Positions 1 to 64,000 of a stretch of 64,000 nt of DNA are shown piece after piece. Numbering within the stretch: the first letter of the stretch is position 1; each line of letters opens with the position of its first letter. The DNA comes from Blakeslea trispora (Eukaryota > Mucoromycota > Mucoromycetes > Mucorales > Choanephoraceae), in NCBI GenBank assembly GCA_025331445.1, contig JAIWNE010000044.1, positions 1 through 64,000 on the forward strand. The letters are read 5' to 3'. Made by a program: the position numbers and the translations under genes. The notes beneath the pieces were generated by a model. It saw nothing but the letters and a program-made list of their open reading frames with translations, was not told the origin of the DNA and did no database searches.

Positions 1-394
1 TGTGTTTGAATTCTTACATAAGCATTAAGAATTTATAGCATAAGCAGATCATGAATTGAACAATCTACATAGCCTTTGAACATACAGCTTGCAGCTTGCC
101 AATTTATACAAATTGTTAGACAGGAAGAGTATATAGTAATAGCTGGAACTTTATATAGGCAACTTTTCTATAGATTTATCGATACTCTTACCAAATATAT
201 GTCAGTTTCTCTACAATTCTCAAGATATTGTCTAAATCTATTTACTTACAAATAATTTGAGTTCAGAATATACTAGAACAATCAATTACAAATCATACTT
301 CATAAAAAGAAGTATATAAAGAGTCAAGCTGGACAATGGCTTTAGGAAAAGATAAATTTTACTTTGTACTTTTTATATCATTACTTCAAGAACC
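1..394. promoter_or_regulatory. AT-rich 5' region of the split Crypton gene
   Basis: No coding potential is seen. A TATATAAA box lies at 313-320, about 75 bp before the start codon at 395, and could be the core promoter. The outer end of the Crypton cannot be placed because Cryptons lack terminal inverted repeats. Confidence 0.4.
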
Positions 395-996
395 ATGCAC
401 TCATCAGAAAATACTGCTGCACAAAGCCATTCTGCTCGTATTCAAGCCGAGTTAGCTATGAGACAGTCCATTGATAAGACCAATCAAGACAATATCACTG
501 CACGTCCCCAGAATACTAAGAATGCCTATGATCCCAAGATCAAAGAATTTGAAGAGTGGTGTGACATTAAGTTTGCCCATGAGCCTGCTCAATTGCGCAA
601 CATTGTTACAGGCGAAAAAGCTCATTACTTCTTGGATGATGCTGTAAGTAATCAAAATATGTCTTGTTCGTTAGACTAATCTTTTAATGCTTTAAAGGTT
701 GTAAACAGAACAAGCCGTAGAAAGAGAAAGAGAAATGATAGTGCCGAAGAGCTTCCATTGCCCAAGATCGGATACTCCACTTTGTGCTTGTATGGTGCCG
801 CCATTATGCATTTGTACCGTTCGCAGCAAATGATGAAGATCAATGCAAACCCCAACCCAAGAAGTACTTTTGCTGCATTGCTTCAAAGAGTCAAAAGAGA
901 AGAAGAGCAAACCAAGAAGTTGAACTACGAGGATCGAGGGGTTGGCTCAATCATGGATGGCTACACCACCACTGACCAATTGGCTTCTGTTGTTGG
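395..996 (+). pseudogene. Crypton tyrosine recombinase, N-terminal part (separated from its catalytic half)
   Basis: This is the 5' part of a DNA-transposon recombinase gene. Translation starts at ATG 395. A 54-nt intron (644-697, GTAAGT to AAAG) joins the acidic DNA-binding-like N-terminus to a basic stretch (RRKRKR). The frame then runs on to 996, where an LTR interrupts it. The last five bases, gttgg at 992-996, are one half of a target duplication; the other half lies at 7107-7111 next to the catalytic part of the same gene on the opposite strand. Joining the two pieces across gttgg keeps the frame, which is direct evidence that they were one gene. The N-terminal portion resembles the non-catalytic region of Crypton recombinases only weakly; the identification rests on the other half. 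The gene cannot be expressed whole in its present layout. Confidence 0.7.
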
Positions 997-1883
997 TGTG
1001 ATATTTGCAGTCTCAAATAGATTCAATGAGAGGGAACTCGATTTTTTTATTAAAAAGAAAGAGAGGGAACTAATTCTACTGCAAGTCCATGTTGTGTTTA
1101 TATATTATTTCTATCTCGGTTTCAATCAATCACTCCGTTATAATTTTATCTGTATGAGCAGTTTTCCTACTAGGATGACTGGTCACCTTAATGGAAAGAT
1201 GGCTGTAGCCAGATTTTATCCCCCGCCTTGAATGAGGTGGAGATATATTGTTTACTTGATTTATATCTTGGAGAGATAATAATTATGCTCGACAAGATAT
1301 GTTTAATCTTGATTAGTGTTTCAATATATCAGGCATAACTGTTTCATACTTGTTCACTTGTTTCGTTGGATGTTTAGATCAGTTTAGATCAGTTTAGATT
1401 AGGTGATAACGATAGACAAGCCCTTTGTAATTATGTCTCAGAACTATCTTTATCCAAGTAATGATTTAGTCTTTTCTTATAATGAAATCTCTAGAATCAT
1501 TGCTTGTTTTGTTAGATGCTGCTACCTTGGTATTATAAGGCCTATGCAACCATCCTGCTATCACATGTATCATGTCATATAGCCATTTCAAGTATTGATG
1601 AAAAGAGAGTCAATGAATATAAATCTGATCATGCTTTCAATGTGTTAGCTAGGCACATTGAACGCTTTATATATCATATCATCGCTTTTTACCAATGCTT
1701 GTTAGATGTTTGATTTCAGGATTACCTCTGGTAATATCTGAAATGATTTTAGTTTTCCAACTTTGTGAACATTATTTGATTTATTGTTATTTTGACATTA
1801 TCTGTCAAAATAACCTTTGATGATGATTAATTGAATTTCCGATTATAAGTCGTTCTGGCTTCTGTATATGCCCAAATACGACA
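997..1883 (-). mobile_element. Solo LTR at an inversion junction (887 bp)
   Basis: This LTR matches the two LTRs at 7112-7998 and 11221-12107 along its full length, in reverse orientation, and has TGT...ACA ends. Its flanks are mismatched: gttgg (992-996) with Crypton sequence on the left, ttttg (1884-1888) with Helentron sequence on the right. A normal solo LTR would have equal flanks. At LTR position 32 it carries the base of the 3' LTR, not that of the 5' LTR. It contains no element-sense gene; a 65-codon antisense ORF occurs in all three copies. Confidence 0.92.
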
Positions 1884-2832
1884 TTTTGCTTGCTCAAGAG
1901 CAGCTACAGCAGCCGGACTAAAGATCATACCCAAGGACAACAAATTCATTGCTCCTGCACCTATTTGGGCTGAAGAACAAAGCGATTTGGTTGAAGAACT
2001 ACGCAGACAACATTCTGTTCAGCTGGTGCCATCATTCAGGCATTTGTCAACACGCTCGCCCAACAATGATGACATCCAAGTGATTTCCTACAATGTTGAG
2101 GGTTTAGGCCCTAATTTTAGGCAAATCACATCTGATTCTGTATTTCTTTCTTCGGATGTACTGCTGTTGAATGAGACATGGACAGAATCAACCAACGAAT
2201 TTGTGCTGCCTGGCTTACAGATGCTTTCTACTGTGGATCGAGAATTGGGCTCAAACCAAAAGATTGGCTCAAGAAGCTATATATCTGACAGGCTCTTGGA
2301 AAGATCATCCTTAGCTCCTCAAGCTTACTCTCGTCTTTTCCAGTCAGGCACACGTACGATTAGTGTTGCTGCTGTTAAAGTACAAGATACTTTGTACTGT
2401 AGTATCTATGTCTCACCTCGGCCGATACTTTTTTTGTTGCTTGAAGCTTTACATTTCATTATAGAAAAAGACTATAGATATGTTGTGATTGCTGGTGACT
2501 TCAACATCGACTTCAATGTAGAATCTAGTTTAAGATCAAGCATACTGTCATTTGTGAATGATGATAGTTTGAGTAGTGCCATTCCTTCATCTGTAACATG
2601 AACAACAAGATTGAAAACCAAAATTGACAACATCTTTGTCAATTGCGAAGCCAAGTCTGCTAGTACTTATGTGTCGTTCACAAGCTACCATGAACCCTTA
2701 TGGCTAGTGATTTAACTAAGAAAAAAAATTGACTTGAATAAATATTTTATCTTTTATTGAGAACTGTTAAGCTTTAATTCTGATCTACGGCGTATAAAAC
2801 GCCATGGATTTGGTGCCTCCGGTCAGCAAAAG
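1884..2832 (+). mobile_element. Helentron copy A, detached 3' end
   Basis: This segment equals the last 0.95 kb of intact Helentron B (24537-25479). It begins exactly where copy A's helicase is cut at 12108, within the codons for the final helicase motif. It holds the rest of the coding region, a short non-coding tail, and the 3' signature: a GGCGT/ACGCC hairpin (2789-2803) followed by a terminal CAGCAAAAG ending at 2832 next to a T-run. Its length plus that of 12108-18130 (about 6.97 kb) matches copy B (6.96 kb), so nothing but orientation was lost. It was moved here by the inversion. Confidence 0.88.
1888..2715 (+). pseudogene. Helentron A endonuclease/exonuclease/phosphatase domain
   Basis: This is the C-terminal EEP nuclease domain that distinguishes Helentrons from canonical Helitrons. 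The motifs SYNVEG, LNETW and AGDFNID are present in order, and the reading frame matches copy B. A TGA at 2599-2601 replaces a serine codon and removes the last 38 or so residues, including the final histidine-containing motif. With no start or helicase upstream it is not translated as a complete protein. The divergence from copy B is a few per cent. Confidence 0.85.
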
Positions 2833-2968
2833 TTTTTTTTAAATAACAATAATGATGATAACAATGCATCTACTAAGCCTTTAGATACAACTTTATATTT
2901 CTAGTTAACACTACAAGAAGCAAGCTACTCGAGCTGCGAGTCTAATTGTTTTATTTATTGAATATCTT
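2833..2968. other. Short non-coding gap
   Basis: T-rich and A-rich sequence between the Helentron A terminus and the end of the KDZ gene. It represents the 3' flank of Helentron A's insertion site before the inversion. No feature is recognised. Confidence 0.4.
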
Positions 2969-5120
2969 CTAATCGATATTCAACGCGGAAATAAGAGGAG
3001 CGAGATCATCTTCATTGTCTTCGTTAGAGCTGATTTTGCCTCCATCTACAATATCATCGCTTTCATTAAGAATTGATTCTGATATAGAGACTTCATCGGC
3101 TGAAGGCTCGGAAGGAGCAACGAGAGAAGGAGAAGCAGAAGGAGAGAGAGGAGACGACAAAGAAGGAGTGGATGGGGGCATGCCGAGGAAGGTATGAGTT
3201 AACCTCTGCAGCAAAAGCAATTAGCGCTTTCGTCTTTCTAGTAGAAGAAGATGCTCAGGTTGAGCAGACTGGATTCCGAGATTGACTGAGAAAAGTCTCG
3301 TCTCAACATTCTGCACAAATCGCATTTCTTCTTCCTATTATAAAGGCTTAATAAACCATAAACGATAAAAGGCTTACAAGTATAGAATGCGTACTTTCAG
3401 CAATTGTAATTCTTCTTCAGCACGACACATCTTGTGCCATGTCATGACATCTTGAGGCAAAGCTAAGGAGCTTTCCTTGGGAAACTTTTTTACAGCCGCC
3501 TCAAGACTGTCAATTCTGTGTTGCTCTTGCTGTTGTTGATCTAATTGGACATTGACATGTTACCTATATGCTCGATTGTATATAATCGCTATAAACTTAC
3601 TGCAGTTCTGCAATAAGTGCTCGTTGAAAAAAGAAATAATTTTTTTTTGCGTTTAAAGCAATATGCTTGAGAGCCAAGACAAGCTTTGTAGCTTTTTTTG
3701 CGCCTACAATGTAACCAGACAATAATGTTTAAAACTGCAAGTGATCAATATATCAAAAAAGAACGTACCAATTTTCCCGTTTCCAGATAATTGTCTTTCT
3801 TTGAAAGACAAAGCAAAAACATAGTTCTTAACAAGTATGACAAAGACGTTAGTGACTTGGGCGTTGATTTGATCGGTGAGATGAGCTATGCACTCATCCT
3901 CAAAGCTTTCGACTGGCTTGAAGTAGGATTCTCTTGATACAAAGACTTCAAAGCAAGCAGTTTCTTGTCTGAGTCTTTCGATTCGCTTCTTCGTCATGCG
4001 ATCGGGATTTTGTCTAAAGAGACAGTAAATACGATGATCATATATTTGAAAGACAAAAACTTACATCTGTTGAAGATAATACATTAGCTTTTTAGCAGCT
4101 AAGTATTCCATGAAGGGCTTGCTGTTGATAATGTTCTTTTCAGTTTCTTTGTAAAGAATGTTCTTTACAAACTTTTTACTGATCTTCATGGATAACAAAT
4201 CTTTGGCCTTTTGCCATTCTTCTAAAATTTTTTCGGTGTTAACACCTTCTAATTGTTTTTTGTATTTTTCAAGATTTTTTTGGTTTTTTTCTTTTTTTGT
4301 TTTGATTTGCTTGGCTATGAAGAATTGTTAAATCTGAAATAAAAAGATGTCAGACTGTATATGTAGTAAACTTACGCAGTTCAAGCATTTTGTTATATGT
4401 GAAATGATCCACTGCATCTGTGACCAACAGTTGTCGATTTCTCTTCGACATACTTCTGGTCATCGACACAAATCCATCTAATTAGGACCAGAAACTATCA
4501 CACCCTTCACCGTCGGTATATCCAAAGTTTTGGATATATCTAGGGTTGTAATTGACTTGATAAGCCATAGTATGAGCATAAGCATGGAATGCTGTTACTC
4601 CATACCAGGTGTCATTCATCATCAAGTACGGGAATGTACGCTATCAATTAAATCAATTAAGTTATCAACGCATAGGTCAATCTAGACTCATGACTCCTTA
4701 CTTCCAAATGGCTTTTCACTAAACAAATGATATCGTACATGATACCATACTTGGTTCCTTCGCTTTTTTGTTGCTTCAACATATGGCTAACGCAAGCCAA
4801 GGCATATTTATGGCTAATTGATGATGAGGTTAGAATCTAGTTAGAAAACAAACTACTTGGAACTTACCCTTCCCCACCGTAGATGCTGAGCATACGCTCA
4901 GGCACGCCATGTCTAGCACATGACAAAGAAAAAATACCGTTCTCATCGTAACGGCCTGTCGAATTGTTTCGATTGTTCTCGCCGTTGGCCTTGAAGACAC
5001 TGTCTTCGACGTGATCAAGGAAACACTATATAGATCTAAGTTACAATTCAGATCAGAGCAATGATCTCAACAACTTACATTATAACAAATTTCGGATACC
5101 TCTGGAAACATAATGGACAC
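2969..5120 (-). pseudogene. KDZ-family (Kyakuja-Dileera-Zisupton) transposase, 5'-truncated
   Basis: Read on the minus strand with several short introns, the exons carry the KDZ landmarks in order: a cysteine-containing CARHG segment near 4910, GIMYDI near 4740, a histidine-rich HAYAH motif near 4580, and TDGEGCDSFWS near 4500. After these come long charged helical segments and an acidic, proline/serine-rich tail ending at 2969. KDZ transposases are DDE-type cut-and-paste enzymes. The N-terminal zinc-binding and first catalytic regions are missing: upstream of about 5120 the frame closes and no further exon is found. No terminal inverted repeats were identified. It lies between the Crypton 3' end and the Helentron A 3' end, and so was carried inside the inverted segment. 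Exon borders are approximate. Confidence 0.72.
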
Positions 5121-5525
5121 CTTTTATTTTAAAATCCGATAGAGAAAATTGCTGTTATTTTAAATGTCCTCTTAAATAAAATCTGTTATTTGAAGTTTGG
5201 GACACCTACTAATAACTCTGTTTTTTAAAATAATTTAAGGTTTGCATTACTCATTAAATAGCATCTTCCACTACCATAGCTAATGATACTGCTATAATTT
5301 CTTGTAGGAAGATTATGGGTTATATAAGCTTTGTAGTAGATCCTCTTTTGAGAGATTTTGTATACTTAATTTTGCTGCAGACTGCCAAACACTCTATTAG
5401 GTAAAGAAGCCTGATCTAGTGTAGAATGTAATTTCAAAATGAGATCAAAGGCTAATAGATAGCACAAGTACATATGTAGATGAGTTTTGTTTATTCATAT
5501 AGGTCTTCAAAAAATAGCCATGAGG
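5121..5525. other. Non-coding gap between KDZ and Crypton fragments
   Basis: AT-rich sequence with no usable frame. It should contain the 3' end of the Crypton and the lost 5' end of the KDZ element, but neither boundary has a visible repeat. Confidence 0.35.
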
Positions 5526-7111
5526 CTATTCAAAAATATCATTGCAGTTTTTGCCCAAGTGACTCAAACTCTTCTTGGTTACTTGTCTTCTGTTTTCAGC
5601 TATGCGGACTGCATCTGCAACGGTTATACCATTCGAAGCTGCATAATCCTTTATGGTCTTCATGATTCTGTTTCTCCTCATGTACAACGTCTTCTGCCCA
5701 TTTCTTGTGTACCATCCCTTTTGGCTGACATTCATGGTCTCAACCGATGGAAGGCCTCCTAGCCCTTCAGTCCACTCTCTATACAACTCTTCCAAAGAGT
5801 GAAGAGTGACACTAAGAGAGAAAGAGCTGGGACTTGCTGAAGGTGTTTGCTGATCCAAGCTACTTTCAATCGTGGCCATGTCTTCTTCGGTTCTTGGTTG
5901 TGAGGAAGGCATATTTCTTACCGCTGTCTGAGGAGTTTCAGATCCTTCTGGCCAAGAGATGTTGATTTGCAGTGGGGCCCTGCCGGTAGAGATGTCGGAC
6001 ATGTTCAACAAAAGGCGGTTCACCAGGTGGACAACTTGCTGATTGGACTGTTGGACACTCTCTTCAATGTTTGTGAGTCTTCGTTCAACTACTGGAATGA
6101 CACGTTGGAGTAGGATGTTCTCAGGATGTTCTTCTTCATGGGCTTTGAGTAGCAGCTCTCTAAAATAAGGATATAGTTAGACTTTTTAGTTGATGCTTTC
6201 ATGTCTCTAGATCAATTGACATACCGTTTGAATTCCAAGTATTCGGGATGACGGAACAAAGGATTTTTCCACAATGAATGTGCTGGATACAGTTGCTGCA
6301 TGAATACAGAATCTTGTAGAAACGTGATTCTTAATGTCATCATAAGTTGAAGAAAGCCTTCTGCGGAAACTGTTTGTCTTGCTGTACCATCATGAAGCTT
6401 TGAGAGCCAGTGACTTGCTTCAGGAAACACCATTGCTTGTAGATTTTCTGAAGGAGTGATGGTGGCGCGGGGGAGAAAGAAGGTACCTCGTTCGGTAAAC
6501 ACAGCCAAGCTACGCATGATGCCATGAGGCAAGTTGGTGAGATAGGCACCATTCAATGAGCTGTTGTTCCATCTTCCCATTCTTCGAATATCTGATTCCT
6601 CAACACCTTGCATATCAGCCATTCGAGCAGCAGCACCTCGACTAACATGCGTTTTCTTTGAAGAAGTGATGTTGCATGCTTTGAATGCTTTATCGATGGC
6701 TGCACAATGACTGTGGTAGGTCCATTGCTCCTTGGGGTCAGCTTTGTGCTTCAAGAGTTGAATGTCAAACCAGTCAGAAGAGTTTTCAAAACGAGGAAAA
6801 GGCTCATTTTCAACATGGAATCTTCCAAAAAAGTAAACACCAAACATCATAAATGGACAGATTTCAACCCGAGCGTTACGAATACATGCCCCAATTTCCA
6901 TTCTTCCGAATTTGTTGGTCTTGCCTTGTCTCATTACCAAAATCAAAGCAGGGCATTTTTGAGAGCCTTCGCCTTCAAGATCGAGAACCTGCAAATCACG
7001 CAATTGGGCTTGGCGAGCAGACTCACCACGAAGGAGACAAAAGTGAGACAAAAGGAACGAAAGAGAGTTGCGCAAATCCTTGATGGTGTCTTGCTGAAAG
7101 TAATAACCAAC
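5526..7111 (-). pseudogene. Crypton tyrosine recombinase, catalytic and GCR1_C part
   Basis: This is the C-terminal two thirds of the gene begun at 395. Reading from 7111, the first exon carries the tyrosine-recombinase core: an arginine in CLLRGESAR, a H-x-x-R block (HVSRGAAAR), GRWNN, and a candidate nucleophilic tyrosine in GAYLTNLP. A 65-nt intron at 6160-6224 (GTATGT to TTTTAG) joins it to a second exon with a coiled segment and a tryptophan-rich GCR1_C-type DNA-binding domain (REWTEGLGG...KGWY...YMRRNRI), ending with a stop at 5526. YR plus GCR1_C is the architecture of fungal Cryptons. The part is open throughout, so the enzyme was probably intact until the LTR insertion and inversion. 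The first five bases (ccaac on plus, gttgg on minus) are the partner target duplication of 992-996. Confidence 0.85.
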
Positions 7112-7998
7112 TGTCGTATTTGGGCATATACAGAAGCCAGAATGACTTATAATCGGAAATTCAATTAATCATCATCAAAGGTTATTTTGACAGATAATGT
7201 CAAAATAACAATAAATCAAATAATGTTCACAAAGTTGGAAAACTAAAATCATTTCAGATATTACCAGAGGTAATCCTGAAATCAAACATCTAACAAGCAT
7301 TGGTAAAAAGCGATGATATGATATATAAAGCGTTCAATGTGCCTAGCTAACACATTGAAAGCATGATCAGATTTATATTCATTGACTCTCTTTTCATCAA
7401 TACTTGAAATGGCTATATGACATGATACATGTGATAGCAGGATGGTTGCATAGGCCTTATAATACCAAGGTAGCAGCATCTAACAAAACAAGCAATGATT
7501 CTAGAGATTTCATTATAAGAAAAGACTAAATCATTACTTGGATAAAGATAGTTCTGAGACATAATTACAAAGGGCTTGTCTATCGTTATCACCTAATCTA
7601 AACTGATCTAAACTGATCTAAACATCCAACGAAACAAGTGAACAAGTATGAAACAGTTATGCCTGATATATTGAAACACTAATCAAGATTAAACATATCT
7701 TGTCGAGCATAATTATTATCTCTCCAAGATATAAATCAAGTAAACAATATATCTCCACCTCATTCAAGGCGGGGGATAAAATCTGGCTACAGCCATCTTT
7801 CCATTAAGGTGACCAGTCATCCTAGTAGGAAAACTGCTCATACAGATAAAATTATAACGGAGTGATTGATTGAAACCGAGATAGAAATAATATATAAACA
7901 CAACATGGACTTGCAGTAGAATTAGTTCCCTCTCTTTCTTTTTAATAAAAAAATCGAGTTCCCTCTCATTGAATCTATTTGAGACTGCAAATATCACA
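7112..7998 (+). repeat. 5' LTR
   Basis: 887 bp with TGT...ACA ends. It differs from the 3' LTR at position 32 (T here, C there) and position 593 (C here, T there), with no other difference noticed by eye. Confidence 0.92.
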
Positions 7999-8007
7999 AT
8001 TTTTTCA

Positions 8008-9561
8008 ATGAAGACCTTCAACAACGATTCTACTGCTTCCGCTAGCAACAACCCCTCTCCTGTTTTGGCCCCTGCTTCTCCCCAAGAAAAGCGCGTGGCT
8101 AGGGAAAACAAGAGACTCTTCCGCGAGTCTGGTTTGGGTGCCTTGGACCTTGACTTTGACAAGGATCAAGACATCGAAATGGACGATGTGTCTTCCTCGG
8201 TGGCTTTGCCTGTTCGCGCTGCCTCTGGTAGTGCTTCCCCTGCTGGTATTCTCATGGCTGGTAATGAAAGTATAACATTTAATCACGCTGAAAACAAAAA
8301 TTTGGCTGATTACCAAAATAACTTGAATTACGAAAAAAGTAATTTCAATGAACAAAATAACTCTGGTTACGAAGAAAGTAACTTAAATGAGCAAATGAAC
8401 AATACCAATATGCAAAGGTTGGTTATTGAAGAAAAACAATCTGTGGCCGACATAGATACGGGCAGATATCAAAATAATATGGAGATGAACTACCCAGTTA
8501 CTCCTAAAATAACTGAAGAAAAATTGGTACAACGGTACCAAAACAAAATTAATTTACTCTTCGAAGCCACGCTTGAGTGTAACAACATTGAGGAACTACA
8601 AAAACTCAATGTACTAATTGAACAACTTGAGAAGTTGAAAAATCTCTTAGTAAACAAAAATAAGAATGACAGTAAGAACGCTGATAATAATTCTAAAACG
8701 ATCAAAAATCAGATCAACAAAAATGAAATACCTATCTTTCAGTTTATTGATGACCCTGCTGATACAAAGACAGACAATCGAACTGCGCATGCAAATGCTG
8801 AAGGATTCATCTCTGCTTTTGAGTTGACGATGAAAATTAACGATATCAACATAGATGTTGATTGGAAAAAATATTTGACCACTTCTTTCCTCTACGGAAG
8901 AAATAATAAGCATATGCGTTGGTATCAAAACCATATCAACGTACTTGATGATCATGTGAAATGGGATCAAGTTAAACAAGCAATCATCGACCGCTTTGGC
9001 GATATAAATGATACAAAGAAAATCCGTAGATATATCAATATCAAACAAGGAAAAAGTGAGACCATCCGGGATTATATCGACAGATACCTGGAAGCTTTCA
9101 ACCGTTTGCCCATTAAGTATAACTATGGTGTCATCCAAACGGCTTCATTTATTGAATCACTTCTACCCGTTACAAAGGAAGAAGTAGAAAAATCATTAAA
9201 GGCGAACTATGAAAGTTCAGGTAATACACATTACCCAGAAAGCCTTGGGAGTTTATTTAAATTCCTTGAAAAACATATTGGAGACATACAAGAAGCATTG
9301 TACCTCTCACTGGCACCAAAGGCTGCTAAAAACAAAGAGCGAGAAGATCGCAAAAGAGATGACCGATCCCATCTGGATCAACAACAACAACAGAATGCCA
9401 AAAGGCATAAAACAATTTACCACAAAGCTTACCAACCTACGGTACCTCTGTGTGGTCACTGTAAAATAGAACCTTTCTCTCCTCGTCACTTGGAGACCTG
9501 CAAGCCATACTTGGCAAAAAAAGCTATGTGGCAACAAAATGGCAGTCAACAAAATAAGTGA
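8008..9561 (+). CDS. Retrotransposon Gag polyprotein
   Basis: This ORF of 517 codons uses the ATG at 8008; an in-frame ATG at 7969 lies inside the LTR and is less likely. The N-terminal 85 or so residues are low-complexity and Ser/Ala/Pro-rich. A long polar Asn/Lys/Glu-rich linker follows, then a gag capsid-like domain around residues 230-440 with the WDQVKQAIIDRFG and YIDRYLEAFNRLP segments usual for Ty3/gypsy Gag. The C-terminus has a Cys/His cluster, C-x2-C-x8-H-x3-C, a stretched variant of the CCHC zinc knuckle (usual spacing C-x2-C-x4-H-x4-C). Gag forms the virus-like particle and packages element RNA in the cytoplasm. The frame is fully open although pol downstream is wrecked. Codon choice shifts from GC-ended to AT-ended near 8265, which may mark a recombination joint. 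Confidence 0.85.
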   Translation: MKTFNNDSTASASNNPSPVLAPASPQEKRVARENKRLFRESGLGALDLDFDKDQDIEMDDVSSSVALPVRAASGSASPAGILMAGNESITFNHAENKNLADYQNNLNYEKSNFNEQNNSGYEESNLNEQMNNTNMQRLVIEEKQSVADIDTGRYQNNMEMNYPVTPKITEEKLVQRYQNKINLLFEATLECNNIEELQKLNVLIEQLEKLKNLLVNKNKNDSKNADNNSKTIKNQINKNEIPIFQFIDDPADTKTDNRTAHANAEGFISAFELTMKINDINIDVDWKKYLTTSFLYGRNNKHMRWYQNHINVLDDHVKWDQVKQAIIDRFGDINDTKKIRRYINIKQGKSETIRDYIDRYLEAFNRLPIKYNYGVIQTASFIESLLPVTKEEVEKSLKANYESSGNTHYPESLGSLFKFLEKHIGDIQEALYLSLAPKAAKNKEREDRKRDDRSHLDQQQQQNAKRHKTIYHKAYQPTVPLCGHCKIEPFSPRHLETCKPYLAKKAMWQQNGSQQNK

Positions 9562-10820
9562 AAAAAAATGACTGATACGAGTCAATAAAAAAAGATGTAG
9601 CTGCAGTTTTGAAAAAGCTGGCTATACCATACAACTATCAAAATGGAGAAATAAATTCATTGAATGACCTTGTCATTAATGGCTAAAATCACAATAGTTC
9701 GGTATGTGACAATATGGAGAGTTGGACAGAAAATGATTTGAAAAATCTGTCTTGATAGACTCTAGTGATCACATTAACAACGTAAAAATGTTAGCAATTC
9801 TGAACACATATGCTAATACATCTAATATCAATAAGAACTATGACCCTGAAGACAAAAGGATAGTGAAGGACATAATCCCAGCGAAGGATACCTTCAAATT
9901 CTCAATTCAGATAATAGAACTGAACATAAAAATGCTATCATGGATGAACTCTGTGAAGCAATGAAAATCGACAAACGTTTGAGTACGGCCTATTACAGTC
10001 AAAGTAATGTGGCGCTGAAAGAGCTGTCCAAAACGTCAGGCGTCTGCTAAAGAAGCTGATTTTGGGTATGTCGGAAGAAGAATGGGATGTACGGATTAAA
10101 CTTCTACAACTCATGATCAACTGTAAAATATCCAAAAGACTTTTAACGAGCCCTTTCAACCTCATGTTTGCTCGAAGAATGACAAACGAATTACCCCTTC
10201 TCTCGGAATCGATGGATTCGATTGAACCAATGACAAATGATGAACTACTGAATCGTATCGACTATATGTCAGATATTGTATTCCCCGCGATAAAAGATCG
10301 CACATATCAATATAACAAAATGACGCAAAAGACATTTTGATAAAAATCATCGCTTGATCGACTTTCCGGTCGGTAGCATGGTAATGGTACGAAAGAAAGG
10401 TACCTAAAAATCACTTGCTCCAATCTACGAAGGACCATATTCTGTCGTAAGAGAAACTGAGCACAATATTTACACACTACACGATGAAATAGGCTTAATC
10501 CTCCCTCGTGATTCTACTCCTTCAGAAATGAAGTTGGTATCGCAAGATGAAGTAATTGCGAAGGAAGAAGTCTTCGAATTTGACGCTATCGTCGATCATT
10601 GTGGTGAACCTAACCATCGTGAACATAAAACGCGTTGGAAAAATCATACAGCTGAAGATGATAGTTGGCTACCAGCTGATCATTTCACTGATCCTCTTGA
10701 TATACAAAGCATCTGGGACCCATCATGTCCTAGAAGCAATCTAGCTCACATGGTAGATACCATTAGTGATGTAATCAAAATAATATTGAATCGTCTACAG
10801 ATCATCAGGCTGATGTGACG
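9562..10820 (+). pseudogene. Pol remnant: integrase C-terminal half, GPY/F motif and chromodomain
   Basis: Conceptual translation in shifting frames gives an integrase core end (near 9940-10010, reading like RLSTAYYSQSN), an integrase tail with TSPFNLMFARR near 10150, a GPY/F motif (IYEGPYSVVRE) near 10425, and a chromodomain-like segment at about 10560-10700 (FDAIVDH ... TRWKNH ... DDSWLPADHF). Stops and frameshifts interrupt it at several places. Only about 350 bp separates the gag stop from integrase, so protease, RT and RNase H were deleted, not merely mutated. The chromodomain assigns the parent element to the chromoviruses, whose integrases direct insertion to marked chromatin. Confidence 0.75.
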
Positions 10821-11204
10821 CGAATGACAAAACTTATCGTAAAACTAGCAACCATACAAGAGCAGTAACAAATAACCCTGCTGTAGGTGCTTTCAAAAGA
10901 AGTGCTCGCTCCAACGCTGATCGGTTTCGTCCACAGGTTGATAGCACACGTTTCCAAAATAACTATGGTTGGTTGATACACCATCATACACTGTACATAT
11001 AGAAAAAACGTTAAAAAGTGAGGCAGTCCGCCGATTACTCGCTTGTAAATAATTATAATTTTTTTTTTTTGATATTTGAGTACACAGTCACTTGTGTACG
11101 CAGGACTCAACATATCAGGATGCACTTCGTGTGTGATCCGACCCAAACACTATAAATTATCGACGTGCATCTACGTTATTTTAATCAACCCTCGATACCC
11201 ATCT
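10821..11204. other. Non-coding 3' interior of the LTR element
   Basis: No open frame belonging to the element is visible between the chromodomain remnant and the polypurine tract. A short T-run sits near 11060. Confidence 0.4.
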
Positions 11205-11217
11205 AGGGGGGGGGGGG
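11205..11217 (+). promoter_or_regulatory. Polypurine tract
   Basis: A single A followed by twelve Gs, three bases before the 3' LTR. Its position and composition fit the plus-strand primer used in LTR retrotransposon replication. Its length may be uncertain because homopolymers are error-prone in sequencing. Confidence 0.75.
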
Positions 11218-11220
11218 CAT

Positions 11221-12107
11221 TGTCGTATTTGGGCATATACAGAAGCCAGAACGACTTATAATCGGAAATTCAATTAATCATCATCAAAGGTTATTTTGAC
11301 AGATAATGTCAAAATAACAATAAATCAAATAATGTTCACAAAGTTGGAAAACTAAAATCATTTCAGATATTACCAGAGGTAATCCTGAAATCAAACATCT
11401 AACAAGCATTGGTAAAAAGCGATGATATGATATATAAAGCGTTCAATGTGCCTAGCTAACACATTGAAAGCATGATCAGATTTATATTCATTGACTCTCT
11501 TTTCATCAATACTTGAAATGGCTATATGACATGATACATGTGATAGCAGGATGGTTGCATAGGCCTTATAATACCAAGGTAGCAGCATCTAACAAAACAA
11601 GCAATGATTCTAGAGATTTCATTATAAGAAAAGACTAAATCATTACTTGGATAAAGATAGTTCTGAGACATAATTACAAAGGGCTTGTCTATCGTTATCA
11701 CCTAATCTAAACTGATCTAAACTGATCTAAACATCCAACGAAACAAGTGAACAAGTATGAAACAGTTATGCCTGATATATTGAAACACTAATCAAGATTA
11801 AACATATCTTGTTGAGCATAATTATTATCTCTCCAAGATATAAATCAAGTAAACAATATATCTCCACCTCATTCAAGGCGGGGGATAAAATCTGGCTACA
11901 GCCATCTTTCCATTAAGGTGACCAGTCATCCTAGTAGGAAAACTGCTCATACAGATAAAATTATAACGGAGTGATTGATTGAAACCGAGATAGAAATAAT
12001 ATATAAACACAACATGGACTTGCAGTAGAATTAGTTCCCTCTCTTTCTTTTTAATAAAAAAATCGAGTTCCCTCTCATTGAATCTATTTGAGACTGCAAA
12101 TATCACA
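11221..12107 (+). repeat. 3' LTR
   Basis: 887 bp with TGT...ACA ends. It interrupts the helicase gene of Helentron A; the flank at 12108-12112 (caaca, tgttg on the minus strand) pairs with 1884-1888 next to the solo LTR, with one mismatch. Confidence 0.92.
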
Positions 12108-15100
12108 CAACATACAATGCAGATCTAGTAATTCTTCTTTTACCAATATCGTAGACAACTACAGAGTCGTAAGTGCCCCCTTGAGACTTGTGAACAGTCA
12201 TGGCTTCAGCAGGCACAACGGGGAACTGTTTTCTTTGAAGACTTAGAGAGCCATCCTTCTTCTTGCTGATAGTACCGACTGTGGGCTCAATCATAGTCCA
12301 GGTGTCATCACTTATACTTGCAAGTCTTCTGATTCTTTCTTGTCTTCTTCTTAGTTTTAAACCTGCTCTGTTTTCTTCAAACTTGACCCACAATCTCATT
12401 GGTTTTGCTGGTCCGGAATCTTGTTGATTCGAGCTTTCAGCATTGGTTCCGACAGTAGATCTTCTTCCGTAATCTATCTTCATGAGATAGCCTGTTGCCC
12501 CGTTTACAAGGCCATCGCTTGTATCAATTTTCTTGGTCATCATGTACCTAGCACCTATCTTGAGCAGCAATTTCTTGATGAGACCACCATTCTTCAAATT
12601 GCCAAAGTTTTCGCTATCAGCACTTTGGATTAGATGATCAACAGCAGACTGACTCGACATCATGCCAGTAACTCTATCAAAAGCAACAGAAACTGCACCT
12701 TCTGTATTCATAGACATGAGAATGCTGTTATTGGCTTTGTGGACTTCTTCATTGGTCTTAAATAGGCATATACCCCTCATGTTGCTATCGGTGCTTGCAT
12801 CCACAGAAAAGCTGGTAGTATTTTGGGCCTCAGTAGTGCGAGTGCGGTCGAGATGAGGAAGAGGAAGACTAGGTAGATCAATATTGTCATGAGAAGAATT
12901 CGTATCATTTCTGTTTCTTGAAGCATGTGCATTGAAGGCTTGAAGCTCTTCAGTAGTCAGTCTTAGCACGCAATTTCGAATCAAGCAAATATCATCAGAG
13001 GTCATGGATCCTGCAGCCATGTTGTTTAGTGCGATGGCAAAGGATTGATCATCTCTCTGTCTCATTATTTCTGTCAGTCTGAACGTTTGAAATAGGTGCC
13101 ACAGATCTTTGGATTTGGCGTTGCTGGAATAAACGTTCTTGGCTTGTACAGCAGGTAGTTGCAAAAAGTCACCAACACAAATAACAGACACGCCACCAAA
13201 GGGAAGGTCTCTATCAAAAATATGCTTCAATCGTTGATCAACATATGAAAGCATTTTGTCAGATATCATGCTGATTTCATCAATGATGACTACTTTCAGA
13301 TCTTTGAGACCAACAGACATAGAATGATTAACATCAGAGGAAAGTTCGGGGAGACCATGGTTGCCGTGGTTTTGATTTACTGGTAAGTGGAATGCTTGAT
13401 GCACAGTCTGGCCACCAATTACGAATGCTGCCTTGCCTGTCGGAGCGGTTAAAAGAACGGAGGGAGAGAGCGTGTCTCTTTCAGTGTTGCTGTCAAACTC
13501 ACGAGAAAGGGCTTCAAACAACGTCTTGATCAGCATACTCTTACCAACTCCAGCACCACCAGTCACAAAATGATAGAATGGTCCAAATGACTTCCAAGTT
13601 GTATTTGATGACGCTATGTTGAACATTTGTCGAACAGTACGATCCTTGTTGGTACGAACATGGTGAATCGTATGACAAAGATAATCCCGTTGATTGAGGT
13701 TGAGTTTTGTCAATAGGTTTTTAAAATCTTGATTGCTCAATCGTTCGGGCACAGTGAGCTTTTCACAATATGTCCTGTTGCTTGTTGAGCCTGTTCCCAA
13801 ATTCAAATCATTTTCGGCATCTGCTTCTCTATGATAGTTGCCTTCTTCAGAGTCGTCAATGTCAAGAGTATATCTGCTGAAATCATTTTCATTTTCAGAA
13901 TATAACACTCTATGATTAGGTTGCTCATTATCTTCATCTTCATCTTCTTCATTTTCATCTTCCAAAACTGCTAGATATCCATCAAGCGTTTCATCACTAA
14001 TGGTTCTAAACTCTTTTTTTGCCTCCATGATTGCATTTGAGTTTAGCAAGAAAACCTGTTCAGCGTCAACATCAATCAGCTCAGCTTTTTCTTCTTTCCA
14101 TGGTTTGAACAGCATCAAGAGAATACGGAAGTAGTCATTCCTGTCTTTGTCGATATTTCCTTTGAAATACCTAATGACCTTAGATTTTCCTCTTCTTTTG
14201 ATGAAACCTTGTCGGTTTTTCAAGGTAAATATCTTGCCGGCATCAACAGCACCACCTTCTTCTAACACTTCATCAGGGACATTGTCTTCGTTCTCTACTT
14301 CTTCATCAGGCCTGTTTGTTTGTTGTCTTCTTGGATGTTTTTTTGAAAACTCGAAGTATGCAGCAAATTGAGCCAAATTCAAGTGCGAAAGCTCATCCAA
14401 ACAAACAACATAGTGTTCTATTAATCCAGGTTGATACCATTCAGTAGAATCTGCAGGTAAGTCCACCAAGTCCTGACCACTTTTAAGAATACGTGTTCTT
14501 TTATCGAGCCTTGATGTCGGAATGTGTACAGTTACAGTACTCGATTCGGCCATATTGATACCAAGCAAATTGTAGCAGGCTTCCTGGGCAGATATTTCAC
14601 TCGTGTTGTAATAAGTATTTATCAAGGAGCCCAGCATGTTCATGGCTTTGCTTGAAGGATCATTGCGGTGTTTTTGAAAATTTCATCTAAGGCCTTACTG
14701 ATGTTATCACCTTTTGATGAATGACAACATATTCACAACAGGCATACGGGTCTAATATGTATGGATATCCATGTTTGACCGCATAAGACCAAAAACTTTA
14801 GCATTTAGTTGTTGGTAACAATTGCATTAGTGGAACGCTTGATAAAGATTTTGTTCAATTGAGGTTGATACGCAGAGCATTGAGATAGTCGTTTAGGTTG
14901 CGATATTCAACTCAATCAAGAAATCTTCAAATGACATATTTGACTGGGTCAAAGTGGACATGTTGTCATTAAGATACATATTGATTCTTTTGTTCAAAGC
15001 CTTCAACCGGTTCTTTTCTTCAGCAGCAAACTCAAGATCTTCTACAGGTGTCAATAGTCTTGTCTCTTTCATTGGTGGAAATGGTATATTGAATCGGCAA

Positions 15101-17560
15101 ACTTCCTTTCCTCCTCGTTTTCTTATACAGATATGAGTGTGTTTATGAGAAAGTCTACTATCCACCAAAGTTCTCCATGTATTCTCATTGCATTCTTCTA
15201 CATTCTTGGCATGAGGAGTTCCATCCCATTCTCCTTTGCATGTAACAAGCTTATCCACAAAATCGCAAGCTTCCTGCTGATTGCTTTCAGTACCAGTCTT
15301 GTTGTTGAAAACAGGCGCATCCTTCAACCAAATGAGCATATGGATATGTGGAGATCCTTTAAAATAGCACAAGTTAGCCATAAGCATATGTTTAAAGAAC
15401 TTTTCTTTTTGCTTACCACGTTGTTGGAATTCTACTCTATAGTAATATTCCTTGATCTTGTACCCCGAAAAGGACCTGCTTCATGAGACCATGTCTTTTT
15501 CAGGACATGGAATCTATGGTCAAAGTAGCGAGCGCAGATAACTGGATCGCTTTGTATCAATCTGGCTTTTTCTGCATAACTCAATTCGTTTGATTGAATT
15601 TCAGTAATAACATCATTGTCAACCACTTTCTTCAAAATAACCAAGAGCTCAGGCCAAAATGCTTCTGCAGCTGAAACAGTCAAAAAGATAGTTGGTATAC
15701 CTATTTGTGCAATCATAGCCATAACATTTTGCTTCTGTCCTTTCCAATAGCTGCCTGACGAACGAATACCAGTAAAAACCTTGTACGCTTGATCGAGATT
15801 CAACAAAGCATTTACATTTTCCGGATTGGATACATCATCTACTGTAATGGCTCGTTCGCTGTCCTCACCGTTGGCTTTCATTGTTCTTTTTCGAATGATG
15901 ATGTTCAAATTACTTTTCATCTTCAACAGTTGAATCTTGCGATCAAAAAACAAAAGACAATCAGCACGACTTGCAACTCTTCTATCGAAACTACGAGTCA
16001 TTGATTTGACCATGGATTGGTAAGGTACACACGATGTTGTGACCAACTTTTGTCCAAAGAAAATTTTGGGGAAAGCCAAAAAATCACAATCTTGATCCAT
16101 AATAATGGAAAGAGGTGTGTTTCCTTCTGCTGGGGCTATACGGAGAACAGTGTTATTATCAACAAGCAAAGTTTCTTGTACTCCTGCATTGGCCTCACCT
16201 ACTCCATCAACCTGCTCTTCACTTTGAGACCATTATTTTCATTGGTCTCGGCTTGATTGTCTGAGCCTTGTTCATCATCATCTGGACCAAAATCTTCTTC
16301 AAATATGTCACCTAGCTCATCTTCATTGACTTCTACCGATTCGTTTGAACCGTCTTGACGTAGATTGAGAGTAGTCCATTCTTCTTCATCAACAACATCG
16401 ACATCATGAGCAACGTAGAGAGGAGTTCCTATAAGTAGCGAACTGCTGTCCAAACATAGTCAGGCTTGATAACTCCTTGCATGTAGTTCTTAAGGTAAGT
16501 CATCTTTCTTGCTAAGTGAACATGTACAGTCGAAGTATCGTCAAGGTTTCTTGGTAAAGAAGATTTAGAGGTATCAACGTTGACAGGTACATTGACTATG
16601 GCACCTTTACTTCTGAACTGACCATGCAGACCTTTATGGGTCCACAAAGATTGGAAGATATGGCGTGGTGCTACCAGTCTTTCTTCGAGTCTGCTGAGCC
16701 TGTTGACGCATTCTACTTTCTCGGGAAAATGAAGGCCATGAGACAAAGCAATAGTTGGCAGCTTTGTTTTTTTGAGTGATGCTCTACAAGTCATACAAGA
16801 TCGATATTTTGCATCATCTTCATCATTGCCTTCTCTTGCAACCATATTGTGTCCTTGGAATACATTGTGGTGGAGGCCCCAAAAAGCTCCAAGAACAATC
16901 TCCTCATCACAACCCCAACTAATCAACTGGTTCTTGCTTACTAAACAAGTGCTCCTCTTGAAGAAAAGATTTCCGCAGCAAAAGCAAATGATGGTAGGGC
17001 CAAGACGAATTGAGTCTTCATATTCATCAGTAACAGCTTGCCATTCTAAGTTGATCTGGAATACGATGCTGTCTGTCAAAACGAATGTCTTTTTTTTTTT
17101 AAGAAAAACTACTTTACCTCGGGTTCCAAAGGTGTTTGTCGTCTTTGACGGTACTCTCTTTGGTATTCAGTATATTCTTCAATATGAGCAGCTCTATACT
17201 GTCTAGCATCTTCAGTGTGCGCAGCTCTATACTGTCTAGCATCTTCAGTGTGCGCAGCTCTATACTGTCTAGCTTCTTCGGTATGCTCAGCTCTATACTG
17301 TCTGGCTTCTTCACTATGCTCGGCTCTATATCTTCTTCGATACGACCTTCCTTCTTCGGAATTGTTTCGGTCTCTCTGCCGCTTTCTAATTGATTCAGAG
17401 TTGTTTGCAACGTAGGATCATTGATTCTCTCTTCTTCTTCTTCTTGCCCTTTCATTTTCCACATTGGGAAGTCTAAACCGACTTGTTTGGCCTGAGTATG
17501 TGATGGTCGAATTTGTTGCATCTCGAGGTACATCTTGAATGGGTGAACTCATGTCATCAC
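12108..17560 (-). pseudogene. Helentron A Rep-helicase, inactivated
   Basis: The gene is the homologue of copy B's 1930-codon ORF. Compared with B, single bases are missing near 16433, 16229, 15469 and 14803, each shifting the frame, and at about 14710-14731 a 6-bp stretch is replaced by 20 bp. That last change falls on the codons of the Y-x3-Y catalytic tyrosine motif of Rep. The Pif1-type helicase portion (12108-14643) is still open, with Walker A GGAGVGKS and Walker B DEISM, and ends at the LTR. The HUH motif (HIH) remains in a separate open piece at 14893-15387. The one-base losses could be real decay or sequencing error, but the tyrosine-motif change and the LTR break cannot be. Confidence 0.88.
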
Positions 17561-18130
17561 TTGCAAGAGTTTCAGTTGAAGAGCTTGGGGTAGTATTGCT
17601 CTGACTTTCAGGGGCAAGATCTTCAGTGCTGTTTGCTTGTCTTGTTAGAAGGCTTGCAGGGAATCTGATTTAGATTCTTTCTTCTTCTGATTGAGACGTT
17701 CTCTCATCGCGCCTAGATCTAAGTCGAGTTTTGGGTATATCTTTGAGTATTTGTTATTTGAAAGAGATAATGTCTTATTTTGTTTCTAAAATTAAAGGTA
17801 TTCTATCTTGACAATAACAATGTAGTTTGCTGGCTTAAGCTTAATCTACTGTTCCTAACTCAAGCTTGCTTCGCGTGAGGGGGAGGGTCGTCCCTCTCCC
17901 TTAGACCCCCTCCCAGACTGGTTCAGGCTTAATCTATGTAATTTTTTTTATTGCTTGTTATCTACGATTTTTGCTTGAGGCTTCTCGTATCATTTTCATG
18001 TTTGTGTGCACATCCATATAGAGCTTGTTGTTGTTCTTTGGCTGTTCTATATATGGTAATTTTTTGTCACAATAATTTTTATTTTTTTCTTCATTTCCAA
18101 AGGCTTATTTGATACTCCGTATAAAACGCC
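12108..18130 (-). mobile_element. Helentron copy A, main part
   Basis: Reading leftward from 18130, this repeats copy B (18521-24536) almost base for base. The 5' end is GGCGTTTTATACGG, followed by about 570 bp of non-coding leader (17561-18130), the Rep/helicase gene, and the break at 12108 caused by LTR insertion. Together with 1884-2832 it is a full-length Helentron. It faces copy B head to head. Helentrons transpose by a rolling-circle mechanism using an HUH endonuclease and a 5'-3' helicase. Confidence 0.9.
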
Positions 18131-18137
18131 AAAAAAT

Positions 18138-18469
18138 GAAGGCAACCAAAATAGCCATTTCAAAACTTGAGCAAGACAGATCCTGCAAAACAGCTTCCTT
18201 GGATAAAAAGCGATAACATAGCACAACTACTTGCACGGAAGCCTGACTGAGTCAGACTATGGGGAATAGAAGGTACCTGTTATCATAGAAGGGAGAAAAA
18301 AACGAAGGCAACCAAAATAGCCATTTCAAAACTTGAGCAAGACAGATCCTGCAAAACAGCTTCCTTGGATAAAAAGCGATAACATAGCACAACTACTTGC
18401 ACGGAAGCCTGACTGAGTCAGACTATGGGGAATAGAAGGTACCTGTTATCATAGAAGGGAGAAAAAAAC
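18138..18469 (+). repeat. Two tandem 166-bp units between the Helentrons
   Basis: Units 18138-18303 and 18304-18469 appear identical by eye. They fill most of the spacer between the 5' ends of copies A and B. The last 50 or so bases of the unit recur in inverse orientation directly after the 3' end of copy B (25487-25532). They contain no ORF. Origin (host satellite or Helentron-linked repeat) is unclear. Confidence 0.9.
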
Positions 18470-19098
18470 GAAAATAAAAGAAAACGACTTCACATGACTG
18501 TCCATCCCCTATATTTTTTTGGCGTTTTATACGGAGTATCAAATAAGCCTTTGGAAATGAAGAAAAAAATAAAAATTATTGTGACAAAAAATTACCATAT
18601 ATAGAACAGCCAAAGAACAACAACAAGCTCTATATGGATGTGCACACAAACATGAAAATGATACGAGAAGCCTCAAGCAAAAATCGTAGATAACAAGCAA
18701 TAAAAAAAATTACATAGATTAAGCCTGAACCAGTCTGGGAGGGGGTCTAAGGGAGAGGGACGACCCTCCCCCTCACGCGAAGCAAGCTTGAGTTAGGAAC
18801 AGTAGATTAAGCTTAAGCCAGCAAACTACATTGTTATTGTCAAGATAGAATACCTTTAATTTTAGAAACAAAATAAGACATTATCTCTTTCAAATAACAA
18901 ATACTCAAAGATATACCCAAAACTCGACTTAGATCTAGGCGCGATGAGAGAACGTCTCAATCAGAAGAAGAAAGAATCTAAATCAGATTCCCTGCAAGCC
19001 TTCTAACAAGACAAGCAAACAGCACTGAAGATCTTGCCCCTGAAAGTCAGAGCAATACTACCCCAAGCTCTTCAACTGAAACTCTTGCAAGTGATGAC

Positions 19099-19537
19099 AT
19101 GAGTTCACCCATTCAAGATGTACCTCGAGATGCAACAAATTCGACCATCACATACTCAGGCCAAACAAGTCGGTTTAGACTTCCCAATGTGGAAAATGAA
19201 AGGGCAAGAAGAAGAAGAAGAGAGAATCAATGATCCTACGTTGCAAACAACTCTGAATCAATTAGAAAGCGGCAGAGAGACCGAAACAATTCCGAAGAAG
19301 GAAGGTCGTATCGAAGAAGATATAGAGCCGAGCATAGTGAAGAAGCCAGACAGTATAGAGCTGAGCATACCGAAGAAGCTAGACAGTATAGAGCTGCGCA
19401 CACTGAAGATGCTAGACAGTATAGAGCTGCGCACACTGAAGATGCTAGACAGTATAGAGCTGCTCATATTGAAGAATATACTGAATACCAAAGAGAGTAC
19501 CGTCAAAGACGACAAACACCTTTGGAACCCGAGGTAA
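19099..19537 (+). CDS. Helentron B Rep, probable arginine-rich first exon
   Basis: In the frame starting at ATG 19099 the translation is a serine-rich start, then RARRRRRENQ, one TGA near 19229, and then a basic block with repeats of eleven residues (ARQYRAAHTED type) encoded by a 33-bp tandem repeat at about 19336-19480. Arginine/glutamate repeats of this kind are usual at the N-terminus of Helitron Rep proteins, so this frame looks genuine while the longer alternative frame (19118-19537) does not. A donor inside GAGGTAAAGTAGTT (GTAGTT) and an acceptor TTGACAGACAG near 19581 would join it in frame to the large ORF. The TGA is present in copy A too, so it is either ancestral damage, a missed small intron, or an error in phase assignment. 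Confidence 0.5.
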
Positions 19538-19570
19538 AGTAGTTTTTCTTAAAAAAAAAAGACATTCGTT

Positions 19571-22500
19571 TTGACAGACAGCATCGTATTCCAGATCAAC
19601 TTAGAATGGCAAGCTGTTACTGATGAATATGAAGACTCAATTCGTCTTGGCCCTACCATCATTTGCTTTTGCTGCGGAAATCTTTTCTTCAAGAGGAGCA
19701 CTTGTTTAGTAAGCAAGAACCAGTTGATTAGTTGGGGTTGTGATGAGGAGATTGTTCTTGGAGCTTTTTGGGGCCTCCACCACAATGTATTCCAAGGACA
19801 CAATATGGTTGCAAGAGAAGGCAATGATGAAGATGATGCAAAATATCGATCTTGTATGACTTGTAGAGCATCACTCAAAAAAACAAAGCTGCCAACTATT
19901 GCTTTGTCTCATGGCCTTCATTTTCCCGAGAAAGTAGAATGCGTCAACAGGCTCAGCAGACTCGAAGAAAGACTGGTAGCACCACGCCATATCTTCCAAT
20001 CTTTGTGGACCCATAAAGGTCTGCATGGTCAGTTCAGAAGTAAAGGTGCCATAGTCAATGTACCTGTCAACGTTGATACCTCTAAATCTTCTTTACCAAG
20101 AAACCTTGACGATACTTCGACTGTACATGTTCACTTAGCAAGAAAGATGACTTACCTTAAGAACTACATGCAAGGAGTTATCAAGCCTGACTATGTTTGG
20201 ACAGCAGTTCGCTACTTACTAGGAACTCCTCTCTACGTTGCTCATGATGTCGATGTTGTTGATGAAGAAGAATGGACTACTCTCAATCTACGTCAAGACG
20301 GTTCAAACGAATCGGTAGAAGTCAATGAAGATGAGCTAGGTGACATATTTGAAGAAGATTTTGGTCCAGATGATGATGAACAAGGCTCAGACAATCAAGC
20401 CGAGACCAATGAAAATAATGGCTCTCAAAGTGAAGAGCAGGTTGATGGAGTAGGTGAGGCCAATGCAGGAGTACAAGAAACTTTGCTTGTTGATAATAAC
20501 ACTGTTCTCCGTATAGCCCCAGCAGAAGGAAACACACCTCTTTCCATTATTATGGATCAAGATTGTGATTTTTTGGCTTTCCCCAAAATTTTCTTTGGAC
20601 AAAAGTTGGTCACAACATCGTGTGTACCTTACCAATCCATGGTCAAATCAATGACTCGTAGTTTCGATAGAAGAGTTGCAAGTCGTGCTGATTGTCTTTT
20701 GTTTTTTGATCGCAAGATTCAACTGTTGAAGATGAAAAGTAATTTGAACATCATCATTCGAAAAAGAACAATGAAAGCCAACGGTGAGGACAGCGAACGA
20801 GCCATTACAGTAGATGATGTATCCAATCCGGAAAATGTAAATGCTTTGTTGAATCTCGATCAAGCGTACAAGGTTTTTACTGGTATTCGTTCGTCAGGCA
20901 GCTATTGGAAAGGACAGAAGCAAAATGTTATGGCTATGATTGCACAAATAGGTATACCAACTATCTTTTTGACTGTTTCAGCTGCAGAAGCATTTTGGCC
21001 TGAGCTCTTGGTTATTTTGAAGAAAGTGGTTGACAATGATGTTATTACTGAAATTCAATCAAACGAATTGAGTTATGCAGAAAAAGCCAGATTGATACAA
21101 AGCGATCCAGTTATCTGCGCTCGCTACTTTGACCATAGATTCCGTGTCCTTAAAAAGACATGGTCTCATGAAGCAGGTCCTTTTACGGGGTACAAGATCA
21201 AGGAATATTACTATAGAGTAGAATTCCAACAACGTGGTAGGCAAAAAGAAAAGTTCTTTAAACATATGCTTATGGCTAACTTGTGCTATTTTAAAGGATC
21301 TCCACATATCCACATGCTCATTTGGTTGAAGGATGCGCCTGTTTTCAACAACAAGACTGGTACTGAAAGCAATCAGCAGGAAGCTTGCGATTTTGTGGAT
21401 AAGCTTGTTACATGCAAAGGAGAATGGGATGGAACTCCTCATGCCAAGAATATAGAAGAATGCAATGAGAATACATGGAGAACTTTGGTGGATAGTAGAC
21501 TTTCTCATAAACACACTCATACCTGTATAAGAAAACGAGGAGGAAAGGAAGTTTGCCGATTCAATATACCATTTCCACCAATGAAAGAGACAAGACTATT
21601 GACACCTGTAGAAGATCTTGAGTTTGCTGCTGAAGAAAAGAACCGGTTGAAGGCTTTGAACAAAAGAATCAATATGTATCTTAATGACAACATGTCCACT
21701 TTGACCCAGTCAAATATGTCATTTGAAGATTTCTTGATTGAGTTGAATATCGCAACCTACAACGACTATCTCAATGCTCTGCGTATCAACCTCAAGTTGA
21801 ACAAAATCTTTATCAAGCGTTCCACTAATGCAATTGTTACCAACAACTATAATACTAAAGTTTTTGGTCTTATGCGGTCAAACATGGATATCCAATACAT
21901 ATTAGACCCGTATGCCTGTTGCGAATATGTTGCCAATTACATCAGTAAGGCCTTAGGTGAAATTTTTCAAAAGCACCGCAATAATCCTTCAAGCAAAGCC
22001 ATGAGCATGCTGGGCTTGTTGATAAATACTTATTACAACACAAGTGAAATATCTGCCCAGGAAGCCTGCTACAATTTGCTTGGTATCAACATAGCCGAAT
22101 CGAGTACTGTAACTGTACACATTCCAACATTAAGGCTCGATAAAAGAACACGTACTCTTAAAAGTGGTCAGGACTTGGTGGACTTACCTGCAGATTCTAC
22201 TGAATGGTATCAGCCTGGGTTGATAGAACACTATGTTGCTCGTCCGGATGAGCTTTCGCACTTGAATTTGGCTCAATTTGCTGCATACTTTGAGTTTTCA
22301 AAAAAACATCCAAGAAGACAACAAACAAACAGGCCTGTTGATGAAGTAGAGAACGAAGACAATGTCCCTGATGAAGTTTTAGAAGAAGGTGCTGCTGTTG
22401 ATGCCGGCAAGATATTTACCTTGAAAAACCGACAAGGTTTTGTTAAAAGAAGAGGAAAATCTAAGGTCATTAGGTATTTTAAAGGAAATATCGACAAAGA

Positions 22501-25363
22501 CAGGAATGACTACTTCCGCATTCTCTTGATGCTGTTCAAACCATGGAAAGAAGAAAAAGCTGAGCTGATTGATGTTGACGCTGAACAGGTTTTCTTGCTA
22601 AACTCAAATGCTATCATGGAGGCGAAAAAAGAATTCAGAACCATTAGTGATGAAACGCTTGATGGATATCTAGCAGTTTTGGAAGATGAAAATGAAGAAA
22701 ATGAAGATGAAGATAATGAGCAACCTAGTCATAGAGTGTTATATTCTGAAAACGAAAATGATTTCAGCAGATATACTCTTGACATTGACGACTCTGAAGA
22801 AGGCAACTATCATAGAGAGGCAGATGCCGAAAATGATTTGAATTTGGGAACAGGCTCAACAAGCAACAGGACATATTGTGAAAAGCTCACTGTGCCCGAA
22901 CGATTGAGCAATCAAGATTTTAAAAGTTTGTTGACAAAACTCAACCTCAATCAACGGGATTATCTTTGTCATACGATTCACCATGTTCGTACCAACAAGG
23001 ATCGTACTGTTCGACAAATGTTCAACATAGCGTCATCAAATACAACTTGGAAGTCATTTGGACCATTCTATCATTTTGTGACTGGTGGTGCTGGAGTTGG
23101 TAAGAGTATGCTGATCAAGACGTTGTTTGAAGCCCTTTCTCGTGAGTTTGACAGCAACACTGAAAGAGACACGCTCTCTCCCTCCGTTCTTTTAACCGCT
23201 CCGACAGGCAAGGCAGCATTCGTAATTGGTGGCCAGACTGTGCATCAAGCATTCCACTTACCAGTAAATCAAAACCACGGCAACCAAGGTCTCCCCGAAC
23301 TTTCCTCTGATGTTAGTCATTCTATGTCTGTTGGTCTCAAAGATCTGAAAGTAGTCATCATTGATGAAATCAGCATGATATCTGACAAAATGCTTTCATA
23401 TGTTGATCAACGATTGAAGCATATTTTTGATAGAGACCTTCCCTTTGGTGGCGTGTCTGTTATTTGTGTTGGTGACTTTTTGCAACTACCTGCTGTACAA
23501 GCCAAGAACGTTTATTCTAGCAACGCCAAATCCAAAGATCTGTGGCACCTATTTCAAACGTTCAGACTAACAGAAATAATGAGACAAAGAGATGATCAAT
23601 CCTTTGCCATCGCACTAAACAACATGGCTGCAGGATCCATGACCTCTGATGATATTTGCTTGATTCGAAATTGCGTGCTAAGACTGACTACTGAAGAGCT
23701 TCAAGCCTTCAATGCACATGCTTCAAGAAACAGAAATGACACGAATTCTTCTCATGACAATATTGATCTACCTAGTCTTCCTCTTCCTCATCTCGATCGC
23801 ACTCGCACTACTGGGGCCCAAAATACTACCAGCTTTTCTGTGGGTGCAAGCACCGATAGCAACATGAGGGGTATATGCCTATTCAAGACCAATGAAGAAG
23901 TCCACAAAGCCAACAACAGCATTCTCATATCTATGAATACAGAAGGTGCAGTTTCTGTTGCTTTTGATAGAGTTACTGGCATGATGTCGAGTCAGTCTGC
24001 TGTTGATCATCTAATCCAAAGTGCTGATAGCGAAAACTTTGGCAATTTGAAGAATGGTGGTCTCATCAAGAAATTGCTGCTCAAGATAGGTGCTAGGTAC
24101 ATGATGACCAAGAACATTGATACAAGCGATGGCCTCGTAAACGGGGCAACAGGCTATCTCATGAAGATAAATTACGGAAGAAGATCCACTGTCGGAGCCA
24201 ATGCTGAAAGCTCGAATCAACAAGATTCCGGACCAGCAAAACCAATGAGATTGTGGGTGAAGTTTGAAGAGAACAGAGCAGGTTTGAAACTAAGAAGAAG
24301 ACAAGAAAGAATCAGAAGACTTGCAAGTATAAGTGATGACACCTGGACTATGATTGAGCCCACAGTCGGCACCATCAGCAAGAAGAAGGATGGCTCTCTA
24401 AGTCTTCAAAGAAAACAGTTCCCCGTTGTGCCTGCTGAAGCTATGACTGTTCACAAGTCTCAAGGTGGCACTTACGACTCTGTAGTTGTCTACGATATTG
24501 GTAAAAGAAGAATGGCTAGATCTGCATTGTATGTTGCTTGCTCAAGAGCAACTACAGCAGCCGGACTAAAGATAATAACAAAGGACAACAAATTCATTGC
24601 TCCTGCACCTATTTGGGCTGAAGAACAAAGCGATTTGGTTGAAGAACTACGAAGACAACATTCTGTTCAGCTGGTGCCATCATTCAAGCATTTATCAACA
24701 CGCTCGCCCAACAATGATGACATCCAAGTGATTTCCTACAATGTTGAGGGTTTAGGCCCTAATTTTAGGCAAATCACATCTGATTCTGTATTTCTTTCTT
24801 CAGATGTACTGCTGTTGAATGAGACATGGACAGAATCAACCAACGAATTTGTGCTGCCTGGCTTTCAGATGCTTTCTACTGTGGATCGAGAATTGGGCTC
24901 AAACCAAAAGATTGGCTCAAGATGCTATATATCTGACAGACTCTTGCAAAGATCATCCTTAGCTCCCCAAGCTTACTCTCGTCTTTTCCAGTCAGGCACA
25001 CGTACAATCAGTGTTGCTGCTGTTAAAGTACAAGATACTTTGTACTGTAGTATCTATGTCTCACCTCGGCCGATACTTTCTTTGTTGCTTGAAGCTTTGC
25101 ATTTCATTATAGAAAAAGACTATAGATATGTTGTGATTGCTGGTGACTTCAACATCGACTTCAATGTAGAATCTAGTTTAAGATCAAGCATACTGTCATT
25201 TATGAATAATAATGGTTTGAGTAGCGCCATTCCTTCGTCTGTAACATCAACAACAAGATTGAAAACAAAAATTGACAACACCTTTGTCAATTGCAAAGCC
25301 AAGTCTGCTAGTACTTATGTGTCGTTCACAGGCTACCATGGACCCTTATGGCTAGTGATTTAA
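19571..25363 (+). CDS. Helentron Rep-helicase-endonuclease
   Basis: This long ORF has no ATG at its start and is probably joined to an upstream exon. Approximate domains are: cysteine pairs CFCC and CMTC at residues 30-100; an acidic linker near 240-290; the HUH Rep domain with EFQQRG and SPHIHMLIW near 560-585; the two-tyrosine motif YVANYISK near 783; a Pif1-type helicase from about 1140 with GGAGVGKS (1172), PTGKAAF, IDEISM (1263), VGDFLQLPA and a C-terminal VHKSQGGTYDSV; and an EEP nuclease from about 1715 with SYNVEG, LNETW and AGDFNID. EEP after the helicase marks a Helentron. It nicks DNA, unwinds it and drives rolling-circle transposition in the nucleus. A stop-free 60-nt intron at 21237-21296 is included in the raw frame; the true protein lacks those 20 residues. 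Confidence 0.9.
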   Translation: MTDSIVFQINLEWQAVTDEYEDSIRLGPTIICFCCGNLFFKRSTCLVSKNQLISWGCDEEIVLGAFWGLHHNVFQGHNMVAREGNDEDDAKYRSCMTCRASLKKTKLPTIALSHGLHFPEKVECVNRLSRLEERLVAPRHIFQSLWTHKGLHGQFRSKGAIVNVPVNVDTSKSSLPRNLDDTSTVHVHLARKMTYLKNYMQGVIKPDYVWTAVRYLLGTPLYVAHDVDVVDEEEWTTLNLRQDGSNESVEVNEDELGDIFEEDFGPDDDEQGSDNQAETNENNGSQSEEQVDGVGEANAGVQETLLVDNNTVLRIAPAEGNTPLSIIMDQDCDFLAFPKIFFGQKLVTTSCVPYQSMVKSMTRSFDRRVASRADCLLFFDRKIQLLKMKSNLNIIIRKRTMKANGEDSERAITVDDVSNPENVNALLNLDQAYKVFTGIRSSGSYWKGQKQNVMAMIAQIGIPTIFLTVSAAEAFWPELLVILKKVVDNDVITEIQSNELSYAEKARLIQSDPVICARYFDHRFRVLKKTWSHEAGPFTGYKIKEYYYRVEFQQRGRQKEKFFKHMLMANLCYFKGSPHIHMLIWLKDAPVFNNKTGTESNQQEACDFVDKLVTCKGEWDGTPHAKNIEECNENTWRTLVDSRLSHKHTHTCIRKRGGKEVCRFNIPFPPMKETRLLTPVEDLEFAAEEKNRLKALNKRINMYLNDNMSTLTQSNMSFEDFLIELNIATYNDYLNALRINLKLNKIFIKRSTNAIVTNNYNTKVFGLMRSNMDIQYILDPYACCEYVANYISKALGEIFQKHRNNPSSKAMSMLGLLINTYYNTSEISAQEACYNLLGINIAESSTVTVHIPTLRLDKRTRTLKSGQDLVDLPADSTEWYQPGLIEHYVARPDELSHLNLAQFAAYFEFSKKHPRRQQTNRPVDEVENEDNVPDEVLEEGAAVDAGKIFTLKNRQGFVKRRGKSKVIRYFKGNIDKDRNDYFRILLMLFKPWKEEKAELIDVDAEQVFLLNSNAIMEAKKEFRTISDETLDGYLAVLEDENEENEDEDNEQPSHRVLYSENENDFSRYTLDIDDSEEGNYHREADAENDLNLGTGSTSNRTYCEKLTVPERLSNQDFKSLLTKLNLNQRDYLCHTIHHVRTNKDRTVRQMFNIASSNTTWKSFGPFYHFVTGGAGVGKSMLIKTLFEALSREFDSNTERDTLSPSVLLTAPTGKAAFVIGGQTVHQAFHLPVNQNHGNQGLPELSSDVSHSMSVGLKDLKVVIIDEISMISDKMLSYVDQRLKHIFDRDLPFGGVSVICVGDFLQLPAVQAKNVYSSNAKSKDLWHLFQTFRLTEIMRQRDDQSFAIALNNMAAGSMTSDDICLIRNCVLRLTTEELQAFNAHASRNRNDTNSSHDNIDLPSLPLPHLDRTRTTGAQNTTSFSVGASTDSNMRGICLFKTNEEVHKANNSILISMNTEGAVSVAFDRVTGMMSSQSAVDHLIQSADSENFGNLKNGGLIKKLLLKIGARYMMTKNIDTSDGLVNGATGYLMKINYGRRSTVGANAESSNQQDSGPAKPMRLWVKFEENRAGLKLRRRQERIRRLASISDDTWTMIEPTVGTISKKKDGSLSLQRKQFPVVPAEAMTVHKSQGGTYDSVVVYDIGKRRMARSALYVACSRATTAAGLKIITKDNKFIAPAPIWAEEQSDLVEELRRQHSVQLVPSFKHLSTRSPNNDDIQVISYNVEGLGPNFRQITSDSVFLSSDVLLLNETWTESTNEFVLPGFQMLSTVDRELGSNQKIGSRCYISDRLLQRSSLAPQAYSRLFQSGTRTISVAAVKVQDTLYCSIYVSPRPILSLLLEALHFIIEKDYRYVVIAGDFNIDFNVESSLRSSILSFMNNNGLSSAIPSSVTSTTRLKTKIDNTFVNCKAKSASTYVSFTGYHGPLWLVI
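21237..21296 (+). other. Stop-free 60-nt intron inside the Helentron Rep domain
   Basis: It begins GTAGGC, has a GGCTAAC branch site and ends TTTTAAAG. Removing it joins EFQQRG directly to SPHIHMLIW, the contiguous form usual in Helitron Rep proteins. Its length is a multiple of three and it has no stop, so it is invisible to frame-based prediction. Confidence 0.85.
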
Positions 25364-25433
25364 TTTAAAGAAAAAATGACTTGAATAAACATTTTATCTT
25401 TTATTGAGAACTGTTGAGCTTTGATTCTGATCT

Positions 25434-25452
25434 ATGGCGTATAAAACGCCAT
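25434..25452 (+). repeat. Helentron B 3' terminal hairpin
   Basis: Seven-base perfect stem ATGGCGT/ACGCCAT with a 5-nt loop, 27 bp from the 3' end. In copy A the first base pair is changed (stem GGCGT/ACGCC at 2789-2803). Such hairpins act as rolling-circle terminators in Helitrons. Confidence 0.85.
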
Positions 25453-25479
25453 GGATTTGGTGCCTCCGGTCAGCAAAAG

Positions 25480-26051
25480 TTTTTTTTCTCCCTTCTATGA
25501 TAACAGGTACCTTCTATTCCCCATAGTCTGACTTAGTAGACTCCAAAGCAAGCAAAAGTGCTTCTGCTTCGTGGCTTGTACAGAGTGAAAGTCGATTTTT
25601 TTGTCAATGCGTTGACCAAGTGAAAAAAAGAAATAGAGTTTATTTAACAAATCTTGCTAAACTCTTCAAACAAAACGTTTAAGCTAGCCTCCCTGGCAAA
25701 GGCGATGAAGATATAGATACAGCCGATAAATAATTGCATTTTTGTACTTTGAAGTGGCTGACCAGTTTCGATCTGCTGTGCTACAAAAGCTGACAGAAAC
25801 CAGTTGAATAAACATGCACTTGAAGCAATAAATACTATTATGTTTAGTTTTGATGAGAAAATAGGATATGATATTTATGGCTCAGACAAAAGGACATGGC
25901 TTTTTCGGTACAAATTTTGACATCAAAGGTTGGCACTGAGGAAAGTACTGCTTGCAGCTGTTGAAGAGGATATAAACAGCCCTGAGGTATTCTATTTCGA
26001 AAAGACAAACTGTCAATAAAAAGTTTTATGGCAAGTCTCAAAACAGTGCCT

Positions 26052-26088
<37 letters not shown>

Positions 26089-26832
26089 GAACTATTCTAA
26101 GGCTAGAAACAAACTTGCTGATTTCGATATCAGGGAGTCTACAGTCATTAAATTCAGATCGATTTAACGATCTGATTTCGTTTACTTTAGCTTTACCACA
26201 GATCATTACATGGTAATTAAATAGAACTTTTGTAGCAGGAAGAATGCAAAGGATATACACTTTCCATCACAAATGTTTTTTAGAATTTATTTTTTAAAGA
26301 ACACATCAACACATAAGCTTTACCTTGCATTCCCAAATCCTCAAAAATATCCCATGACATTGCTAAATAGACAAGAAGTGGTGTACTTTTACAATTCGGC
26401 AAAAACTAGTATGTTATATGACCACCATTTACCTCAATGAACAATCTACATAGATTTAAGTGTCAAAACGTTTCTTACTTTGAAACACTTTTGTAGGGTA
26501 GTGCATGATGATTTCAAAGCACGATATCACAACTTGCTATAGAAAAACCCAAAATTCTATCTCAAGATGTACACGTTACTATCTGATAGGTTTTATCCAA
26601 TGTTCATTACTGATTTCCATTCCCTCTCCATCTTTTGCGTACTCTATCATATTCATTAATACAAGCAAGTGTTTAGATTATATTTTTTGTTACCCTGTAA
26701 CTCACTGCTGTTTTTGAACCAATTGTTTTTAGAGATTTGATTTGATTTTCAAAAAAGAAAAACAAAAAAGGTCGAATAAAGTATATAAAGCCAAGTATTA
26801 TTCTTATAGAAAAAGCAACAACAACATCATCA
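25480..26832. other. Non-coding flank with partial 166-bp unit and long T-run
   Basis: 25487-25532 is the reverse complement of the end of the 166-bp unit found between the two Helentrons. A T-run of about 26 lies at 26057-26083. No credible gene is seen in the remainder; short frames there lack neighbours or codon bias. Confidence 0.5.
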
Positions 26833-28380
26833 TTAAAAATTTATTAAAAAAAAAGAATCAATAATTGATTCTGGCAATGATCTTTCATCTTCTGCTTCTA
26901 TGCTTGCTGCTTTACAGCTGCCGTAGAGCTCACCCAAACGAATCAACTTTGTCAAGACAAGAGTTATACTGGCTATTTCATTGAGAGTAGTCGGTATTCT
27001 GAAGCTCTCAACTTCAACACACACGTACATTGTTCTTGACAAGTACTTAGTTACAAAGAAGCGCATCATGTTTTCTATAGAGATGTGAGTTTGAAGATGA
27101 TTTTACGTTGTGTTGGTAAAAGAAGCTTACCTTGTACAACAAAGGTCAAGAAAAAGTTGTACTTTGTCTGTGAAATTGCTGTCTTTGCATACTTCATTAT
27201 CTTGATCAAATCCTTCTTCTTCTTCGAGTCATCATTGCACATGCTTGGCTTTATCTCGCCAAAGCATTCTTGTTGTGCACGCTTATTGATAATCCGAGAC
27301 ACTTTGTAGTCTGGGCGCCAATTTGAATCATTGCAAACATTGTTTGACCTAGAGATAGCAAGGAAGGTTTAACATACCAATAACCAACATCTTTCTATTA
27401 GACATCTTACATATGTGGCATGATATAGACATCTTTCTTAAATATTGCCTTCATTATAATATGTACAAAGCTTGCAGTCAAATGATTTTCTGACATGACT
27501 ACTTCTTCTTCGGGTACTTCATCTAGCAAGCTGAACACCATCTTTACCACTTGAAACACTTGTTCATCTTCTATGTCAACGAGTAACTCATTGATTGCTT
27601 TCTGTGCTTCAAACAAATTTTTTTCTTTGGCAAAGTCATCCAAGATATCTTCTAGTGCAGCCTTAATGTCTTCAGGGAACTTTTTCTTCAATGACTTGTA
27701 GACTGCTTGATGACTGACTCGAAAGTCATGGGCAAGGGAGCTTGGGAACACATCCTTGAACACTTGACTTGTTTGTTTGAGAATGTCAAGGTATAGAATG
27801 TTGTCGATCGCACTACAGTATACATTAGGCGTTAGATACCAAAAGAGAGTCTCAGCTTTTTTTAATCAATAACATTTACGCAATTTCTTGAATGCCAAAA
27901 GGATCGTTGCTATTTTTTATGATTTCAAGGCTCAGCTGCTTGTATTTGTTGAATAGGTCTTCAACATCGTGTTCACCAAACATTAGAGGGCTGTTGCTGA
28001 TGCAAACTTCCCATTCAGAGATATCATTGATCAAGGCTGTTTGAGTTATTGCTGATCTAGATACAGTTCTTATAGTTGACATGGTAGTGTCTTGTTCAGG
28101 AAACAAAATCTTCTTCCAACGAATAGAACCACTGTTGGTCTAATAAAAGTAAAAATCAGATTGTTTTGTTATGAAGGGCTTTATTTCAAGACATTACCAT
28201 TTTGACATTATGTGCCTTGGCTTGCTTCTGAAAGCATCTACGCACAAAAACTTGGTAATTTGGGACAATATTACAAGCTTCGCGCATTAAATCAGCGTTT
28301 TCTTGAATGAAGCTTAGAAGACTAGCATCATTTGTGTCGTCTTTTCTTGCTTGGATATATTTGTTTATTGCTTGATTTAT
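26833..28380 (-). CDS. Multi-exon hypothetical protein with a GEIKPS motif
   Basis: At least five exons can be chained on the minus strand. One covers about 28199-28380 (QENADLMREACNIVPNYQ); one about 27880-28140; one about 27410-27810; one about 27130-27340, with the sequence NWRPDYKVSRIIN followed by GEIKPS; and the last 26833-27075. Introns are short with GT/AG borders and frames continue across them. There is no signal peptide or membrane segment. The W-x-P-D ... GEIKP pattern is one I associate, from memory only, with a large family of uncharacterised mucoralean proteins. I do not know its function. No initiating ATG was found at the 5' end: a stop lies just upstream of 28380, so the first exon is either missing, short and distant, or the gene is truncated. 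Confidence 0.6.
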
Positions 28381-29197
28381 AAGGTGTTTAAGTAAAATGT
28401 ATTAAATTGTTCTTGTTAGAGATATATACCGTTTATAATTTTTTCGCTTGTATGAGAGGGCATGTTTGGCTATATGTGTTAGTTTTAGAAGAAAAGAAAA
28501 GGTTCGTACAGTCACCCAAAGTTGGAATTGGGCTATTTTTATGGCTAAAGTTAGATAGACTCAATACACCTTCAATTATGGGTGACTGTGTGAGAAAAAC
28601 AGACCTTCTCTTCACTTTGTGTAGTGATACACAAAGTAAAGAGTTTCATCTATTCCTTCTGCTCGCTACAGGACGACACTTCATTCCCTATATCTTCATA
28701 GTTGCCTAACTCTCTACCTTTCTCAAATATGGACACTATTACGAGTATTGACATCAGCTCTGACTTGTATCCTACCCTGCAAAAGCAGGTTAGCGATCTC
28801 ATCTCGTAAATGGACACTAACTTGTCTAGCCTGACAACCAAACGTCACTGCTATCATTGCAGGATTAACAAATGGAATATCTAGACTCACAACAGTTACA
28901 AGATGTCATGTGATGCTAATGGCGATCATAATATCTCAAGTCTTGTAGAACTACGAAGATGTCACTGATTTATTACTTGGGTCTCAATGCAAGAGTCAGA
29001 AGGTTGGTCTGCTATAAATAGTTGTTCATTGGTAGATAAGATGAGGTGTGACAAATACAGACATTGTTCATCAAAGACCGAGTCATTCCACATACTCAAT
29101 TGAATAGTACAATTAGAAGTAGTCTCTTGATTAGCTAGAAGAACAAATTCAATCTACTTTGAATTTTTCCGGATAAAACGACCAAGTTGAGCCTTGG
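28381..29197. other. Degenerate intergenic region
   Basis: Only short, broken frames occur. A possible relic at 28728-28950 reads for about 27 codons from ATG before a stop. No repeat ends or RNA genes are seen. Confidence 0.35.
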
Positions 29198-29899
29198 TTG
29201 TACTTTGTCTTTTTTGTTTCATCTAAAAGCCCACTTATACAACAGACTTGTCCTCCTCGCCAGCCCATACCCGCTGTTTCAGAACCGTCAGCAACAGCAC
29301 CTGCTCTAATTGCTGATCCCTCTAAGGTTACCTATGTGGCGTTTTCTGTTACACCTCCTGTACGTTACTCTTCACATCACAGCAAGCCTACTTCTTGTAA
29401 GATAACTTCTGTTGCCCTTTCCTTTTCCCCACCTTTCTCTAGTATAGGATTTAACTACATCTATCTCTGCACTTACTACCGATATCCTCTCCAAGAAATG
29501 TGCCTCAAATTGCACAAGCTTGGACTGAACTGAGGCTGCATACTTGATCTCCACTACCTTGCTCGCAACACGCTAGCTGTATTACTTCACAACAACTACA
29601 GTAGCCTAGACGTGAAATTGGATTGAGTTTCATGTTTTTTATCACGAAAAAATTCTAATTTCAATCACAGGCGACTGTATGCTGATGAAGCTACTACCCT
29701 TCTCCGTTCACACTCTGTGACATTGATCAAGGGCTCTGATTCTTTGCACTCTTCTGTTTTTTACAATCCTGCTTTTCAAGACAAGAATGTAAACACAGGA
29801 GCTAATGAAGCTCTGCGTTTGCAACATGATCGCTGCCTAGCAGTGCTTTCTCATCTATCTTACTTTATACGTCGTGCAGTTGTCCTTGAGTTCCTTTAG
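29198..29899 (+). pseudogene. Decayed ORF, possibly a retroelement Gag/ORF1-like gene
   Basis: Two stretches appear to belong to one former protein. The first (29198-29533) is Pro/Ser/Thr-rich and ends LHKLGLN. After a stop the same frame gives LDLHYLARNTLAVLLHNNYSS. A second stretch (29670-29899) includes RRLYADEATTLLRSHSVTLIKGS, split by frame, and LRLQHDRCLAVLSHL. The arrangement of a low-complexity N-terminus followed by a helical domain would suit an ORF1/Gag protein of a fungal retroelement, but I cannot name the family. No reverse transcriptase motif is found nearby. Confidence 0.35.
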
Positions 29900-30256
29900 T
29901 GGAAATGGGTCACATATACTGACATTTCTTCCCTTTGCCCCCTTTTCATTCTTCCACCACGGTAGTATTCACATATCTCCCATCCTCCTACCTTTATTCT
30001 TCGATTCCCTGTCTTTTTCTTTCCCTCGCAATGACATTTAAAGGACTTTGTGGCAATTGCACCATATCGAGTATGATATTGTATAATAACAACGACTTAG
30101 ATAAAAAGCGAGCCACTAATTTCAAAACACATTACATAATTAGAAGTGCAAAATTAACAAATGCAACTAATCAGGCTTAAAGCAGCAGATCAAGGATTGT
30201 TTTAGGAAAGACAAACAAATATTATTCTTATAATTCCTGAACAAAGTGTAGTAAAA
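29900..30256. other. Non-coding gap
   Basis: AT-rich sequence up to the stop codon of the MFS transporter; it would contain that gene's 3' UTR. Nothing else is recognised. Confidence 0.4.
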
Positions 30257-32367
30257 CTAGGGTGCCACCATCACAGGCTTTGAGTTGAGTGATTTGATAA
30301 AATTATCTGCTGTAGATTCATCTTCTTGTGCTTCCTCATCTTCGGTATCAGACAAGATAGATTCTGCAAAACTTTCTGGCCGTATGCTATGGATAATGGA
30401 TTTCTTGCTTGAGCTCTGGCTAAAAACAATAATGTCTTCCATGCTCTTGGCCTTCTCTTTTGGTTCAGCGAAGAGCAGCATCCAGGGTATACAAGTCAGT
30501 AAGAGCATTCCTAGCGAGAAACATAACCAAAAGAAGCCAATCACATCGGTCAAGTTTTTGATAAAGATGCCAGTGAAAAATCCTATGCCTGAGGTAAAAC
30601 AGACTGTAGCAGCAATAGGAGTGGATGTTCTCTGTTCTCGTATTATGTCCTGACGCATATTATAATAGCGGAACACGATTTGTTGCATAATATTGATGGT
30701 TGTTACTAGCGTAGAAGCAGCTAAAGCAGCTAAAGTTGTACCACTAAATACAAGTGCAGAAGCAATACTCTGTACATTTTGATTAGGCACACCAATCCAG
30801 ATAAATGCAGAGACGCATATAATGACCGATGTGAGCGAAATGTTTTTGGGTTCGAAACGATCACATAGCCATCCGCTCACAAATGCAGATACAGTACATG
30901 GAAGCAGAAAAGTACCTGTCATCACACTTTGAGAAAACGCATTAATGATGTTCAGATGATTCTCTAACTCTAGTAGTAATGCAGACTGTTGAAAGAGAGG
31001 ATGTTTAAAATGTGTCTCCAATCAATACAAGTAGGTGAGATCTTACCTTCAATGTACCAACAATGATAGAAATGGCGACGATTTGGTACAACAAAGACAT
31101 AAATTGTCCTGAAGAAAGTAAACAAAAGAAAATCGATTCTTTAAAGGACAATGTCATTGTATCTTTCATCTCTTTTTCAAATACAGGAGGTTGATTTAAA
31201 TTGATAGTAGACATGGATGAACTTTTACTCCACTTTCCAGCTGTTTCTGGCATGGTTCTTGTGTAAGATAATGCCTTAAGCTCCAATTCTCCTTGGATAG
31301 ATGAGGTGTTCTGCTCTGGCTGCAACCATTCTTCAAGAGTAGATGTTTTTTCTATCACCATGATCTGTAGCAAACATGGCATAATACCAACAGTCAATAC
31401 TGAATATAACAAAGCTTGATAGCTCACATAATAATAGAAAGCTAATCGAGATAATAATGACAATAAAAGTGTTGATAAACAGACCATCTTCGAAGCAATG
31501 ATAATAATTACCTCCTGATATTGTAGAGAAATCAAACTATTAATCCATTGATCCATTCATTTTATTTGGTTTCTTACCTGATACAATTGATCCCAAGGAA
31601 AGCCCTAAAGGGAAAAGACATCCAATCAAGCCCACCATCAGTCCTAATTTTTGCCGAGGCCATCTGTCTGAAATCATCGCAAAACTCATCAACCAAGTTG
31701 AGCAATTTGAAAACCCTTGAAAGAATTTAGATACGAGTATAATCCAATATCTATTTGCCATCATCAAGGCACAACAAGATCCAATAGCAAGCGTTGAACT
31801 CAAGAACATAGGTATTCGTCGCTGATTTGTGTGATACCCTATCCAACCAAATAAAACGGAGCCCACTAGAATCCAATGAAAGATTAGTACATTGAAGAAT
31901 TTTTCATCAATGGTTTACCTAAAAGGCCCAACAGATACGCTCCAGACAGAATATAGTCCATCCATTCTGTTGAAATGAGAGAAATACTACTCGTTAGTTG
32001 TGGCTGATTGTTCCGGAAATGATACTCGATGATGTATGATGAAATGATCAATATTGAAGGGTTAAGATAGATCTATATAAAGTTAGTCATCCTCTACTTG
32101 AATGTGATGTGTACACTCACACTGGCAAAAATACTGAGTGAGGCAGTTAGCGATATATAAAAATCAGACGAACGATATCTGAAGAAATAAGGATGCCTCT
32201 TTCCCGGTAAAGCATTGGTCTTAACATGCTTTATCTCAACTGTAAAAAAAAAAGCGTTGTCAATTGATAGTTTATTGGCTCATTTCTCTTGACTTACTTG
32301 GACTTTGCTTGATATAAGGCTGCTTCTTAAAGATAGCATGAAAAAAGGATACTGTTTTCATATTCAT
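30257..32367 (-). CDS. Major facilitator superfamily transporter
   Basis: Start is at ATG 32367-32365 with a second ATG two codons on. Short introns separate about six exons. Multiple hydrophobic helices are present. Motif-like features of drug:H+ antiporters occur after helix 2 (GSVLFGWIGYHTNQRRIP) and in helix 4-5 (FFQGFSNCSTWLMSFAMISDRWPRQKLG). A hydrophilic central loop (about 31180-31330) splits two six-helix halves, and an acidic, serine-rich cytoplasmic tail ends at 30257. It probably moves a small solute across the plasma or vacuolar membrane by proton coupling. Substrate cannot be deduced; the pattern is closer to vesicular amine/multidrug antiporters than to sugar porters. Its 3' end faces the decayed region at 29.9 kb and its 5' end lies 177 bp from the UGGT stop codon on the same strand. 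Confidence 0.8.
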
Positions 32368-32543
32368 ATTGTCTAGAAGTACATGAAGAAGTAAAAGAAT
32401 ATGTTTCTGTTTATTTTGAGTCTTTTTATTGTGTGTATAAAAGATTTACATTTTTCTAATTTCGGTTTGAATTGAAAAAAATGTAGTCTCTTTAATTCCG
32501 CTATGTAAATAATACAGCATAATAGACAACAAAATGAATTTGT

Positions 32544-35500
32544 TTACAGTTCGTCTTTGATAGGTACACTTTTCTCAACAGTTAACTCGACTTGGTTTTG
32601 ATTTGCTCTTGACGATAAGGCCTGTCGCAAGCTGTCTATCTCTTTGTCATATGTTTCCCATTCTGGTACTTGTCGGCGTGCACGGTCCAATTTAGGCTCC
32701 TTAGTGAGAGGGTTGTTACACTTCAAGAAGTTAGTTTTTCTGTATTTCTCGTTGCAAGTACAATCTTACCAAGTCGATCGTTTTTGCTTTTTTTAGACTT
32801 TCATCACTACACCAAGTCTCGCACCAAAGCCATTCTTGAGGTAAAGAGAAGATAGGCACCATATGTTGCATATTATTAGGCAAGTCTTGATCCAAATTGG
32901 CTAGTGATCCAGGGTCTGCACTCAGTTGCTGGTATTGTGCACGAAGACGATCGCCAGCAGCCATTTGACGAAAACGAACAAGATCTACCACATAGAGTGC
33001 ACTAATATGGTAAGGTTTGCCTCTTAAATGATTCTTCCAATAGCCCTCTTTCCAGAATCTAAATCCATCCATTTCTGTACGGTCAGAGCAAAAAGGTGTA
33101 TAACCATAAGGTGCACCCTTCAAATCCATATCAATCAATTCCTTGAGATCGGTTCTCACAATCTATCATAGAAAGAGTTGAGATGAAACAGTTGAAATTG
33201 ACATGCATCAATCATGCTCTTACTTGATCAGCATCAACAAAAATGACTTTGTCTAAGCTCAAGGGAAAAAGTACATCCAAAAACAAAATCTTGTAGCCCC
33301 AAATGGTTCGTTGTTTTTCTTGTTGACCACGAAGCCATGAAGGCCATTTGTATGTTACCATTTCATAGTCAAATCCATACTGTTTGGCCATATGAGGTAC
33401 AAAGTCCTATTGTTTTTCTCGAATGAGTGAGGTACAAGCAATAAGTCTTTTTCTTTTCTTTTGTATACCTTAAACTCAGGGGACAAAAAGTTTTCAATGA
33501 ACCAAAACTTGACAGTACTCTCTGTATGTTTCATCACCGAGGCCATCATGATAGAGAGAAATCTTTCATATAGTTTACCTGATGCAACAGAAAAAACATT
33601 GATATCGGCTTGCTTGGGTTTAGATAGATCGACTACCTCTTGATGCTTTTTGCCAAACAGCTTGTTAGATAAAGAGGACCAAATACCAGTAGAGGTGTTT
33701 CTAGCCTTGTTGACTTCAGAAATACCTAGCACATCTTCATGCTCCATACCTGCATTCTTGCGCACAAGAGGCATAATGGTCAAACCCTCGAAAGAAGTAA
33801 TAGCTATTGTATAATTATTTCCAAGATGGCTGTTCCAGTTCCATCGACCTTCTGTGCCCACGTCTTGAATAGAGTAAACATCAAAGGATCGGCCTTGACG
33901 TAAACCAAAATGCCAGAAGCCAGGCAAAGCTTTCAATTGAAAATAGCCAAGATTGGCCATGACAAGAGTGTCTCTCTTGGCATGGTTTGAAGTAATCTCA
34001 AACTCAAGTCCTCGAGGTGGTGATTTGTTACTGGCATCCAAGCAATGTCCTTCTAGTAGAATACTTTCTAATTCATAGACAGCTGAAACACCTGATGAGC
34101 TAGTGGACAGCATGATGTTATCCAGATCAGTGTTGGCTTCACGTACGGTGACATGCCAAGCATTGTTGGTTTCGACACCCAATGTATAAAGAGGGTCCAT
34201 AGGTAAATCAGCAAAATAAGCAACTGGTATAGTTTGTTTTCCGGTCTCTGAATCAAAATGAAGCTCCTTATCAAACACGTATCGATAGAAGCGTTTGATT
34301 GGTAGTTCTTCCAGATTTGTTGTAGGGTTCAAGTGAAGTGCGACACAGACGCCTTCTATTTCAGAAAGTGTCTGAAGAATAGGAGCCCATCTTTGTGTGT
34401 CTTCGCTCAAAGGGTCTATAATAACACCAATCTCTAAAAAGGATGTGTCACAATTACCTACAACTAAGCGCGAATGCTGAACACCTTGAATCACGTTGTA
34501 TATACGATGGCGATAAACAGGCTCATCATTTTCAAGCGAATTAGCCTGGTTCGTTGTCAACAACTTGTCTGTTTCGATAAGAGTAGCTACTCGTGACAAT
34601 ACATCTGGTGTAAGCTTATGGGCGTATCCTGATTCTTCGATGGCTTGAGCTACAGGAGAAATACGCTTGGTATATTCCAAATCGAATAAAGCAGAGAAGT
34701 GATCTTTGTTGAATACTACATTAGCCTCAAAAGGACCTATAACCTACTCAAGCAATCCAAAATAAGAAACACTTTGTATCTCTCTTCCTCTCTCTTTAGT
34801 CTTAAGATTGACTTACTCTTCCATTTAGGACAAGGCCAAAGAATCCCTTTTGAATGCCTTGTTGTTGTAAGTTTTCATTTAAATCTATCCAGCGCTTGCT
34901 AACTGTTTTTGCTTCCATATTGATGGTGGGTGAGCCAGGGATAATGGCCTCTACTTTGGTATTGCCTGTATTTTCAGAGTCAGCATAGTTTTCAATAGCC
35001 AGATCAACTATTTCTTTGATTTGACTAAACGAGGGGTCTTGCTCATTAAATAGCATGGCACCAAGGACATCGGAAAACAGAGGTTCTTGATTCTCATCAA
35101 TAGCAGTAACTTTAACTTCATCTTCGTTGGTTGTTTGAGGAGTAGGACTGTGAATCAATGCGATGTTTGCTTTGGCAGTAATGTCCTACCCCCCCCCCAC
35201 TTAAATTAGTCTAAATTGAAGCATACCAAAAACAGATACTTACAACAGACGACAGGGCTTCAGACACCAGTTTAAGACCGGCGATAGTGTTCAGGTCCGC
35301 AAATATCCAAAGGTTGGCTATGGGTGTTTCAGCTTTATCTGTACATAAAAAAAAATACAATCAATAACATTGTTACAATTCAAGCAATGCCCATACCTTT
35401 TGTGATATACTTTATATCAGCAGGTGATTCAAATTGTTGCATACGAAGAGGATGTGTGCGAGTAGGAGTGACATAGGAATTACGTTGACGTACAACACGA

Positions 35501-37955
35501 GGTTGGCTTAAGACAAAATCATAAAAATCAAGTCCTTCTGTAAATCTTCCACTATAAACTAGATGTTGAACAGCTCTTTGGGTTTCACTCAAAGGTGCCA
35601 TAAGCAGTTGAATCCAGTTCTATCAAATCTAGTCAATGAACAAAGCTTTTGGTCTAAAGCAGGCTTGACTTACTCTTTCTTCGTTGTATTCAATTAATTT
35701 CCCATTGATAAACATCACACTGTGGCTCATATCAACAGTCTGAATACTCATACGATTCAAGAAGTTTCGTGTGGATTGAGCAAATGAAGCTTGTGTTTGA
35801 AGTGCTTGATCCAAAGAATGCTTGACCTGAGATTTTGGTTTGCCTGCATGAGCCAGTACAGAATCAAAGATTGTCTGAATGTCTTTCATATCTAGCTGAG
35901 ATTTGCCTTCTCCATGCAGCTTTTCTAAAGCCTAATCAAAAATAAGAAAATTGTAAGGAAAGTGAGCTCCCTTCTTCCCGTTAGAGGATTGGCTATGAAA
36001 GCCACTTTCCTCTCTTGTTACCATTGTTAGAAATTTCATGCCATTGCTCTTTCCAAACTCTTCATTCAAGTAGTTTAATGCTTTTGCCATGATAGTAGCT
36101 ATGATTTTGTTTTGAAATAAGAACAAACTAGTGAGTCTCAATCCACTGCTTTCATTTACGTATCTCACATACATATACTATCGTCTTCTTTAATCAAGCA
36201 AACAATGCCAAAGCGAATAGGTACAAGCCGCTTAACCATTGCTTGTACTTCATGCGCGACTCGAGCCAATGATTCCATGTTGGCTAAATCTTCTACCATG
36301 ATAAGGTTAAAGATGTTCTTCTTTATTGGTGGCAACTGGCCAGGATAAGAAGGCCTAAGAAACTGAACGAGAAAACAAGATTTATATGCTATTTTCTGTT
36401 TGTAAGAGGCTGCCGGTTTACGCTTACCTCTTCCATATCGTCTGTCCATTTGCTATATTTTTTGTCTTTTTCAAGATCGTTCCACCAAGTAACAAAACGA
36501 TCATTTAGGGTGTCGCGTACGTCGTAGATATCACTGTTAGCTGCGCTAGGAGTTCTTTCAGCAGCAGTATAGCTCGGATGGGACAGAATATGAATGGCTT
36601 GTTTAGCTGTGAAGTCCATCTGTTCAAAGGAGCGAATCAATGTACGCTCCGATCGAATGGCACGCAAAAGACTTTCATTATTCCCCCCATCCTTTTCTTT
36701 AGTATATGGTTAACCAAACAAGACAGTCAGTACTTACTAGAATGGATCTATCTGATCAAACTCTAATCCTCTGCCATTAAGCCAAACAGCGTTTAGGCCA
36801 GCACGAAGAAAAGACTGTTGGTTTTCCATGATCTCTTGTTCAAATTCAGAGTTCAATTGTACCTGACTGATGCTTTTGGCATAACGAGGAAAATCTTGGG
36901 CTAAATCTATCAAGGTTTCAAGAGGATGAGCAGAGGTAGCAACAAATTGAGCAGCCTTTGTTCCAAGCTTCTTGATTTCTGCTGGTGTCAATGGTTCTAT
37001 TTTGGCTTTCTTATCCATTTGAAATAAAGTTTGGCCAATTTTCTTGCCCATGTTAGACCACTTGTTTTTCAGTCCACTGGCATGTTTTTCTACATCGTTT
37101 CTCTTATGAGTCTTTCCTTTTGTACTCTAGTGCTTCTCTCACACTCGCACATTTATTTTTCTTACCTTCAGAACGATCATCAATGACCAAGTAATCTGTC
37201 TTTTTCAGTGCTAGTTCAACACCATACCCGGTCAGGTACAAGGGCGATGTACTCTCAAAAGGCTTATAACGGATTACAAATGGTATGTTTGCTTCATTGA
37301 GGTGCTGATACATCGTTTTGAAATCATTTGAAAAGCGATCAGTATACAGTGCCACAACTGGTGGGGTTTGAGTACTATGTATCTGATGATCAAATGAGAA
37401 CAACTCAATAGGCTTTCCTGTAGTCTCAGTATACAATGAGATAAATGATTCGAGCTGACAAAATTGCTGCTGATCATATAAAATCCAGGTACCACACGTA
37501 TCCTCATATGTCTGATTTAAGGCGGGTACAATAAGCTCGCGGTAGTGTTGATAGTATGCTTCAATACGCGGAGCAGCTTCATGAATAGCTAATGAAGCCT
37601 TGAAGAGCTGTGTTGTGTCTGTTCCCAAGAAAGCGATTGCCTCGACTGCTCTGTTATAAACTTGAGCTGCTGTAAGTGATGAGGTCGTCTCTAGATCCAC
37701 AAAGTGAGGAAGTAAATCCAAATAAGCTGTCTTGTTTTGTGTAGCCAGTGTCTCACTAGCACCAGAGTCAGTTCTATGCCCATATTCTAAAACAAATGAA
37801 AATATACTTTACGCGATTTCTATAATAAAGTTGGGCGCTTTCCAAGGAGCAACCATAGTCAAGTCAACCGTTGCAGAGGACTGTGCTTCGGCTTGAATCG
37901 AGCATAATGCTGTTGCCACTAAACCGAGGATAGCTTTCGTTATCCTTGGTGTCAT
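32544..37955 (-). CDS. UDP-glucose:glycoprotein glucosyltransferase (UGGT)
   Basis: This is the ER folding sensor that re-glucosylates misfolded N-glycoproteins so that calnexin rebinds them. A signal peptide follows ATG 37955 ([17 protein letters not shown]). The long N-terminal part contains thioredoxin-like segments (37.7-34.8 kb) and the beta-sandwich region (34.7-33.5 kb). The C-terminal GT24 glycosyltransferase domain has the metal-binding DxD in FVDADQ near 33230, the diagnostic [19 protein letters not shown] near 33030, and [20 protein letters not shown] near 32850. The protein ends in KDEL, a canonical ER-retrieval signal, at 32544. About fifteen short introns interrupt the gene; I estimate about 1500 residues, normal for the family. 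Small uncertainties remain at the first splice junction (37.75-37.81 kb). It is divergent from the STK19-like gene with 268 bp between the start codons. Confidence 0.93.
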
Positions 37956-38223
37956 ATTGCTAAGCAAAAATTGAAAGAAAAAAAAAAGGTAAGTATAAGC
38001 TTAAAACATCGCATAAGAAGCGGAAGTTGAACGGTTCTTTTGGTACAACAAATAGTGATGTACCACATCAAATTGAGTTTTTGAAGACTTCTTTAACATG
38101 ATCTTAGTCAGGAAATGATTGGTAAAAAAAAAAAGGGTGATGTCGTAACACTGAATTCATGTAAAATATTTCCTAATTTTTTCTTTTTTTTTATTACTTT
38201 TTTTTTGTATATCTAATTTTTAT

Positions 38224-39373
38224 ATGAATTCAACAAAACGCACAAGAATTGCTACTAGTCAACATTTATATCAAACACAACAAAGAAGAATCTATAAACC
38301 CGATGTGTATGGCATTCGAAAACTAAAGACTCGGCCACAGACCAGCACAGAGGCTACTGAAGATTTTGACGATATAGAGCATGATTTAGCCCAAATGGAT
38401 TCTGATTCAATTGCTGCGGTCGAACTGTTGATTCAGAAAAACCCTCAATCCAATCTACCAGTATGTTTAATTCATCAAGTCTATAGTATTCTATCAAATC
38501 ATACCACAGTTGACCGAGAAATAGTAATCAACATTATTGTTTAAAAAAAATTGATATATCTGATTGTTTTTTTTTGGAGTAGCAAGAAGCACTGAAGAGC
38601 AACAAATATCGAAAATTTCATGTTATGGGTGCATTAGAGGATGAGTTTCTATTAATGAAAACTAGTGACTATGATAACAACATCATGCAAGCTAGGGTAG
38701 AAGCTATGAAAGATGACAATATCAATCTGGATGTTTTTGGTAAGCTACCTCTTTCTTTTCTTTATACCGTTTTTTTTTTCTCTTTTTACTGATACTTTGA
38801 TTTCTTATCTAGATCGATTTAGAGATCATGTACAACATGTCAATGAAGTGACTGTTTCGAAAGACAAACTTATGGACACATTCAGCATGACAGAAAAACA
38901 AATTGCGTGAGTATGTAGAGTAAGTTTGTGATTTAGAAAGTAACAACACATTATCACATAGACAGCTTGTCTCTTTCGGCCTTTTGCTTCCTCATACTCA
39001 TATTGATTTGTATTGGTTTTCAATACGAGGACAAGGGCTGTTCATGTCCAAGCTAAACTCAGGTAGAACAGAGATATTACGGATGTTGAAAAAGCGACAT
39101 ACTCATAACATCATGGAAAAGGTAAGTTGTGTTGTTGTATAGAAGTCAGCTACCTAATGTTTTTTTCTGTTAGTTACTCTTGCAAAAGAAATTGAAAAAG
39201 ACCAGTTTTAGTATAGATTTCTTGTTGTATGATCTTGTGGGAAGCGGTAGGGTAGAGAGGTATGCAAAAGCTTTATTCTCTAAAGGGGTTCTTTTCTCAC
39301 TTGTATGTATATCTTTAGGCACTCAACACCTATGGGGGATTTGATACAGTTAACAAGCAAAGGCAGAAGTTAA
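38224..39373 (+). CDS. STK19-like winged-helix protein
   Basis: Six exons can be set exactly: 38224-38460, 38583-38739, 38813-38906, 38962-39121, 39174-39259 and 39319-39373; all introns are GT-AG and phases agree. The product of about 260 residues has a basic N-terminus and a body resembling animal STK19: VSFGLLLPHTHIDLYWFSI, followed by LNSGRTEILRMLKKRHT, then a final HSTPMGDLIQLTSKG matching the STK19 end (ISTTSGTLLRL type). Despite its name STK19 is not a kinase. It is a tandem winged-helix DNA-binding protein, recently placed in transcription-coupled nucleotide-excision repair. A nuclear DNA-binding role is inferred here. No kinase motifs are present. The gene shares its upstream region with UGGT. 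Confidence 0.82.
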
Positions 39374-39567
39374 AGATGAAGAGAGAAAATCATTATAGAC
39401 AAGTCTTTTATTTTTTGGTTGTTTATTCATATAGTAATGCAATAAAAAGGCAATAGAAAAGGGGGGTATATTGAAAGAAAAGGACTGCATATTGATATAT
39501 ACATGTATATATGTACAAAGAGATGTTTACAAAGTGAAAGCATAGTATGACCAATAAGAGAGACGTT

Positions 39568-40155
39568 TTAGATTTCTTGTCTTAAAGTGGAAGGTCGTGC
39601 CCATAAAAATTCGTCTGTTCTTTTTTTGAGGTAAGGTTTGTCAGTGTTTGTCAACATCATCTGACTGGTATCTTGAGCGTGCTTTTTAGTGGCTGCGATG
39701 CGCAAGAAGTTACCGTTGATTCGAGTATCTCTGATATAAGCATGTGTTTGAAATTTCAATGGTGCATCTGTGTTTGTGTCAACAAAGGATGGGCTGGAAT
39801 ATTCTTTCCAGTGTCTATGTTCAGGTGATGTATCTTGTTGTTGATACTGCTTGACAATCTTGTGACGTGCTTCTCTGTCACTCTTTTCGATAGTTGATAT
39901 AGTCTCTTGTTGATTTGATTCGGAATGACCATAGTAGTTTCGTAGACTATGATAGATGTCTTGTTGTTTTGCGCATGCTTGATTTTGCCTTTTGGGTGCT
40001 ACCTTGATCACTGTATGGGCGTTGTTTTTGATAGGAGAAACTTTGTGTTGTCGAGGCAATTTTGACCGAAGGCTCAAGATTACTTTCTTGAAGGATATAG
40101 TCAATGATGTATCGGGGTGAGTAAGAGAAACAGAGTTGGTGGTAGAGAAGCGCAT
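39568..40155 (-). CDS. Small basic hypothetical protein
   Basis: An uninterrupted ORF of 195 codons from ATG 40155 to a stop at 39568. It is rich in Lys, Arg, Gln, Thr and Ser, lacks a signal peptide or membrane segment, and has no recognised domain. The composition suggests a disordered nuclear or cytoplasmic protein. It is convergent with the STK19-like gene, whose stop lies 195 bp away. Length and codon use make a real gene more likely than chance, but no function is proposed. Confidence 0.5.
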   Translation of the reverse strand: MRFSTTNSVSLTHPDTSLTISFKKVILSLRSKLPRQHKVSPIKNNAHTVIKVAPKRQNQACAKQQDIYHSLRNYYGHSESNQQETISTIEKSDREARHKIVKQYQQQDTSPEHRHWKEYSSPSFVDTNTDAPLKFQTHAYIRDTRINGNFLRIAATKKHAQDTSQMMLTNTDKPYLKKRTDEFLWARPSTLRQEI

Positions 40156-42289
40156 GAGAAATAAGACAATGTAATAGGGAAAGAGAAAGAGAGAGAAGAA
40201 AGAGGTACAGATGATAGATGCCTGTTATTAAATAGGCAATTGACAAAAAGTCCAGGAAAAAAAAAAGAATCTGCAGTTGGATCAAAACAATTGAATTTAT
40301 AGAATTCTAAAAACAAAAGGAATTCAGAGAAATAGGAAAATGACAAGCCTGCCTAATTCAGCTGTGTGGTCAAACAGTGGCTGCAGCTTTGCAGGGCGGT
40401 TCCTGAAAGTATAAAGCGGATAAACAACTTTCAACTGCTTCCAAGCTAAAGAGATCATGCTTCTGTTTAAACAAGAACCGCATTTCTCTTACTATTTGAT
40501 GCTATTAACTAAAGTAAGAACCCATTCTGTAGAGATTAGTATAATGTGTGTTGCAAATGTTGATGTCAAATTTACCTTGTGTTTGGTCTTTTCTTTTTTT
40601 TTTTATTGTTGTTAGATAAAAGTCAGTTTTAGTCTTATTTGCTTCACAGTCTAAAGAAAAATTTTTTTTTGTTTTTGGCTCATGAACAAACATGACTAGA
40701 GTTATGAAAAACGCTTCTTCTTCAGACAAGCCCCCTCCTTTACTGTTTGCTGCAACAGAAACGATGTTTAGCTTGTAATGATAGGCATAAATATGTTTGT
40801 TCCCAATTGGCTTATAATGATCTAAACACAACGCGGATTACAAGGCGTTTCTTTTCTTTTTTAATGAAAATATATATCAATAGCATCAGATCAACTCGTT
40901 CGTTAATTGGGTTTCAGCTTTCGAAAGATAAATGCATTTATATGTTTATGCATGAAAAAGTCAACAAAAACACGTACTTGCCCTCAAAAGAAAATTGAGA
41001 GGATATGATAGGATACAATCTTATGACCCTTTTTGTAACAAATTGGGTCAGAGCGAGAGACACGTCCAAAATGTATGTGTTTTAGGGGGGGATAGGTGCA
41101 CTTGTTTATTCATCCTTTTTTTTTTTACTTTCTACCGATTTATTCTAAAGGGAGATTCATTAGTGCTCTAAAAAAAAGTGTCAAATACCATTGAACTGGT
41201 ATTATCAGATTTTAGTTTGGTCAAGAAGCAAAAGAGTTACAATTGACAGTTCATTTGGTATCCAGTTATGATGTAATTGGGATTAAATAAAGATTGCCCC
41301 TGGAAACACCAAATCCAATTCATTGGTGCTACAGCTACTGTAACATTCGACATAGCGTTGGTGATACAAACAAGTGCTGACAATAAAGCCATGCAAGTTG
41401 CGTACATGGAAATTCAAGAAAAATCTCCTCAATAGTGTATCATCCATCCATAAAAGCCAACAGCTACCTGAAGCACGTCACAGCGTGATCGATGTCACAT
41501 TGCAGTTTGACACAAGCCAAACTTTCTGTTTAGAAGTCGAAATGCATCTTGGTAGAATAGGTTGTTCATTAAACGACTTTACAACCAATTAAAATCAGTA
41601 CGACCGTTCAATCATGCCTGAGTACGAATCTGAACCAGTTCATTGAATATCACAATCATGGTAACAACTTCAAACTAATTAATGGGAAATAAAGGAAAGC
41701 ATTGTTTCTTGGGCCAACAAGTCATCGAAAGTATTCATCTCTAGTTACTGCCAGAAAAATAAAAGGACATTAGACTAAAGGTTTTATATGAAAGTTCTAT
41801 GACCTTTTTGAGCTCTTTCTTGCTCATTGTAAGTCAAACGTTGACTCTGTATTACATCAACTAAAGAGGAGTTAATAATCAGAGGCTGCTTAGTGGCATA
41901 AATAAAGAAAAAAAAAAGCAGTTTTCTAAGTTTATCTTTTCTTTCAGTTCTCAGAGAGAGAGGATGAAAGCCTGTCTTTAATAAATAAATAAAAAAGAAA
42001 AGCAATGAGATTCGTCTGAGTGCTTAATTAACCTTAGATACCTGCTGCACATTATTTCCATAATCTGTATATCTGCAAAAAAAAAAGAAAAGAAAAGAAA
42101 AAAACCCTTATTAAAGAATTACAATTTTACTCTGAAACAGACAAAACAATATAAAAAAAGCAATATCATTTATTGATGGACAAAAAACTGAGCGAAAAAG
42201 CTAAATAGGCTTCGTGTTCAAAAAGAAAAAAAAATACAATAATTGCTTTATTTAAAAGTGTTCACATACTTTAGAAATGAACTCTTCTA
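40156..42289. other. Intergenic region, no gene recognised
   Basis: AT-rich DNA with many A- and T-runs and (GA)n-like patches. Several 60-110-codon frames occur on both strands but none has splice continuity, domain content or codon bias. Confidence 0.4.
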
Positions 42290-42561
42290 CAGTCCCACCG
42301 AATAAATCTACATACGGCTAAAAATTTAAAGAAATTTTTGTTGTACTTTTTATTACTTTTCTTTATAAAACTACATATGGCCTGGATTAAAAGTAATTTT
42401 CTTTTTACATTTTCTGAAATGCCATGAGTTGAACTACATTTTGGTCATTTTTGAGAGTATGAGGTCCATTTCAGAGCTTCCAATGTTTATTGCAACACAT
42501 GCCATGTTCATCGGTTGTTCAAATATTTAAAAATCGTATGTAGATTAATTCGGTGGGACTT
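42290..42561. mobile_element. 272-bp MITE with TA target site
   Basis: Ends are inverted repeats of about 25 bp: CAGTCCCACCGAATAAATC on the left, and its counterpart ending ATTCGGTGGGACTT on the right. TA dinucleotides flank both ends (42288-42289 and 42562-42563), the signature of Tc1/mariner insertion. The interior is non-coding. It adjoins an open coding fragment that begins immediately after the right TA. Confidence 0.8.
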
Positions 42562-42812
42562 TAGATGAAGGAGATTTAGGTGCTTCAGGACCATCCACTC
42601 CAACCGTGTTTGAAAGTGCATCCATCTATCATACTCCCCCTCGCAGAGATACTTCTAATTCACGAATGCCTAAGTATGTCTATTTCAATGAATTTGCAGA
42701 AAGTGAATCGAGTAGCTCTCAAGGTAGTACTTTTGATCTACATGATGTTGAAACAGATGCTTTGGGGTTTGTTCAGATTGGTAAAAAAATGGACAAATGT
42801 GTTGACCGGTAA
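42562..42812 (+). pseudogene. Orphan coding fragment after the MITE
   Basis: An open frame runs from the MITE edge to a stop at 42810-42812, reading LDEGDLGASGPSTPTVF, then PKYVYFNEFAESESSSSQG and ending GKKMDKCVDR. The composition (acidic, Ser/Pro-rich, few rare codons) looks like genuine protein but has no recognised family and no upstream exon beyond the MITE. It may be the last exon of a gene broken by insertion. Identity is unknown. Confidence 0.4.
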
Positions 42813-44829
42813 AAGTTACTCTTGTAAGTACTTTTTTCCTTCCAAAAAAAAATGCAAACATAACAAGTAGACCCCCTTGTAAAAATCAACAAAGACTCTC
42901 TCTGTTAACCATTTCATACATAATTGTTGCCTGAAGTCTATATGATTACCTCATATTGTTTGAGTAGCTAATTAGCAAGTTCATTCAAGTGTCTTAGTGT
43001 GTACTCGAAAAAAAAGGGTATTGCGACCAATCTTTATTGAGAACCAAATGTTGCTCTAAAATAAACAATAGAGTAATCATTAAGCTATGTGAATGTTGAT
43101 GGCTATCTGCTTCTAACCGCTTTTTTCTACTTGACGATAACTCTTTAGATACTAAGTGTGGACTTGATCTCAATTTTACAAGCAGTCTTTCTAATCTTTG
43201 AATAAGCCTTCCTTGTCTACACGAAAATTCTAAATTAGACTAAATTTAGCTCAGTAGTCAATAGCAGCTATTTAGCTATCAGGCCCAGTAGAGCTATTGC
43301 TTCACACTGTTTACTGTTGATTAAATTGTCGCGTCAGGGATAAAGATTTGTGGGCGCTTAGCATGAGACAGTCAATATCACAATACAGTAAACACAATTT
43401 AGACACTTTTCCGTCTTTATCGATCTACTGAATAGGCTACATTCACTTGAAAAGGTGTCTAAATGGAGGCTTTGTTACATTGACTATCAAGTTCCAGCCA
43501 GATAATTCTCTTTAAATCTCTTACCCTATTTTCGGTGACTAAAACAGGCTGGATTTTGCTTCTTCCTTGTTTACCCAAGAGAGCATATCAAGTTCCAGAG
43601 TACCATCTCTCCTACCTCAACTAGTTGACTCTAGGCAACACCCGGTTGCTTCTGGCAAGCACTAGCTGCTGAACAAGACATATTACAATCTTAAACGTTC
43701 GCCACCTGTTCTTTAGCTTCATGCGCTTTCAATCAACAGATTCAAAACACATAATGGTAGTCAACGAAGCAGTCCAAGTGGGTACTTGTCTAAAACTGGC
43801 CAGGGCAGAGGTGAATTAAATAACAATCTGCACATTATCTGATGAGCATCTGATAAAGATTTCACCTTGTTACAGTTAAAGAAAAAAGCAAAAGAAAAGG
43901 AAAAAAAAGCAGCAGAAATTTTATTTTCCTATGATTGGCTTCCCCACGTCATACCTCTCCTCAATGTATGGCTATTCTTTAGTAGGCTGCCATTCTTTTT
44001 TTTTTTTTTGTGGGTAAGGCAGATGCTTACATCTCCAGTACTTTACTGTCATATTTTGTTCGCTTCAAGCGATAAAACAAAAAGCCTTTTAGTTGACGTC
44101 ATTCCTTCATCAACAGATGAAAAGTAAGCGAAAAACAAGATGCAAACAAAGACAAAAAAACAATCAAAGTAGACTTCACAATGTCTGAATTTTACTGCCC
44201 GATAACCATTCTGTAAGCAAAAAAAGACTTTTATAGTGCATTGCATAATCAGAGGCTATCATAAGCTCTGATATAATAGTAGTATTAAGTGCATTAGCAA
44301 ATGCATGAACCGGCCTCATTGATGCTCATTTCGATTTTTACAACAATGAACTTTTTATCATCAAGTTATTGATCCTTTGAGCGATTCGAATCATCCTAAA
44401 GACACACAATAATAAATTACAGATCAAATTTTACTTTGATAGTTATTATCTACAACAAAGCTCTTGTTTTGACAGTAGCTTCTATAATGCTCTACCATTA
44501 AGCAAAATTCTATTTGATTTAGAGCCTTAGTGGGTGGACGTAACTCCGAAAAGTCACTTTCGGCTTCACTTTGAAAAAGCATAACTCGTATCATAATAAA
44601 GTCACAAGTCTAAAACTTTGTAGATCAAAACCTTCACATATCAATTGCATTGTGTACGATTTTTAGCTTTGTACGAGATGTTTTGTTCTGCCAGCTCTGA
44701 TCATTCAATTTCGCTTGTAGGACGTAAATTCTAGAAGCCGAAAGTGGCTTCATTTTCGTCAACCTATAAGTTAAACATAAAGTTATCAAAAATGTGTCAA
44801 AATATCACAAATAAAAGAGCTTTATTCAA
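42813..44829. other. Intergenic region with short repeated motifs
   Basis: No gene is recognised between 42813 and about 44520. Between 44530 and 44760, GGACGTAA occurs twice and CACTTTCGGCTTC occurs once in each orientation, suggesting the remains of a small transposon or the end of the adjacent piggyBac element; no clean terminal repeat or TTAA pair could be drawn. Confidence 0.35.
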
Positions 44830-46940
44830 AGATTTTGCTGATACCGTTCAATCGTTTTTCTTCGATATGAACGACACAGCAGACAAAGCACAAAGACAAA
44901 TTTTTATCGCATTTACAGCGGTACGAAGTCCGACTCTTACACTTCTTGCAGAGCATGCGTCTCTTTTCACCTATTGACACAGGGTGGTGAGGTACATTCT
45001 AACCCCCTGGAACCATTGAACGAGTTGCAACGGGCTAGCTGTGATTTCTAGAGGGTCCCTCTTCACCCTGTATCAAATGTGACAGCAGAGACCCATAAAG
45101 TTTCCACCGAAACTCACCATGCTTCATCCCCTTTCCTTTCTCGGAAAAGGCGGTGTATGCCGAAAAGGTGTTTGCCTCAGCAACACCAAGAAAGAAAGCC
45201 AAGCAACGAACCATGGACCGGTCACTCTTCATCGCATCATGGAAAGAGGCCATGCAATCTCTCCCGTTGTTGGCATTGTCAACGGCCCCTATTTAAATTT
45301 TTAGAATTTTATCATCAAACAATCACTTTTTTATATACCTTTGTTTGCTGAGTATTCATCAAACACGAGTGGTCTGTTGCATGACTTCACCTGGCCGTCT
45401 TTCATTCTTCGTGTGATTTGGCTGCCATCCTTGGTGAGACCACAGCTGGCGACCAAGGCCCTGGGCTTGATATCTTTGTAGGCGCATACAAAGATATCAC
45501 CTTGTCTAGCCCTTTTGCTGACCTTGGCACCAAAGTCATCACCAAGAGCAGCAACCAAATCATCCCGGGGCATCCCGCGAGGCCAGTACATTCTCTTCTT
45601 GACCTGCATTATAGAATACAGGCCTTCTTCTAACAATCCTCTTGCCATAGCTGGCGAACCAAAAAGAGAATCACCAACTATGGTTCTACCAGAATAAAAC
45701 CAAGGCTCAGTAAGGCGCAAGACCGTCGCTATAGTTTTCAGAGTACCTTGTGACTCAAATCGTCTGACGGTCTTGTCGCCAACGGGATCCAATCTTAGAA
45801 TACAGAAAGTCTCACAATCGGCTAAGGTTTAGTACTCTTGACCGATTGAGTGGGGCTTTCTTGGGATCTTCACCACGTTAGGCATGCCTTTACCGAGCCA
45901 CTGGTTCATGCTTTCATCTACGCACAAGTATTTTCCTGGCACCATTGCTTGGACTAAATTGTCGTTGTATGCAGCGATGAATCGACGAAGCTGATACAAC
46001 GAATCCTCTTTTTGGCTACAACAATCACATTAAGTACTTTTGCAATTAAACAAAGCATTTGACTTACTTTGCAATGTTAGGAATCTCGAACATAAACATA
46101 GAGGTCAAAATTCTGAATCTCTCAATGGTCATGAAATTAGCGAAGGTAAAGTTGAAACCAAACGGACTTTGACTCTTCCCCCAAAACAATTCCAAATCGG
46201 CATTTGAGAACATTGTCATGATCAGACACATCGTGACCCAGAGCAAGATTTCGTTCCAGTTTATCTCCGCCCAACCTGGATAAGCACTTCTTGCATTGAT
46301 GTTGATCTTGTCGATCACATCAAGAAAGTGCTCTTGGGGCAAGAAGCGCAAAAAGTAATCGGCGGGCGAAGCGACTCGGCAGTTCTTTATGTTTATTCTG
46401 CTCTTTCTAACGAAAGCAGATCCACTTGTTGCTCTTGCGCCTAAGACAACTTCCTGGTCAACCCATTCGTTGTTGACGTTGATAGTTTTGTTTGAAGAAA
46501 CTTCTTCTTCGCTTGATGATGAGCTGCTTTCTGAAGAAGCCTCATCATTTAAGGCTGCAGCATCGGTGGTCACAGCAGCTTGTCTGCTGAATTCAGCAGC
46601 AACCTGAGCTTCAACAGGTGTCTTTTCAACAAGCCTGGTGGAGATACATGCTGCACTTAACTGAATTTGGCGGCCATTGAGTGCATTAAACTCAATGCCG
46701 TAAAAACCTTGTTACCTTCTTCAACACGGTTACAAATGGTTCCAAAAAGACGAGAACCTGGTTGTCTGAAATCGTGAGTTGCTTCCAACAATCTGGCAAC
46801 TTCAGTTCCTACTAAGTAGCGACCATTGACGGATACTCTTTGGTTTAATGCAGACGTTGATTTTTCTTTTTTGAAAACCGCGGTTTCACATACTTCAGGT
46901 ACGACAGAATTTTGTTCGCAAAGCACTTCTTCTCTTATTT
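44830..46940 (-). pseudogene. piggyBac-type transposase, inactivated
   Basis: The DDE_Tnp_1_7 domain is evident on the minus strand. It includes DYFLRFLPQEHF and INWNEILLWVTMCLIM (46.2-46.4 kb), KYLCVDESMNQWLGKGMP with a catalytic-type aspartate (45.95 kb), TIVGDSLFGSPAMARGLLEEG (45.65 kb), and AVDNANNGRDCMASFHDA after a 50-nt intron at 45289-45338. The cysteine-rich C-terminal finger follows (CKKCKSRTSYRCKCDKNLSL, near 44.9 kb). A second intron lies between 46065 and about 46015. Lesions seen: TAA near 45830, two in-frame TAGs near 45000-45040, and a frameshift near 46690. PiggyBac inserts at TTAA with precise excision. Its own TIRs were not identified, and its 5' end abuts a displaced host-gene fragment at 46946. 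Not functional as it stands. Confidence 0.82.
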
Positions 46941-46945
46941 AGACA

Positions 46946-47197
46946 ATGGTCATAGATATCACTTCATACGGGCCAATCACACAAGGAGAATTTCTGATCT
47001 CTTTAGGTATGCAAGCTAGAGTCGAACAACTGTTTAGAAATCAAAAGACATCTGCTGGCAGAAAATAGCTATTAGATGGAGCAGAAAGATTAGTAGATCC
47101 TGAGGCAATGGGAAGAATCTACAAGGTATTGGCTTTTGCAAATGATAAGCAAGTCATAGCCTCATCTGGTCCTGTCGGCTTCGAGACGAAAAAATGA
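46946..47197 (+). pseudogene. C-terminal fragment of an NDUFAF7/MidA-like gene
   Basis: The 83-codon frame reads SYGPITQGEFLISLGMQARVEQL, then a TAG near 47066, then LLDGAERLVDPEAMGRIYKVLAF and a terminal SGPVGFETKK. This matches the end of the NDUFAF7/MidA SAM-dependent methyltransferase family (consensus: GPI-x-Q-x2-F-L-x2-LG, then an L-x2-P-x2-MG-x2-F segment), which modifies complex I in mitochondria. The catalytic Rossmann portion is absent; sequence to the left is piggyBac on the opposite strand. It is therefore a gene relic, probably left by transposon insertion or imprecise excision. A functional copy would be expected elsewhere. Confidence 0.68.
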
Positions 47198-47367
47198 ATC
47201 TGTCAGTGATAGAAAATGAGCATTGTTTTACTAAATAAAATTAGATCGAATTGCCTAAAAAAGCGTATATCACCATTTAAAGTAGTAAAGTTACAGCTCA
47301 AGAGCATTTCTTTTCCTTTTGCATACCTTGTGAGACAGTTACTAATTCTGAAATTCGAATGATTCTA

Positions 47368-47831
47368 CAGTGCTTACGGTCCCAAAAAGCGGATTTCAAA
47401 AGTCATTTGGCGGTTTCTAAATATCCAATTGGCGTGAAATAAAAAATCAATAAGCGTAAAAGAAATATCCAATCAGTGGTTTTCAAAATGTCAATGAGCG
47501 TATAAGGAATTTCCAAATAGCGTACTGTGAACATTCAATAACTGCATTAGGGAAGCTTATTTCACTTAGCAATGATGCTTGAGACTAGTTATAGCAGCTA
47601 TGAAGCTGATTTACAAAATACTCTATGATACAGTAAAGGCATCCTGCAGGCACTACCTTGCTGGCTTTTCTAATGCTGCTGTTTGGGAATTCCTTATACG
47701 CTCATTGACATTTTGAAAACCACTGATTGGATATTTCTTTTACGCTTATTGATTTTTTATTTCACGCCAATTGGATATTTAGAAACCGCCAAATGACTTT
47801 TGAAATCCGCTTTTTGGGACAGCAAGCACTG
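47368..47831. mobile_element. 464-bp MITE with 144-bp terminal inverted repeats
   Basis: Left arm 47368-47511 and right arm 47688-47831 are reverse complements with only a few mismatches close to the outer ends. Outer ends read CAGTGCTT...AAGCACTG and TA flanks both sides (47366-47367, 47832-47833), as for Tc1/mariner-derived elements. Within each arm a roughly 25-bp motif (ATATCCAAT followed by GCGT) recurs with variation. The 176-bp core is non-coding. Confidence 0.88.
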
Positions 47832-48881
47832 TAATTCCTTTTTTGAACTAATGCAGCTAAAGTTTGATCATTCATTTATTTCAATTTCACACGTCTTATT
47901 GCTTCTTGTACTTTACATTGATAGTTTCCTTTTTGTTAATAGTCATTGTTATAACACTACTCTGCATCTCTTATAGTGCAATAATCACAGAAGGCAGGCA
48001 CGTCTTCTAGAGCCTAATCTCTCAGACACTAGCAAGCCCCTCAACTGAATTCTGCGTAGACACTCTTCATTCTTAACCTTGGCAACACATATGTTTCACC
48101 AATAAAACGGGAATATTTTGGGCCGATGATATTTCCAAAGGGCTTCACTAACCTTGTATTAACAAGACAACTAAAAAAATCACCACGCCTCAACCACTTG
48201 CTTCATCAGCTGCTTTGAATAAGCATATTCACAAGGATGATGGTTATAATGGAGTCAGTTGCAGACCTTTTAAAAAATTATTACTACCATCATCATATGC
48301 CTCAGGTGAACTCTACATCCAACCTTTTTGCCACGATGGACGATTCAGGCTCTCATAACTTTGAGAAGGAGGATTTCGCTGGAGATACTTTAAGAGATTT
48401 TGGTAAAGCAAAGGTGACCTTCCCCATTTGTTCTTGGGAGACTTATCTTTTGACCAAAAATTGATCCTCAAATCTCTGGGGAGACACATGAGAAAGACTG
48501 CAGCCCACCCTCTACTCCCCCTCCTCTCTCTCTCTCCTCTATATTTGCTTCTCATACTTTTTTACTTCTTCTTGCCTCTTTTCCTACTCTCATTCTTTGT
48601 TTCGTTTAGCGCAAAGACCAAGGATGACAGTGTCAAATGATTTTATCTTCTTCGCTGTTTAAAACTGGATAAAGAAGATTAAGCAAAAGTAACCTTCAAA
48701 GGATCACAAAAAAAAATTATTGAACACTCCGAGACTTTGTGTATATTTTCTGACTTTTTTTTTTTAGCTCTCATCCTTTTTTCTTTTTCTTTTGATGTTT
48801 ATTGCTAAAAGATTCATGGTAAGGAAAACAATGAAAGAAGAAGAAACAATTGATTTATTTTATCAATAGTCACAAAAATTC
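47832..48881. other. Intergenic region upstream of the aminopeptidase
   Basis: A possible decayed coding stretch around 48180-48480 reads GYNGVSCRPFKKLLLPSSYA and LYIQPFCHDGRFRLS with stops soon after; no family is recognised. A CT-rich tract lies at 48505-48545, and T-rich promoter-like sequence precedes the start at 48882. Confidence 0.35.
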
Positions 48882-50858
48882 ATGCCTGCTATTCCCCAAG
48901 AAGGTATTGCATGAAAAATTAGAGAAAAAGTATCACGTATTCATATATACTCAATAGCTCTTGATTTCGTCAAGTTTGTCAACAACTCGCCCTCGCCTTT
49001 CCATGCTACTTTTGAAGCTGCTAAGCTGTTGAAGGCTGCAGGCTTCCAAGAATTAAAAGAACGTGATAGCTGGAATAACGGTGCTATTAAGCGTCAAGGA
49101 AAGTATTATTTCACTCGTAATGGCTCTGCTATTGTTGCCTTTGAAGTTGGTGGTCAATACAACCCAGGCAACGGCTTCTCTATTGTCGGTGCTCATACAG
49201 ATTCCCCTTGTCTCAAATTGAAACCTATTTCCAAAAAGGAAAAGTCAGGTTATCTTGAAGTGGGTGTTCAGCTTTATGGTGGTGGTATTTGGTGAGTTGC
49301 TTGATTTTCAATAGGATTACAGAGAGAGAGAGGGAGAACTGATGGATATTATGAAGGCATACATGGTTTGATAGAGATTTGAGTGTTGCTGGTCGTGTAC
49401 TTGTCGAACAAGAAGATGGTACATTTAAGCATACTTTGGTCAAGGTTGATAGGTAAGTCTTTTTTAAAGAAGAATGTTGGTTACAAAAGATGTTCATCCT
49501 GATTGTTTTTTTTCTCTTCTTGTCTCGTGTTAGACCCATCTTGCGTATTCCTACTTTAGCTATTCATTTGGATCGCAGCACGAATGACGGTGTAAGTTTA
49601 AGTTGGTTTTGTCTTTGTTTTTGATTACTAAAACGAATTTGGTAGTTTGCTTTTAACAAAGAGACTCAACTAGCTCCCATTTTAGCTACAGCTGCTAAAG
49701 CGTAAGTCACAATGAAGCACAAGTCTCAAACGTTTATTGACATGTTTGTACTTCTTTAATATATACGTTCAGTCAATTGTCTGGCATTCAAGCTACTGAA
49801 GGTGTTGAATCTCAAGCCCACCACCATCCTGTATTGATTCAGATTTTGGCTGATGAAATGAATGTCAAGCGTAAGCAGATCGCACATGTTTTTTGTTGAA
49901 AGTGTTACTTATCAATCTTGAAGCTGCTCAAATTCGTGATTTCGAGTTGGCTGTTTATGATACACAGCCTTCTGCCATTGGTGGTGCATGCAACGAGTTC
50001 ATCTTTTCACCTCGTTTGGATAACCTTGGCATGTCTTACTGTAGTATCCGTGCTCTTGCTGAAGCCAAGCACTTGGACAAAGACACCAACATTCGTATTG
50101 CTGCTCTTTTCGATAATGAGGAAATTGGATCCCAAACAGCTCACGGTGCCGATTCCAATTTGTTACCTACCACTTTGCAACGTTTAGCCAACACTCATGT
50201 GGTAGATGCAGATGCTGTCTCTCCTACTGCATTTGAAGAATCTTTGTTGAAGAGTGTTTTGATTAGTGCTGACATGGCGCATGCCATTCATCCTAATTAT
50301 TCTGAAAAGCATGAAGAAAACCATCGTCCAGAAATGCACAAGGGAACTGTGATCAAGGTAAACGCTAACCAGCGTTATGCTACTACAGCTGTTACCAGTT
50401 TGGTATTAAAGCAATTGGCTAAAAAGCACCAAATTCCTATTCAAGTAAGTGGCGGTAGCATTTCTTATCGTGTATCATGCAGAAAAACAAAAAAAAAAAA
50501 AGAGCTAACAAGCAGATAGGAATTTGTTGTACGTAACGACTCACCCTGTGGTTCCACCATTGGACCTATGTTAAGCGCTAAGCTTGGTCTTCGTACAGTT
50601 GGTAAAGTAAACAAACAACAAATGAATGACAAAAAGGTGAACTGACACGATAGTTCTTTAGATATTGGTAACCCACAATTGAGTATGCACTCTATTCGCG
50701 AGACAGGTGGTACTGATGATGTCAAACATGGTATTGATCTTTTAAGAGTAAGTAGTGTTAGACCATTTTGTACGTTGCGTATTTGTAGCCTTATACATTT
50801 TATACAGGTATTTTATGAGGAATTTGCTGAATTAGAACAAAAGTTCATTGTTGACTAA
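48882..50858 (+). CDS. Aspartyl aminopeptidase (M18 family)
   Basis: Ten exons are placed: 48882-48903, 48958-49291, 49357-49452, 49534-49591, 49646-49701, 49773-49870, 49924-50444, 50520-50601, 50662-50747, 50808-50858. All introns are GT-AG with consistent phases. The enzyme removes N-terminal Asp/Glu from peptides in the cytosol, or the vacuole in yeast after delivery by the Cvt pathway, using a two-zinc centre. Zinc and catalytic motifs are present: GAHTDSPCLK, FDNEEIGS, ADMAHAIHPNY and the late SMHSIRETGGTDDV. The length of about 467 residues is normal for the family. No signal peptide is present. The first exon encodes only seven residues and is fixed by the join giving MPAIPQEALDFVKFVN. 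The J-protein gene starts 147 bp downstream on the same strand. Confidence 0.93.
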
Positions 50859-51005
50859 ATCAAGGAGTTTCGAGAGAAAGGGGATCTATTTTCCTCCAAA
50901 AAAACAGAACTTTTTCTTTATTGAGAAATAAACCTTTTTTTTTTTTTTGCTGGATTTTTCTGTCTAGGTTTTTTTTTTTCTTTTCTTTTCTTCTTTTTAA
51001 TAACA

Positions 51006-52315
51006 ATGGATCCATCTAATAATTTATATCAAATTCTCAGTTTACATAAATCAGCCAGTACCGAAGATATCAAAAGAGTTTGTAAAAACAGGGTTATTTT
51101 CTCTCTCTTTAATAGAAATGTCACTGACAACTCTTTCTTTTACGTAAAGGCATATCGAAAGCTAGCACTAAGATATCATCCTGATAAAAATCCTCATAGT
51201 GCAGATCAAGTAAAAGACAGCAAAATGTACCAAGAAATAATGATAATAATAATATTTTCTTCTAGTTTAAAGAAATTAGCCACGCGTATGAAATCCTGAG
51301 CGATCCACGAAAAAAGAGAATTTATGATAAATATGGCGACCTAGGCCTTCAAATGATGGACACTGTTGTAGGCCCCTTATTTGATCCAGAAACAGAATCG
51401 CTTATTTGCACTTGGTTGATGGGGCTTTCATTCTTCTTTGCTCTGTTTATTGTGTTTCTTGTCTTTTTGACAGTCCGAATTGACGGTATAGTTAGTTGGG
51501 CTTGGTCTGTGGTATGGATACCTGTTTGGATGATGCATGCGATACTACTCATGTTTCATCCACTGAGAAAACCAATGAGGCTGGTACAGTTCTTTCTGCT
51601 GCTGGTATTCCAAATCTTGATTGTGATGCGATTGGACCAGCAGATCATGTGGCCCATACGTTTGGTCTGTATCCCTTACTTTCTATTTGAAGCAGTCGTC
51701 TGTCTAGCGAATCTAGCTCACACAATCTGTCGTTCATCTGAGCGCATACCAGTCTTGATTTTTTCTCAGCTATGGATGCCCTGTATGAGGCTTCTGACTG
51801 TCTTGCTTGTAAGTTTACGTATTGAAAATATCATCTATTGCTCTTGGGCTGTGGTGTTCTTGCCTACTTATCTTATGGGATTAAAATGGGCTCTTGAGTT
51901 GGTGGTGCGTTATCGTCAATATGCTCGACAGCAACAACAGCAGCAACAACAACAGCAACAGCAGATGACTTTGGCATTAGGCATTGTTGTATGGCTTCTT
52001 ATGGGTTCACTTTGTTATACTCTGATAGGTTTAATCATCAAAAGGCTGGATGGCACTCTCTCCATTCCAATGTCCACCGTCTTCATCCCACTTTTTATTG
52101 TATTTGTAAGTTAAGGCCACTTATCATATGGCACTCGAAAAAAAGATTTGTTAATTATAATAGAAACCATCTAGTCATTCTGCCTATGTTGCTCAGGGTG
52201 CTGTCTTCCTTGCTTACTGATGTTGTCTTCTTATTCAAGCTTAGATGAAGGCTCGTTTCCAGGACAACTAATAACCAAAAGAATCAAAGCCTCCGAGGAA
52301 CTCAATTATGCATAA
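51006..52315 (+). CDS. Membrane-anchored J-domain protein with C-terminal cysteine cluster
   Basis: Four exons: 51006-51077, 51150-51209, 51266-52105 and 52175-52315. The J domain fills the first 80 or so residues, with the HPD tripeptide in RYHPDKNP and the helix FKEISHAYEILSDPRKK. It should stimulate an Hsp70. Several hydrophobic segments follow and then a run of about 12 glutamines near 51930. The last exon (141 nt, phase 0, ending TAA) contributes SFCLCCSGCCLPCLL and a polar tail; without the 69-nt intron at 52106-52174 the frame would stop early at 52114. The cysteine cluster next to membrane helices suggests palmitoylation, by analogy with cysteine-string protein (DNAJC5), though overall architecture differs. 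Location is probably an internal membrane with the J domain cytosolic. Confidence 0.82.
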
Positions 52316-53888
52316 TGTCACTATCTGTGCTTATGTATTTTGTTTGTATGCTCCATTTCTTCTTTTTTTTTAAGCTGTAAAACACACACACACACACACA
52401 CACTTTCTCTTTTCATACAAGTAAGTATTATATAGCTTACTCAAATTTCAAAGATTGTACACTCTTTCTCTTGCTCAAAAAAAAGAGAGAGATGCAGAGT
52501 GTAGCATCCATAATGAAAATTACATTAGCATTCCTAAAGACAAAAGCCTACTCTATTTTCTTAAATAATTTCAAATCTTCTCAAAATACAGCTAAAATGT
52601 CATAAAGGATGGGTCATACTTTAGACTGTCTTTATTGAAACTCTCAAACATTATGCATTGGACCCCCCAAAAAAATTACAAAGGTAGAATAAACTGGCTT
52701 TTGCTTTGTCTAATATTGTTTTTGAGTCTTTGTGTTTCCAAAGCTTGCATTTCTTGTGCTGTGCTCAGACAGACGAAAACATTGAATTAGAGTATGACTT
52801 TTGATCTCACAATTTTATCCACATGCTAATAACGATAATAGTTATGTTTTGTATGTCAATAACTTGCATAATTAGAAAAGAGCTTAAAACACTTGTTATA
52901 AATTGCTTGAATATGCTACTTTGACCAAAAGAAAGGGGATATAAAATAGATGTGCTGTAGTGTTGGGAAAGAGAAGAGAGACAATGTAGGAACAAAAAGA
53001 GGCAATAACCAAAGCATCTTGTTTGAATCAGATCACAAACCAAAAAAAAAAAACTTAAAGCTTGAACACTGGCTCTTTCTATATGACAAGATAAGACTGA
53101 AGAAGCAATGTTTACTAAAGGTGAATTGACACTATTCTAAACATTCTCCCACTAAAGAGAAGTAGCAGACTTAAAGCAAGAAAATCAAAGGTATAGAAAT
53201 TTGTTTCTTACCAGCTGTAATAAACAAACTCGTTCTCTTCAGGCTCAACAAAACTTCCACTTTCCTGCTTCTACAACAAGAAGCCTAGAACAAAGCAAAA
53301 TCAGATGCTCAGACAAATTTGTTTGTTAGCAGCAGATATTTCATTCAATTTGAAACAATGCATGTATGAAACACTGTTCTTTATTTAAGATACACGCAAG
53401 ATTCAGTATTTGTGTCCCCCTTTTTTCTTTTCTTTTCGTTCAAGATTACCTAAAAGTAAGGAGATCTTCGTTTTACCGTATGACGTTTAGTTTACACACG
53501 ATAGGATAAATCAGAGTTGACCAATCAGTTTTCAATATTTATTTTACTTTCACAAAAAAAAAAGATGAAACAAGTAAGCATTATTTTAGTTTTGAGACTC
53601 CTATTAGTCAACGATTTTCCGTCTGGTTAAACGAATAAAAGCGGGTCCATACTTTTAAAAGGAAATAAGCAACAAATGATTCATTATTTTCTATAGAAAA
53701 CAATAGACTCATTTCATGTGATAAAAAGAGGTAAATCTGTAAATTACCCAATAGGAATTTCCAACATTTCCATCTATTCGAAATAAAAGGGCAGTTTTAT
53801 TTTCATTGTATAAAGACAATTTTGTTAAACTATACAAAGAGAAAAAATATACACAAAGAGGGAAGGAGAGGAGGGGGGAAATAGAGGT
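52316..53888. other. Intergenic region with a CA microsatellite
   Basis: A (CA)n tract lies at about 52381-52403. The remainder is AT-rich without a credible gene. Confidence 0.5.
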
Positions 53889-54683
53889 TTAAGCATTGAA
53901 GGCAAGATCTTCATAGATACTAGAAGCCAATTCAAATGTACGGCCATAGAGTTCGCCTTGAAGGTCAACGATTAATTCAGATAAATAGCGGTTGAGTAAT
54001 CCATGACCAGAAGAGGCAATGAGATCTTCTCCAAATGGATCGTTACGCAACGAGACCAAGATGGCTGTCCAGATCTTTTCGGGTAAGCTTGATGACGATG
54101 GTTGGCTGGTTGTGCTGTCAAACATGTTTTGACATTTTACTAGAGACCATCGCATCTTGTTTAGGAACTCAAATTCATGTACAACCTTTAGTAAGCGATC
54201 CGCAATTTCCATATTGACCATCTCTACATGATTAGCCAGTTCGTCCAACACGTCTTGTTCCCAAGATCCGAGATGGATAGCATTTATAATCAACTGTCGT
54301 AATTCAGTATCAGTGGCTGACCAGACATCCAACACAATAGCATCTGCTTGAGTGTATAATGCATTGCTGAGTTCGTGAATCTGATTGGCGATCATGCCTG
54401 GCATTTGTGCAACACATACATCGTCCACGCCTTGACGTATCAAATAGTTGGCTTGAGGTCGTAAGACAGCATACATGGTATCTGTATCTTTAATGATCAT
54501 CGATAGATCTGACAACAATCCTTCATTATGTTGACTGAGGACATCGTCCAAGACAGACTGATAATGAGATTGAGCAGAGTCCCGGTTTAAGAGATCTTTT
54601 GAGTGTGTTGATGAAGCAAAATTCACTTGAAGTGCTTGTAATGTGGTTAAAAAGAACAATGCTGCAAAAACGAGAGAGATCAT
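53889..54683 (-). CDS. Secreted hypothetical protein
   Basis: A single-exon ORF of 264 codons from ATG 54683 to a stop at 53889. The N-terminus (MISLVFAALFFLTTLQALQVNF with a following polar stretch) is a clear signal peptide. The mature protein is mostly predicted helical, acidic, with few cysteines (VCVAQM and VKCQNMF give two) and contains two LL-rich helices. No catalytic motif, GPI site or KDEL is seen. It might be a cell-wall or secreted helical-bundle protein; no family is recognised. Confidence 0.65.
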   Translation of the reverse strand: MISLVFAALFFLTTLQALQVNFASSTHSKDLLNRDSAQSHYQSVLDDVLSQHNEGLLSDLSMIIKDTDTMYAVLRPQANYLIRQGVDDVCVAQMPGMIANQIHELSNALYTQADAIVLDVWSATDTELRQLIINAIHLGSWEQDVLDELANHVEMVNMEIADRLLKVVHEFEFLNKMRWSLVKCQNMFDSTTSQPSSSSLPEKIWTAILVSLRNDPFGEDLIASSGHGLLNRYLSELIVDLQGELYGRTFELASSIYEDLAFNA

Positions 54684-56978
54684 GTTTTATGTATATATCG
54701 AAAAGCCAAAAAAAAAGAAGAGAAGGTATAATACTATAAAGAAGAGGGAAACAAATTGACCAGCAACTGTTTAATATGTATAAAGAAAGAAAAAAAATAA
54801 AAAGTTAAAGGGAGAATGAGAAAGAAAAGAAAAAGAGGACTGGCTTTTATAAGCTTTTCTCTCTCTCTCTTTTTTTTTTCTCATCTAGACTCTTTCTTAA
54901 AAAAACACACACACAAAAGAAGGGGGGGGGAGGGGAGAGAGAATACGCACAGATCTCGTGACAACCGGAACAATAGGTTACACCTTAATGAATTTTATAC
55001 GTTTCTGTAAAGTAAGAGAATTTGACTGGTCCAGTAAAACCTTAAACAGTAAAGTTTAGCGCATGGTGCTAATGATATGCAAACAAATAAGAATTACACA
55101 GGTTTGCGTGTGATCTTGTTTGGTAGGAAACGATACGCCAGTTCTTTATCTCTTTCTTTTCGTTGTTGTCAACAAAAAAAGAAACTAGCAAGAAAGTACT
55201 CTTTCTCTTTAAAATTCATATTAAACCCGAGGTCCATGAATTCTTTCTGTTGTACTCGGTTTTGGTGATACAAGAAAAAGTCAAACTTGGAATATTTTCA
55301 AATTAGGCATAAATCAACAAAATTCAGGGTCATCTTGCTGTTTTCATATGGTGCACTAGTGAAAGAAAGTATACTTTTAGGCAAGAGTAAACAAGATGAA
55401 ATATGGATATTAAGGAGAAAGAAAAAGAAAAAAAAAAGAAAGTAGGAATAAGAAAAGTTGATGTCATCTCAAGAGACTGGTAATCAACATCTTTCTCCGA
55501 GGTTAAAGAAAGAAAGAAAGAGAGTGAGTGAGAGTTGGTGTAATCTCAAAGAGAAAACATAGCATAAGAGATAACCAATAGTTTTAGGGAAATATGAATA
55601 CTTTCTTTATTCTACAGACATTGTTTCCTTGGCGATATCATAAAGGTGCATTCTTCTTATTAATTATAGCATGTTAAGCTGAGCTGCAGCACAATAATCA
55701 GGGAACCATAGTTACAAACTATTTAATCACAATTGCCTTTTTAGTGAAAAGATGTGCTTTCTTGTTATCACTATTAACTTGTGCAACTCATTCATAGCTA
55801 TAGGGTTTACAATGGTAAGTTTATGCATAATTCGATTGACTCATGATTCCTTTGTAAATCTCAGCAAAGAAGGTTGCATCTGTGTAACATGGAAATTAAC
55901 TAACTAAAAATGTAACTTTCACTATTTTATACAAAAAACGCTAATGATCAAACTAGAGCAGAGAGAAAACTGACTGTCTCCATTCGAATTCTGAAATTCT
56001 CTAAACACTTTTGGAATAGCCTGCTTATAACTCAAAATGCTTATAGTTTTTATTGTTGTTTAAACAAACACAAGATTTGAAGGAAGCCCTAGTAACCAGA
56101 CCCAAGTAAGAAAAAAAAGAAATGATTTTTTATTGGATCAAGAGTAATGCATAACAAAGTAGTATCACTTTACATATTTGTAAGGTGCGTTACTAACCTT
56201 GCACTGAACACCTTGAATGCAGCTACAGTCTTGATAATAACACATGGTCTATTACTAACTAATCCCAAGGAGTGTATATAATGCGAGATATAACCATCTA
56301 AATTAAAGATGGCTCAGACTACTTGAAGAAGCTACTGGCATTCACTGTTGGCTACATCTATATCAGTTCCTCTTTAAAACGATTGGTTGGCTTTTGAAGA
56401 ATCACTCTACAGTAAGTCACTCGATTAAAAAAAAATAGTTGTTTGATACAAGAGTATAGAATACAAGAGTAGCAATCCTTTGACTTGTATCGCTTAAAGT
56501 GCTAAAATGCTATTTAATTCAAAAGTATACAATATAAGACTAGCATTTGGCAAGGATATGAAAACTCTTAAATAAAAGCAACTATTGTATTTCCTTAAGA
56601 TTAGATTGAATTTATAACTCAAAGTCTTATTGAGCTTTCTTGTTACTTTGTAGAAATATTGTTTCTATTAGTAAGATGCAACCATTATTATCCTCAAATA
56701 GAGCATCCCTGGATAGACCAACATGTTGTTTTGCTTTTTAAGGCTTAAATAGCAAATTCATCACACTTTCTGGCATGTTAGCGTAGACTTTGCTCTCTCT
56801 CTCTTTTTATCCAGCATAACCATTGTTTTTTTTTAAGGCTTTAATGGATGTTGTTAAAAATTGCATGGTTATCTGGGTCAGAAAAAAAAACAAAAGAGAA
56901 AGCATAGAACTTGACTCTAAAACTCAAGCGTTTTTTTTTCCTTGAAATCAAACAAACTTTTTTCTTCTTTTTATAAAC
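54684..56978. other. Intergenic region
   Basis: 2.3 kb of AT-rich sequence with purine-rich low-complexity patches (54.79-54.95 kb, 55.41-55.54 kb). No gene, RNA or repeat with clear ends is seen. Confidence 0.4.
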
Positions 56979-58059
56979 ATGGATGATGGTATTTCAGACA
57001 CCTTGTCTCGATCTCTCTCTCTTCTTCTTCTCTTCTTACACTTTATGTTTTATAGAGCCTTATTTAAAAAGTCGTTTAGCTCTTGATGAAAGACACGTCA
57101 GAACTATTGAAAAAAAGACATTTGAGTATCTAAGTCATCTTTATGATGACACACTCGAATCAGCGTAAGCCTACAATCCGCCTTGATTTCTTCTTCTGAT
57201 CTTATTTGAACTAGACACTGTCGCCTAGAAGGCATACTAGTACTATTACTAGGCTATCAAATAAACCTCGAGAGAGTCCCCTCTATTCAAGCTGCCAATA
57301 CAAAAGATATTCAAGATTATCAACAGACAGTAGATGAAACAGGTAACAGTTGACTTGTTAACCCATGTTTACCTATACTTACATTCAGTTAGCCATTATT
57401 CAGGCACAGGCAGGAGCCGATATTGCTATATTCAAGGCTGAACTAGTGGAAGCACAACAAGCAAGAAATCAAAAATTAGAATATGACCGTGTAGCTCGAG
57501 ATATCATGAATTTTGAGACAAGAGATACTTATTATGAGTAAGAGAAACACAGAACACAGAAGAAATGAATGAGTCTGATGATTCTCTAAATAACAAAAAA
57601 AAAAGATCAATTCAAGCACTCGAACGCGATATTCAGTTACTGCAATTGGAGAAAGAGAACAAACAAAAGACATTTGAGAGCCGCAAAGCCAATCTATCTC
57701 AACTAGTAAACAACCTAAAGGATCTACAGGCTACAGTAGAACAACAACGTAGTGTGCTGGTAAGTGAAGAGACTAGGTTGGATCATTTCACCAATAACAT
57801 CTCCCCTCCCGTTTTAATGATATAATAGACTGAAGATCAGAAACGTTTAATGGATATGGAAAGAGGTTATATTTCTTCAGATGATGAGGGGGATATGGGT
57901 CTATCTGATGAAGAAGAGGAAGAAGAAAAACAAGAGCATCAAAGCCAGGCAGATGATCATGTGACTTCCCGATTTAAAGAAAGAAACAATGAAGATGATG
58001 AAGATGATCATCATCGCCATCATGAAGAAGAGGATGAAGAAGAAGGCATTGTTACTTGA
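56979..58059 (+). CDS. THO complex subunit 7-like coiled-coil protein
   Basis: Exons: 56979-56988, 57056-57164, 57215-57342, 57393-57537, 57606-57759, 57829-58059. The first exon encodes only three residues plus one base; joining it to the second gives MDDEPYLKSRLALDERHVRTI. Alpha-helical coiled coil dominates, with the family-like stretch AIFKAELVEAQQARNQKLEYD and a later LERDIQLLQLEKENK. The C-terminus is very acidic with SSDDEGDMGLSDEEEE and a His/Glu tail ending at 58059. THOC7 belongs to the nuclear THO/TREX complex that couples transcription to mRNA export. The acceptor at 57605 lies in an A-run and is the least certain border. Assignment rests on the N-terminal motif and layout; other coiled-coil proteins cannot be wholly excluded. 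Confidence 0.72.
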
Positions 58060-58063
58060 TTGT

Positions 58064-59143
58064 CTATTCTAAAGAAAAAAAGTAGTCTTTGACTGCTTCT
58101 TGACTGTAAATATAAAGTTTTTCTTGAACAGATACATCTTGACTTTCTTTGTTCTTGAACATGGTAAATGGCTTACAGTTCATCCAGTAAAGGCCACCCT
58201 TTTCTCTTACCAAACTGTCTTCAGAGTGTGCTAAATAGATACTGGTAGATGCACCTTGAGCAGGAGAATTGGATAGACAGTAAAAGATGGGATAGAACAG
58301 AATGTCCAGCACATGAAAGATACCCGAGTTTTTTGCAAATTGAGTGCGCACCATGCCTGGATGGACAGAATAGGTGGTCATTTGGGGATGTGTGCGCTGA
58401 AGGTAATTGGCATAGACCACATTGGCCAATTTAGACTGAGTATATGCTTTCCAGCCAGTATAACGACGATGCTTAAAATGAAGGTCATCGAAATCAAGGT
58501 GACCAAACAGCATGGCATGGCTGGAGAGTTGAATGATTCTTGCATCCGGATGAATACATGCATGTCTCAATAATAACTCGGTCAGTAAGAAATGGCCTAA
58601 ATAGTTTGTACCGAACTTTTTGTTTTCTTTTTTAATAAGATGACTCTACCATCCACTGTTCTTTTTTTTTTTTTTTTTTACCTGCATTTCAAATCCATCT
58701 TTTGTTTCACGTTTTTGAGATGTGATAAGACCTGCATTGTTGATCAAAACATCAATGACAATAGCCTGTTGAATCAATCGACTGACACACTTTTGAACAG
58801 AGGCTAAATCAGCTAAATCAATCCATTCAAGTTGAACTTGAGTATCAGAAGAGAAAGAACAGATCAGCTCTTTTGCTTGTCTTGCCTTATCAGATTCACG
58901 GCAGGCCAAAATGAGTCGTTTAGGGTTCTGTTTGATTAATCCAATGGCTGTTTCTTTACCAATACCATCGCTTGCACCTGATTTAATAAAGTCAGTTAAA
59001 GCAGAGAAAGAGTAAGTCCAATAGAAATCTTTACCTGTAATCAGCACTGTCTTGTCTGTGAAATCTAGATAAAGTAGGCATTACATGTTAAACAATGAAC
59101 GACATAAAGGAAAATGATTGATTCTCTCTCTTTTACCAGCCAT
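58064..59143 (-). CDS. Short-chain dehydrogenase/reductase (retinol dehydrogenase-like)
   Basis: Four exons on the minus strand: 59137-59143, 59035-59064, 58682-58977 and 58064-58615. The tiny first two exons are fixed by the join MADFTDKTVLITGASDGIG. The Rossmann nucleotide-binding motif is TGASDGIG, followed by LINNAG and the catalytic YTQSK (Y-x3-K) with an upstream serine in IQLSSHA. After the active site comes VHPGMVRTQFAKN. It resembles RDH11-14/WWOX-type SDRs that use NADP(H) on retinoid, steroid or lipid carbonyls; the substrate is unknown. A hydrophobic stretch (FHVLDILFYPIFYCL) may associate with membranes. Its stop is only 4 bp from that of the THOC7-like gene, so the two transcripts must overlap at their 3' ends. 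Confidence 0.88.
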
Positions 59144-61661
59144 TTCGAATTTATTTGTTCAATATCAAGAAAAAAAAAGAGAAAGGGGGAAATCAACCAA
59201 AACAAAAATTAAAACTCAATAAATCACATTTTTAATTTTCTCGATCGAGTTCAAAAGCTAAACTAGCGGAGAGAGCGTCTTTGCATGACTTTTATTGTTT
59301 ACAGTTGTGAATCCCATATGAAAGAATGGGCATGAATACTAAAGTTATGCTCACTCGGGTAGAGAAGCAGGAATCCATCGTGCTCAACAGTGTACAGAAT
59401 GGGAGGATTACCTAAACAAAACGCTTATTCATTGCTAGAAAGCTTGTTTACTCTAAGCAATCAATTGAAACCAAAAAAAATAGACAGTATGAAATACATT
59501 AGAGGCAGAGTATAAACATACAAAAGTCATTTCAAGTATGTATGACAGTCTATTTTCAGACCTGTTATCAATACAGACTCAAGCAAATGTTCTCTCAATG
59601 ATGAATTTAAGAGAGTGAGTGAAATAAATCTGATGTTGTCTTGTACTACTTTTTTGAATAATGCTGAGGAGAACATCAATACCTTCATTGCATTTTTAAT
59701 AAATCAGTTGGTTGTTCTTGATACTGTCTTTTTCTTCTTCTAAAGAAAAGAAAAAAAAAACGCTTGAAATCCAAAGTAAACTACACATTATATCTAAGCA
59801 ACTATATAAACTCATTTACAAACAAAACCTCTACAGCAAGTATGATCAGCATGAGAAAGAAAAGATGGGCTGTCTTGTAGAATAATTACATGTCTTTTCC
59901 CTTCCTTTCTTAGTTTTTCTGGCATTGGTGCATTACTTGCTTAGTAGCTTAATTGACAAGATAACCAAAAAAAAAAAAGAAAGCACACTATGCTAAGAAT
60001 GGCCAGGTGAGATATTAGTCTGAGCTTGGAATTGACGAAGAGTGCTTTAAATATAAATAAAAAAATAGATTGTTGATGCTTGAGACAATGAAAGAAAAAA
60101 GGGGGAGGAGTGGCTTTTTTTTTATTCATGTCTTTCTAACATCAGGAACGTATTGAAACCAACCCGTATCGTTTGATCTGACGCGTATGTCTCTTTTTGT
60201 TGTCAAAGACTAATTTTTAAAAAAAAAGGTTATCTTTGTTCTTGACCATCCTAAAAGAGGAAATGACGTGCTACTCTAATTAAATTAAAAAATGATTTTT
60301 ATGGCAAAACGAGTAACAAGCTGTCAATACCTTGGAAACAAAAGATTAAGAAAATAAATAAAACATGTTTCTTTTTTAGGGGGAATCCACTGCTGTTTCT
60401 CAACACTATTAGCAATAGAAAAAAAGAAGAAGGGGAGTTGGGGAAGCCTATGATCTTTCTTTATTTCTACCAGATTTGTTCTTTAAGTTTTACAGCTATT
60501 TAGTATTGGTATTTCAGTCGCCTTGATTGGTTTTCAAATAGACAAGTAACCTCTCGCTAATCTACATCTTGCCCTATTTATCCTATTGGTTCATTCGAAT
60601 ACTTTCCTACCCCCTCCTTTTCCTTCTTTTTTTAAAAAAAATATAGATTATATTCATTAAAATGCACCTTTTTTTTTTTGGGGGGGAAAGGAGGGAATCA
60701 GTCTTTACTTAATTTGTACTTATCCTTGTAAAAAAAAAAAATTTTTTTTTTCTAAAGCACCTATAGCTTGTATGGTACTTCTTTTTTCTTGAGAGATCGA
60801 AATAAACTTATCCGCTTGTTGAGCTTAAGGGTAAAGACTCGACAAAGAGTGGAATGTTAAGCGTATAAAATGAACTTGATTGAGATAAATCAAACATCCA
60901 ATTGTATCATTTCATTTGTCAGTCCCTGAACATGGTTGATAAGTCTGAAACAACTTTCAAAAGTTACTTATTGAAGGATAGATTGTTTTCTGAACCAATC
61001 AAAACGAAAGAGATAATCCAGCTCGTTAGATAAATGTAAAACTAAGAAACCTAATCGTTTTGTTTCTGCGCACTATGAAAAATACAGTGTTGTTGTTGTT
61101 GAGCTGTTCATAATAAAAAAGAAGAGGCTGAGTTGCTGTCTTGTTCTCATTTCATAGCTAAAAAAGGGGGAGAACTTTTCTAAACAAATAAAGCGTTTTT
61201 GTATCGTGTTTTATCAATAAAGAAAAGTTGAAGCGATCTTTTGTTTAATAAAAGAAAGGACTGGCTGTTTATTGAAATAAGAAAAAATAGTTATTCCATG
61301 GTTGCCTTGAGTGAAGATCGAAAAAAAAGGGAAAAAGAAAAAAAAAAAAAAAGAAGAAGAAAAAGAGCTCTAAAGTCTGTTTGAGATTCGATTTAAATAC
61401 TGTTTCACTTGAAATGTCATAAAAAAAAATTTTTTTTTTCTTGCAACATCTATGTAAGCGATAGATAAAGATGGTGATTGCTCATCTGTTTTTTTTTTGA
61501 TAGATTCTGTTGGTTCCCTTACTCGCTTATCTTTAATTTTGTACTACCTCAAGCGGAGGCATAATTTGGACAATTATGGTTTTATGACACATAGTGAATA
61601 AAATAGACCAAACAAGTATCTATTATCAGTCAGAGCCAGTCACACACTGATCAAATAAACC
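59144..61661. other. Intergenic region upstream of the CPS small-subunit gene
   Basis: 2.5 kb rich in homopolymer A, T and G runs. No gene, RNA or transposon end is recognised. Confidence 0.4.
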
Positions 61662-61669
61662 TATATAAT
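61662..61669 (+). promoter_or_regulatory. TATA box of the CPS small-subunit gene
   Basis: TATATAAT followed by a long CT-rich tract (61670-61730), the usual layout of strongly expressed fungal promoters. It predicts transcription starts near 61700 and a leader that includes the uORF at 61824. Confidence 0.6.
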
Positions 61670-61823
61670 CATTCTTCTCCACATCTTCATTCTTTCTTTC
61701 TCCTTCTATCTCTCTCTCTTCTTCTTTTAAGAATTGAATACTTTTTAAAGTTCAAGACCTTTCAATCAATCAACTAAAGAAGAAGGGTAATTAGTTTTAA
61801 ATCGTTTTTTATAACGTAAATTT

Positions 61824-61966
61824 ATGTATATTCACGCCTACGAAAAGTGCTCTGCCGATTATATTTGCGATCAAAGTAAATCATTGGAACTCCTCTAATT
61901 CTATCAATCATATCTTAACATCCTTTGCTTTCATTTCTAGTCTGGAAATCCTCTGATAACCTCTAA
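61824..61966 (+). CDS. Upstream ORF: arginine attenuator peptide homologue, split by an intron
   Basis: ATG at 61824 opens a frame that runs to a GTAAAT donor at 61876. A branch-like CTTAAC (61914-61919), a pyrimidine tract and TAG end the 65-nt intron at 61940. The joined ORF stops with TAA at 61964-61966 and encodes 25 residues. Residues 9-22 read CSADYICDQIWKSS, very close to yeast Cpa1 uORF (core DYISDHIWK) and Neurospora arg-2 AAP (core DYLSDHLW). Ser10, Asp12, Tyr13, Asp16 and Trp19 sit at the same positions as in the Neurospora peptide. AAP stalls the ribosome at its own stop codon when arginine is high, cutting translation of the main ORF 16 nt downstream. Without splicing the frame ends at 61898 after 24 codons and lacks the tryptophan. 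Confidence 0.85.
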
Positions 61967-61982
61967 ATTATTACTCAACAAA

Positions 61983-63173
61983 ATGTCTCCTATTACTGCT
62001 ACTCCTGCCTCTCTCAAGTTGAAGACTGGTCAAATCTTCCATGGTACCTCTTTTGGTGCTCCCGTCTCTACATTTGGTGAAGCTGTCTTCACTACCTCTC
62101 TTGTCGGTTATCCCGAATCCATGACCGATCCTTCCTACACTGGTCAAATCCTAGTCTTCACTCAACCCTTGATCGGTAACTATGGTGTTCCCGGCCAAGT
62201 AAAAGATGAATTTGGTCTTCTCAAGTACTTTGAGTCCGATGCCATTCAAGTCCAAGGTATCATTGTCAACGATTACGCTACTGAATACTCTCACTGGACT
62301 GCTGTTGAATCCTTGGGTGAATGGTGTGCTCGCTACAACGTCCCTGCCATCAGCGGTGTTGACACCCGTGCTTTGACCCAACTCTTGCGTGACCAAGGCT
62401 CCACTTTGGCTCAAGTTTGTATTGGTGAAGAATCATCCGTTGACAACATCAGCACATTGGAATTCCCCAACCCCAACAATGAACATCTAGTTGCCAAGGT
62501 CTCTACCAAGGTCCCTGTTACTTACAACCCCAAGGGTGATCTCAAGATTGCTGTTATTGATTGTGGTGTCAAACAAAACATCCTCCGTTGCCTTGCTAGT
62601 CGTGGTGCTAGTGTTACCGTCTTGCCTTATAACTTTAACTTCAATGCTGTTGCTGATCAGTTTGATGGTTTCTTTATCTCTAACGGTCCCGGTTCTCCTA
62701 CTGTTTGTGCCGAGACTATCAAGCACTTGAAGACAGCTATTGATCAATTAAACAAGCCTATTTTTGGTATCTGTATGGGTAACCTCTTGCTCGGTATGGC
62801 TGCTGGTCTTGAAGTTTACAAGTTGCCTTTTGGTAACCGTGGTCACAACCAACCTGCCTTAAACGTCGATACCGGTCTTTGTTACATCACCTCTCAAAAC
62901 CACGGTTATGCCTTGAACGATCAAAGTATGCCCAAACACTGGAAGCGTTTGTTTGTCAATGCCAACGATGGTTCTAACGAAGGCATCCAACATGAAAGTA
63001 AGCCCATTTTCTCAGTCCAATTCCATCCTGAAGCTAAGGGCGGACCTCAAGACACTTATTACTTGTTTGAAGAATTCTTGAAGCATGTCCGTGCTCAAAA
63101 GATCGAAACCGAAGGATTCCATGCTTCTATTAGCAATGTTAAGCAACAATCTACTGTTTCTGCTTTTGCCTAA
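61983..63173 (+). CDS. CPA1: Carbamoyl-phosphate synthetase, arginine-specific small (glutaminase) subunit
   Basis: Single-exon ORF of 396 codons. The N-terminal CPSase small-chain domain begins with LKLKTGQIFHG and FGEAVFTTSLVGYPESMTDPSYTGQ. The C-terminal class-I glutamine amidotransferase domain has VIDCGVKQNILR, FISNGPGSP, the nucleophile elbow GICMGN and the His/Glu pair in FSVQFHPEA. The subunit releases ammonia from glutamine for the large synthetase subunit. It ends after the amidotransferase domain, so it is not the fused pyrimidine enzyme. The leader uORF resembling AAP supports the arginine pathway. The elbow reads G-N-L where bacterial and animal enzymes have G-H-Q. No mitochondrial presequence is evident. 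Codons are strongly C-ended, suggesting high expression. Confidence 0.9.
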   Translation: MSPITATPASLKLKTGQIFHGTSFGAPVSTFGEAVFTTSLVGYPESMTDPSYTGQILVFTQPLIGNYGVPGQVKDEFGLLKYFESDAIQVQGIIVNDYATEYSHWTAVESLGEWCARYNVPAISGVDTRALTQLLRDQGSTLAQVCIGEESSVDNISTLEFPNPNNEHLVAKVSTKVPVTYNPKGDLKIAVIDCGVKQNILRCLASRGASVTVLPYNFNFNAVADQFDGFFISNGPGSPTVCAETIKHLKTAIDQLNKPIFGICMGNLLLGMAAGLEVYKLPFGNRGHNQPALNVDTGLCYITSQNHGYALNDQSMPKHWKRLFVNANDGSNEGIQHESKPIFSVQFHPEAKGGPQDTYYLFEEFLKHVRAQKIETEGFHASISNVKQQSTVSAFA

Positions 63174-64000
63174 TTCTCTTCTATTCATCTATTCTTTATT
63201 TATATATATCGTAGAACTCATTGCTCTTTATTCTTGATATTAGAAGCACGCACAAAAATCCCACTTCATTTTACATATCGTCTTTTTTTCTTTTTGCATC
63301 CCCCATTTATATAAATATGTGTGTATATCACAGCACAAATAAATTGTTTCATTTCTTTTTTTTTTATCAATTCTATGTCTACAAAATCAATGAAAAAGGG
63401 GAAAAAGTTGCCTACTATAAAACTCTTTAGTCTTGAGCGTGTCCTTTTTAAAAAATCAATCAACAGATCTTGTCCTGTAACTCTAGAATATCATACCCTC
63501 CCCCCCATCAAAACGACCCCTATTTCCTTTTCCTGAATTAATGATACGAAAATTCTTGCTTAGAGTCACCTTAGCAGGATATGTATTCAACTCGTTCTTG
63601 TCTTGTTCAGCAGCAAACAAAGGCAAACTATAAAGCTGTATGCTCCTTAAAATAGTGAGTTCATGGAACAACAAGCCATTGTATCAAGAGAGATTTTATG
63701 TTGTCATCCTGTGCTTCATCGATAAAACTTCAAACTTGGTGTAAAAAAATCAAATGCCAATTTTGAATCTTTTTGGTAAAATATGCAATGATTTTTTTTT
63801 CAAGAACGGAGATATAAGAACCAAGTTACCTTACATGGATAGTTCTATTCTTCCTCATGGCAATTCTTTTTGGGGGTTTCAACTCCATTTCTAACCTTTT
63901 AGACAGCTGCTTTATGAAAACAGTAAGTTGGGCTTGCGGCTGACAACGTATAGATGATTACAAAGCAATGGGACAATAAGAAGGAAACAGTAAAGAAAAA
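63174..64000. other. 3' flank of the CPS small-subunit gene
   Basis: T-rich 3' untranslated sequence followed by AT-rich DNA. Short frames on both strands have no supporting evidence. Confidence 0.4.

Follow-up and report, generated by a model that had tools for sequence, protein, structure and literature searches.

The leader of CPA1 in the Mucorales fungus Blakeslea trispora very probably contains a genuine arginine attenuator peptide (AAP) uORF, split by a constitutive spliceosomal intron and acting by arginine-dependent ribosome stalling at the uORF stop. The window, that is, the whole stretch of 64,000 nucleotides analysed, is C225:1-64000 of a 37.2-Mb genome assembled in 285 contigs. 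The sequence itself shows the reading frame, its AAP match, the leader layout and how good the intron is. The AAP reading follows from the exact register of D12, Y13, D16 and W19 with the AAPs of N. crassa and yeast, the chance controls, the choice of the intron without regard to the peptide, and the position before CPA1, the gene that AAPs control. It also follows from the -3 positions of the two start codons, which are as leaky scanning needs, and from the Trp19-to-stop distance, while the deficit of ATGs in the leader adds weak support. Counting against it, the residues beyond the core are mostly unshared, those at positions 15 and 17 differ, a phmmer search is silent, and there is no consensus Gcn4/CPC1 site.

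The CPA1 gene, encoding the arginine-type carbamoyl-phosphate synthase small subunit (396 aa), is a single exon at 61983..63173 on the forward strand, as are the leader features described below, and matches PF00988 at 1.5e-45. The closest proteins among the matches listed are those of Choanephora cucurbitarum (95%), which bears the name arginine-specific small chain, and Gilbertella persicaria (91%). Merged gene models were rejected, as the pattern [DE]Y..D..W occurs in none of the 120 CPA1 proteins listed. This is the only stand-alone PF00988 gene found in the genome. The PF00988 genes on contigs C209 and C220 also have the large-subunit domain PF02787 within about 3 kb and look like CAD-type pyrimidine genes. 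These two share 82% and 76% identity across their two long exons and 61% across the first, and possibly arose by duplication.

Upstream of CPA1, a TATA-like element TATATAAT at 61662..61669 is the presumed core promoter, and a CT-rich tract at 61690..61728 is the presumed start-site region; the leader was taken as 61690–61982, from this putative transcription start. No consensus Gcn4/CPC1 sites (TGACTC, TGASTCA) were found in 60600–62000. The sole ATG within 61601–61982, at 61824, starts the uORF; one ATG in the leader versus 3.5 expected from the base composition is a weak deficit. The uORF (61824–61966) is separated from the CPA1 start at 61983 by a 16-nt spacer (61967..61982). By the -3 rule alone, the context of the uAUG is poor (T), and the CPA1 AUG has A at this position.

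Exon 1 of the uORF (61824..61875) encodes MYIHAYEKCSADYICDQ plus one base, and exon 2 (61941..61966) finishes Ile18 and continues with W19 K20 S S D N L up to the stop TAA at 61964–61966. When 61876–61940 is spliced out in silico, the frame has 25 codons, MYIHAYEKCSADYICDQIWKSSDNL, with the predicted core DYICDQIWK. Without splicing, the same frame has 24 codons, MYIHAYEKCSADYICDQSKSLELL, and is ended by an intronic TAA at 61896–61898. The original prediction had all these coordinates, lengths and residues right, including the tryptophan adjoining the splice junction. Its claim that the match appears only after splicing holds for I18-W19-K20, and the full D12/Y13/D16/W19 core indeed requires the spliced reading, but D12, Y13 and D16 are already coded by exon 1 by itself. 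The core score, defined as the BLOSUM62 sum over nine positions against the yeast or N. crassa AAP core, is 17 for the unspliced and 42 for the spliced 61824 frame. The unspliced frame, with this score and without Trp19, was rejected as a functional peptide.

The predicted intron at 61876..61940 is 65 nt long and in phase 1 (A / GTAAAT ... TTTCTAG / T), with a branch-point-like TTAAC at 61915..61919 whose A lies 22 nt upstream of the 3' splice site. Intron scores, summing donor, acceptor and length terms with no branch-point term, were calibrated on 109 distinct introns of the same genome. These came from 31 of 35 actin and Ras-family loci by spliced alignment of references, in which every intron cost the same and GT/AG was the sole requirement; some loci overlap, and repeats were counted once. 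The set leaves out tubulin loci and the window introns judged by eye, and a few of its members have odd donors, possibly due to alignment errors. The calibration introns are 49–149 nt long (median 63 nt), with GTAA donors in 87 of 109, TAG acceptors in 82 and YTRAY in 66. Among the 28 GT-AG pairs of 41–200 nt in the leader, 61876–61940 ranks first (14.3, the next being 10.8); its score is at the 71st percentile of those that the 109 introns reach in leave-one-out scoring. A choice that ignores the peptide falls on this very intron. Donors having an equally high-scoring partner number 16 and 23 per 64-kb strand, real introns counted, hence about 0.1 would be expected in a leader of such length. 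Given the rank, the percentile, the rarity of such pairs and the TTAAC element, splicing of 61876–61940 is well predicted from sequence, and the description of it as a well-formed 65-nt intron agrees with its typical score.

It is possible, though unlikely, that the AAP is real and its splicing is regulated, so that intron retention or the use of donors further upstream yields an arginine-insensitive CPA1 mRNA. If the intron is retained, the frame stops at 61898 with no Trp19 and no new ATG, hence retention would alter the peptide, as originally suggested. Two candidate alternative donors, GTAAAT at 61816..61817 and GTAATT at 61787..61788, would, joined to the acceptor at 61940, remove the uAUG, so that the leader would have none. 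In addition, GTAAAT, the donor of the uORF intron, is rarer among the calibration introns than GTAAGT (6/109 vs 33/109). On the other hand, the score of the intron exceeds the median for real introns, and the alternatives lie clearly lower: the pair score of donor 61816 (10.2) is close to the 25th percentile for real introns, and that of donor 61787 (8.4) is near or below it. The second control layer by retention proposed earlier is thus unsupported, the intron scoring as an ordinary, well-formed one, and a splice-level control of CPA1 is a conjecture. The broader form of this idea, that in Mucorales splicing decides whether the CPA1 mRNA senses arginine, as a second control on a peptide switch predating the Dikarya–Mucoromycota split, is slightly less likely still. 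Were it true, a single intron would complete the attenuator, retention would leave a mute uORF, and donors 61816 and 61787 would leave no uORF at all.

With the intron constitutively spliced, as we prefer, we infer the following course of events, from the transcription start and splicing to translation, stalling and its dependence on arginine. Part of the scanning ribosomes would initiate at the weak-context uAUG and make the 25-residue peptide. At high arginine, this peptide, still nascent within the exit tunnel, would arrest the ribosome while the UAA at 61964 occupies the A site, and the stalled ribosome would bar scanning to the CPA1 AUG 16 nt downstream; given this spacer, it would also sit near the main AUG. 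When arginine is scarce, termination at the uORF would be normal, and other ribosomes would leak past the uAUG to the CPA1 AUG in its stronger context. The stall at the UAA is modelled on what PMC7969011 describes for N. crassa and yeast, and in that paper leaky scanning is considered the basis of AAP control.

The peptide was compared with two references. The N. crassa AAP sequence is borne out by PDB 2XL1, and for yeast we used the CPA1 leader peptide (YOR302W), which we take to have 25 residues and the core DYISDHIWK. The core score of the spliced peptide is 42 against the yeast core and 35 against N. crassa alone. In the alignment to 2XL1, D12, Y13, D16 and W19 occupy the N. crassa register, and the stop follows six residues past W19, versus five in 2XL1. 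The ungapped Neurospora register gives 6 of 24 identical positions (M1, S10, D12, Y13, D16, W19). The TCQ-D13-YI stretch of the yeast peptide is supported by a mutagenic primer printed in PMC7969011, a paper which also reports that the D13N change abolishes the arginine response.

A descendant of the AAP that no longer senses arginine, or that acts as a constitutive repressor, would be compatible with C15 and Q17, which replace the S and H of both references, and with the unrelated N-terminal half. We consider this improbable, since the three-sequence alignment has four invariant positions besides Met1 and the window peptide retains all of them, among them the Asp at which an Asn substitution abolishes the response in yeast (D13N, PMC7969011).

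Still less probable is a chance match, that is, an ordinary uORF and a 5'-leader intron whose joined codons resemble the AAP core by accident. The peptide is short, its similarity is mainly in the core, and phmmer with the 25-mer as a single query did not recover 2XL1. A profile did match 2XL1, but it contained the N. crassa sequence itself, so this match confirms only the N. crassa reference and does not test the peptide in the window. However, in dinucleotide shuffles of the presumed 293-nt leader (61690–61982), with all ATG uORFs searched and any single GT-AG intron of 45–150 nt permitted, none of 43,713 shuffled leaders reached 42. The maximum was 30 with either reference, hence the N. crassa score of 35 alone likewise lies outside the shuffles. 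When such peptides are enumerated over the two strands of the window, 42,741 in all, the score of 42 ranks first, and the best peptide not built on the 61824 uORF scores 30. The register and the stop distance are both correct as well.

Genome-wide patterns point the same way. The split motif, with a GTA donor, an HAG acceptor, the same phase as here and a gap of 35–65 nt, has a single match in 37.2 Mb, the uORF in the CPA1 leader, and the reversed controls have none; the one match fronts the one expected gene. The contiguous motif D-Y-h-x-D-x-h-W also has one match, and its reversed-pattern control three; this match, on contig C279, runs antisense to a 110-aa ORF and was rejected as a second AAP. 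A genome search with the CPA1 leader found no second copy elsewhere. On the shuffles, the window enumeration and the genome patterns the chance match was rejected, in accordance with the original judgement that chance is unlikely.

As for the origin of the gene, 120 of the 7,997 protein matches scored are listed, and all named sources among them, many entries carrying no name, read as non-Dikarya fungi, if we place the names in fungal groups correctly. Identity among the matches listed declines from Mucorales to Umbelopsis, then to Glomeromycotina and Mortierella, and then to Kickxellales-type names. Hence there is no hint that CPA1 with its leader was acquired from Dikarya by gene transfer, in which case the AAP would not be ancestral; no point in favour of this most improbable scenario was found. 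The presence of the AAP in Mucorales together with the non-Dikarya CPA1 matches suggests, from one genome, an origin before the Dikarya–Mucoromycota split, and also that the AAP switch predates the hosts in which it is best studied. To date the system to early fungi, as had been proposed, is an overreach: a single genome reaches at most the common ancestor of Dikarya and Mucoromycota. What stands of the original reading is an intron-split AAP-like uORF before a mucoromycotan CPA1, without the dating and without the retention-based control layer.

The AAP in the window widens the range of a known kind. The AAP was described as best known from ascomycetes, which is true but incomplete, since the CPA1 AAP uORF of the basidiomycete Cryptococcus has been verified to repress, according to PMC7049704. 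With AAPs already in Ascomycota and Cryptococcus, the new ground is outside Dikarya. Among the papers listed in the literature search we recognised no report on an AAP in Mucoromycota or on an intron-split AAP uORF. The novelty of the split architecture depends on Hood, Spevak and Sachs 2007 (Fungal Genet Biol 44:93-104), the likeliest prior art, which lay outside the search. If the AAP reading is true, a well-studied metabolite-sensing nascent peptide is now placed outside Dikarya, and searches for contiguous ORFs would miss an AAP whose core is joined by splicing alone. The question of whether other Mucoromycota and deeper fungi have intron-split AAPs becomes testable, and the answer bears on whether the Toxoplasma ApiAT1 uORF arose by convergence, the view of its authors (PMC8370653).

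Among the proteins listed, a presequence-like N-terminus (RGFAT/RGLATV) is present in the CPA1 of Phycomyces, Cunninghamella, Umbelopsis, Mortierella and Glomeromycotina. The CPA1 proteins of Choanephora, Gilbertella, Rhizopus and Mycotypha have no such N-terminus (about 20–70 residues), and likewise those of Zychaea, Fennellomyces, Phascolomyces and Dichotomocladium; the N-terminus in Apophysomyces is intermediate (8 and 21), and a further listed protein, P0065, is likewise without it. From these sequences, mitochondrial targeting of CPA1 seems to have been lost within Mucorales, a presumed loss that the yeast CPA1 enzyme parallels. A stand-alone CPA2-like large subunit (C269:8500-15500, reverse strand) starts with MSATTQSFGLSAPPTTSREG and has no obvious presequence, which fits a cytosolic enzyme. 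Its leader contains a 26-codon ORF, MHIAFNLITSGLLAFDKTYIDNILIK, which ends 2 nt before the main ATG and was rejected as a second AAP (best core score 12).

Elsewhere in the window, mobile-element-like ORFs are found at 5529-7168, 7891-9558, 12106-17166 and 45334-46711. Their domains are GCR1_C with NDC10_II, which we assume to be linked to mobile elements, Retrotrans_gag/Ty3_capsid and pieces of a DDE_Tnp_1_7 transposase, and they also include a PIF1-like helicase with Helitron_like_N and DUF6570.

Among known attenuators, the AAP of N. crassa arg-2 is similarly a uORF of 24–25 codons before the small subunit gene, with D12/Y13/D16/W19 in register. Unlike it, the uORF described here is split by an intron past the first base of codon 18, the N-terminal residues are largely unrelated, and the host belongs to Mucorales. 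Moreover, the N. crassa enzyme is mitochondrial, and the CPA1 in the window has no presequence-like N-terminus. The S. cerevisiae CPA1 leader peptide (YOR302W) is closest in the core, DYISDHIWK versus DYICDQIWK, and both peptides have 25 residues, but the yeast uORF is one contiguous frame. The Cryptococcus CPA1 uORF (CND01050) resembles ours by description, being an AAP uORF before CPA1, in a host from Basidiomycota. PMC7049704 describes it as a conserved AAP uORF that represses in the N. crassa cell-free system; natively it is strongly occupied by ribosomes, and the main ORF is repressed. Finally, the Toxoplasma gondii ApiAT1 uORF is AAP-like and arginine-dependent and requires Asp19, and its authors suggest convergence (PMC8370653); it controls an arginine transporter, whereas the uORF described here precedes CPA1.
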